The notes beneath the pieces were generated by a model. The model was not told the DNA's origin and did no database searches. It worked only from the letters and a program-made list of their open reading frames with translations. From Bacteroidales bacterium Bact_13 (lineage in GTDB: Bacteria > Bacteroidota > Bacteroidia > Bacteroidales > UBA932), in contig LUZE01000161.1 in NCBI GenBank assembly GCA_001602845.1, forward strand, positions 1-49,841: a DNA stretch of 49,841 nucleotides, written 5' to 3'. Positions 1 to 49,841 of this stretch are shown here, one piece after another (the first letter of the stretch is position 1; every line of letters begins with the position of its first letter). A program made the position numbers and the translations under genes.

Positions 1-569
1 GCATCCGCCCCGTGATCCTGGTCAACAAGATCGACCTCTACACGGAACCCGAGCTGCAGGAGCAGCTGGCCGCGTTCAAGGCGCTGTACCGGAACGCGGG
101 CTACGAGGTACTGGAAATCTCCGCCCGCAAGGGCACGGGACTGGCACAGGTGCGGGCGCTCTGCCGGGAAGGCCTCACCCTGTTTTCCGGCGCATCCGGC
201 GTCGGGAAATCCTCCCTGCTGAAAGCGCTCGACCCGACCCTCAACCCGAAGATCGGCGAGATTTCGCTGAGCCACCTGCAGGGGCGGCATACCACCACCT
301 TCTACGAGATGCACCCGCTCTCGGGCGGCGGCTTCGTCATCGACACGCCCGGCATCCGCGGCTTCGGCCTCGTTGACATCGCGCCCGAAGAGCTGAGCAC
401 CTATTTCCCGGAGATGCTGCGCGTGATGGACAACTGCCGGTTCAAGCCCTGCACCCATACCCACGAGCCCGGCTGCGCCGTAAAGGAAGCCGTGGAGGAC
501 GGACGCATCGCGCCCGAACGCTACAATTCCTATCTCGGCATGCTGGAAGAAGAGCACAAGTACCGTTAA
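1..569 (+). CDS. rsgA: Ribosome small subunit-dependent GTPase A, C-terminal part (5' end outside window)
   Basis: Circularly permuted GTPase motifs: NKIDLY, SGASGVGKSSLL, DTPGIRGFGL; C-terminal Cys/His Zn motif CRFKPCTHTHEPGCAV. Confidence 0.93.
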   Translation, partial: IRPVILVNKIDLYTEPELQEQLAAFKALYRNAGYEVLEISARKGTGLAQVRALCREGLTLFSGASGVGKSSLLKALDPTLNPKIGEISLSHLQGRHTTTFYEMHPLSGGGFVIDTPGIRGFGLVDIAPEELSTYFPEMLRVMDNCRFKPCTHTHEPGCAVKEAVEDGRIAPERYNSYLGMLEEEHKYR

Positions 570-1891
570 TGGCCCTGCGCAATCCCATCAACCGCGAAGT
601 GGTCCGGCTCGCCGTGCCGAGCATCCTGGCCAACATCACGGTGCCGCTGGTGGGTATCGTGGACACGGCCATCGCCGGTCACCTGGGCGACGCCGTGCTG
701 ATCGGCGGCATCGCGGTCGGCACCATGCTCTTCGACCTGCTGTACTGGAACATGGGCTTCCTGCGCGTGGGCACGGGAGGCATCACCGCGCAGGCGTACG
801 GGCGGGGCGACATGAAAGCATCCATCGGGACGTTCTCGCAGGGCCTGGCCACGGCGCTGGTGGCTTCGCTGCTGGTGCTGGCCATCCAGTGGCTGTTCGC
901 CGAGGCGATGTTCCTGCTGGTGGACTGCTCGCCGGAAGTGGAGCGCGTGGCGCGCAACTATTTCTTCATCCGGGTCTGGGCGGCGCCCGCCACGCTGTCG
1001 CTGTTCGTCTTCAAGGGCTGGTTCATCGGCATGCAGAACACGGTGTTCCCGATGATCACCGACCTGTGGGTAAATATCGTGAACATGGTGGCCAGCTGGC
1101 TGCTCTCGTTCTATACGCCGCTGGGCATCAATGGCGTGGCCGTCGGCACGCTCGTGGCGCAGTGGACGGGCCTGCTGCTGGCGTTCCTGCTGATGCGCTC
1201 GAAATACCGCGACCTGATGCAGCAGACGACCATCCTGCACAGCATGAAATGGAAGTATTTCAAGCGGTTTTTTTCGGTCAACAGTTTCCTGTTCGTGCGC
1301 TCGCTGCTGATGCTGGTGGTCTATGAAGGATTCACCATCTTCGCCGCCCGGTTCGGCGACGTGGAACTGGCGGTCAGCTCGGTGATGATGCACCTGCTGT
1401 TGCTCTACTCGTATTTCGTCGACGGCTTCGCCTATGCGGGCGAGGCGATGACGGGACGGTTCATCGGGGAGCAGAACCGGCACTCCCTGAACGAGACGGT
1501 CAAATATGTGTTCTTCTGGGGCGCGGTGATCGGTATCCTCTCCACCGTTGCATATGCGGTGTTTCCCCGTTCGATCATCGGCATCCTGACCGACAACGCC
1601 GAAGTCATCACGGCCAGCGAGCCCTATCTGTTCTGGCTCCTGCTGATGCCGCTGCTCAGCTGCGTAGCGTTCATCTGGGACGGGATCTACATTGGCGCCA
1701 CGGCCTCCCGCTTTTTGATGGTCTGCATGATCTGGTCGGCGGGCCTGTTCATCACCGCCTTCTATCTGTGTGCGCCGCGCTTCGGCGCCCAGGCGCTCTA
1801 CATCGCCTATTTCGTCCACCTGGTCGTCCGGTCGGTCTACATGACCATCGCCGCCCGCCGCAGCGTCTGGTCACAAGTGCCCGCGCACTAG
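569..1891 (+). CDS. MATE family efflux transporter (DinF-like)
   Basis: Multi-TM protein; LAVPSILANITVPLVGIVDTAIAGHLG is typical of the MATE N-terminus; start overlaps the rsgA stop (TAATG). Confidence 0.9.
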   Translation: MALRNPINREVVRLAVPSILANITVPLVGIVDTAIAGHLGDAVLIGGIAVGTMLFDLLYWNMGFLRVGTGGITAQAYGRGDMKASIGTFSQGLATALVASLLVLAIQWLFAEAMFLLVDCSPEVERVARNYFFIRVWAAPATLSLFVFKGWFIGMQNTVFPMITDLWVNIVNMVASWLLSFYTPLGINGVAVGTLVAQWTGLLLAFLLMRSKYRDLMQQTTILHSMKWKYFKRFFSVNSFLFVRSLLMLVVYEGFTIFAARFGDVELAVSSVMMHLLLLYSYFVDGFAYAGEAMTGRFIGEQNRHSLNETVKYVFFWGAVIGILSTVAYAVFPRSIIGILTDNAEVITASEPYLFWLLLMPLLSCVAFIWDGIYIGATASRFLMVCMIWSAGLFITAFYLCAPRFGAQALYIAYFVHLVVRSVYMTIAARRSVWSQVPAH

Positions 1892-1895
1892 CCCC

Positions 1896-2003
1896 CGTGG
1901 CAGATAACTCGCTATAAACCAGCGCTATAAAGAAAATCGGTTGCGTTATTTTACGCAACCGATTATCGTGTTATGGCTGATAATCAGCGATTTATCTGCC
2001 ACG
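1896..2003. repeat. Structured element B, copy 1: outer 18-bp inverted repeat (17/18) plus inner 12-bp perfect hairpin
   Basis: CGTGGCAGATAAcTCGCT (1896-1913) pairs with AGCGAtTTATCTGCCACG (1986-2003); inner AATCGGTTGCGT (1935-1946) / ACGCAACCGATT (1953-1964); core shared with 9269-9380. Confidence 0.8.
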
Positions 2004-2891
2004 CGGCAATGTTATTACGATGGCGTTGGCGACGGGGCGTTCCCCGGCGGCGTCAAACTGATTGTTGTCGGAAGGGTGATTGACGACCTGGCCGCGGACG
2101 ACCATCGTCGTGGAGCCGCCGCCGTCGAGGTTGATGGCGTCTACGCAACCGAGCGCCTCCATCACCTGCAGCAATTCGAGCATCGACAGGCCAGCCGCCT
2201 GCTTGTTGCGGCCGTCAGCCACCAACAGCAGGACGGTGCCGTCTGCCCGGCGGCCGACTGCCGTACGCGGATGGCGGTTGGTGTTGAAGCGGTCTTTCAC
2301 CACCGGTTCCGGTTCGCCGCCGATCAACAGCAGCGGACCCGTCGTCACGACATCTTCCGCCTCGATGCCGCGTTCCCATGCCTGCAGGCTGTCGCTTTTG
2401 AGCACGTACAGTCCGCCCTGGAACGTCGCTACCGCACCCGTCTGGCGCGTACTGCGTCCCCGCCGGCGATTTTCGTAAGCATCGTATGCGTTAGGCGACT
2501 GTTCTGCCCCGTCGACGCGCAGATAGTTCACCGAGCCGTACGGTGCGCGCATGTTGAAGAACGAACCGTTGACCGCCGCCACCGCTCCGGCCTTCGCCGC
2601 CAGCGCCGTGGTCGTCTCCAGCGTCCGGTCTTCCGCCGGCACGATATCGAACCGCAACCCCGGCGCCACCTCCAGCACACAAAGATACTGGTTCGCCCCA
2701 AACAGGCTGCCCTCGAAAGCCGCCGTCCGAAGCACGATCCCTTCGGCCACCTGCTCGCTCTGCCACTCACCCCCCGCCAGCAAGTCTTCCTCCTGCGCCT
2801 GCAACGGACAAACGAATAACAATAGCGCAACGACAAGCGCCGCGGAGCGGCAGAGATGCCCGGTCAAGCCGGGCATGACAAATTTATTCAT
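1992..2891 (-). CDS. Phosphodiester glycosidase (NAGPA) family secreted protein
   Basis: AINLDGGGSTTMVVRGQVVNHPSDN and GSFFNMRAPYGSVNYLRVDG motifs; signal peptide; start overlaps the RNase R stop. Confidence 0.82.
   Translation of the reverse strand: MNKFVMPGLTGHLCRSAALVVALLLFVCPLQAQEEDLLAGGEWQSEQVAEGIVLRTAAFEGSLFGANQYLCVLEVAPGLRFDIVPAEDRTLETTTALAAKAGAVAAVNGSFFNMRAPYGSVNYLRVDGAEQSPNAYDAYENRRRGRSTRQTGAVATFQGGLYVLKSDSLQAWERGIEAEDVVTTGPLLLIGGEPEPVVKDRFNTNRHPRTAVGRRADGTVLLLVADGRNKQAAGLSMLELLQVMEALGCVDAINLDGGGSTTMVVRGQVVNHPSDNNQFDAAGERPVANAIVITLPRGR
2854..2880. repeat. Short palindromic repeat A (ATGCCCGGTCAAGCCGGGCAT)
   Basis: Inverted repeat ATGCCCGG...CCGGGCAT; related copies at 9072 and 9432. 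Confidence 0.7.
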
Positions 2892-4983
2892 CTTCTTCAA
2901 CCAACTCATAATCAAGAATTTTTTGCTCAAGATTGGCGCGCAGGACACGGACCTTTACCGGGTCGCCCAGACGGAACACCCGGCCCGAAGCCTTCCCCCG
3001 CGTCTCATATTTCTCCTCATCAAACTGATACCAATCCGTGTGAATCTCCCGCAACGAGATCATCCCCTCGATCTTCGTCGGCTCCACCTCAACATAAATA
3101 CCCCACTCCGTCAGGCCGCTCACATGCCCGTCGAACAGACGCCCGATCTTGTCCTGCATGAACTCCACCATCTTGTACTTGATCGAAGCCCGCTCCGCAT
3201 CCGTCGCAATCTGCTCACGCACAGAACTGTGCTCGCAACAATCCTCGTAGTACAATTTATCCTGCGAAGTCGCCCCGTCCATGTACATCGCCAGCAGACG
3301 ATGCACCATGATGTCCGGATAACGCCGGATCGGCGAAGTGAAATGCGTGTAATACTGGAACGCAAGACCGTAGTGCCCCACATTGTCCGTCGAATAACGC
3401 GCACGTGCCATGCTGCGCAGGGCCAGCAGCTGGAGCGCATTCTCCTCCGGCTTGCCCTTGGCCTCCTTCATCAGGTCGTTCAGCGCACCTGCTGCCCGCT
3501 TCGGATCGGACGTATCACCCAGCTTGTGCCCGAAATTCTTCGCGAAACTCCGCAACGAATCGAGCTTCTCCGGATCCGGATCCTCGTGGATACGATAGAC
3601 GAACGTCGGATTCTTCGCCTTGCACTTTTTCGTCGCATATTCGGCCACGCAGCGGTTCGCCAGCAACATGAACTCCTCGATGAGCCAGTTGCTCTCGCGG
3701 CTCTCCTTCTGGATGACATCGACCGGCTTGCCCGCCTCATCGACGATCACCTTCATCTCGGGCCGCTCGAATGAAATGGCCCCTTTCTCGAAACGCTGCG
3801 TGCGCAGGATCGTCGCCAGAGCGTGCAGATCGAGGATTTCCGCTGCCAGCGGCCCCTCCTTCGTTTCGATGATCTGCTGCGCCTGCTCATAATCGAACCG
3901 GTAGTCCGAATTGATAATCGTGCGGCCGAACCATTGCGAGATGACCTTCGCCTTGGCGTTCATCTCGAACACGGCACTGAAAGTCAGCTTGTCCTCGTGC
4001 GGACGGAGCGAGCAGAGCCTGTTCGACAGCTTTTCGGGCAGCATCGGGATGGTGCGGTCCACCAGATAGACCGACGTACCGCGCGCGAAAGCTTCCTTGT
4101 CGAGCGGAGAGCCGGGTGTCACATAATGCGTCACGTCGGCGATGTGGATGCCCACCTCGACGTTTCCGTTCTCCAGCTTGCGGTATGAGAGCGCATCGTC
4201 GTAGTCCTTCGCGTCCGTCGGGTCGATGGTGAAGGTGGCCACGTCGCGGAAGTCGCGCCGGCCCGCCAGGTCTTTCTCCGTGATATCTTCGGAAATCGCC
4301 TCGGCCGCCTTTTCGACCTCCGGCTCAAAACGGTAGGGCAGCTGGAACTCGGCCAGGATGGCGTGCATTTCCGTGTCGTTTTCACCGGGGACGCCGAGCA
4401 CGTCGACGATCCGGCCCAGCGGTTCGGGGCTCTGCTTCGGCCAGTCGGTGACCAGTACGGCCACCTTCATGCCATGGGCCGCCTTCTTGCCGCCGATCTC
4501 GGGCAGTTCGTCGGGACCCTTCACGTCGATGCGCACGTCGTAGGGCATGTTCTTGCTCTCGACGATGGCCCACACCTGCTTCCCCCGCACGATCAGGATA
4601 CCGATGTGCGGACGGGTGCTGCGGCGGATGATCTTGGTCACCTCGCCTTCCAGGCTGCGGCCCTTCGTCCCGGCGGCCAGGCGCCGTTTCGAGACGGCGA
4701 TCTTCACGAAGTCGCCGTTGAGCGCGAAATGCAGCTTGCGCATCGGCACGAAGACGTCTTCGGTCTTGCCTTCCACCTGCACGAAGCCGAATCCGTCGCG
4801 CGACAGCGAAACCGTCCCCTCGAACTCCTCCACGGATTTGGAGCGACGCTCCGTCTTCCGCACCGGCTCCTGTTCGCCCCGGGCCAGCCGCTTCGCACGC
4901 TTGAGGGCACCTTCCCGCACAGGCGCTCCTCTTTTCTTGGTATTTTTCCCTTTTTTACTCCCTTTTCGATTCGTTATTGCCAT
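2884..4983 (-). CDS. rnr: Ribonuclease R
   Basis: RNB catalytic motifs ([46 protein letters not shown]), OB folds and C-terminal S1 domain; Lys-rich N-terminus. Confidence 0.95.
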
Positions 4984-4991
4984 ATATTCCT

Positions 4992-4999
4992 TACTTTTG
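4992..4999 (+). promoter_or_regulatory. Bacteroidetes -7 element TACTTTTG upstream of gpmI
   Basis: Matches TAnnTTTG 33 bp before the ATG. Confidence 0.5.
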
Positions 5000-5032
5000 C
5001 GTGATTACAACGATAACAAATATACAAAAAAT

Positions 5033-6556
5033 ATGAACAAGAAAGTTCTTTTGATGATTCTCGACGGCTGGGGTGAAGGCCGCCACGATTATTCCAACGC
5101 TATCTGGACCCAGGGCGCACCGCATATTGACGCCCTCCGGGAGAAATATCCGATGAGCCACCTGCAGGCTTGCGGCGAATATGTCGGCCTGCCCGACGGG
5201 CAGATGGGCAACTCCGAGGTCGGCCATATGAACCTCGGCGCCGGCCGGGTCGTGTACCAGGACCTCGTGAAGATCAATATCGCCTGCCGCGAACACAAAC
5301 TGCTTGAAAACAAGGAGATCGCTTCGGTTTTCGAATATGTGAAGACTTCCGGCAAGAAGCTGCACCTGATGGGCCTGACCTCCCACGGCGGCGTCCATTC
5401 CTCCCTCGACCATGTGTATGAGTTCCTGCGCGTAGCCAATGAGCAGGGTCTGGACAAGGTCTTCGTCCACGCTTTCATGGACGGACGCGACACCGACCCG
5501 CGCAGCGGCAAGGGATTCGTCGCCGAGCTGGAGCAGAAGATGGCCGAAACGACCGGCAAGGTCGCCACGGTCTGCGGACGCTTCTACGCGATGGACCGCG
5601 ACAAGCGCTGGAACCGCATCAAGGAAGCCTATGACCTGCTGGTCGAAGGCAAGGGCGCAGCCTTTACCTCCGCCACCGAAGGCATCCAAGCCTCCTACGA
5701 CGCCGAGGTGACCGACGAATTCATCAAGCCGATCGTCGTCACCGACGCAGCCGGCGCCCCGCTGGCGAAGATCGAGGAAGGCGACGCCATCATCTTCTAC
5801 AACTTCCGCAACGACCGCGCCCGCGAGCTGACCACCGTGCTCACGCAGCAGGACATGCCCGAAGAAGGCATGCACACGATTCCCCTGTACTACTGCTGCC
5901 TGACCCCGTACGACGCTTCCTTCACCGGCGTCCACATCCTCTTCGACAAGGAGCTCGTGCAGGACACCCTCGGCGAGACCGTCGCCAAGGCCGGCAAGCG
6001 CCAGCTCCGCATCGCCGAGACCGAAAAATACGCCCATGTGACGTTCTTCTTCAACGGCGGACGCGAGACGCAGTTCGAGAACGAGGACCGCATCCTGGTG
6101 AATTCGCCGAAGGTGCCCACCTACGACCTGCTGCCGCAGATGAGCGCACCCGAGGTGGCCGAAAAGCTGACCGAAGCCATCCGCAGCGAGAAGGAAGACC
6201 TCATCATCCTGAACTTCGCCAATGGTGACATGGTGGGACACACGGGTGTCTACAACTCAATCACCCGTGCCGTCGCCTGCATCGACCGCCTGGTGGGCCG
6301 CGTCGTGGATGAGGCCCTGGCGCACGGATACGTGGTGCTGCTGACCGCCGACCACGGCAACGCCGACTTCGCGGTCAACGCCGACGGCACGCCGAACACG
6401 GCGCACTCGCTGAATGTCGTGCAGTTCATCGTCATCGGCGCGGGCGACCAGGTCAAGACGGTCAAGGACGGCGCGCTCTGCAACGTCGCGCCGACGATCC
6501 TCAAGCTGATGGGCATTCCGCAGCCCGCAGCCATGACCGCCGAGCCGCTGATCTAG
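5033..6556 (+). CDS. gpmI: 2,3-bisphosphoglycerate-independent phosphoglycerate mutase
   Basis: MILDGWGEG...[26 protein letters not shown]...[16 protein letters not shown]; true ATG at 5033 inside a longer ORF. Confidence 0.96.
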
Positions 6557-6560
6557 CCTT

Positions 6561-9023
6561 TTATTTGTCAGAAGTCGGGATGTCGCGGGTCGGAACGACC
6601 ACGCGGCCTTCCTCGTCGTAGATGGTCACCTCGATGTGGCCGCGGCGGACCTTGACGTCCAGCCGTGACTCATTGTCGTTGATCAGGATCGGAAAATCGT
6701 TGTTCATCTCTCCGGCCGGAACGAAGTGATATTCGTGCAGATCAGCGCCGATCATCAGGTCCACGCCGGCCTTGTTGAGCAGCGGCAGGAAGTTGTGGTT
6801 CATCCAGGTGTGGGGCACGAAATCGTCGGGCATCCGGGGATCGATCATCGGGGCGTGCAGGATGCAGATCTTGACGGGCGCACGCCGGAACGACGGCTCC
6901 TTCATCGCCTGCTCCGCCCAGGCCATCTGTTCGCGGAGATACTCTTCGTAGATCCGCTCTCCGGTGAGCGCCAGCGAATTCTTGACGCCCGTCTCCCCGG
7001 CATCGAGCACGATGAACGCCACGGGGCCCTCGCGGAAGGTATAATAGTACGGAGCTCCTTCCGCTTTCGGGAACACCTTTTCGACCAGTGCGACGCCGCT
7101 GCCGCGTCCCTCGTGGTTGCCGCGCGCGAACACGACGGGCAGGTTCCAGCCGCGGCTGCCCAGCCGTCCCACCTCATATTTGACCAGGCTGTCGACCGTC
7201 CAGTTGCCGGCCGAGATGATGTCCCCGTTGAGGACCAGGAAGTCGTTGTCCGCCACATCGACGCCGTCGAGCAGGGCGGAGTAGTGGTCGAGCCGCATGT
7301 GGACGTCGTTCATCACCGAGAAGTGGCACTCCTTGCGGTTGGGGTCGAACGTCGTGACGCTGTACCTTTCCGAAAGCATGTCGCGCCCGTAGGCCGGGCG
7401 GCGCGGATTGGCGGGATTGACCACCCGGTTGCCGATGCGGTAACCGTATTCCGCTCCGCGCGAGAGGCCCTCTACACGGACGGTGTGGAGCGTGCCGAAG
7501 AGCTTGCGCCCTGCGTAATTCTCCCAGACGCGGCGGCCGTTGTCGAGCTCGACCCAGCCCTGGCACGCGATGTCCGTCGTCCAGAGCACCGTGAACGCGG
7601 TCTCGCTCATATCCGTGACCCACGGCCCGCAGGTCACGTGGGAATCCTGTGCTTCGGTGCGGGGCTTGGCGGGGATGACCGTGCTGTCGAGGCCGTTTCC
7701 GTGGCGGTCGAGCAGCGTGAGGGCGATCCGGTCGTCATTCACGTCCATGTGGATGGCGCTCACCGAATGCGATCCTTCGGTCCAGCGGAAGGCGATCTTT
7801 TCGGGGTTCTGCAGCGCTTCGTCGGCGAAGTCGCGGCCGCGATCGTTGTCGCAGGCCGAGGTCTGGATATAGACCGTACCGGTGCTGCCGTCGGTGGGTT
7901 TGTCGTCATACAGGGCATGCGAGCGCACGTAGATATGGTTGTTGCCCGCCACGGCCAGGTCGACGCCCAGCTCGTCGAAGACTTTCTTCCAGCGGGAATA
8001 CTGGGCCGCGCGGCCGTTGGTGCCCTTGAACCATTCATAGTGCTGGCAGACCACGACGAATGTCGGCGGGTTCTCGCTGCCGCGCGCGAAGTTGACGCAG
8101 CTGCGAACCCAGGCCTGCGCCGCCATCAGGTCCTTCTCTGTTGTCGTATCCTCCGTATTGAGCATCACAAACAGCGTGTTGCCGTAGCGGAAATGGTAGC
8201 AGACCCCGGTCTCTCCTTCATAACCGTTCTGCGGGTAGAACGAAGTGCCGGTGAAGAACGGGTTGGGGATGTCGAAGTCATGGCTATCCTGCGACTGGCG
8301 GGTCCAGTTGTCGTGGTTGCCGTTGACCCGGGCCCAAAGGTAGTTGTGGAAGTTATCTTCTTCGAACATCCTGCGCCAGAACGAGTAGCTGCCGCCCCAG
8401 GCCACCACGTCGCCCGGGCTGAGGATCCAGTCGAGCGAAGGGTCGCGGCGCTGCATCGTGTCGATCATGCCCATGGCGACTTCCAGGCGCTTGGGAAGCG
8501 GGGTATAGCTATGGAAGTCGGATATGATGCAGGCGGACCAGTTCCCGGCGCCGGCCGTACGGAAGCGGTATTCGGCGCTCCGGCCCACGGGCTGGCCGTC
8601 CTCCCGGTCAAGGATGATATATTTATAGTCGGTGTCGGGTTTGAGGTCCGTGAGCGTCACGCCGCACTTGGTGAAGACGGCGTCCTCATGAATGTCGCTT
8701 CCGTCCGGGGCCTTTGAGTAGATTCCCTGGAACGCCCATGTCCGTTTATGCTGCGAGGGCTGGATCTCGCGGGCTTCGTTCCACTGCGCGTCGGAGGCTT
8801 CGGCCAGCAGCACGCTGGTCTGCCGCGACGTGGTGTCGCACGCCCAGCTGATGCACATTGCCGTCGAGGCGTCTTCGCCCGGTCCGGACGAGATGCTGTA
8901 GAGACGTTGTGAGACGGGCAGGTCGAGCGGCCGCAGGATTGTTCCGGACAGCAGGATCAAAAGTGACGCGAGCGTTGTGGCGACGGCGCCAATGAAAACG
9001 AGAAAGCTGAGGTGTTTTTTCAT
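6561..9023 (-). CDS. Secreted/anchored protein with two tandem calcineurin-like metallophosphoesterase (purple acid phosphatase-like) domains
   Basis: Two successive MPP motif sets: SDFH/PGDVV/NGNHD/QH/GNNH and NDVH/NGDII/RGNHE/LHAP/ADLHEYH; N-terminal TM/signal; start MKKHLSF at 9023. Confidence 0.85.
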   Translation of the reverse strand: MKKHLSFLVFIGAVATTLASLLILLSGTILRPLDLPVSQRLYSISSGPGEDASTAMCISWACDTTSRQTSVLLAEASDAQWNEAREIQPSQHKRTWAFQGIYSKAPDGSDIHEDAVFTKCGVTLTDLKPDTDYKYIILDREDGQPVGRSAEYRFRTAGAGNWSACIISDFHSYTPLPKRLEVAMGMIDTMQRRDPSLDWILSPGDVVAWGGSYSFWRRMFEEDNFHNYLWARVNGNHDNWTRQSQDSHDFDIPNPFFTGTSFYPQNGYEGETGVCYHFRYGNTLFVMLNTEDTTTEKDLMAAQAWVRSCVNFARGSENPPTFVVVCQHYEWFKGTNGRAAQYSRWKKVFDELGVDLAVAGNNHIYVRSHALYDDKPTDGSTGTVYIQTSACDNDRGRDFADEALQNPEKIAFRWTEGSHSVSAIHMDVNDDRIALTLLDRHGNGLDSTVIPAKPRTEAQDSHVTCGPWVTDMSETAFTVLWTTDIACQGWVELDNGRRVWENYAGRKLFGTLHTVRVEGLSRGAEYGYRIGNRVVNPANPRRPAYGRDMLSERYSVTTFDPNRKECHFSVMNDVHMRLDHYSALLDGVDVADNDFLVLNGDIISAGNWTVDSLVKYEVGRLGSRGWNLPVVFARGNHEGRGSGVALVEKVFPKAEGAPYYYTFREGPVAFIVLDAGETGVKNSLALTGERIYEEYLREQMAWAEQAMKEPSFRRAPVKICILHAPMIDPRMPDDFVPHTWMNHNFLPLLNKAGVDLMIGADLHEYHFVPAGEMNNDFPILINDNESRLDVKVRRGHIEVTIYDEEGRVVVPTRDIPTSDK

Positions 9024-9071
9024 GACATTCATCCTAGATACTACAAAGTTAGTGGAAATTCCCGTTCCTTC

Positions 9072-9114
9072 GTCATGCCCGGCTTGACCGGGCAGCTGGT
9101 AATAGTGGCGCGCC
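9072..9114. repeat. Palindromic repeat A, copy 2
   Basis: GTCATGCCCGGCTTGACCGGGCAGCTGGTAATAGTGGCGCGCC; related to 9432-9476 over ~44 bp. Confidence 0.65.
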
Positions 9115-9164
9115 GCCAGCCGTCGCTCCGCTTGGCGGGCTTTTCCCCGGGGCGCAGCCGGAAC

Positions 9165-9195
9165 CGTTTGGGGCTGCGAGCCCTCGCCCCAAACG
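9165..9195. repeat. 10-bp perfect inverted repeat CGTTTGGGGC/GCCCCAAACG
   Basis: 9165-9174 vs 9186-9195, 11-nt loop, in intergenic DNA. Confidence 0.6.
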
Positions 9196-9268
9196 AACCG
9201 CGGCTGCTGCACCAGGCCTACGCACAGCCCGCGCTCCGCGACGGTCACCATCGTCTGGGCGGGAGTTA

Positions 9269-9380
9269 CCCGTGGTGGCTAACTATCTGTTTACCAACGC
9301 TTTCTTTGAAATCGGTTGCGTCAAAATACGCAACCGATAATTGCTTATCGGCTGATACACAGTGTGTTAACCACCACGGG
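9269..9380. repeat. Structured element B, copy 2: outer 15-bp inverted repeat (14/15) plus inner 11-bp perfect hairpin
   Basis: CCCGTGGTGGCTAAC (9269-9283) / GTTAACCACCACGGG (9366-9380); ATCGGTTGCGT (9311-9321) / ACGCAACCGAT (9328-9338). Confidence 0.8.
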
Positions 9381-9431
9381 CCATCCCTTGCTTTGAGCCC
9401 AATCCTGTGTTGCCCGACTGATCTCCCCGAT

Positions 9432-9476
9432 TATCATACTCGGCCCCGACCGGGCATCTGATAACTGTGGCGCGCC
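9432..9476. repeat. Palindromic repeat A, copy 3 (degenerate)
   Basis: TATCATACTCGGCCCCGACCGGGCATCTGATAACTGTGGCGCGCC aligns with 9072-9114. Confidence 0.6.
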
Positions 9477-9484
9477 ATTGTTTG

Positions 9485-9520
9485 GTCGACGTGAAAGAAT
9501 CCCTCAATTTTTTCACGTCG
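9485..9520. repeat. Hairpin C1
   Basis: CGACGTGAAA (9487-9496) / TTTCACGTCG (9511-9520), 14-nt loop. Confidence 0.7.
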
Positions 9521-9557
9521 CCAGGCAATATCGGTCACAAAGATCCATTTTCCCCGG

Positions 9558-9595
9558 GTCGACGTGAAAGAACGGCTAAAATCTTTCACGTCGAC
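9558..9595. repeat. Hairpin C2, direct duplicate of C1 at 73-bp spacing
   Basis: GTCGACGTGAAAGA (9558-9571) / TCTTTCACGTCGAC (9582-9595), perfect 14-bp stem. Confidence 0.75.
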
Positions 9596-9612
9596 GGACA
9601 AGTCGTTTTATT

Positions 9613-9644
9613 TTTGGATTATGGTACTAAATTTAGTACCTTTG
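9613..9644 (+). promoter_or_regulatory. hicAB promoter with embedded palindromic operator
   Basis: TTTG (9613-9616) - 20 nt - TACCTTTG (9637-9644); perfect 18-bp palindrome GGTACTAAATTTAGTACC (9623-9640) between and overlapping the boxes. Confidence 0.75.
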
Positions 9645-9678
9645 TAAAAAGATTGAGGAGATTAGTACGAAAAGTAAG

Positions 9679-9915
9679 TTGAGAAAACGCTTCTTGCAGA
9701 TGCCTAACGATTTCACATTCGAAGAGATGTGTGCATTGTTGGCAGGATTTGGATATACGTTGGACAACAAAGGCTCGACTTCTGGATCTCGCATTCGTTT
9801 CCGCAAAGGACCAGGAGTATATATTGATATCCATCGTCCACACCCTGGGAACACGATGCGGGAATGGATGATGAAAGCTGTTTATTATCATTTGAAGAAT
9901 AACGAACTGATTTAA
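9679..9915 (+). CDS. hicA: Type II toxin HicA family mRNA interferase (TTG start at 9679, or ATG at 9700)
   Basis: FTFEEMCALLAGFGYTLDNKGSTSGSRIRFRKGPGVYIDIHRPHPGNTMREWMMKAVYYHL; small basic protein followed by a HicB-like gene. Confidence 0.85.
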   Translation: MRKRFLQMPNDFTFEEMCALLAGFGYTLDNKGSTSGSRIRFRKGPGVYIDIHRPHPGNTMREWMMKAVYYHLKNNELI

Positions 9916-9916
9916 T

Positions 9917-10273
9917 ATGGATTTTTTGGAATATAAAGGATATAAAGGCTCTGTGGAATATAGCCTTCAAGATGACTGCCTGCATGGGAAAGTACAGGGA
10001 ATCCGCAAGGCGTTGATCTTGTATGAGGGTCGTACGCTCGACGAACTCCGGCAGGATTTTCAGGAAGGTGTCGATTCCTATCTGGAAGCTTGCATAGCGG
10101 ATGGTGTAGAACCGGAAAAGCCATATAGTGGTAGACTAAATCTCCGGATGACTTCGGAAATCCATGCACAAGTTGCCGCTCGGGCAGCCGCCAACGGATA
10201 TACTATCAACGAGTATATCAATACAGCTATTGTCCGGTTGTTACAGGAAGATCAAGCCCCCTACGGTAAGTAA
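9917..10273 (+). CDS. hicB: HicB-family antitoxin
   Basis: YKGSVEYSLQDDCLHGKVQGIRKALILYEGRTLDELRQDFQEGVDSYLEAC plus C-terminal RHH-like region; adjacent to hicA. Confidence 0.88.
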   Translation: MDFLEYKGYKGSVEYSLQDDCLHGKVQGIRKALILYEGRTLDELRQDFQEGVDSYLEACIADGVEPEKPYSGRLNLRMTSEIHAQVAARAAANGYTINEYINTAIVRLLQEDQAPYGK

Positions 10274-10310
10274 ACTTCTTTCTCCATAAACTTCGCTTCG
10301 CACCAGCCGT

Positions 10311-10457
10311 GGGGTTTTCCTCGGCAGGCGCTGCGGGACCTTCTTTATCCCGCAGCGTCCTGACGGGAGAAAACCCCTGCAACGGCCTCTTTCTTTGTTT
10401 ATTCCCAAGATTTTTGATATCTTTGGAAAACCCGCCAAAAATTGACTGCCATGCGAC
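10311..10457 (+). repeat. Duplicated RHS expression module, copy 1 (hairpin + promoter + start codon)
   Basis: 147 bp, identical to 11812-11957 except for one 1-bp deletion; contains stem CGCTGCGGGA/TCCCGCAGCG and TTTG-N20-TATCTTTG, ends ATGCGAC. Confidence 0.95.
10394..10425 (+). promoter_or_regulatory. Bacteroidetes promoter TTTG-N20-TATCTTTG in module copy 1
   Basis: TTTG 10394-10397, TATCTTTG 10418-10425, ATG at 10451. Confidence 0.7.
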
Positions 10458-10609
10458 CGCTTCACCTGCCTGCCCGGATCATCCTTCTCTTCCTATCTTT
10501 TCTGTCCTTTTCCTTTTCCGCCTCCGCCCAGGAAGCCATATCCCTGGACAAGGTGAACTACATCGCCCTGTCGCCGGAGGCGGCGGCCCTGCACGAAAGG
10601 ACAATTTGA
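10451..10609 (+). pseudogene. 5' remnant of a secreted RHS-repeat protein (52 codons, then stop)
   Basis: MRPLHLPARIILLFLSFLSFSFSASAQEAISLDKVNYIALSPEAAALHERTI*: signal peptide plus a segment like Bacteroidetes RHS N-termini; below the supplied ORF length cutoff. Confidence 0.6.
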
Positions 10610-10760
10610 TTTTATCCGTAAGGAGATTATGCTGCAAAGATTGGGATATGGATTTTTTAAGAATAATTCAGATATCAGTAAAAATGGAAATCTGATAAAT
10701 CATGCATTATATCAATGGTATTGGGAGAAGGTTCCTGGCACAACGGTTCGTAGTTTTTAG
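10599..10760 (+). pseudogene. Open, start-less frame encoding a probable C-terminal tail of an RHS tip/toxin domain
   Basis: GQFDFIRKEIMLQRLGYGFFKNNSDISKNGNLINHALYQWYWEKVPGTTVRSF*, +1 frame relative to the RHS 5' remnant, AT-rich. Confidence 0.45.
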
Positions 10761-11202
10761 CTTCTTTATTCTTTGTAATTGCTTAGTTATCCTATTTTCT
10801 TGTGGCAGAAATAGGGATAATACAAAGACATTTTATTATGATCCTATAGTATGTGATACTGTGTATTTGCTAGTTGAAGAAATGCCTGTTTATAAAAGTG
10901 GGGAAATTGATTTTATTTCGGACTTTATTAAGGGGCTTCAGTATAATTATACACCAGATGACGACCTGCAAACCACTTTTCATGTCAAGTTTGTTATCGA
11001 TAAAATAGGCAGACTAGTGAACCCGGAAATAGAAGGAAAGACACACGATGAGTTAACCCCGCTAGATAGCGCATGTATTAATTCTTTGTCGACGTTGCAA
11101 AACTGGTCGTATGGAAAAAATGAAGGAGTCCCTGTAAATGTCTTGTGTAAAAGGTTAATAAGGGTGGATTTTAGTAGCAATGCTAATGATTACCCGTTAT
11201 GA
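10702..11202 (+). CDS. Putative lipoprotein with TonB C-terminal-like domain; candidate immunity protein
   Basis: Lipobox-like VILFSC; TFHVKFVIDKIGRLVNPEIEG...LSTLQNWSYGKNEGVPVNVLCKRLIRVDF resembles the TonB_C pattern; overlaps the 3' end of the toxin-tail frame. Confidence 0.55.
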   Translation: MHYINGIGRRFLAQRFVVFSFFILCNCLVILFSCGRNRDNTKTFYYDPIVCDTVYLLVEEMPVYKSGEIDFISDFIKGLQYNYTPDDDLQTTFHVKFVIDKIGRLVNPEIEGKTHDELTPLDSACINSLSTLQNWSYGKNEGVPVNVLCKRLIRVDFSSNANDYPL

Positions 11203-11678
11203 GCGGAACGAACAAGTTGTCGAAAGTAACGGTGGGCGGAGTCCAAAAATCGTATGCTTACAATGCCGACGGCACAATGAAGACCGACGGCCTCAGGGGG
11301 CTGACGGTCGCCTACAACCCGCTCAAGCTGCCGAACAAGATCAAGGTATCGTCCAACACCGGCACCGTGGACTACATCTACGACGCCCTTAGAAACAAGC
11401 TGGCAGTCAAGCAGGGCGGAACGCTGAAGAACGTCTACTGTGGCGACTTTGTGTACAAGAGCGGCATGGCCGTCGATTACATCCTGACGCCGAACGGCCA
11501 GATGACGAGAGATGCCGGCACGGGGACGTACACGGCGCAATACGACATCACGGACCATCTGGGGAGCGTAAGGGTCGTCGTCGATGACGGCGGCACCGTC
11601 CTGCAAACGACGGACTACTATCCTTTCGGCCTTGCGTTCAGATTTATCTTATATATTGGCCACAGAATGGCCAGATAA
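11199..11678 (+). pseudogene. RHS core fragment (core C-terminal part, truncated after DYYPFG)
   Basis: YNADGTMKTDGLRGLTVAYNPLKLPNKI...VDYIYDALRNKLAVKQGG...YDITDHLGSVRVVVDDGGTVLQTTDYYPFGLAF; diverges abruptly to AT-rich sequence. Confidence 0.85.
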
Positions 11679-11701
11679 AGTCTGTTGTTCATTTTGTGGC
11701 C
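11658..11701 (+). repeat. Hairpin D1
   Basis: GGCCACAGAATG (11658-11669) / CATTTTGTGGCC (11690-11701), fully paired with one G-U. Confidence 0.7.
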
Positions 11702-11729
11702 GGATTTCGGCTGAAAACCCATGTTTTGC

Positions 11730-11773
11730 AGCCATAGGATGAACCAGACGGCGCACTTGTTCATCCTGTGGCT
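11730..11773 (+). repeat. Hairpin D2, diverged duplicate of D1
   Basis: AGCCATAGGATGAAC (11730-11744) / GTTCATCCTGTGGCT (11759-11773), one U-G pair. Confidence 0.75.
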
Positions 11774-11811
11774 ATCGTTGGCACGCCCCTCGCCGTTCGC
11801 AGTCACGCCGC

Positions 11812-11957
11812 GGGGTTTTCCTCGGCAGGCGCTGCGGGACCTTCTTTATCCCGCAGCGTCCTGACGGGAGAAAACCCCTGCAACGGCCTCTTTCTTTGTT
11901 TATTCCCAAGATTTTTATATCTTTGGAAAACCCGCCAAAAATTGACTGCCATGCGAC
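11812..11957 (+). repeat. Duplicated RHS expression module, copy 2
   Basis: 146 bp, one 1-bp deletion relative to 10311-10457; TTTG (11895-11898) - N19 - TATCTTTG (11918-11925); ends ATGCGAC. Confidence 0.95.
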
Positions 11958-12334
11958 AGCAATACAACATCACGGACTATACGAGACCACTCTTTGTTTA
12001 TTTGTTGTTTTGCGCTATTGCTTGTTGTACTCCGCAGGTTCCTCAAGTATCAACATCAACATATTGCTATTTGGATAATAGCAACGATACGGCTCGTGTT
12101 TGTGTATTCTCTATTATGAATAGCTCGAAAGAGGACTATTATACTTGGATTGATTTTGATTGCCTGAATTCGTCTAATGACAAAACAGAAATAAAACGTT
12201 TTTTTTTAAGAAGAATCGGTGATTTCTCCTTATTATCTCTTTGGTCAGATAATGTCATTTTGTCTTCACCGATTATTTTTCAGGTAGGTAAGAATTTCCT
12301 GAAAAGAATAGGCCCTGGTGATACTTTTAAATAG
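11951..12334 (+). CDS. Orphan putative lipoprotein, chimeric N-terminus on the RHS start codon; candidate immunity protein
   Basis: MRQQYNITDYTRPLFVYLLFCAIACCTPQ...; lipobox-like AIAC; AT-rich; follows module copy 2 directly. Confidence 0.5.
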   Translation: MRQQYNITDYTRPLFVYLLFCAIACCTPQVPQVSTSTYCYLDNSNDTARVCVFSIMNSSKEDYYTWIDFDCLNSSNDKTEIKRFFLRRIGDFSLLSLWSDNVILSSPIIFQVGKNFLKRIGPGDTFK

Positions 12335-12439
12335 ACCTTTGTTATTGACAAAGGACAGACGGCGCCGGCCACGAGGTTTTTTTGGGCGTTCCGGAATTTT
12401 TCGGTAACTTGCTTTGCTTTTCAACCCCTTGCCTGGCCT

Positions 12440-15400
12440 ATGTCATTCGTCCATCTGCACGTCCATACGCAATACTCTATCCTTGACGGTCTTTCCGATA
12501 TCGAGACGCTTTTCGCGCGTGCGCGGGAACTGGAAATGCCGGCCCTGGCCATCACTGACCACGGCAACATGTACGGCGTGAAGGAGTTCTTCAAGTTCGC
12601 CTACGACAAGAAAAACCTGGACGAGAACAAGCAGCCCATCGTCAAGCCCATCATCGGGTGTGAGGTGTATGTGACCCGGCACTACGACAACCGGCTCAAG
12701 GACAACGACCACCGCCGGTACTACCACCTCATCTTGCTGGCCAAGAACCTTGAGGGTTACAAGAACCTGATGAAGATCTGCACGGAAGGGCATATCAACG
12801 GGTACTATTACAAGCCCCGCGTCACCCACGAATTCATCGAACGGTACCACGAGAACCTGATCTGCTGCTCCGCCTGCCTGGCCGGGGAGATCCCCCGTGA
12901 CATCCTGGACGGCAACATTGAGGCCGCCCGCGAAGCCATCCGCTGGCACAAGCGCGTCTTCGGGGAGGACTACTACCTCGAAGTGATGTGCCACAAGACC
13001 GAAGTGCCAGGGCTCGACGACGATGTGTACCGGGCGCAGATGACGGTGAATCCCGTCATCTTCGACCTCGCCCGGGAAGAAGGCGTGAAAGTGGTGGCCA
13101 CCAACGACGTACACTTCATCCACCGAGAGGACGGCCCGGCCCACGACCGCCTCATCTGCCTGACCACCAACTCCGACATCGACGATCCGAAACGGCTCCG
13201 CTACACCCAGCAGGAGTTCCTCAAGACCGAAGAGGAAATGGCGGCACTTTTCCCGGACCATCCGGAAGTGCTCGCCAACACGCTGGAAGTGGCCGCCAAG
13301 GTGGAGACCTACAAGATCGACCACGACTACATCCTCCCGAAATATCATATCGACGAAGCGTTCCTGCGCGACATCGACCACCATCTCGAACAGTACAAAG
13401 CCTATATCGACGCCGGCAAGAATGACCCGAAGGGGCACTACCGCGGCGACGACTTCTGCAAGTCCGTAGCCTACCTCTGCTATCTCACGTTCGAAGGCGC
13501 AAGGATCCGCTACGGCGAGACCCTGACCGACGAACAGGCCGAACGCATCGATTTCGAGCTGAAGACCATTTCGTCGATGGGCTTCCCCGACTATTTCCTC
13601 ATCGTCCAGGACTATATCCGCGCCATGCGGAAGCAGGGCTGGCTCGTGGGCCCGGGACGCGGTTCGGCCGCCGGGAGCGTGGTGGCCTACTGCCTGTGGA
13701 TCACCAACCTCGACCCGATCAAGTACCAGCTCCTGTTCGAGCGCTTCCTCAACCCGGAACGCATCTCGATGCCCGATATCGACGTGGACTTCGAGAACCT
13801 CGAGGCGGCGCACCGGTACGTCGAGGACACTTACGGCGCCGACCATGTCTCGCGCGTCATCACGTTCGGCACGATGCTGGCCAAGGGCGCGATCAAGGAC
13901 GTCGCGCGCATCAGCCACGTGTCCATCGACGAGTCGAACCGCCTCTCGAAGATGGTCCCGCCGCGCCTGAGCGAACGCGTGAAGAACGACAAGGGGCAGA
14001 TGGAAGAGAAAAACGTGAAGATCACGCTCAAGAACTGCTACCGCCTGGTTCCGGAGTTCAAGGAAGAGCTCGCCAAGGACAACAACGACCTCAACAAGGA
14101 GGTGCTCGAGTATGCCGAGCAACTGGAAGGCAGCATCCGACAGGTCGGCATGCACGCCTGCGCCACCATCATCGGCCCCGGCAATCTGAGCGACTATATC
14201 CCGATCTGCCTGTCGAAGGACAAGGACACAGGCCTCGACGTATGGACCTCGCAGTATGACGGCCACTACATCGAGGAGTGCGGCCTGCTGAAGATGGACT
14301 TTCTGGGGCTCAACACCCTGTCGATCATCCACAAGACGCTCGACCTGATCAAGGAGGGACACGGCGTGGATATCGACATCGAGGCCATCCCCATCGACGA
14401 CAAGGCTACCTATGAACTCTACGGCCGCGGCGATACCACCTCGGTGTTCCAGTTCGAGTCGCCGGGCATGAAGGAGTGGCTGCAGAAACTGCAGCCGGAG
14501 CGGTTCGAGGACCTGATCGCAATGAACGCACTGTACCGGCCGGGGCCGATGGACTACATTCCTGATTTCGTAGACCGCAAGCAGGGGCTGAAGCCCATTA
14601 CCTACGACACGCCGGAGATGGAGGAATACCTGAAGGACACCTACGGCATCACGGTGTACCAGGAGCAGGTGATGCTTCTGTCCCAGAAACTGGCCGGATT
14701 CACCAAGGGGCAGGCAGACAAGCTCCGCAAGGCGATGGGCAAGAAGAAGATCAAGGACATGGAGGAGCTCTATGTCAAGTTCATGGAGGGCGGCCATGCG
14801 CACGGGCACGACGACATGCTGCTGAACAAGATCTGGCAGGACTGGCGGGCCTTTGCGGAATACGCGTTCAACAAGTCGCACGCCACCTGCTACGCCTGGG
14901 TGAGCTACCAGACCGCCTACCTGAAGGCCCACTATCCGGCCGAGTTCTTCGCCGCCAACATGAGCTGCAACCTCAACGACATGGAGGAGATCACCAAGAT
15001 CATGGACGACTGCCGCCGCTGGCGCATCCAGGTGCTGGGACCCGATGTCAACGAGAGTGCCACGGAGTTTACGGTCAACAAGGCGGGCAATATCCGTTTC
15101 GGCATGGGCGGCATCAAGGGCGTGGGCGCCAATGTCATCGACGCCGTGATCGCCGAGCGCCGCCGGGGCGGTCCGTTCGAGAGCGTGTTCGACTTCCTGG
15201 AGCGCATGCCGCAGGGCGTGATCAACCGGAAGGTGATGGAATGCCTCATCTATTCCGGCGCCTTCGACGGATTCAAGGACATCTCCCGGCCGCAATATTT
15301 CTTCGAGACGGGCAAGGACGAGAACTATGTGGACGCCCTGCTCCGCTACGCATCACGGTTCCAGAGCGACACGATCTCCTCGGGCGGGAGCCTGTTCGGG

Positions 15401-16165
15401 GACATGGTGGAGCTCAAGCCGGTCCGGCCGGTAATTCCGCCGCCGATGCCCGAATACAATGAGCTTGAGTTCCTCAAGAAAGAGAAGGAGTGCGTGGGCA
15501 TGTACCTGTCGGCCCATCCGCTGGACCGGTTCAAGTTCGAGATCGACACGTTCGCCACGACGACCATCGCCCGGCTCGACGAGATCGAGCGCACGATGCA
15601 GGGGGACAAGGATGTCCAGAACAAAGAGTATCTCGTGGCGGGCCTGGTCACGGAGTGCGAGGTGCGCTACACCAAGACCGGCAACAAGCCGTGGTGCCGT
15701 TTCACGCTGGAAGACTATACCGGCAGCCATACGTTCTCGCTGTTCAGCAAGGACTACGAGACGTTCATGAAATACACGCAGGTGCATACGCCCCTGCTCA
15801 TCAAGTGTACGGTCCGTCCGCGTTTCCGCAAGAAAGACGACACGTCACAGGAAGACACCTACGAGCTCCGCATCATCGGCATGGTGCTGTTGTCCAATAC
15901 GAAAGATGATTTCATCAAGGAGTTCCACATCGGCCTGCCGCTCGACGAGGCTACGCCCGAGCTGCGCAGCGCGCTGGTCAAGGAACTCAAGCGCCACAAG
16001 GGGAAGGCCCGCCTCTATGTCGACCTGTCCTTCCGGCACGACGACAGGGACGACCATCTGTCGCTCTTCTCCCGCAAGTTCCTCGTCTCCCCCGACTACG
16101 AACTCTTCGACTTCCTCAAAAAGAAAAACCTCCGCCACCGCATGGTGACGAAGGTTGAACTGTAA
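12440..16165 (+). CDS. dnaE: DNA polymerase III subunit alpha
   Basis: PHP N-terminus FVHLHVHTQYSILDG; GRGSAAGSVVAY; PDIDVDFE; YQEQVMLL; HATCYAWVSYQTAYLKAHYPAEFFAA. Confidence 0.97.
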   Translation: MSFVHLHVHTQYSILDGLSDIETLFARARELEMPALAITDHGNMYGVKEFFKFAYDKKNLDENKQPIVKPIIGCEVYVTRHYDNRLKDNDHRRYYHLILLAKNLEGYKNLMKICTEGHINGYYYKPRVTHEFIERYHENLICCSACLAGEIPRDILDGNIEAAREAIRWHKRVFGEDYYLEVMCHKTEVPGLDDDVYRAQMTVNPVIFDLAREEGVKVVATNDVHFIHREDGPAHDRLICLTTNSDIDDPKRLRYTQQEFLKTEEEMAALFPDHPEVLANTLEVAAKVETYKIDHDYILPKYHIDEAFLRDIDHHLEQYKAYIDAGKNDPKGHYRGDDFCKSVAYLCYLTFEGARIRYGETLTDEQAERIDFELKTISSMGFPDYFLIVQDYIRAMRKQGWLVGPGRGSAAGSVVAYCLWITNLDPIKYQLLFERFLNPERISMPDIDVDFENLEAAHRYVEDTYGADHVSRVITFGTMLAKGAIKDVARISHVSIDESNRLSKMVPPRLSERVKNDKGQMEEKNVKITLKNCYRLVPEFKEELAKDNNDLNKEVLEYAEQLEGSIRQVGMHACATIIGPGNLSDYIPICLSKDKDTGLDVWTSQYDGHYIEECGLLKMDFLGLNTLSIIHKTLDLIKEGHGVDIDIEAIPIDDKATYELYGRGDTTSVFQFESPGMKEWLQKLQPERFEDLIAMNALYRPGPMDYIPDFVDRKQGLKPITYDTPEMEEYLKDTYGITVYQEQVMLLSQKLAGFTKGQADKLRKAMGKKKIKDMEELYVKFMEGGHAHGHDDMLLNKIWQDWRAFAEYAFNKSHATCYAWVSYQTAYLKAHYPAEFFAANMSCNLNDMEEITKIMDDCRRWRIQVLGPDVNESATEFTVNKAGNIRFGMGGIKGVGANVIDAVIAERRRGGPFESVFDFLERMPQGVINRKVMECLIYSGAFDGFKDISRPQYFFETGKDENYVDALLRYASRFQSDTISSGGSLFGDMVELKPVRPVIPPPMPEYNELEFLKKEKECVGMYLSAHPLDRFKFEIDTFATTTIARLDEIERTMQGDKDVQNKEYLVAGLVTECEVRYTKTGNKPWCRFTLEDYTGSHTFSLFSKDYETFMKYTQVHTPLLIKCTVRPRFRKKDDTSQEDTYELRIIGMVLLSNTKDDFIKEFHIGLPLDEATPELRSALVKELKRHKGKARLYVDLSFRHDDRDDHLSLFSRKFLVSPDYELFDFLKKKNLRHRMVTKVEL

Positions 16166-16183
16166 GGCGCGCTGCGCGCAAGG

Positions 16184-18099
<1,916 letters not shown>

Positions 18100-18176
18100 G
18101 ATGTTTATATTTTTAATGTTTATTGTTTAATTTTGCATTTGCTGGTCAAGGCAAATTGAATGCCAACAGCCCGATT

Positions 18177-18998
18177 ATGACAAAATGTCACCTCTTCCTC
18201 CTGGCAGCGCTGGCGCTGCTGTCGGTCTCCTGCAAGTCCGGCGGGCAGGGCACGTCCCTGTCTGACTACGGTTCCCGCTCCGCGGCCACGCGGACCGCGC
18301 AATTTGAGCAATATGTCCTGGAATTGCGGGAGATGCCCCTTCCGGACGCCATGCGCCGGCAGGACAGCCTGCTGCGGACGGCGGAGCAGGACAGCGCCGA
18401 GTGGGCGCGCCTGACCGAACTGGAGGCCAAGTACCTGATCGACCCGAACAGCCCGTTCCGGAACGAAGAGCTCTATATCCCCGTGGTCCGGCACCTGCTG
18501 TCGGCACCCTATTCCACCGAGTCGCAGCGCACCTATGCCGAATATATCCTGCCGCGGCTGCTGCTCAACCGGCCCGGAGAGCGGGCCGCCGATTTCGGGT
18601 TCATCACCCCGAAAGGCCGCCGCAGCAGCCTGTATGAGGTGCTCGAGGCACGGCATCCGCAGCAGACCATCCTATTCTTCAGCAATCCGGGCTGTCCCAA
18701 CTGCAAGGAGATCACCGAATCGCTGGAGGCCCAGGCCGAGGTGCAGGCGCGCATCGCCGCGGGCGAGCTCCTGGTGGTCAACATCTATCCCGATGAGGAC
18801 GTCGAGGCCTGGCTGGACTATCTGCCCAACTATCCGGACAGCTGGGTCTGCGGACAGGATGCCGACCAGCTGCTCAACAGCAACACGGTCTACTGGCTGC
18901 GTGCCATTCCGTCACTCTACCTGCTCGACGCGGAGGGACGCATCGTGCTCAAGGATGCCACGCTCGAAGACATCTTAAAATATAGCGTACAGCGCTGA
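18177..18998 (+). CDS. Thioredoxin-like lipoprotein (DUF5106-type)
   Basis: Lipobox LLSVSC; thioredoxin-fold FFSNPGCPNCKEI; DAEGRIVLKDATLEDIL; promoter box TAATTTTG at 18128. Confidence 0.75.
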   Translation: MTKCHLFLLAALALLSVSCKSGGQGTSLSDYGSRSAATRTAQFEQYVLELREMPLPDAMRRQDSLLRTAEQDSAEWARLTELEAKYLIDPNSPFRNEELYIPVVRHLLSAPYSTESQRTYAEYILPRLLLNRPGERAADFGFITPKGRRSSLYEVLEARHPQQTILFFSNPGCPNCKEITESLEAQAEVQARIAAGELLVVNIYPDEDVEAWLDYLPNYPDSWVCGQDADQLLNSNTVYWLRAIPSLYLLDAEGRIVLKDATLEDILKYSVQR

Positions 18999-19715
18999 GC
19001 CGCTGCCCGACATCGCGGCATAGAGGGCCCCTTCGTCATAGAGGGCCTGCTTCGCTGCGGCCAGTTCCGGGTGGCGGGCGAAGACCGACTCCTCGAAATC
19101 GTTGACCAGAAGGTCCTTCCACTCCTCGACCGGCCGCCGCACGACCGACTCGATGCGCAGTTGCGGCACGCGGGGCGTGATGCCGGCATAGGCCTCGCGG
19201 GTCGAGACAAAGACCTCCTGGGGATAGAGGCGCAGCGTGCGGCCTTCCAGCGAGAAAGCCAGCGGCGCGAGGATCTCGCCGCGGCCGCGCGCCATCATCG
19301 GGCGGTTGTAGATGAAAAAGGCGCAGTCGCTGCCCAGCTGGGCGGCCAGCGCGGCCAGCGCCTCTTTCGGCAGGTTCAGGCCGAAAAGGGCGTTGAGACC
19401 CGCCAGCGTGAAGGCGGCGTCGGACGACCCGCCGCCCAGGCCCGCACCCATCGGAATCTTCTTGTAGAGGTGGATCTCCACGGGCGGGATCCCGAAATGC
19501 CCGTTCATCAGCCGCCAGGCCTTCTCGCACAGGTTCTCGCCCGCGATGTCGGCGTTGTACACGTGCATCCGGAACGAATCGGCCGGAACCAGCTCCAGGA
19601 TGTCGCAGCATTCCGGGACGGGATAAAAGAGGGTTTCGATGTCGTGGTAGCCGTCGGAACGTTTCCGCAGGACATTCAGGCCCAGGTTGATTTTCGCGTT
19701 GGGATAGAGGATCAT
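18975..19715 (-). CDS. ispE: 4-diphosphocytidyl-2-C-methyl-D-erythritol kinase
   Basis: MILYPNAKINLGLNVLRKRSDGYHDIETLFYPV; KKIPMGAGLGGGSSDAAFTL; GSGSALYAIF. Confidence 0.95.
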   Translation of the reverse strand: MILYPNAKINLGLNVLRKRSDGYHDIETLFYPVPECCDILELVPADSFRMHVYNADIAGENLCEKAWRLMNGHFGIPPVEIHLYKKIPMGAGLGGGSSDAAFTLAGLNALFGLNLPKEALAALAAQLGSDCAFFIYNRPMMARGRGEILAPLAFSLEGRTLRLYPQEVFVSTREAYAGITPRVPQLRIESVVRRPVEEWKDLLVNDFEESVFARHPELAAAKQALYDEGALYAAMSGSGSALYAIF

Positions 19716-19781
19716 GGCTGAACGATTACGCAACTACGAAGTTAGCGGTTTTTCCGTATCTTTGTAAATCAATCTTACGAC

Positions 19782-20765
19782 ATGCGCACAGAAATCTCTT
19801 CCATCGGCAAGCAGGCCGTCCTGCAGCGGCTCTTTGAAAACAGCGGTTTCACCAACGGGCAGCCCGTCCGGCTGAAACAGAAAGGCGAGTGTTGCACCGC
19901 CCAGAAACTGATGCTGGAGGGGTGCGACTTCGATCTGGTCTATACGCCGCTCAAGCATCTGGGATACAAGGCCGTGCTGAATGTCCTGGGAGAGCTGTAC
20001 GCGACGCTGCACCAGCCCGCTTCGTTGTCGGTCGTGCTGGGCCTTTCGAAGCGCTTCTGCTTCGAAGATGTGGCAGATCTGTGGGAAGGCATGCTGGCCG
20101 CCTGCCGCGAGCATGGCGTGAGCCAGCTGTCGCTCGACCTCAACCCCTCGGTCAACGGCCTGGCCATCGCCCTGGCCGCCTGCGGCGTGCAGAAGAAGGG
20201 CGTCATCGACAAGGTGCCGCGCACGAAGAACATGGACCTCATCTGCCTGAGCGGGCATGTCGGCGCCGCATACATGGGCCTGCACGTGCTCGAACGCGAG
20301 AAGGTCGCCTTCACCAGTTCCGGCGAACAGCCCGACCTGTCCAAGTACAAGGCCGTGCTGGGCAGCTACCTCAGCCCTGAAATCAAGCCGGGAATCATCG
20401 ACCGGTTCGTCGAGGCGGATGTCCTGCCGTCGAACGGCTATTTCCTGACGCGCGGACTGGGCGAAGCCATCCTGCGCCTCTCCCGCGACACGGGGCTGGG
20501 CGCGAAAATCTATCTCGAAAAGATTCCGATCTCCTCGCAGACGTTTGCGATGGCCGAAGAGATCGACATGGACGCCGTGACGGCGGCGATGAACGGCGGC
20601 GACGACTACAAGTTCATCTTTACCGTGCCCCTGGGCAAGCACGACGTCATCCGCAAGGATTTCCAGGATTTCGAAGTCATCGGCCACATGGCGCGCCCTG
20701 ACGTGGGCGCCGTCCTCGTCACGCCCGAAGGAGCCGAACTCCCCATCCACGCCCAGGGCTTCTGA
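19782..20765 (+). CDS. thiL: Thiamine-monophosphate kinase / AIR synthase-related protein
   Basis: CDFDLVYTPLKHLGYKAVLNVLGELYA; DLICLSGHVGAAYMGLHVLEREK; MNGGDDYKFIFTVP; promoter box TATCTTTG at 19757. Confidence 0.85.
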   Translation: MRTEISSIGKQAVLQRLFENSGFTNGQPVRLKQKGECCTAQKLMLEGCDFDLVYTPLKHLGYKAVLNVLGELYATLHQPASLSVVLGLSKRFCFEDVADLWEGMLAACREHGVSQLSLDLNPSVNGLAIALAACGVQKKGVIDKVPRTKNMDLICLSGHVGAAYMGLHVLEREKVAFTSSGEQPDLSKYKAVLGSYLSPEIKPGIIDRFVEADVLPSNGYFLTRGLGEAILRLSRDTGLGAKIYLEKIPISSQTFAMAEEIDMDAVTAAMNGGDDYKFIFTVPLGKHDVIRKDFQDFEVIGHMARPDVGAVLVTPEGAELPIHAQGF

Positions 20766-20780
20766 TCCGCGACGCCGCGC

Positions 20781-21200
20781 ATGAACAAGCTTCTCCAGCA
20801 CCTCGTCAAAGGCAAGGCTGAAACCACCGGGCTTCAGCTGTTCCGGTATTTCTTCGTCGGCGGAGGCGCTTTCATCGCGGACTACCTGACCCTCTGGTTC
20901 CTCACGGACATCTGCGGGCTACACTACCTGCTCTCCGCGGCCATCGCCTTCCTGGTGGGCCTGACCTGCAACTATCTGCTCAGCACGGCCTGGGTATTCG
21001 ACCACAACCGGCTGAAGAACCGCTGGGCCGAATTCGCGGTGTTCGCCATCATCGGCGTGGCCGGCCTCGGGCTCAACGAATTGATCATGTACATCGGCTG
21101 CGACCTCCTGCACCTGCACTATCTGGTGGCGAAGCTCATATCCACGGGCATCGTCTTCTTTTGGAACTTCTTCGCCCGCAAATTCATCCTGTTCAAATGA
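20781..21200 (+). CDS. GtrA family membrane protein
   Basis: 4-TM protein; [39 protein letters not shown]. Confidence 0.9.
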
Positions 21201-22759
21201 AAAAAGCCGTCATCATCGGGGCCGGACCGGCGGGCCTGACCGCCGCCAGCGAGCTGCTGGACAAGACGGACATCCAGCCCGTGGTGCTGGAGGCGACCGC
21301 TGCCATCGGCGGCATCTCGCAGACCGTCGCTTACAAGGGAAACCGCATGGACATCGGCGGACACCGCTTCTTCTCGAAGGACCGGGAAGTGATGGACTGG
21401 TGGAAAAAGCGGATGCCCGTACAGGGTGCCCGCTCCAAAGACGACATCCTGCTGGGGCTCAACGACAAGCCGCTGGAGCCGGGCGGGCCGGATCCGGAAC
21501 GGGAAGACCGCGTCATCCTGCTGCGGCACCGGGTCAGCCGGATCTTCTTCCTGCGCAAATTCTTCGACTACCCCATCTCCCTGTCCCGGGGCACTTTCGC
21601 CAATATGGGGCTGGGCCGCACGCTCAAGGCCGGGTTCGGATATCTGGGTTCCGTCATCCACAAGCGCCCGGAAAACTCGCTGGAGGATTTCTATATCAAC
21701 CGGTTCGGGAAGCCGCTCTACAGCATGTTCTTCGAAGGCTATACCGAGAAGGTGTGGGGCGTCCATCCCTCGAAGCTCGGCGCCGACTGGGGAAGCCAGC
21801 GGGTCAAGGGCCTCTCGGTGACAGCCGTGCTCAAGGACATGCTGAACAAGGCTTTCCACAAAAAGGAAGCACAGGGCGACAAGGTGGAAACCTCGCTCAT
21901 CGAGCAGTTCATCTATCCGAAATACGGTCCGGGGCAGCTGTGGGAGCTGGTGGCGGACGAGATTGCCGGAAAGGGCGGGGAGGTGCGCCGGGAGGCGGAA
22001 GTCATCGACGTCCATGTCGCAGACGGGCGCGTGGATTCCGTGGGATTCCGCCGGAGCGACGGCACGGTGGGCCGCGAGCCGTGCGACTGGCTGCTTTCCA
22101 CCATGCCCGTCAAGGACCTGGTGGCGGCCCTTTCGGGCATCGACGTGCCCGAAGATGTGGCCCGCATCGCGCGGGAACTGCCCTACCGCGACTTCATCAC
22201 CGTCGGACTCTGCGTCAAGAAGCTGAAAATCAAGAACCAGACGCCCATCAAGACTTTCGGCGGACGGGTTCCCGACACCTGGATCTACGTGCAGGAACGC
22301 GACGTGAAGGTCGGCCGGCTGCAGATTTTCAACAACTGGTCGCCCTATCTGGTGAAGGACTATGAAAACACGCTGTGGATCGGGCTGGAGTATTTCTGCG
22401 CGGAAGGCGACGAACTCTGGAAGATGTCCGACAAAGACTTCATCCGCATGGCCGTCGACGAGCTGGTGAAGATCGACGTGGTCGAACGCGAAGACGTGCT
22501 CGATGCGTGCCGCGTCAAGATCAAGAAGGCTTACCCGGCCTACTTCGGCAGCTACCGGGAACTCGACAAGGTAAAGGCGTTCCTCGACGGCATCGAAAAC
22601 CTCTACTGTCTGGGACGCAATGGCCAGCACCGGTACAACAATATGGACCACTCGATGCTGACGGCCATGGAGGCGGTGCGCAACATCCGCGACCACGTGA
22701 CCGGCAAAGAAAACGTCTGGAATGTAAATACGGAGAAATCGTACCATGAAAGTAAATGA
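21197..22759 (+). CDS. NAD(P)/FAD-dependent oxidoreductase (UDP-galactopyranose mutase/amine oxidase-like)
   Basis: [64 protein letters not shown]; start overlaps the gtrA stop. Confidence 0.87.
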
Positions 22760-24386
22760 AAAGACGCTCCGGTGGCTGTTTCTGGCGATCATCACGGTGA
22801 GTTTCATCGTGAACTACGCCGCCATCTTCGACAAGAAGCTGGATGTGAACGGAGACAACTACATGTATTACCTGCTCGCGCACAGCCTTTCCACCGGGCA
22901 GGGCTATGTCTCCGACATCGGCCCGGAGCCGGCTCCGCATACGCACTTTCCGCCGGGATACCCGGTTTTCCTGTCGCTGTTCCTGCGGATCTTCCCGAAC
23001 AATATCGTGGCCCTGAAGCTGCTCAACGGGCTCCTGTTCCTGGCTTCGCTGTTCCTCCTTTTCCGGATCGTCCGGAAGACGACGGGGAAATATGGCCTCT
23101 GGTACGCCCTGGCCGCCTGTCTCCTGTGTACCTTCCAGGCCGACCTGCTGCGCTGGACGACCATCCTGATGAGCGAGATGCTCTACATGACCATCTCCTT
23201 CGGCATCATCGCCCTGTGCCTGGACCTCGACCTTGACGCCGTGCGCCGCAAGGACCGCTGGCACATCGTGCGGCTGGCGGGCATCTGCCTGCTGGTCGTC
23301 TGTGCCTATTTCGTCCGGACCATGGGCATCTCCGTCATCCTGGCCGTCACGCTGGCGTTCCTGGTCCTGGCTATAAAAGGGCTGGCCCGCAGGAAGACGG
23401 AAGGGCGCCGCTGGCTGATGCCGCTGCTGGCCGCGAGCCTCGTACTGGCTTCGTTCTTCATTGCGAAGGGATGCTGGGACCATCGCAACCAGCGCGTGTC
23501 GCCCGGCTACCAGAGCGATTACCGGGCCTTCTTCACCCCGCCCGCCGAGGACGACGGAAACCCGGTCAGCGCGAAGGATTTCTGGGTGTCGCGCATCGCC
23601 AATAATTCGATCTTCTTTATTGGGTACTACATTCCTTATTCCGTGCTTAATCCGGAGAAATCCCTGCTGTCCCCGACCTCGGCATCGAAAGACGATTTGA
23701 GCTGGGTGCTGGGAATCCTGGTCATCGCGCTGATGGTGGTGGGGTTCCTGTCGATGGAGGGATTGCAATGGCTGCTCCTGGGCTATGTCCTGATCACTTT
23801 CGGCGTACTGGTGCTCTACCCGACCGGCTACACGAACACCCGGTATTTCGTCCCGCTGATCCCGCTGATGACCGCGGCCTTCGTCGTGGGCGCCGGCCAG
23901 GTCGTGGGCTGGCTCGCACGAAAACTGTTCCACCGCGACCTGCCCTGGCTTTCCCCGCTCGTGGCGATGCTCCTGCTGTTGCCGCTGCTGCCCGTCTATT
24001 ACCAGTCCCAGGCATTGTACCGGAAGACCGCTGGCATTAAGTCCTACGCAGCCGTGCCCCAGATGGCACCGTTCCAGGCTTACATCGACGCCTGCGAGGC
24101 CTGCCGCAACTTCCCGCAGGACCGTCTCACCGCGGTCCTGAAGCCGGAACTTTTCTATGTCCACTCCGGTTTTCACCATTCCGTGGCCATTCCGCGCGAC
24201 GGCACGCCGGAAGAAGCGCTTTCTTTCCTGGAAAACAATAAGGTGGATGTCGTCATCGTGGACACCTGGTTCCCGTCGGCCTACCGGATCATCCTGCCGA
24301 CCGTCGAACGGTATCCCGAGCGGTTCTCCCTCCTGGGCTCGACGGGAGACCGGGCCAAACCGACGCTGATCCTGGGATTCCGGTAA
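22746..24386 (+). CDS. GT-C family (PMT/ArnT-like) integral membrane glycosyltransferase
   Basis: Multi-[23 protein letters not shown]...[14 protein letters not shown] typical of GT-C loop 1; overlaps the upstream CDS by 14 bp. Confidence 0.75.
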
Positions 24387-24395
24387 CCGGATGAA

Positions 24396-24438
24396 AGAAA
24401 AAAGGGCCGCCACCTTCTCCCGAGTGACCGCCCTTTTT
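24396..24438 (+). terminator. Rho-independent terminator after the GT-C gene
   Basis: AAAAAGGGC...GCCCTTTTT stem with T-run, 10 bp after the stop. Confidence 0.75.
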
Positions 24439-24564
24439 AATTAATATACTAAAACCTAAACCACCTGTAAGATGCAACCGGAGGCGCAAATGTTGCGTCC
24501 CAAAACGGGATTTTCCACCTTTTGACAACAAATGCCTCTTTTTGACAATTTTAGTGCGCCTGAA

Positions 24565-25263
24565 CTAGCGCATCCTGCGCATTCTTTCCTCAACGAGCGC
24601 CGCCATCTTTTCGCGCAAGTCGGGCGCGGAGATCTTTTCGAGGACCTCGCCGACAAACGCCAGCTGCTGGAGCAGCCGGGCCTCTTCCTGCGGGATGCCG
24701 CGTGTCCGCATATAGAAGAGTTCGTCTTCATTGAGACGGCCGACTGTAGCGCCGTGGCTGCATTTCACGTCGTCGGCGTAGATTTCCAGCTGGGGCTTGG
24801 TGAAAGCACGGGCCGCTTCGCTGGCCAGCAGGTTGTGGTTGGCCTGGTAGGCCTCGGTCTTCTGCGCGTCGGGCACCACCTTGATCAGGCCATGGAAGCG
24901 CGTCACGGCATGGCCGCCGACCACGCTCTTGAACAACTGGTTGCTGCGACACTGCGGCACCTGGTGGGTCAGCAGGATGTCATAGTCCATCTCCTGGCCA
25001 CCGTCTGCCAGGCTGAGGCCGGCCAGGTCGCAGGAAGCCTCCCGGCCCTGGAGCGACACCTGCAGCCGGTTGCGGACCCCTTCTCCGCCGAGCGTCAGGA
25101 AGACCATCTTCAGGGAAGCGCCTTCGGCGAGCGAGAGCTCGAAGTCCGTCTCACAGTTGTCAGCACCGGCTCCGTCCTGCAGCACGAGATACTCGGCTGC
25201 AGCACCGGCTTCCAGCGCGATCCGCACACGGCCTTCGGGGTTGTTGATGATTTGCTGCTCCAT
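24565..25263 (-). CDS. sufD: Fe-S cluster assembly protein SufD, short form
   Basis: RSNQLFKSVVGGHAVTRFHGLIKVVPDAQKTEAYQANHNLLASEAARAFTKPQLEIYADDVKCSHGATVG; only 232 aa. Confidence 0.9.
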   Translation of the reverse strand: MEQQIINNPEGRVRIALEAGAAAEYLVLQDGAGADNCETDFELSLAEGASLKMVFLTLGGEGVRNRLQVSLQGREASCDLAGLSLADGGQEMDYDILLTHQVPQCRSNQLFKSVVGGHAVTRFHGLIKVVPDAQKTEAYQANHNLLASEAARAFTKPQLEIYADDVKCSHGATVGRLNEDELFYMRTRGIPQEEARLLQQLAFVGEVLEKISAPDLREKMAALVEERMRRMR

Positions 25264-25267
25264 GCGC

Positions 25268-26026
25268 CTATTCGCTTTCCTGGATGAGCCAGTCGTAGCC
25301 TTTCTTTTCGATTTCGAGCGCCAGTTCCTTGCCGGCGGTCTTGATGATGCGGCCCTTGTACAGGACGTGGATCACGTCGGGCACGATGTAGTCGAGGAGC
25401 CGCTGATAGTGGGTGATGACGATGAAGGCGTTGTCGGCATGCCGGAGCTTGTTGACGCCGGAAGCCACGATGCGCAGCGCGTCCACGTCGAGGCCCGAGT
25501 CGGTCTCGTCGAGGATGGCCAGGCGCGGTTCGAGCATCGCCATCTGGAAGATCTCGTTGCGCTTCTTTTCGCCGCCCGAGAAGCCCACGTTCACGCCGCG
25601 GCCCGAGAAGCTGCTGTCCATTTCGACATAGGCCATCTTCTCGCGCATCATCTTCAGGAACTGGGCTGCGCTGAGCGGCTCGAGCCCGCGCTGCTTGCGC
25701 TGCTCGGCGACGGCCGCCTTCATGAAATTGACGTTGCTTACGCCGGGAATCTCGACCGGGTACTGGAATCCCAGGAAAATGCCGGCCCAGGAGCGTTCCT
25801 CGGGATTCATGGCGAGCAAGTCGCGCCCGTCGTAGGTGACGGAACCTTCCGTGACGGTGAAGGTGTCGCGGCCGGCCAGGACGGCCGAAAGCGTACTCTT
25901 GCCGGATCCGTTGGGCCCCATGATGGCATGGACCTCGCCGGGCTTGATTTCCAGGTTGACGCCGCGGAGAATCTCCTTCTCGCCGACCGAAGCGTGCAGG
26001 TTTTCTATCTTGAGCAGGGTGTTCAT
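25268..26026 (-). CDS. sufC: Fe-S cluster assembly ATPase SufC
   Basis: IMGPNGSGKSTLSAVLAG; FSGGEKKRNEIFQM; LDETDSGLDVDALRIVASGVN. Confidence 0.97.
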   Translation of the reverse strand: MNTLLKIENLHASVGEKEILRGVNLEIKPGEVHAIMGPNGSGKSTLSAVLAGRDTFTVTEGSVTYDGRDLLAMNPEERSWAGIFLGFQYPVEIPGVSNVNFMKAAVAEQRKQRGLEPLSAAQFLKMMREKMAYVEMDSSFSGRGVNVGFSGGEKKRNEIFQMAMLEPRLAILDETDSGLDVDALRIVASGVNKLRHADNAFIVITHYQRLLDYIVPDVIHVLYKGRIIKTAGKELALEIEKKGYDWLIQESE

Positions 26027-26616
26027 CAGGCTTTCCTCCTATACATCTTCTCCCAGTTGACCAGGGAGATGATGCCGTTGACCAGGTAAAGGGCACTCAC
26101 GATCGGCATGAAAAGGTTGCCGACCGAAATGTGCAGGATGAGTTGGGTGATATTGACAATGATCCAGGCCACCCAGCAGTCCCATTTCTTCATGGCACTC
26201 AGGAACTGGGCGACGAGGATGAGGATCGTGACGCAGGAATCGAGATACGGGTGCGGGTCGGCCGGGAACAGGCGTTGCAGCAGCCAGCCCCAGAGCGCCG
26301 CCACCACCAGCACGATCGCGATGGTAAGGACGCGTTCCACCCAGGTGAGCATCGACACCTTCAGCTCGCCCTCCTTCTCGGAGCTCGCCTCGCCCTCCTT
26401 GGGATGGGTCCAGCGGTAGTGGCCGAGGATGTTGATGCCCAGCGACACGGGCTGCAGCAGCAACGAGGCAACCAGGTTCTTCTGCAGGAACAGGAAGAAG
26501 AGCGCGAAGGTGTAGAGATACCCCACCCAGAAGTTGTACTTGCTTCCCCGGCCTGCGAGAAAGACGCAGGTCAGGCCCAGCAGCGAGCTCACCAGATCAA
26601 GCCAGTTGAACGTCAT
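26026..26616 (-). CDS. pnuC: Nicotinamide riboside transporter PnuC family
   Basis: 7-TM-like; [51 protein letters not shown]. Confidence 0.85.
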
Positions 26617-28079
26617 CCGATGCTCCCCTCCAGGGAGACCTGCAGCAGTTTCTGTGCTTCGACGGCAAATTCCATCGGCAGCTTGTTGAGGACTTCACGG
26701 GCATAGCCGCCTACGATCAGGCCGACGGCCTCCTCTTCGGTGATGCCGCGTTGGCGGCAGTAGAAGAGCTGGTCTTCGCTGATCTTCGACGTAGTGGCTT
26801 CATGTTCCACGACAGCATCCGGGTTGGCCGACTCGATGACCGGGAAGGTATGCGCGCCGCACTTGTCGCCCAGAAGCAGGGAGTCGCACTGTGAATGGTT
26901 GCGGGCACCCTCGGCGCCGGGAAGGACTTTCACCAGGCCGCGGTAGCTGTTCTGGCTGCGGCCGGCCGAGATACCCTTGCTCACGATGCGGCTGGTCGTG
27001 TTCCGGCCGATGTGGATCATCTTCGTACCGGTGTCGGCCTGCTGGAAATGGTTGGTGACGGCTACGCTGTAGAACTCGGACACGGAATTGTCGCCCTTGA
27101 GGATGGTGCTCGGGTATTTCCACGTAATCGCGGAGCCGGTCTCGACCTGGGTCCAGAAGAGCTTGCTGCCACTGCCCTTGCAGATGCCTCGCTTGGTGAC
27201 GAAATTGTAGATGCCGCCACGGCCCTGCGCGTCGCCGGGATACCAGTTCTGCACGGTGGAATATTTGACTTCGGCGTCCTTCTCGACGACGATCTCGACG
27301 ACGGCCGCATGAAGTTGCGCCTCGTCGCGCATCGGGGCGGTGCAGCCTTCCAGATAGCTCACGTAGGCGCCCTCGTCGGCCACGATGAGGGTGCGCTCGA
27401 ACTGGCCGGTGCCGCGGGCGTTGATCCGGAAGTAGCTCGACAGCTCCATCGGGCAGCGCACGCCTTTAGGAATATAGCAGAACGATCCGTCGCTGAAGAC
27501 GGCGCTGTTCAGGGCGCTGTAGAAGTTGTCGCCGATGGGGACGACCGTCGCGAGGTATTTCCGCACGAGTTCGGGGTAGTTCCTGACGGCTTCGGAGAAC
27601 GAGCAGAAGATGATGCCTTTTTCGGCGAGCGTCTCGCTGAAGGTGGTCTTCACCGACACGCTGTCGAACACGGCGTCAACGGCCGCGTTACCCTGTCCGG
27701 AGGCCAGGCCGGCCAGGACGTCCCGTTCGTTGAGGGGGATGCCGAGTTTGTCGAAGGTTTTCTCGATTTCGGGGTCGATCTCGCGTTTACCGGATTTATG
27801 TCCGGCCTTTTTCGGAGCTGCGTAATAGACGATGTCCTGGAAGTCGATGGGCGGGATATCGAGGTGCGCCCAGGTGGGCAACGACATCTTCTGCCACTGC
27901 CGGAAGGCTTTCAGCCGGAATTCGAGCAGCCATTCGGGCTCTTCCTTCTTGCGGGAGATCAGCCGGATGATGTCTTCGTCGAGACCTTTCGGGATGAAGT
28001 CCTGCTCCACCACCGTCTCGAACCCGTGCTCATACTCGCCCGACGTTACCTCTTCTATGATTTTCTCGCTCTCTTTCAT
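26613..28079 (-). CDS. sufB: Fe-S cluster assembly protein SufB
   Basis: [76 protein letters not shown]. Confidence 0.97.
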
Positions 28080-28105
28080 TGCCGCTGCAAAGATAGCATT
28101 ATTTT

Positions 28106-29170
28106 CTACAGTTGGCGACCGGCTTTCTTGAGCATGCGCTTTACCTTGCGGTTCCGCATGCTCAACCAGTGATCGATCATCTGGTTCTCAATCTCCGGGG
28201 CGTCCAGGACCGCGTTCTTGCGGCGCTTGGATTGGAAAAACCGGAGATAGGCTCCGATATGGCGGCGTTTCTTCTCGTGGTAGATAGCGTCGAACGGTAT
28301 CAGGATGCCGGTATCCTCGATATTATGCATCAAGCGGTTTACCGCCGTGCCGAACATCATCATCTTCGATGTGGCGGAGAGATAGGCGGTAAAGTTCGGC
28401 GGAAGGTTTACTTCCCTCATCTTTGCGGCCGCCTTCAGCTGTTTGTAATCTTCCGCCAGGTCGTCCTTGCTCAAGATCAGGTCCATCAGCCTGGGGTCGG
28501 AAACGGGCATGACCGCCTGGTCTTCCCAGGGGCGGACGAGATCGTCCTTGTCGCCGAAGTGCTTCCAGAGGAAATGATAGATCAAATCCCTGGCGATCGG
28601 GTCGTACGAAGGATAAAGGGTGACCTTCCCGAAGAAATACAGCAGGTCCGGGTTTTTCATGATGATGGCCACAAGGCCATCCCACAGGTTGTCCAGGGCA
28701 AACATGGGCCTTGTCACTTTCTCGGATCCCTGAATGACCGGCGTCACGAAATTGCGTCCCAGTTCTATGACGTGCGGCAGGTACTCATCGATAAACTTTT
28801 TGGAAAAACGAAACTGATGGGAGCTGGCGAGAACGGGCTGTCCATCCTCGTCGAACGTTGCATCCGATCCGAAAAGAAAGCGATAGCCCCCGATGATCAC
28901 CTCGTTGTCCGGATCCCAGACGATCAGCTGCTTGTAGGGCTTCTCCATCTTGTCATATTCGTCCAGGTCTATGGCGTTGCCCGTAGATCCTCCGGCCTCG
29001 CGGAAGGCGACTTCGCGCAGCCGGCCGATTTCCGTAACGACATTGGGGGAATCCTGCCAGGTAACGATGTACAGCTCGTTGTGGCCCTTGTTGGTGTCCT
29101 CCAGTTTCTTGGCGGGGGTAAGCTCGGCTTTGATCAGCTCGACAGGTACAGGATCGATGATGGTTTTCAT
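28106..29170 (-). CDS. glsB: GNAT-type N-acyltransferase (GlsB/OlsB-like, hemolysin-type)
   Basis: [52 protein letters not shown]; adjacent lysophospholipid acyltransferase gene. Confidence 0.75.
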
Positions 29171-29183
29171 AGGGCGGATGGTG

Positions 29184-30041
29184 TCAGTCGATATGTGAAG
29201 GCCAGGGATTGGAAACAATGCCCGCCATGTCAAGCATGGTCTTGTGTGCAAGGTCGCGCATGCGTGCTGCCTCGTCCCTTCGCGCCGCCTTGAGATCGGG
29301 CACGATGGGATCGCCCACGTGGATGGTCAGCAGCGGTTCTCCCTTGCCAAAGAGCTTGCGCCAACCGGTACGGGGCCGGAAAGTAATGATCATCGGAACG
29401 ATGGGGAGGGCATACCGGTAGGCCATGTTGAAGGCGCCGGTCTTGAAGGGCCTGAGCGGAGCATAGTATTTCCAGCTGCAACTTTCCGGGAAGATGTGGA
29501 TCCACCGTTTGCGGGAATGCAATTCATCCATCGCCTCGTTGAACTTCCGCAGTCCGCCGTAATCTTCGGGGATGGCGATGCCACCGATATATTTCATGAT
29601 GAATCCGTCCTTGCCGTTGAACGGCTGGGCGTACATGGGAATCCATGCCGTCCGGAAACGCATCGCCTGCAGTACGCAAAGCATATCCCACCGGTGGACG
29701 TGATTGCACACGGTCATTACGCCGCCGGCAAAAAGCTTGCGGTTCTGGCGGATTTTCTCGCGCCCTTCGATCTTGAGCCCGAACCGGATCCGGTTCAAAG
29801 GGAAGGCCACGGTCCAGGCGACCAGGTACACAAGCGCGTGCAAGATTTTAAATTTCAGCGACTTGTCAAGATATGTGTACGTTTCGTCAAAGGCAATGTC
29901 CTTGTTTTTCCCGCGGATGGGTGCCATCCGGGTGAAAGGGTTGTCCCCGGAGAAATCCGCTATCGGTTCCGGCACATAGACCCCTTCCGAAACCATGAAG
30001 TTCCGATATGCCGGCCCGAATGAAGAATAATCCTTTGTCAT
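29184..30041 (-). CDS. glsA: Lysophospholipid acyltransferase family protein (GlsA/PlsC-like)
   Basis: NHVHRWD acyltransferase motif I, IFPESCSW, PIVPMIITF. Confidence 0.75.
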   Translation of the reverse strand: MTKDYSSFGPAYRNFMVSEGVYVPEPIADFSGDNPFTRMAPIRGKNKDIAFDETYTYLDKSLKFKILHALVYLVAWTVAFPLNRIRFGLKIEGREKIRQNRKLFAGGVMTVCNHVHRWDMLCVLQAMRFRTAWIPMYAQPFNGKDGFIMKYIGGIAIPEDYGGLRKFNEAMDELHSRKRWIHIFPESCSWKYYAPLRPFKTGAFNMAYRYALPIVPMIITFRPRTGWRKLFGKGEPLLTIHVGDPIVPDLKAARRDEAARMRDLAHKTMLDMAGIVSNPWPSHID

Positions 30042-30080
30042 ACTTAACCACACAAATGTAATAAAAAAGAAAAAAAGTTA

Positions 30081-30088
30081 TACCTTTG
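30081..30088 (+). promoter_or_regulatory. -7 box TACCTTTG upstream of the tRNA-Gln leader
   Basis: TAnnTTTG match in an AT-rich tract. Confidence 0.45.
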
Positions 30089-30216
30089 CACTTTCCAGCC
30101 GGACCTCACCGCCAGTGGTTAACGGGCGGCATCAGCCGCTAGCGGAGACCGGGCAGCGGAGACCCTGCGGGATAGCAAGGTCGGAGCGAGGGGGTTCGGG
30201 GGCAGTGCCCCCGTAA

Positions 30217-30287
30217 TGAGATATGGTGTAATGGTAGCACAACAGATTTTGGTTCTGTTTGTTCAGGTTCGAATCCTGATATCTCAA
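30217..30287 (+). tRNA. tRNA-Gln (anticodon TTG)
   Basis: Acceptor TGAGATA/TATCTCA; anticodon arm ACAGA-TTTTGGT-TCTGT; T-arm TTCAGGTTCGAATCCTGA; no encoded CCA. Confidence 0.95.
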
Positions 30288-30302
30288 CAAAGTAACCAAT
30301 TC

Positions 30303-30385
30303 AATACACCACTGTGGAACCTCCGAGTAGTCTGAACCTCAGCGACGGGCACCCATGCACCGGGTCCCCGGCCAGGTGGTGTATT
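30303..30385 (+). ncRNA. Unassigned structured RNA candidate closed by a perfect 10-bp stem
   Basis: AATACACCAC (30303-30312) / GTGGTGTATT (30376-30385) with internal small stems; between tRNA-Gln and the PPTase gene. Confidence 0.4.
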
Positions 30386-30395
30386 CCCAACCACC

Positions 30396-31034
30396 ATGGC
30401 ACTATACCTCAAGAAAGAACTCGAAGATGACGCCCGGATCTACGTCTGGGAAATCACGGAGACCGAAGAAGAGCTGATGGCCAATACGGCCGTCCCTGAC
30501 AACGAGCTGGAAGAACTCCAGTACACGCGCAGCGAAGCCCGCCGAAGGGAGAAGCTTGCCGAGCGCGCCCTGCTGAACGAGATCTTTCCCGAAAAGCTCT
30601 ATCTGGGCCACCACGACAACGGCAAGCCGTATCTCCAGAATACGGCCATGGAGATCAGCATCTCCCACACCAACCGTTTCGTGGCCATCCTGCTCAGCCC
30701 CGACGAGAACCTGGGCATCGACATCGAAAGCCTCGACCGGGATTTCTCGGCCGTGGAGAAAAAGGCGCTCAGCGAAGACGAGATCGAAGACCTGGAGGAC
30801 GACAAGCGGAAGACGCTGCAGCTGGCCATCTACTGGTGCGCCAAGGAGGCCATCTACAAGAGGATGTCCATCTCCGGCGTCGATTTCGCCGAGCAGATCG
30901 AGGTCGAGCGCTTTACGCCCCGCGACGAAGGCGAGATCGAGGCGACGTTCTACCACAAGGACGGCACGGAGCTCGAATTCGAGCTCAGCTACGAGGTGTT
31001 CGAGAACCATGTGATGGTCTGGGTTGTAGGATAA
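30396..31034 (+). CDS. 4'-phosphopantetheinyl transferase superfamily protein
   Basis: ISISHTNRFVAILLSPDENLGIDIE; YWCAKEAIYK. Confidence 0.92.
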   Translation: MALYLKKELEDDARIYVWEITETEEELMANTAVPDNELEELQYTRSEARRREKLAERALLNEIFPEKLYLGHHDNGKPYLQNTAMEISISHTNRFVAILLSPDENLGIDIESLDRDFSAVEKKALSEDEIEDLEDDKRKTLQLAIYWCAKEAIYKRMSISGVDFAEQIEVERFTPRDEGEIEATFYHKDGTELEFELSYEVFENHVMVWVVG

Positions 31035-31060
31035 TAACATAAAAACTGACACGAGAGGAG

Positions 31061-32349
<1,289 letters not shown>

Positions 32350-32350
<1 letters not shown>

Positions 32351-32694
32351 TGGAAAGCGAAACCACCCGACAGCAGAAAGTCGCCCGCCAGATCCAGAAG
32401 GACCTGGCCGAGATGATCCGCGCACGCGGCATGGCTGCGTATGACGGCGCGCTGGTCACGGTAAGCGGCGTGAAAATCAGCCCCGACCTGGCCCTGGCCA
32501 AGGTCTATGTCAGCATCTTTCCGTCCGCCAAGGCGAAGGATGTGATGCAGCGCCTCCAGGATGAGACGTCGCGGCTCCGCGGCGCGCTCGGACGCAGGGT
32601 GGCGAAGCAGCTCCGCATCGTGCCGGAACTGAATTTCTATCTGGACGATTCGCTCGACTACGTGGAGCACATCGACGAGTTGCTGAAAAAATAA
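32350..32694 (+). CDS. rbfA: 30S ribosome-binding factor A
   Basis: TRQQKVARQIQKDLAEMIR; VTVSGVKISPDLALAKVYVSIFP; ELNFYLDDSLDYVEHIDELL. Confidence 0.93.
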
Positions 32695-32710
32695 ACCGGC
32701 GGGGTTTCCG

Positions 32711-33925
32711 ATGAATCTCTCCCGGTTCATAGCGCGGCGCTATCTGTTTGCGAAAAAGTCGCACCAGGTGATCAACATCATCTCCATCATCGCGGCGACG
32801 GGCATCGCGGTCGGATGCGCCGCACTGGTAATTATCCTGTCCATTTACAACGGGTTCGATTCCGTAGTGCGCAGCCTCAACGACTCGCACACGCCCGACG
32901 TGCTGGTGACGCCCGCGCAGGGCAAGGTTTTCTCGCCGGACAGCCGGTTTGATTTCCTGCGCGAGGACCCGCGCGTGAAGGCGGCGTGCGGGGTGCTGGA
33001 GGAGAGCGTGTTCCTGCAGTACGGCGAACGCAACAAGGTGGTCGTGGCCCGGGGCGTCGATTCGCTGTACGAACAGGTGACGGGCCTGCGCGACTACCTG
33101 GTGGAAGGGCGGTTCGAGCTCATGTACGGCGACCTGCCGCAGGTGGTGCTGGGGCGCACGGTCGCACTGGAGCTGGGCCTGAAGACGGCCTTCCTGCTGC
33201 CGGTCACGGCCTGGTTCCCCAGCCGTACGAAGCAGGTGGACCTGCTCAATCCCCTGGCCTCGCTCCGGCAGAAGCGGCTGTATCCCGCCGGCATCGTGGC
33301 GCTGGACCAGGATTTTGACCAGAAGTACATGTTCATGCCGCTCGATGTCCTGCAGGACCTGCTTGAATACACCAATGAGGTGTCGGGCGTCGAGATCTAC
33401 CTGAATCCGGAAGGGCTGGACCGTCGGGAGATGGCTTCTCGCCAGGTGCTCTCCGACCTGCGCGGGCGGCTGGGCGACGAATTCGTCGTGCGCGACCGCC
33501 AGCAGCAGAACAGCACGCTCTACCGGCTGCTGAAATATGAGAAGGCGGCTATCTACCTGATCCTGCTGTTCGTGATGCTGATTATCTCGGTCAACATATA
33601 TGGCTCTCTGTCGATGCTCATCATCGAGAAGCGCGACGACATCGCGACGCTGCAGGCAATGGGCGCCGACGGGAAACTGGTGGAGCAGATCTTCGTCCGG
33701 GAGGGATGGATGATCTCGCTGCTGGGCATCCTGGCCGGCGTGGCCGTGGGCTTGCTGGTCTGCTGGCTGCAGCAGCGTTTCGGACTGGTGAAGATGCCAG
33801 GCAATTTCGTGGTGAGCGCCTATCCGGTGGACGTACAGGTGCGCGACATCGCCCTGATCGCCGTCGGCGTCGCCCTCATCGGCTGGCTCATCTCGCTCCT
33901 CACCCGCCGCATGACAGAACGGTAG
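32711..33925 (+). CDS. FtsX-type ABC transporter permease (LolC/LolE-like)
   Basis: FIARRYLFAKKSHQVINIISIIAATGIAVG; SLSMLIIEKRDDIATLQAMGA. Confidence 0.87.
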   Translation: MNLSRFIARRYLFAKKSHQVINIISIIAATGIAVGCAALVIILSIYNGFDSVVRSLNDSHTPDVLVTPAQGKVFSPDSRFDFLREDPRVKAACGVLEESVFLQYGERNKVVVARGVDSLYEQVTGLRDYLVEGRFELMYGDLPQVVLGRTVALELGLKTAFLLPVTAWFPSRTKQVDLLNPLASLRQKRLYPAGIVALDQDFDQKYMFMPLDVLQDLLEYTNEVSGVEIYLNPEGLDRREMASRQVLSDLRGRLGDEFVVRDRQQQNSTLYRLLKYEKAAIYLILLFVMLIISVNIYGSLSMLIIEKRDDIATLQAMGADGKLVEQIFVREGWMISLLGILAGVAVGLLVCWLQQRFGLVKMPGNFVVSAYPVDVQVRDIALIAVGVALIGWLISLLTRRMTER

Positions 33926-33930
33926 AGGGG

Positions 33931-34368
33931 TTAAGGGCGTTGGGACTTGAAGAAGTCGGTCATGAGGCGGGAGCAGTCGGGGGCGAGGATGCCGGCGGTG
34001 ACTTCGGTGCGGGGATGGAGGAGCGACGGAAAAAAGAGCGTGTAGCCCCGCTTCGGATCGTCAGCCCCGTAGACCAGACGGCCCAGCTGAGCCCAGGCCA
34101 GCGCCGCCGCACACATCGGACACGGCTCCACCGTCACATATAACGTACAGTCATTCAGATATTTCCCGCCAAGAAACCCCGCAGCCATCCCGATCAGCTG
34201 CATCTCCGCATGCGCCGTCACGTCCGTGAGCCGCTCCGTCAGATTGTGCGCCCGCGCAATGACGCGCCCGCCGCAGACCACAACGCCGCCAATCGGCACT
34301 TCCCGCTCCGCCAAAGCACGCTGTGCCTCCCGCAACGCCTCCCGCATGTATTGTTCGTCATCCTTCAT
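33931..34368 (-). CDS. tadA: Nucleoside/tRNA adenosine deaminase
   Basis: HAEMQLI; TLYVTVEPCPMCAAALAWAQLGRLVYGADDPK. Confidence 0.9.
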   Translation of the reverse strand: MKDDEQYMREALREAQRALAEREVPIGGVVVCGGRVIARAHNLTERLTDVTAHAEMQLIGMAAGFLGGKYLNDCTLYVTVEPCPMCAAALAWAQLGRLVYGADDPKRGYTLFFPSLLHPRTEVTAGILAPDCSRLMTDFFKSQRP

Positions 34369-34450
34369 TTCTGTCCGAAACGGCATAGTTTTTTCATCCG
34401 TGACCTATTTTTCATGCAAATATAATAAATTTGCACCGCCAATTGAATAT

Positions 34451-37360
34451 ATGACCCGGAAGCTTCTCATCCTCCTCACCCTGACGGTGCTGGCTGCCCT
34501 GCCGGCCCGCGCCCAATACTACCAGACGGGCAGCAACCCGTCCGGTACGCGCTGGAACCATATCAGCGGTGAGCATTTCGAAGTCATCTACCCCCGCGAG
34601 ATCGACTCCCTCGCCCGGGAATTCCTCTTCGCCTTCGAGCGTGACCGCGCCGCCGACCTGGCCGGACTCCGCATCCAGTCGGAACGGGTGCCGATGATCC
34701 TGCACCCCTACGACATGTACAGCAACGGAACCGTCGTCTGGGCGCCCAAGCGCGTCGAACTGATGACGACCCCGCCTTTCGAGGCCCTCTATCCGATGGA
34801 CTGGGAGACCCAGCTCTCCACCCACGAAGGCCGCCACCTGGGCCAGATGGCCCATTACACGAGAGGCATCTACCGCGTGTTGATGTTCCTCACGGGCGAG
34901 CAGGGCATCGGCGTGGGCGTCGGCCTCTATCCTTCGAAGACCCTGCTGGAAGGCGACGCCGTGCAGAACGAGACCGACCTGACCGGTGCCGGCCGCGGCC
35001 GCAATCCCGAATTCCTGAAATTCTACCACGCCTCGTTCCTCGAAAAGGATTTCCGTAAATACGACGACTGGCGCTACGGCTCCTACCACCGGTACAATCC
35101 CAGCAAATACGCCTTCGGCTACATGATCAACAGTACGATGCGCGACAATTCCGGCAACTATTTCGTGACGGGCGACATCATGGCCGAACAGGTCCGGAGC
35201 TGGTGGCGCTTCTTCAGCGTGTCGCACCGCAGCTATATCCGCGCCTCCGGCCTGACCACGCGCAAGAACTGGCGCCTGGCCGTGTCGCGCTACACCCAGC
35301 GGTGGGACTGGGAATACAAGACACGCGCACCGTACACGATCTCTACGGCCCTCATCCCGGAACGGCCGAAATACTATACGGAATTCGACAACCCGCTGCT
35401 GCTCCCGGACGGCCTTTATGCGACGATGGCAGGCCTGCAGGATGAACGTCACCTGGTCCGCATCGATTCGCTGGGCGACCACCATCGCCGGCACACCCTG
35501 TCGGGCAACACCAGCTCGCTGGCCGCCGACGGCGACGGCGCGCTGTTCTCGGAAATCATCCCCGACCCGCGCTGGGAACACCGCAGTTGGTCGGTCATCC
35601 GCCGTTACGACGCAACCACCAACCGCGTGGAGACCCTGACCCGCAAGACGCGCTACGTCAATCCCGTCCCCGCGGGCGACGCGATCCTGGCCATCGACTA
35701 CAAGGTCACGGGAGGCTCGGATATCGTGGTCCTCGACCGGGAAGGCCACCTGACCGACCGGATCGCCGCCCCGGCAGGCACGCAGGCCCTCAACGCCGCC
35801 CGGCTCGGAGAGACCCTCTATGTCTCGGCCCTGTCCCACGAAGGCGCTGCCATCTACCGGCTCGGCGACACGGGGTGGAAGGCCGTCCTCGGCCCGCAGA
35901 AAAAGGCCATCCGCGACATGCGCCCGGCCGGTGACAGCCTCCTCTATTTCATCTCCGACCTCGACGGCATCAGCAACGTCTACGCTTACCGGCCCGACGA
36001 AGATGAAGAAGAACTGCGGTTCGAGCAGTGGACCACCGTCCCGGTGAGTGCCGCCCACCCGTTCCTGGGAGAAGACGGCTCCCTGTACGTGTCCAACTAT
36101 GACGCGCTCGGCTACCGTCCCGTTCGCGTAGACGCCGACAGCCTGGACCGGAAGGACGCTTCGTTCTTCCTGGCCTACGAAGAGCCGACGGCAGGACGCA
36201 ATAGCCGGCAGGCCACCGGATACATTCCGCCGCGCTCCGAAGAGCGGGAGGCCCAACTGCGCGCCGATATCGACTCGCTGGAAAGCCACCCGTACAGCAA
36301 GGTGCTGCACGGCATCCATATCCATTCCTGGTTCCCGTTCTATGCCGACCCCGACCGCATCATCAACGACATCGGCCGCTTCAACCTCGATAACTGGTAC
36401 CGGTTCATCGCACCGGGCGCCACGGTGATTTCGCAGAACAACCTCGGCACCCTCGCGGCCATCCTCGGCTACTCGTGGCGGCAGGACAAGAACCTGCATG
36501 GCGCGCACCTGAACCTGAGCTATTCGGGACTCTACCCCGTGTTCGAGGTCGCCGTCGATTATAACGACCGCCTCCGGCAGAATATCGTCTACGAATTCGA
36601 CCAGAATTCGCTCCGGAATACGACCTATTCGTATGAGCGGAACGCCCTGACCGCGGTAGCCATGGCCTACGTGCCGCTCAACCTGTCGCGCGGCGGGTGG
36701 AACCGCCAGCTCACACCGCAGCTGAGCTACTCGATGACCAACGACCGGGCCCGCTTCGAATATGCCGGCAAGACCCTGGAGATCCCCGTCAACCAGCTGC
36801 TCCGCGCCAGCGTCAGCTACTACTCGATGCTTTCACAGCCGGCAGCGCGCATCCGTCCGCGCCTGGGCCTGGGCCTGAGCGTCAGCGGCCAGCTCCAGCT
36901 GGGCGTCAGCAACCTCGAGCCGCACTGGATGAACGCAGTCAACGTCTACGGCTATCTGCCCGGTTTCGGCAAGGAAGACAACTTCAAGCTGACGTACAAC
37001 TACCAGCAGCAGGGCGGAAGCCTGCTCACCACCCAGAACATGGTGAAACTGCCGCGGGGATACAACAAGGATGAGTTCATCCTGAAGAACTACCACGGCT
37101 TCTCGCTCGACTACGCGCTGCCCATCAACACCGACGGCATCAGCGGCGGCTGGCTCTTCTATTTCAAGCGGCTACAACTCATTCCCTTCGTGGATTACGG
37201 CTTCGACGCCGACCAGCAGTTCTTCTCGTACGGCGGCGCGGCGCTCGTCAACACCCAGCTGTTCCGCATCGGCAAGGAACTCCGGTTCGGCGTGCAGTAC
37301 GCCCGCACGATGGAAGGCGGCCGCGGCCAATTCAAATTCGTCCTCAGCTCCGGTTTCTAA
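34451..37360 (+). CDS. Secreted multidomain protein: gluzincin-like (HEGRH) + beta-propeller-like + outer-membrane beta-barrel-like
   Basis: Signal peptide; STHEGRHLGQM and LLEGDAVQNET (HExxH plus downstream Glu); PD40-like repeats; C-terminus ends in Phe after alternating-strand segments; promoter box TAAATTTG at 34426. Confidence 0.65.
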   Translation: MTRKLLILLTLTVLAALPARAQYYQTGSNPSGTRWNHISGEHFEVIYPREIDSLAREFLFAFERDRAADLAGLRIQSERVPMILHPYDMYSNGTVVWAPKRVELMTTPPFEALYPMDWETQLSTHEGRHLGQMAHYTRGIYRVLMFLTGEQGIGVGVGLYPSKTLLEGDAVQNETDLTGAGRGRNPEFLKFYHASFLEKDFRKYDDWRYGSYHRYNPSKYAFGYMINSTMRDNSGNYFVTGDIMAEQVRSWWRFFSVSHRSYIRASGLTTRKNWRLAVSRYTQRWDWEYKTRAPYTISTALIPERPKYYTEFDNPLLLPDGLYATMAGLQDERHLVRIDSLGDHHRRHTLSGNTSSLAADGDGALFSEIIPDPRWEHRSWSVIRRYDATTNRVETLTRKTRYVNPVPAGDAILAIDYKVTGGSDIVVLDREGHLTDRIAAPAGTQALNAARLGETLYVSALSHEGAAIYRLGDTGWKAVLGPQKKAIRDMRPAGDSLLYFISDLDGISNVYAYRPDEDEEELRFEQWTTVPVSAAHPFLGEDGSLYVSNYDALGYRPVRVDADSLDRKDASFFLAYEEPTAGRNSRQATGYIPPRSEEREAQLRADIDSLESHPYSKVLHGIHIHSWFPFYADPDRIINDIGRFNLDNWYRFIAPGATVISQNNLGTLAAILGYSWRQDKNLHGAHLNLSYSGLYPVFEVAVDYNDRLRQNIVYEFDQNSLRNTTYSYERNALTAVAMAYVPLNLSRGGWNRQLTPQLSYSMTNDRARFEYAGKTLEIPVNQLLRASVSYYSMLSQPAARIRPRLGLGLSVSGQLQLGVSNLEPHWMNAVNVYGYLPGFGKEDNFKLTYNYQQQGGSLLTTQNMVKLPRGYNKDEFILKNYHGFSLDYALPINTDGISGGWLFYFKRLQLIPFVDYGFDADQQFFSYGGAALVNTQLFRIGKELRFGVQYARTMEGGRGQFKFVLSSGF

Positions 37361-37363
37361 ATA

Positions 37364-38062
37364 ATGGACAAACAGCTTAAACTCAACGGGTTCGACTGGT
37401 TCCTGATCCTGGGTACCACGGCCGTCAGCATCGCTTCCTCGCTGCTGGGCGAGGGTTGGGACACACTGGGCTTCATCGTGGCCGTCACGGGCATCGTCAA
37501 CCTGGTGCTCTGCGCCAAGGGCAACATCTGGAACTACCTGTTCGGCATCATCTACAACGCCATCTATGTCTATATCGCGTGGAAGTCGCGCCTGTTCGCC
37601 GACTCGGCCATCTACCTGCTCTATTACCTGCCGATGCAGTTCGTGGGCTGGGCCCAGTGGAAGAAGAACCGGAACCAGGACAGCGGTGCGGTGAACGCCC
37701 GCCATCTCGACCGGAAGACCGCGCTGGCGCTCCTGGCCGCGGCGGCCGTGCTGATCCCGCTCTTCGCCTGGATCCTGTCGCGCCCGGTCATCGCCGACTC
37801 GCAGCCCTGGCTCGACAGCGTCACGACGGTCGTCTCCATCCTGGCCATGTACATGATGGTCAAGGCCATCGCGGAGCAATGGTACATCTGGATCGTGCTG
37901 GATGCGGTGCAGACCATCAAGTGGACGATCGCCACGATACGGGGCGACGAACACGCCGCGCTGATGCTCGTGATGTTCGCCTTCTTCCTGGCCAATGCCG
38001 TCTACGGCCTCATTCAGTGGAATGGATTAGCGCGGCGAGCTTCGGACCCACAACAGCCGTAA
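37364..38062 (+). CDS. pnuC: Nicotinamide riboside transporter PnuC family (second paralog)
   Basis: VTGIVNLVLCAKGNIWNYLFGIIYNAIYVYIAWKSRLFADSAIYLLYYLPMQFVGWAQWKKN; EQWYIWIVLDAVQTIKW. Confidence 0.93.
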   Translation: MDKQLKLNGFDWFLILGTTAVSIASSLLGEGWDTLGFIVAVTGIVNLVLCAKGNIWNYLFGIIYNAIYVYIAWKSRLFADSAIYLLYYLPMQFVGWAQWKKNRNQDSGAVNARHLDRKTALALLAAAAVLIPLFAWILSRPVIADSQPWLDSVTTVVSILAMYMMVKAIAEQWYIWIVLDAVQTIKWTIATIRGDEHAALMLVMFAFFLANAVYGLIQWNGLARRASDPQQP

Positions 38063-39497
38063 GCTCTTCCAGCGACGCTTCCTTGATCTTCTTCAGGCTC
38101 TTGAAGTGACGGAGCAGCTTCTGCTCGGTCTTCTCGCCGACGCCCGGTATCGAGCGCAGGGCGCTGACCGTCTGCTCCTTGCTGCGACGGTTCCGGTGAT
38201 GCGTGATGCCGAAGCGGTGGGCTTCGTCGCGGATCTGCATCAGCACGCGGAGCGAGCTGGAGTTGCGGTCCAGGAACAGGGGCAGCGGATCGCCGGGCAC
38301 GATGACCTCCTCCATCCGCTTGGCCAGGCCCACCACATACACCTGGTCGGCGATGCCCAGCTCCATGAGCGCCTCCAGGGCAAAGCCCAGCTGGCCCCGG
38401 CCGCCGTCGATGACGACCAGTTGCGGCAGGTCTTCCCCTTCGGCCATCATCCGGGAATAGCGGCGGTTCACCACCTCCTTCATCGAGGCGTAGTCGTTCG
38501 CGCCCACCACGGTCTTGATATTGAAATGGCGGTAGTCGCGTTTGCTCGGAAGCCCGTCGCGGAACACGACGCAGGAGGCCACGGGATTCGTGCCCTGGAT
38601 GTTCGAGTTGTCGAAACACTCGATGTGCCGGGGCGGGACCGTCATGCCGAGATCCTTCTGCAGCTGCGCGACAATCTTTTCGGATTTCTCGATCCGTCGC
38701 GGCAGTGACTTCTCTTTCAGCAGCTTGTAGGTTTCCATGTCGAGGATGCCGTGTCCCACGGCCTTCTCGCGTTCATGATGGGCCTCCAGCAGCGCGAGCC
38801 GTTCCTTCCATTCCTGGGCGTCCTCGAAGCGGAGCTCGGCGGCCGCTTCCTGCATCTTTGCCCGGCAGGCCGACATCAGCTGGCGGGTGCGGCCGCTCAG
38901 CAGGGCCTTGATCTCCTCGACCTGCGCATCGTACGCCTCCCGGCTGAAGAGGCCCTCACACGGGCCAGCGCATTTTTCCAGGTGGTAGTTGAGGCAGCAG
39001 CGCACTTTCCCAGCGGCGATCTGCTCGTCCGTGAGCGGATGGGCGCAGATGCGCAGCTTGTAGAGGCTGCCCATCAGGTCGAGCAGCCGGCGCGCGTGCT
39101 GCACCGAAGCATAGGGCCCGTAGTAGAGCGAGCCGTCCTGGACATAGCGGCGCGTCAGCATCACGCGCGGGAAGGGCTCCTTGCGGATGCAGATCCACGG
39201 ATAGGTCTTGTCGTCCTTCAGCATGATGTTGTACCGGGGCTGGAGCTGCTTGATCAGGTTGTTTTCCAGCAGCAGCGCGTCCTCCTCCGTCTCGACTACG
39301 GTGTAGCGGAGGTCGGCGATGTGTTCGACCAGGGCCCGGGTCTTGCGGTCCAGCTGTTCCGGGGGCCGGAAATACTGCGTCACGCGCCGTTTCAGGTCCT
39401 TCGCCTTGCCCACGTAGATGACCGTCCCGGCCGCGTCCAGATAGCGGTAGACTCCCGGATCGTGCGGCAGATATGCTATTTTCTCTCTGACATTCAT
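38010..39497 (-). CDS. uvrC: Excinuclease ABC subunit C, short form
   Basis: GIY-YIG: GVYRYLDAAGTVIYVGKAKDLKRRVTQYF; ECFDNSNIQGTNPVASCVVF; IDGGRGQLGFA; HhH IPGVGEKT. Confidence 0.95.
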   Translation of the reverse strand: MNVREKIAYLPHDPGVYRYLDAAGTVIYVGKAKDLKRRVTQYFRPPEQLDRKTRALVEHIADLRYTVVETEEDALLLENNLIKQLQPRYNIMLKDDKTYPWICIRKEPFPRVMLTRRYVQDGSLYYGPYASVQHARRLLDLMGSLYKLRICAHPLTDEQIAAGKVRCCLNYHLEKCAGPCEGLFSREAYDAQVEEIKALLSGRTRQLMSACRAKMQEAAAELRFEDAQEWKERLALLEAHHEREKAVGHGILDMETYKLLKEKSLPRRIEKSEKIVAQLQKDLGMTVPPRHIECFDNSNIQGTNPVASCVVFRDGLPSKRDYRHFNIKTVVGANDYASMKEVVNRRYSRMMAEGEDLPQLVVIDGGRGQLGFALEALMELGIADQVYVVGLAKRMEEVIVPGDPLPLFLDRNSSSLRVLMQIRDEAHRFGITHHRNRRSKEQTVSALRSIPGVGEKTEQKLLRHFKSLKKIKEASLEELTAVVGPKLAALIHSTE

Positions 39498-39507
39498 CGA
39501 AAAATGT

Positions 39508-39515
39508 TATCTTTG
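39508..39515 (+). promoter_or_regulatory. -7 box TATCTTTG upstream of the fused acyltransferase
   Basis: TAnnTTTG match 21 bp before the ATG at 39537. Confidence 0.5.
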
Positions 39516-39536
39516 TATTTTCAAGCGACTCCTACT

Positions 39537-41381
39537 ATGTCCAAGATAAAGACAAAGTTAATCAATAAATCCGATATAATGAAGGCCATCCATATGCGTG
39601 GCCCGATCGGATGGCTGCTCGCTTCCCTGGCCATGTGGATTTTCGGATTCAACAAGGTCAACAAGGCGAACGACCATTGCAAGCAATACCAGAATGCCGA
39701 TTTCTCTGCCCACATCCTCAAGTACGCGGGCGTGAACATCGACCTCAACCCCCAGCAATATAACTACATTCCGCAGGACGGACCGTTCATCGTCATCGCC
39801 AACCACCCCATCGGGTCTGCCGACGGCATGATCCTGAGCGCCGTCATCGGCACGATGCGCACCGACTTCAAGATCATGGCCAACTTTATCCTGTCGATGA
39901 TCCCGTCGCTGCGCGACCAGTTCATCTCCGTCAACCCGTTCTCCGACAAGACCTCCACGCGGAGCAGCCTGGCCGGCCTGCGGTTCGCGAAGGAACATGT
40001 CGCCGCGGGCGGTTCACTGGGCCTGTTCCCGGCCGGCGAAGTGTCCACCTACCAGCACGGCAAGAGCCGCACGTCGCTCAAGAAACACGAAGTGGAGGAC
40101 ATCCCGTGGCCCGCTTCGATCATCAAGTTCATCCGCAACGCGGGCGTGCCCGTGATCCCGGTCTATTTCGAGGCGCAGAATTCCCGCTGGTTCCATTTCG
40201 TGGGACGCATCCACCCCATGCTCCGCACCATCAACCTGGCCAACGAGCTCTTCAACAAGAAGGGCAAGACCATCCCGATGCGCATCGGCAAGCCAATCAT
40301 GCCCAATGAGATGTCGGAGTTCACGGAACTCTCCCATCTGGGCGGATACCTGCGCAGCCGCGTCTACGCAATGGAAGCGGAATTCAACAACACCAACGCC
40401 GAGCTCATCAAGCCGCCGGAGCTGGTCACGCCCATCGCCCTTCCGCGCGACAAGAAGGCCGTGGTCAAGGAATTCGACCGCCTCAAGAACGCCGGCAAGT
40501 TGTTGTTCGAGGTGGCCACCTACCAGTGCTACCTGGCCGAGCAGAGCGAGATTCCCATCGCGATGATCGAACTCGGACGCCGCCGCGAGGAGTCGTTCCG
40601 CGCCACGGGCGAAGGCAGCAACCACGACATCGACGTCGACGATTACGACAAATACTACAAGCACCTGATTCTCTGGGACTCCAAACGCAAGCGCATCGCC
40701 GGCGGCTACCGCCTGGGCATCGGCAAGGAGATCTTCGAGAAGTACGGCGGCACGGAAGGCTTCTACACCAGCTCGCTGTTCACCTATTCCGAAGGTTTCG
40801 CCGACACGCTCCGCGAGACCATCGAGCTGGGCCGTTCCTTCGTCAGCCTCGAGTACCAGAAAGAGGCCCTGCCGCTGATGCTGCTACTCAAAGGCCTGAT
40901 GCACACGCTGATGCGCTATCCCGACGCAGTCTATTTCATCGGCCCGGTGAGCATCAGCAACTCATACCCGAAGTTCTACCAGAGCCTGATGGTGTATTAC
41001 CTGGAGAACATGCACAACGCGAAGCTGCCCGAGAATTCTGCCGTCCCGACCATGGCCTTCGAGCCGGACTACCTGAAGCTCAACCCGAAGGACCTGCTCC
41101 GGCACAAGATGGACAATTTCGAGAAGTTCGACCGTTTCATGATGCGCCTGTCGGACAACACGTACCGCATGCCGACGCTGGTGAAGAAGTACATGAAGGT
41201 CAACGCGCGCATCATCACGTTCAACGTCGACCCGCTGTTCAACTACAGCGTCGACGGCCTGATCATCCTGCGCATCAAGGACTATCCTCGCGCCGAGATC
41301 ATGCAGATGACCAAGGACATCACCAATCCCGCCGAACGCGAAGCCATCATGAACCGCTTCGGGTACAGCCTGAAAGACTAA
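39537..41381 (+). CDS. Bifunctional lysophospholipid acyltransferase-GNAT N-acyltransferase fusion (OlsF-like aminolipid synthase)
   Basis: N-terminal PlsC-like (VIANHPIGSADG, GLFPAGEVS) and C-terminal GNAT (ELGRRREESFRATGEGSNHDIDVDDYDKYYKHLILWDSKRKRIAGGYRL). Confidence 0.82.
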   Translation: MSKIKTKLINKSDIMKAIHMRGPIGWLLASLAMWIFGFNKVNKANDHCKQYQNADFSAHILKYAGVNIDLNPQQYNYIPQDGPFIVIANHPIGSADGMILSAVIGTMRTDFKIMANFILSMIPSLRDQFISVNPFSDKTSTRSSLAGLRFAKEHVAAGGSLGLFPAGEVSTYQHGKSRTSLKKHEVEDIPWPASIIKFIRNAGVPVIPVYFEAQNSRWFHFVGRIHPMLRTINLANELFNKKGKTIPMRIGKPIMPNEMSEFTELSHLGGYLRSRVYAMEAEFNNTNAELIKPPELVTPIALPRDKKAVVKEFDRLKNAGKLLFEVATYQCYLAEQSEIPIAMIELGRRREESFRATGEGSNHDIDVDDYDKYYKHLILWDSKRKRIAGGYRLGIGKEIFEKYGGTEGFYTSSLFTYSEGFADTLRETIELGRSFVSLEYQKEALPLMLLLKGLMHTLMRYPDAVYFIGPVSISNSYPKFYQSLMVYYLENMHNAKLPENSAVPTMAFEPDYLKLNPKDLLRHKMDNFEKFDRFMMRLSDNTYRMPTLVKKYMKVNARIITFNVDPLFNYSVDGLIILRIKDYPRAEIMQMTKDITNPAEREAIMNRFGYSLKD

Positions 41382-41397
41382 CAACCTTTTTTAGAAA

Positions 41398-41643
41398 TCA
41401 AGGCACCGGGTCGTAACCGGAGCCACCCCAGGGGGCGCAGCGCAGGATCCGCTTGATTGCCAGCCAGCCGCCCTTCAGCAGGCCATGCTTCTGCAGGGCT
41501 TCCAGCGCATAATTCGAGCAGGTGGGCGTGTAACGGCACTGCCGCCCCATGTAGGGCGACAGCGTGACCTGATACAGGCGGATCAGCTTAACGGGAAGCC
41601 AGATCGTCCAGGACCTGGGAGACGCTTTTTTCGATTCGTTCAT
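41398..41643 (-). CDS. yidD: Membrane protein insertion efficiency factor YidD
   Basis: [35 protein letters not shown]...[14 protein letters not shown]. Confidence 0.95.
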
Positions 41644-41893
41644 AATCCTCAACCTGTTTCCCGATATAATAGATGAAAACGTCGAGATTGCCGGCAGCCC
41701 CGGGGCCGCCGCTGCGCCGCCATGCCTCGCGCAGACGCCGCTTCAGCAGGTTGCGCCGGACCGCGCGCTTGAAATTGCGCTTGGGAACCGATACGCCGAA
41801 ATCACCTTCCCCCTCCTGGTAACAGACCTTGAGCGGATAGCGGAACACGACCTGTCCCGTCCTCAGCAGGGAAAGGATCCGGCGTTCATTCAT
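41588..41893 (-). CDS. rnpA: Ribonuclease P protein component
   Basis: [26 protein letters not shown]. Confidence 0.93.
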
Positions 41894-42636
41894 CGCGGAG
41901 CGTTTGCTTCAAGATAGCCGGCCAGCGCCTCGGCGACGGAACGTGCCGCCGGCGTGGGCGCGGGGACTGCGACCGAAAGGCCCGCTTCCTTCATAGCCTT
42001 TGCCGTAGAAGGGCCGTAGGTCACGAACACCATGTCTTCCTGCTTGAACTCCGGGTAGTTTTCCTGCAGCGACTTGACGTCGGCGGGGCTGTAGAACGCC
42101 GCCACCTGGTAATCGTGCAGGCTGATGTCGTGGATGTCGTTGCTGACCGTGCGGACGAACACCGCGCTGCCGTGCTTCAGGTTCTCCTTCGTGAAAAGCT
42201 TGTGCACGTCGGGCTTCAGGCTGTCGGTGCAGGCGATCAGGAAATGTTCGTTCTTGTGCTTCGTGCCGATGGCCGCCACCATCGAGGCAACCGTTCCCGT
42301 GCCGTAGAAAATCTTCCGCTTGCGATAGACGATGTATTTCTGCAGGTACACGGCGATGGCCTCGCTCTGGCAGAAATATTTCATCGTTTCGGGAATGTTG
42401 ACGCGTGTCTGCTCACAGATCTTGAAGAAAGAATCGATGGCCAGACGTGAAGTGAACACGATGGCCGTATAGTCGAGGATGGTAACCCTCTGGGCGATGA
42501 AATCGCGAACCGAAACCCCCTCCACCTTGAAAAACGGGCGGAAATCGATCTGTACGCCCCATTTTGCGATCAGGTCGGTATAGGGCGACGTGCCGGAAGG
42601 TTCGGTTTGCGAGATGAGAATTCGTTTAATTTCCAT
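41890..42636 (-). CDS. hemD: Uroporphyrinogen-III synthase family protein
   Basis: KRILISQTEPSGTSPYTDLIAKWGVQIDFRPFFKVEGV; AIVFTSRLAIDSFF; VTYGPSTAKAMKEAGL. Confidence 0.87.
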   Translation of the reverse strand: MEIKRILISQTEPSGTSPYTDLIAKWGVQIDFRPFFKVEGVSVRDFIAQRVTILDYTAIVFTSRLAIDSFFKICEQTRVNIPETMKYFCQSEAIAVYLQKYIVYRKRKIFYGTGTVASMVAAIGTKHKNEHFLIACTDSLKPDVHKLFTKENLKHGSAVFVRTVSNDIHDISLHDYQVAAFYSPADVKSLQENYPEFKQEDMVFVTYGPSTAKAMKEAGLSVAVPAPTPAARSVAEALAGYLEANAPR

Positions 42637-43306
42637 TCATCAAATAATTAACTGCCACACAAACCGGCAATATTTCGAGCGTGCAAAGATACAAAACCCA
42701 AAAAAAAGACGAAAATCCAGTTGCAGAAATCAACTGTAAACTGCGGACGGCATAGAAAAGATAGCCGATCAGTGCCACAATTGACAAATAAATGCGAAAA
42801 GTTGCAAAAATGCGGGACGGAAGCATCATCAGCACGGGGACGGGCAGGAAAGTGGCCAGCGCGACCATCAGGAAGATGCCGTAGCCGACCCGCTCCACCG
42901 ACCGGACCGCCGCCTGGCGTCCGCTCAGCCAGGCAAACAGCGCATACATGGCCTTCCTGAGCAGGAGAAGCCCGCAAAGGACACCGAAGACCAGCAGGAA
43001 ACTGTTTCCCAGGCCCGCCATCCGGAGCGCGACGGCGTAGAACGGAACCACCAGGATGTACATCATGATGATGGAGTCGCAGAGATACTTGTTGCCCAGT
43101 GTCTCGGAAGTGGGATAGGCGCCGCGGAAGAAGGAGGAAGAGCCGCTGATGGCCGCCACCAGGCGGCTGTAGAGGAGGACCAGGGCGAGCGATATCAGCA
43201 ACAGGAACGCCAGCACGAAGGGATCGGGCGCTCCCGTCCCCAGCGCTTTCGTCACCGCGTCCCCGTCGAGGGACAACCTGCTTCCCGGCCAGATATCCAC
43301 TGTCAT
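42626..43306 (-). CDS. DUF4271 domain-containing membrane protein
   Basis: Multi-TM protein directly upstream of the hemD-rnpA-yidD cluster, as commonly seen in Bacteroidetes. Confidence 0.7.
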   Translation of the reverse strand: MTVDIWPGSRLSLDGDAVTKALGTGAPDPFVLAFLLLISLALVLLYSRLVAAISGSSSFFRGAYPTSETLGNKYLCDSIIMMYILVVPFYAVALRMAGLGNSFLLVFGVLCGLLLLRKAMYALFAWLSGRQAAVRSVERVGYGIFLMVALATFLPVPVLMMLPSRIFATFRIYLSIVALIGYLFYAVRSLQLISATGFSSFFWVLYLCTLEILPVCVAVNYLMNGN

Positions 43307-43644
43307 TAATTCCCCCGTTTGGCCTGATGGCCCATCTCCTTCAAGATTGCAACCACCTTGTCGCGGACATCACCCTGGATGAGGATCTCGCCGTCCTTGA
43401 CCGTTCCGCCCGTGCCGCAGCGCGTCTTGAGCGCCTTGCCCAGTGCCTCGAGCGCTTCGTCGGAGCCCGTGAAGCCGCTCACCAGCGTCACCTGCTTGCC
43501 GGCCCTGTGGCGCCGGTCGATCGTGACGGTCAGCCGCTGCTTCCGCAGCTCCTGGGGAACAGCCGTTTCAGCGTCCCCGGGCGTCGCTTCCGGAACTTCT
43601 ACGCCAAACTTCCCCGCAAGGATATCTTTCCAGTCCTGTGGCAT
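43306..43644 (-). CDS. SUI1/eIF1 (YciH) family translation initiation factor
   Basis: LTVTIDRRHRAGKQVTLVSGF; KTRCGTGGTVKDGEILIQGDVRDKVVAIL. Confidence 0.93.
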   Translation of the reverse strand: MPQDWKDILAGKFGVEVPEATPGDAETAVPQELRKQRLTVTIDRRHRAGKQVTLVSGFTGSDEALEALGKALKTRCGTGGTVKDGEILIQGDVRDKVVAILKEMGHQAKRGN

Positions 43645-43683
43645 TGCAGTTGCAAATTTTTCGCAAAGTTAGTGATAAAACCT

Positions 43684-43691
43684 TATCTTTG
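43684..43691 (+). promoter_or_regulatory. -7 box TATCTTTG upstream of the DUF2723 gene
   Basis: TAnnTTTG match 37 bp before the ATG at 43729. Confidence 0.5.
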
Positions 43692-43728
43692 CTATTTAGT
43701 CCAAAAAAGTTTGAAATCAGATATCTCT

Positions 43729-46700
43729 ATGGATAAGACCCTGTTCCGCCGGATCAACCGCATCATCTCCGCCTGCGTGGCCGTCCTCGCGTCGCTGGTT
43801 TACCTGCTGACGATCGAGCCCACGACCAGCTTCTGGGACTGCGGCGAATTCATCGCATCGTCATATAAACTCGAAGTCGGACACCCGCCGGGAAACATGG
43901 TGTTCAACCTGTTCGCCCGCATTTTCACGATCTTCACCGGGGCTTCGCACGCAGCCGTCGCCGTCAACGCGATGAGCGCCATCTGCTCGGGCCTGACCAT
44001 CTTCTTCCTCTACCTGACCATCGTCCACTTCGGACGGCGGATCTTCGAGAAACGCGGCAAGGCCCTCACCACCGGCAACGCCGTCGCCCTGTTCGGCGCC
44101 GGCATCGTGGGCGCATTCGCCTACTGCTTCTCCGACACGTTCTGGTTCTCGGCCGTAGAAGGCGAGGTCTATGCGATGTCCTCCCTCTTCACCGCCGCCG
44201 TGTTCTGGGCCGCGCTCAAATGGGAGGAACAGGCGGACAGCCCGTACGCCAACCGCTGGCTGGTACTCATCTGCTTCCTGATGGGCCTTTCGATCGGCGT
44301 CCACCTGCTGAACCTGCTGACCGTCCCGGCCATCGTGTTCCTGATCTACTACAAGAAGAAGCACGACCAGCCCGTCTCGTTCCTGAAGGCCTTCGGCGTA
44401 CTGGCGCTTTCCGGCGTCATCCTGGGCATCATCCTGTTCGGCATCATCCCGTACCTGCCGCGATTCGCAGCCGGCTTCGACCGCCTGTTCGTCAACGGAT
44501 TCGGCACCCGCTTCGACGTGGGCGCCGCCATCTTCATGGTCCTGTTCCTGGCCGCCTGCTTCGTGCTGATGTACATCTTCCGCAAGCGCGAGAAGCCCCT
44601 GGCGCACACCATCACGCTCATGGTCACCGCCATCATCATCGGCTACTCGCTCTTCACCGTGACCATCATCCGGTCCAGCGCCGGAACGCCGATGAACGAG
44701 TACCAGCCCGACAACCCGTATTCCCTGATCCGTTACCTGGGCCGCGAGCAGTACGGTGACAACCCGATCCTGTACGGGCAGATGTTCACATCGCCGTACG
44801 AGATCAAGGAAAAGCCTTACTACACCCCGCTGGACGGCAAATATTTCAAGGCCGAAAACATCGATGCCGACTATCCGGCTTCTGCCAGGATGGTATTCCC
44901 CCGCATGTGGAACGGCTTCGACGAGCGCTACAAGGAGTTCTACAAGACCTACGTCACCCGCTACAACACGCGCAACGCCACCATCTACGGCAAGAGCTAC
45001 CGGTTCCAGATGCCCTCGATGGCCGACAACCTGCGGTTCTTCTTCGACTACCAGGTGAACTATATGTACGTGCGCTACTTCATGTGGAACTTCGTGGGAC
45101 GCCAGAACGACTTCCACGGGCAGATTCCGGGCGACCGGGTCTCCGGCAACTGGGAGAGCGGCATCGGGGCCATCGACCGCATGCGGCTGGGTGACCAGAG
45201 CGAAGGACCTGACTTCATGATCCACAACCGGGCCAAGAACCACTATTTCTTCCTGCCGCTGCTGCTGGGTCTGATCGGCTTCTTCTTCCAGCTGCGCCAC
45301 GACGGGCGCAACAGCTGGGTGACGGGGCTGCTGTTCCTGCTTACCGGCCTGGCCATCGTGATCTACCTGAACCAGCCGCCTTTCCAGGTACGCGAGCGCG
45401 ACTACGCGTATGCGGGTTCCTTCTATGTCTTTGCGCTATGGATCGGACTCGGGGTGCTGGCGCTACAGAACTGGCTGGAGAAGCTTTCCAAGAAGGCGGA
45501 CGGCATTCCGGTGGCGGCCGTCGCCACGGCCATCGGCCTGGTGGTGCCCGTGCTGATGGGCTGCCAGAACTGGGACGACCATGACCGAAGCGGCCGCTAC
45601 ACGGCCCGCGACATGGCCTGGAACCACCTGATCGGCTGCGCACCCAATGCGATGCTGGTCACGCACGGCGACAACGACACCTTCCCGCTGTGGTACATCC
45701 AGGAAGTGGAGGGCGTCCGGACCGACGTGCGCATCCTCAACTCCTCGCTGCTGGGAACCGACTGGTACATCGACCAGATGAAGTGCCGGTTCTACGACTC
45801 CGACCCGGTGAACATCACCATCCCGCGCAAGCAGTACCTGTACGGCACCAACGACTTCACGCCCGTCATCGACGTGGTGGACCGCCCCATCCTGGCATCC
45901 GAAGCCATCGATATTTTCAAGGACGAGCGTTACCGCCGCGACGGGCAGGATTTCATCCCCGGCCACAAGATCCTGGTCCCGGTCGACAAGGAGAACGCCC
46001 TCCGGAGCGGCATCGTCCCGGAATCGATGCGCGACAGCATCCAGGATTACCTCGTGCTCAACATCAGCGGCGACAACCTAACCAAGTTCAACCTGGTGAT
46101 GCTCGACATCCTCGCCCACTACGACTGGTCGCGGCCCCTGTACTTCGTCTCGCGCGGTGAAACCACGCTGGGCCTGGAGCCGTGGCTCCAGTACGACGGT
46201 TTCGTGTACAAGGTGGTCCCGTTCCTCAACGACTACGGCGACCGGGAACAGACCATCGACGCGGACGCCCTCTACACGCGGATCATGCGGGATTACCGGC
46301 TGGAATCGCTGGCAGACACGACGGTGAACTACGACTACCAGAACCTCTACACCTTCACGGCCGTGATTCCCGTGCGCGACATCTTCGCGACCACGGCCAA
46401 CGCGCTGATCGACAAGGGCGAGTACATCAAGGCCGAGAGCGTGCTCGACAAGTGCGTGGAAGTGATGCCTGACCGCAACTTCCCGTACAACGTCGCCATG
46501 CTGCGCAGCGTCAACGAATGGTCGATGCTCTCCATCATCGAGGGATATATGCGGATCGGCAAGCCTGAAAAGGCCATTGCCATCGGCGACCGGATGGCCG
46601 ACGAGACGATCCAGACGATGCTCTATTACTCGACGCCCATCGGTCCCGGCGAGGATGACGTGCTTTCGAAGAAACTGGCCGACGACTCCGCGTCGATCTA

Positions 46701-46782
46701 TCTCTATCTGGTCCGGCTGTACCAGACGTTCGGGCAGAAGGACGCCGCCGACAGGCTCGAAGAGAAGCTGAAGGGATTTTAG
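43729..46782 (+). CDS. DUF2723 domain-containing protein (PMT/GT-C-like membrane protein)
   Basis: TIEPTTSFWDCGEFIASSYKLEVGHPPGNMVFNLFARIF; NQPPFQVRERDYAYAGSFYVFALWIGLG; GDNDTFPLWYIQEVEGVRTDVRILN. Confidence 0.92.
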   Translation: MDKTLFRRINRIISACVAVLASLVYLLTIEPTTSFWDCGEFIASSYKLEVGHPPGNMVFNLFARIFTIFTGASHAAVAVNAMSAICSGLTIFFLYLTIVHFGRRIFEKRGKALTTGNAVALFGAGIVGAFAYCFSDTFWFSAVEGEVYAMSSLFTAAVFWAALKWEEQADSPYANRWLVLICFLMGLSIGVHLLNLLTVPAIVFLIYYKKKHDQPVSFLKAFGVLALSGVILGIILFGIIPYLPRFAAGFDRLFVNGFGTRFDVGAAIFMVLFLAACFVLMYIFRKREKPLAHTITLMVTAIIIGYSLFTVTIIRSSAGTPMNEYQPDNPYSLIRYLGREQYGDNPILYGQMFTSPYEIKEKPYYTPLDGKYFKAENIDADYPASARMVFPRMWNGFDERYKEFYKTYVTRYNTRNATIYGKSYRFQMPSMADNLRFFFDYQVNYMYVRYFMWNFVGRQNDFHGQIPGDRVSGNWESGIGAIDRMRLGDQSEGPDFMIHNRAKNHYFFLPLLLGLIGFFFQLRHDGRNSWVTGLLFLLTGLAIVIYLNQPPFQVRERDYAYAGSFYVFALWIGLGVLALQNWLEKLSKKADGIPVAAVATAIGLVVPVLMGCQNWDDHDRSGRYTARDMAWNHLIGCAPNAMLVTHGDNDTFPLWYIQEVEGVRTDVRILNSSLLGTDWYIDQMKCRFYDSDPVNITIPRKQYLYGTNDFTPVIDVVDRPILASEAIDIFKDERYRRDGQDFIPGHKILVPVDKENALRSGIVPESMRDSIQDYLVLNISGDNLTKFNLVMLDILAHYDWSRPLYFVSRGETTLGLEPWLQYDGFVYKVVPFLNDYGDREQTIDADALYTRIMRDYRLESLADTTVNYDYQNLYTFTAVIPVRDIFATTANALIDKGEYIKAESVLDKCVEVMPDRNFPYNVAMLRSVNEWSMLSIIEGYMRIGKPEKAIAIGDRMADETIQTMLYYSTPIGPGEDDVLSKKLADDSASIYLYLVRLYQTFGQKDAADRLEEKLKGF

Positions 46783-46806
46783 TCCGGCCGGGCGTTTCCC
46801 GACCCT

Positions 46807-47949
46807 TTACTTGACAATACGGATTTCCTCGGTGATGACTTTCACCGAGGATTCTTTTTTCCGTGCCTGGGATACGGAGAGAGACTTGCCGTCCTCGAAG
46901 GCGATGATGATCGCGCCCTTGTGCCCGGCTTTCCGGACGGCGGCAAGGGCGGTTTCGGCTTCCGCATAGGTACGGAACACCCCGGCCGCATACAGGACCT
47001 TTCCGGAACGCTGCTTGTGTGCGTAGACAGGGCGGACGCCCTTGAGCTGGCGGATCGTCGGCTTGGTATTGCCCACGAACAGCTGCACCTGGTACACAAG
47101 TCCGGAAGGAAGCTGATTGTTTTCGGCGAATGCGCCCGTCCCTTCCACCCGGAAGGAATCGTCGATCTCCGGTTCGGGCACTTCAAAGACGAGGTCCGGC
47201 TCCTTGCCGGGGTTCCGCCGGACGAACGGATAACTTTCGTCAGGCGCGGTAACCCGCAGTTGCGCGGCTGCTGCCGCCCGGCCCTTTTCGACCGGCACCG
47301 ACACCGGATTCTCCTGTCGCAGGACATAGATCACCACACTGTCCCGGCCGCAGTCGCGATTCGAGGCGAATACGCTGAAACGGCCGTCCTCCGTGTCGCA
47401 GAAGAGCAGGTCGTCGGCCGGAGAGGAATACGGGACGCCCATGTTCTGCACGTTTCCCCAGGTGCGCGTCGCGGGATTCCAATAAGCGACGTAAAGGTCA
47501 TGGCCGCCCATGCCGAACAGACCGTCGGAAGAAAAATAGAGCCGTTTCCCGTCGGGCGAAAGCATCGGGAAGATCTCGTCGCCGGGCGAGACCGCATCGG
47601 CGCAGAACGGGACGGGGGCGCTCCAGATCACGCTGTCGACGGCTTCCGAACGCATGATGTCCAGGTCGCCGGCCGCATTGCGGCGGGAGAAGAAGCGGAC
47701 CCGCGATTCGGCGGGGTCGTTCCAGTTGCCGTCGGGCGACCAGGTCCGGTCGGGCAGATGGCCGTACCAGAGCTGGAAATCCTTGCGCGGGACCCGTTTC
47801 GTGGCGACGACCGTCACATCGGCGGCATAGGCCTCGAGCGCGGCGCGGTTGGCGGCCTCGACGGCGCGGACCACCGCCAGGCTGTCCTGCGCGGGCATCG
47901 GCAGCACCGCCAGCAGGACGAAAACAGGGACCAGCAGGACTCTTTTCAT
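46807..47949 (-). CDS. PD40 (WD40-like) repeat protein with C-terminal SPOR domain
   Basis: GDEIFPMLSPDGKRLYFSSDGLFGMGGHDLYVAYW; C-terminal YQVQLFVGN...VLYAAGVFRTYAEAETALAAVRKAGHKGAIIIAF. Confidence 0.78.
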   Translation of the reverse strand: MKRVLLVPVFVLLAVLPMPAQDSLAVVRAVEAANRAALEAYAADVTVVATKRVPRKDFQLWYGHLPDRTWSPDGNWNDPAESRVRFFSRRNAAGDLDIMRSEAVDSVIWSAPVPFCADAVSPGDEIFPMLSPDGKRLYFSSDGLFGMGGHDLYVAYWNPATRTWGNVQNMGVPYSSPADDLLFCDTEDGRFSVFASNRDCGRDSVVIYVLRQENPVSVPVEKGRAAAAAQLRVTAPDESYPFVRRNPGKEPDLVFEVPEPEIDDSFRVEGTGAFAENNQLPSGLVYQVQLFVGNTKPTIRQLKGVRPVYAHKQRSGKVLYAAGVFRTYAEAETALAAVRKAGHKGAIIIAFEDGKSLSVSQARKKESSVKVITEEIRIVK

Positions 47950-48024
47950 CGGTACGTTTTCAGTTTTTCAACAACAAATCAACAACAAATTTAGCCAAAT
48001 CCTTCAGATATTGAGAAAAAAGTG

Positions 48025-48032
48025 TAATTTTG
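48025..48032 (+). promoter_or_regulatory. -7 box TAATTTTG upstream of secD
   Basis: TAnnTTTG match 42 bp before the ATG. Confidence 0.5.
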
Positions 48033-48073
48033 CAGGCTATTTGAAAATTTAAATGATTTAAAAATACCCGTTT

Positions 48074-49841
48074 ATGCAAAGCAAAGGTGCCATCACATTA
48101 GTGGCCGTACTCATCGGCTTGGCCTGCCTTTTCCAGTTGTCGTTCACTGCAGCGACGGCCGTGCAGGAAAGCAAAGCTGCCAAGGCAGCCGCAAAGGTTG
48201 TCGAAGAGGTGCAGCAGAGTCCTTCGTTTGCAGAAGTTTCCGAGCTGAACCGGGCGTTCTATCTTGACTCTGTCACCAGCGCCGCTAACAAGCTCTACCT
48301 CGACTCCATGGCAAACCAGAAGGTTTATTTCAATTACACGTACAAAGACGTCAAGGAGAAAGAACTCAACCTCGGCCTTGACCTGAAGGGCGGTATGAAC
48401 ATCGTCCTCCAGCTCGACCTGGCGGAGCTCGTCCGTTCCTGCGCCCGCGAGAAGACGTCCGATGAATTCAACCAGGCCATGGCCCGCGCCGCAGAGCGTG
48501 CCGACCAGACCCACGAAGACTTCATCACCCTTTTCGCTGAGGAATGGAAGAACCTGGCCAGCGGCAAGCGCCTGTCCTTCGACATCGACCTCGACAAGCT
48601 CAGCGGCGATGTGAAGAACAAGACGAAGGCGACCGACGACGAAATCATCTCCCTGCTCAAGGAAGAGGCCAAGAGCGCCATCGACAACTCCTATCAGGTC
48701 GTTGAGCGCCGTGTCAACCAGTTCGGTGTGGCACAGCCTAATATCCAGAAAGTCGCAGGTACCGGCCGTATCCTCGTCGAGCTCCCGGGCGTGAAGGAGC
48801 CGGAGCGTGTCCGCAAGCTCCTCCAGGGAACCGCATCCCTCGAATTCTGGGAGACCTACAATTCCCAGGAACTGACCCCGTACATGCAGGAACTCAACGA
48901 GACCATCCGTCTCCAGAACGAGGCGCTTGAGGCAGCAGCTCCCGCAGCAGAAGAGCAGAAGGCAGAAGAGAAGGACGGCAGCCTCGCTTCCGAACTGGAC
49001 GCAGCTACCGACCAGCAGACCAACGCGGCACAGGACCTGATCCGCAAGGCCAACCCGCTGTACAGTGTGCTCCAGAGCCTGGGCGGCAATTCCGCCTGCC
49101 TGGGTATCGCGCACTACCGCGACACCGCGCAGATCAACGCATGGTTCGCTGCCAACCGCAGCCTCTTCCCGGGCGACTTCTTCCCCGCATGGAGCTTCAA
49201 GGCCTTCGAGGCTGAGGGCGTGAGCCCCGACACCTATTTCGAACTCGTGGCCCTCAAGAGCCATGTCGGCAAGGGTCCCGCGCTCGACGGCAAGTACATC
49301 GCTTCGGCGAACGTCAACTACAACCAGATGACCGGTGCGCCGGAAGTCAGCATGACGATGAACAGCAAGGGCGCCATCGAGTGGGAGAACATCACCGGTG
49401 AGAATGTCGGACGCCAGATTGCCATCGTAATGGACGGACAGGTCTATTCCTATCCGAATGTCCAGACCAAGATTTCGGGCGGCAACTCCTCGATCTCCGG
49501 CCACTTCACCCAGAAGGACGCCGACGACCTTGCGAACGTCCTGAAGTCCGGTAAGCTGTCCACCCCGGCCCGCATCGTGCAGGAGCAGGTGGTCGGCCCG
49601 TCCCTCGGTAGCGCATCCATCCGTTCCGGTATGATCTCGTTCATCATCGCCTTCATCCTGGTGCTGATCTACATGGTCATCTTCTACCGCCGTGCCGGTA
49701 TCGCCGCCGACATCGCACTGCTCTGCAACGTGCTCTTCCTGTTCGGCGCACTCGCATCCTTCGGCACCGTGTTCACCCTCTCGGGTATCGCCGGCCTCGT
49801 GCTGACGATGGGTATGGCCGTCGACGCGAACGTGATCATCT
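48074..49841 (+). CDS. secD: Protein translocase subunit SecD or SecDF fusion (3' end outside window)
   Basis: LNLGLDLKGGMNIVLQLDL; VERRVNQFGVAQPNIQ; GRILVELPGVKEPERVRKLLQGTASLEFWE; RQIAIVMDGQVYSYPNV; absent from the ORF track because it is open at the window end. Confidence 0.95.
   Translation, partial: MQSKGAITLVAVLIGLACLFQLSFTAATAVQESKAAKAAAKVVEEVQQSPSFAEVSELNRAFYLDSVTSAANKLYLDSMANQKVYFNYTYKDVKEKELNLGLDLKGGMNIVLQLDLAELVRSCAREKTSDEFNQAMARAAERADQTHEDFITLFAEEWKNLASGKRLSFDIDLDKLSGDVKNKTKATDDEIISLLKEEAKSAIDNSYQVVERRVNQFGVAQPNIQKVAGTGRILVELPGVKEPERVRKLLQGTASLEFWETYNSQELTPYMQELNETIRLQNEALEAAAPAAEEQKAEEKDGSLASELDAATDQQTNAAQDLIRKANPLYSVLQSLGGNSACLGIAHYRDTAQINAWFAANRSLFPGDFFPAWSFKAFEAEGVSPDTYFELVALKSHVGKGPALDGKYIASANVNYNQMTGAPEVSMTMNSKGAIEWENITGENVGRQIAIVMDGQVYSYPNVQTKISGGNSSISGHFTQKDADDLANVLKSGKLSTPARIVQEQVVGPSLGSASIRSGMISFIIAFILVLIYMVIFYRRAGIAADIALLCNVLFLFGALASFGTVFTLSGIAGLVLTMGMAVDANVII

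Follow-up and report, generated by a model that had tools for sequence, protein, structure and literature searches.

The roughly 2.1-kb interval between hicB and dnaE in the window, a stretch of 49,841 nucleotides from contig C161 of Bacteroidales bacterium Bact_13, is probably a tandem RHS cassette locus that collapsed and left immunity genes behind RHS-type promoters. It is bounded by an intact hicB (9917-10273) on the left and by dnaE, which begins at 12440, on the right, and holds RHS remains together with two lipoprotein genes. Every element listed in the original prediction is present, in the place given there or a few bases away from it. Along the forward strand, a first copy of a promoter module (10306-10440) is followed by an RHS leader ORF (10451-10609, with its TGA at 10607-10609), an AT-rich segment of 142 bp with 32% GC (10599-10740), the gene for lipoprotein 1 (10702-11202), an RHS core fragment (11199-11678), a partly palindromic spacer (11642-11806), a second module copy (11807-11941) and the gene for lipoprotein 2 (11951-12334). 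Base composition alternates sharply along this series, with 58-59% GC in the leader and core, as in the rest of the window, versus 32-36% in the tail and lipoprotein genes. The source assembly comprises 2.1 Mb at 92% completeness; all assemblies compared are drafts, and E-values of genome searches were reckoned per genome.

The two RHS pieces match parts of one and the same protein. Residues encoded by the leader at 10451-10597, comprising a signal peptide and about 49 codons as had been proposed, match the first 49 residues of an RHS frame in genome G023, open over 2054 codons, at 67% identity, and homology to intact RHS stops at about 10597. The core fragment, expected to end at the DYYPFG hallmark, is 84% identical over 11202-11641 to the core of that 2054-codon protein and closes with DYYPFGLAF, with no tip after it. 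The 49-codon leader and a 147-aa core fragment are thus what remains of the gene, and a search for other RHS cores in the 92%-complete source genome found none. At least one RHS core occurs in 15 of the 40 congeners, the source genome being counted among them. In G010, G003 and G017, tandem core-tip-immunity cassettes are present, and fusions of the leader to late core recur. Mini-RHS genes also occur (L047:10614-12119, L046:4963-5979 and L179:61-1035), in which a signal peptide or leader is joined straight to late or associated core plus tip, without the long repeat body.

The 135-bp repeat at 10306-10440 recurs at 11807-11941, confirming the predicted second copy of the RHS module. The two copies are 98% identical over 155 bp, in a match that reaches the start codon, and the duplication must therefore be recent or have been homogenised. 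The first 75-80 bp or so of the module (about 10306-10386 in copy 1) form a hairpin of -55.8 kcal/mol (z -7.4), followed by a perfect Bacteroidetes-type promoter, TTTG-N20-TAnnTTTG at 10394-10425 in copy 1 and TTTG-N19-TAnnTTTG at 11895-11925 in copy 2. The window has three such perfect promoters where shuffling predicts 0.05, the third being located upstream of hicA. The whole 135-bp module was considered as an RHS-specific element and dropped as such on account of its hairpin half, a general dispersed repeat with about 10 further sites in the genome, mostly adjoining unrelated genes. Only the promoter half sets the module apart: the two window copies have it, and a diverged version precedes a third lipoprotein gene, on contig C130. 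The product of that gene (G000:C130:15387-16096, L093:7388-8100), which lies downstream of the module copy and its promoter, is a 181-aa lipoprotein; RHS-linked relatives of it were sought and none was found, nor does any RHS lie nearby.

The hicA side of the left flank has features of its own. Upstream of hicA, at 9484-9601, lie two 45-nt direct copies, each palindromic (GTCGACGTGAAAGAA...TTTCACGTCG). At 9664 the hicA-like gene reads ATT where its homolog in G028 has an ATG start, and it is possibly another weakened toxin beside a kept antitoxin, hicB.

The family of lipoprotein 2 is tied to RHS toxins by gene position. In congeners, its relatives are full-length, toxin-free genes between housekeeping genes, with dN/dS values of 0.23-0.39 in three congeners, and this context suggested a plain housekeeping-linked lipoprotein. 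That reading was overturned by an order-wide search with a profile built from the congener relatives, which was positive in 10 of the 393 genomes of the order: outside the genus, family members overlap the end of an RHS tip by 4 bp at five loci, drawn from four genomes (G053, G298, G037 and, with two loci, G232). The homologs are thus not confined to settings without RHS, and the RHS link proposed for this gene stands. The window protein belongs to the same family by homology as well, matching the tip-adjacent proteins with phmmer E-values down to 4e-15. The tips that precede the family members themselves belong to a single family, with identities of about 45-73% across 220 residues, and share an invariant S-H-E-x-x-G-H (mostly HEANGH) followed further on by a conserved histidine; judged by this motif, they are compatible with a putative zinc peptidase. 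Two of the tips were checked against NCBIfam, and both match the Rhs_assc_core model. Structure prediction for a tip (pLDDT 68) yielded no significant PDB match and was too weak to use.

In the window, lipoprotein 2 is incomplete. It has 127 residues, compared with 166-180 in the family (about 168), and lacks about 40 C-terminal residues, about a quarter of the family length; its stop codon, TAG at 12332-12334, is followed by a few seemingly homologous residues and then by dnaE upstream sequence. The opposite end is a fusion. The first codons are those of the RHS start region, ATGCGAC, and continue in frame into a piece of RHS core, 'QYNITD' (11959-11976), before the immunity-family lipoprotein proper. 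This 18-nt scrap lies within the first 10 codons and is identical to RHS core at 17 of 18 positions, a match obtained in 0 of 300 shuffles. This gene is probably in decay.

Lipoprotein 1 (166 aa, lipobox ..LFSC) has kept more of its sequence. Its DNA homology is confined to 10741-11188: the native start has been lost or replaced, a 1-nt deletion immediately ahead of the native stop alters the last residues, and a homologous frame of 145 codons is retained. Between the window and G033, dN/dS is 0.23 for lipoprotein 1, a value that integrates the entire divergence, the period before the collapse included; it is 0.10 for dnaE and likewise 0.23 for the toxin-less core fragment. Purifying selection has acted on lipoprotein 1, or else on the genes from which it recently descends.

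The relatives of lipoprotein 1 fall into near and remote groups. Homologs with 78% identity occur in two congeners, G033 and G036, inside toxin-free lipoprotein arrays; the two genes are identical and count as one observation. One array member is 93% identical to the gene immediately behind the RHS gene in G036:C5, and array members share 36% identity with a gene directly behind a G003 tip and 54% with one directly behind a G017 tip. Further out, a distant homolog in G054 (28% identity) directly follows an RHS tip with a HELLH motif, and a homolog in G306 (profile E 1.5e-29) lies just past a tip-immunity pair, within a region of RHS cassettes. No intact locus came to light in which a close homolog of lipoprotein 1 is accompanied by its tip. 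The expectation that homologs of lipoprotein 1 would keep RHS company therefore holds for the nearest relatives, which lie in arrays of genes related to RHS-immunity genes, and fails for most remote TonB_C hits. Near the latter RHS markers are rare, at a frequency that we took as the background rate, and nearly all generic TonB_C loci examined are free of an RHS marker within 1.5 kb. The resemblance of lipoprotein 1 to TonB_C is itself distant and below the Pfam cut-off, as the window protein gave no hit to PF03544 (TonB C-terminal domain) at E up to 1 and the G033 homolog scored 14.8, short of the gathering cut-off of 24.6. A structure prediction for lipoprotein 1 (pLDDT 41) was too weak to use and had no significant PDB match, and profile searches of PDB sequences returned nothing.

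The arrays of G033 and G036 (L042 4000-13400 and L043 4783-13900) contain many orphan lipoprotein genes separated by repeated intergenic sequence, and look like a true polyimmunity locus. The L042 array includes two copies of a 204-aa outer-membrane-like protein. In the window, the spacer at 11642-11806 contains palindromic GGCCACAGAATG-type sequence with weak similarity to the repeats of the G033 array (E 0.045).

A separate question is whether the AT-rich segment before lipoprotein 1 encodes the C-terminus of a toxin, as the original prediction held. Its 53-aa open frame ('GQFDFIRKEIML...') lies directly before lipoprotein 1 and overlaps it, an arrangement like that of intact tip-immunity pairs, and openness and position are what speak for a true tip with lipoprotein 1 as its cognate immunity protein. 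Against this, no search made recovered a homolog, neither in the 40 congeners nor in the 393 Bacteroidales, and the matches obtained were chance-like and to unrelated proteins. The frame is open in 2.8% of shuffles when the reading frame is given and in 8% when any of the three is allowed, and it may be open by chance. Moreover, the tail sequence is missing upstream of the 78% homologs of lipoprotein 1. For these reasons we did not count the tail as a toxin remnant, and we regard its being a tip as unlikely.

With lipoprotein 2 short by a quarter and the start and C-terminus of lipoprotein 1 changed, both proteins may be inactive. A pure graveyard, that is, a pseudogene scar with non-functional lipoproteins and silent or irrelevant promoters, has the same history as a collapsed cassette locus and differs from it on present function only. 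The early TAG in lipoprotein 2, the missing native start and the 1-nt deletion of lipoprotein 1, the headless core, and a leader that is short and ends in TGA would all fit such a scar, which we consider a serious possibility, somewhat short of even. What argues against it is the 145-codon homologous frame of lipoprotein 1 with its dN/dS of 0.23, the perfection of both promoters in nearly identical module copies, the in-frame fusion of lipoprotein 2 to the RHS start codon, and the conservation of toxin-free homologs in relatives. Lipoprotein 1 may still protect, and of the two it is the likelier to be a working orphan immunity protein, albeit a putative one. Of the orphan immunity array originally envisaged, one plausible immunity gene is left, the other being truncated. 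Since the ends of both genes are altered and lipoprotein 2 is cut short, the interval is better termed a decayed locus. The central proposal, that immunity-type lipoproteins were kept behind RHS-type promoters as the core and tips were deleted, came through the tests posed against it; the toxin part assigned to the tail found no support.

The same site differs among relatives. G028 has an empty site: there dnaE comes straight after hicAB, and the two blocks homologous to the window are about 60 bp apart. In G017, the hicB-dnaE gap is filled by one reverse-oriented lipoprotein gene, whose product shares 64% identity with a protein of the G033 array, the same array in which the lipoprotein 1 homolog lies. 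These differing contents, together with a third module copy before the C130 lipoprotein where no RHS is near, would be expected if the module and the gap were capturing immunity cassettes singly behind a ready promoter, as a polyimmunity-type locus in the making rather than one old RHS locus that collapsed. Such active assembly seems improbable to us, as the pieces of core and leader lying between the lipoproteins suggest decay in place, the C130 lipoprotein lacks an RHS-linked homolog, the hairpin part of the module recurs as a general repeat, and a recombinase was not recognised nearby. Only tentatively do we suggest that immunity genes are captured again and again at the RHS promoter and start region, with the hicB-dnaE gap as a recurrent cassette site. 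Were this true, recombination in RHS loci would repeatedly fuse immunity genes to a duplicated RHS promoter, in one case in frame with the RHS start codon, and cells losing the weapon would switch to RHS-controlled defence.

That ordinary envelope proteins came by chance to neighbour RHS debris, lipoprotein 1 being a TonB-like partner, we strongly disfavour: lipoprotein 1 does resemble TonB_C, with most of its remote hits unlinked to RHS, and congener homologs of lipoprotein 2 do lie among housekeeping genes, but the five overlapping tip-immunity pairs in the lipoprotein 2 family, the array or tip context of the nearest lipoprotein 1 relatives, and the near-total lack of RHS markers at the generic TonB_C loci examined all speak against it.

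Under the preferred reading of a collapsed cassette locus, the ancestor would have consisted of leader and core, a tip and an immunity gene, followed by more core-tip-immunity cassettes, as in related genomes. Deletions would have taken the toxin-bearing parts, and two immunity-family lipoproteins would have stayed, each behind an RHS-type promoter module, with a short core piece linking the second, in frame, to the RHS start codon. We infer that the two lipoproteins would be expressed and protect the cell: exported and anchored in the envelope, they would bind incoming tips of their own family, putatively metallopeptidase-like as judged by motif, that neighbours with an intact system deliver.

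Orphan immunity is believed to influence how gut and environmental Bacteroidales compete, and the T6SS immunities are mostly the ones that have been followed. In Enterobacteriaceae, orphan rhs-CT/rhsI modules keep the toxin tip with its immunity gene (PMC3967940, PMC3150448), and experiments in Salmonella have shown main and orphan rhs parts recombining with each other (PMC3967940). The hicB-dnaE interval resembles these modules in that RHS fragments and immunity genes are left next to a main rhs gene or away from it, and in recombination among repeated core parts, but it is devoid of tips and retains only immunity-family genes, each behind a promoter copy. In Vibrio cholerae, T6SS immunity arrays arise by effector displacement, the immunity gene being kept after its effector is lost or replaced (PMC5361080). 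Here too immunity genes outlast the effector; the Vibrio arrays, however, follow an effector module that is still live, whereas the source genome yielded no live RHS gene and the promoter is duplicated. Heterogeneous polyimmunity loci, including those of Bacteroides, place several unrelated, toxin-free immunity families side by side, in tandem, in the same orientation and uninterrupted by toxin parts (PMC3482391). The G033 and G036 arrays fit this description well, and the interval shares with it unrelated immunity families without toxin genes; in contrast, it has two genes only, with RHS core debris between them and separate promoters. The AID clusters of Bacteroidales (PMC10470768, PMC12247911) also gather orphan immunity genes, directed against T6SS effectors and, in AID/rAID systems, often accompanied by a recombinase, whereas the lipoprotein families described here are tied to RHS tips rather than to T6SS effectors, and no recombinase was present among the neighbouring genes examined.

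The locus is thus a fresh example of a known phenomenon, immunity outliving the weapon, and not an unprecedented one. Its value lies in catching an intermediate step, in which an RHS toxin locus has been cut down to promoter and immunity genes at a site that is empty or otherwise filled in relatives. Two lipoprotein families that bear no Pfam or NCBIfam name are now linked to RHS tips with metallopeptidase-like motifs, and these links constitute putative toxin-immunity pairs that are directly testable.
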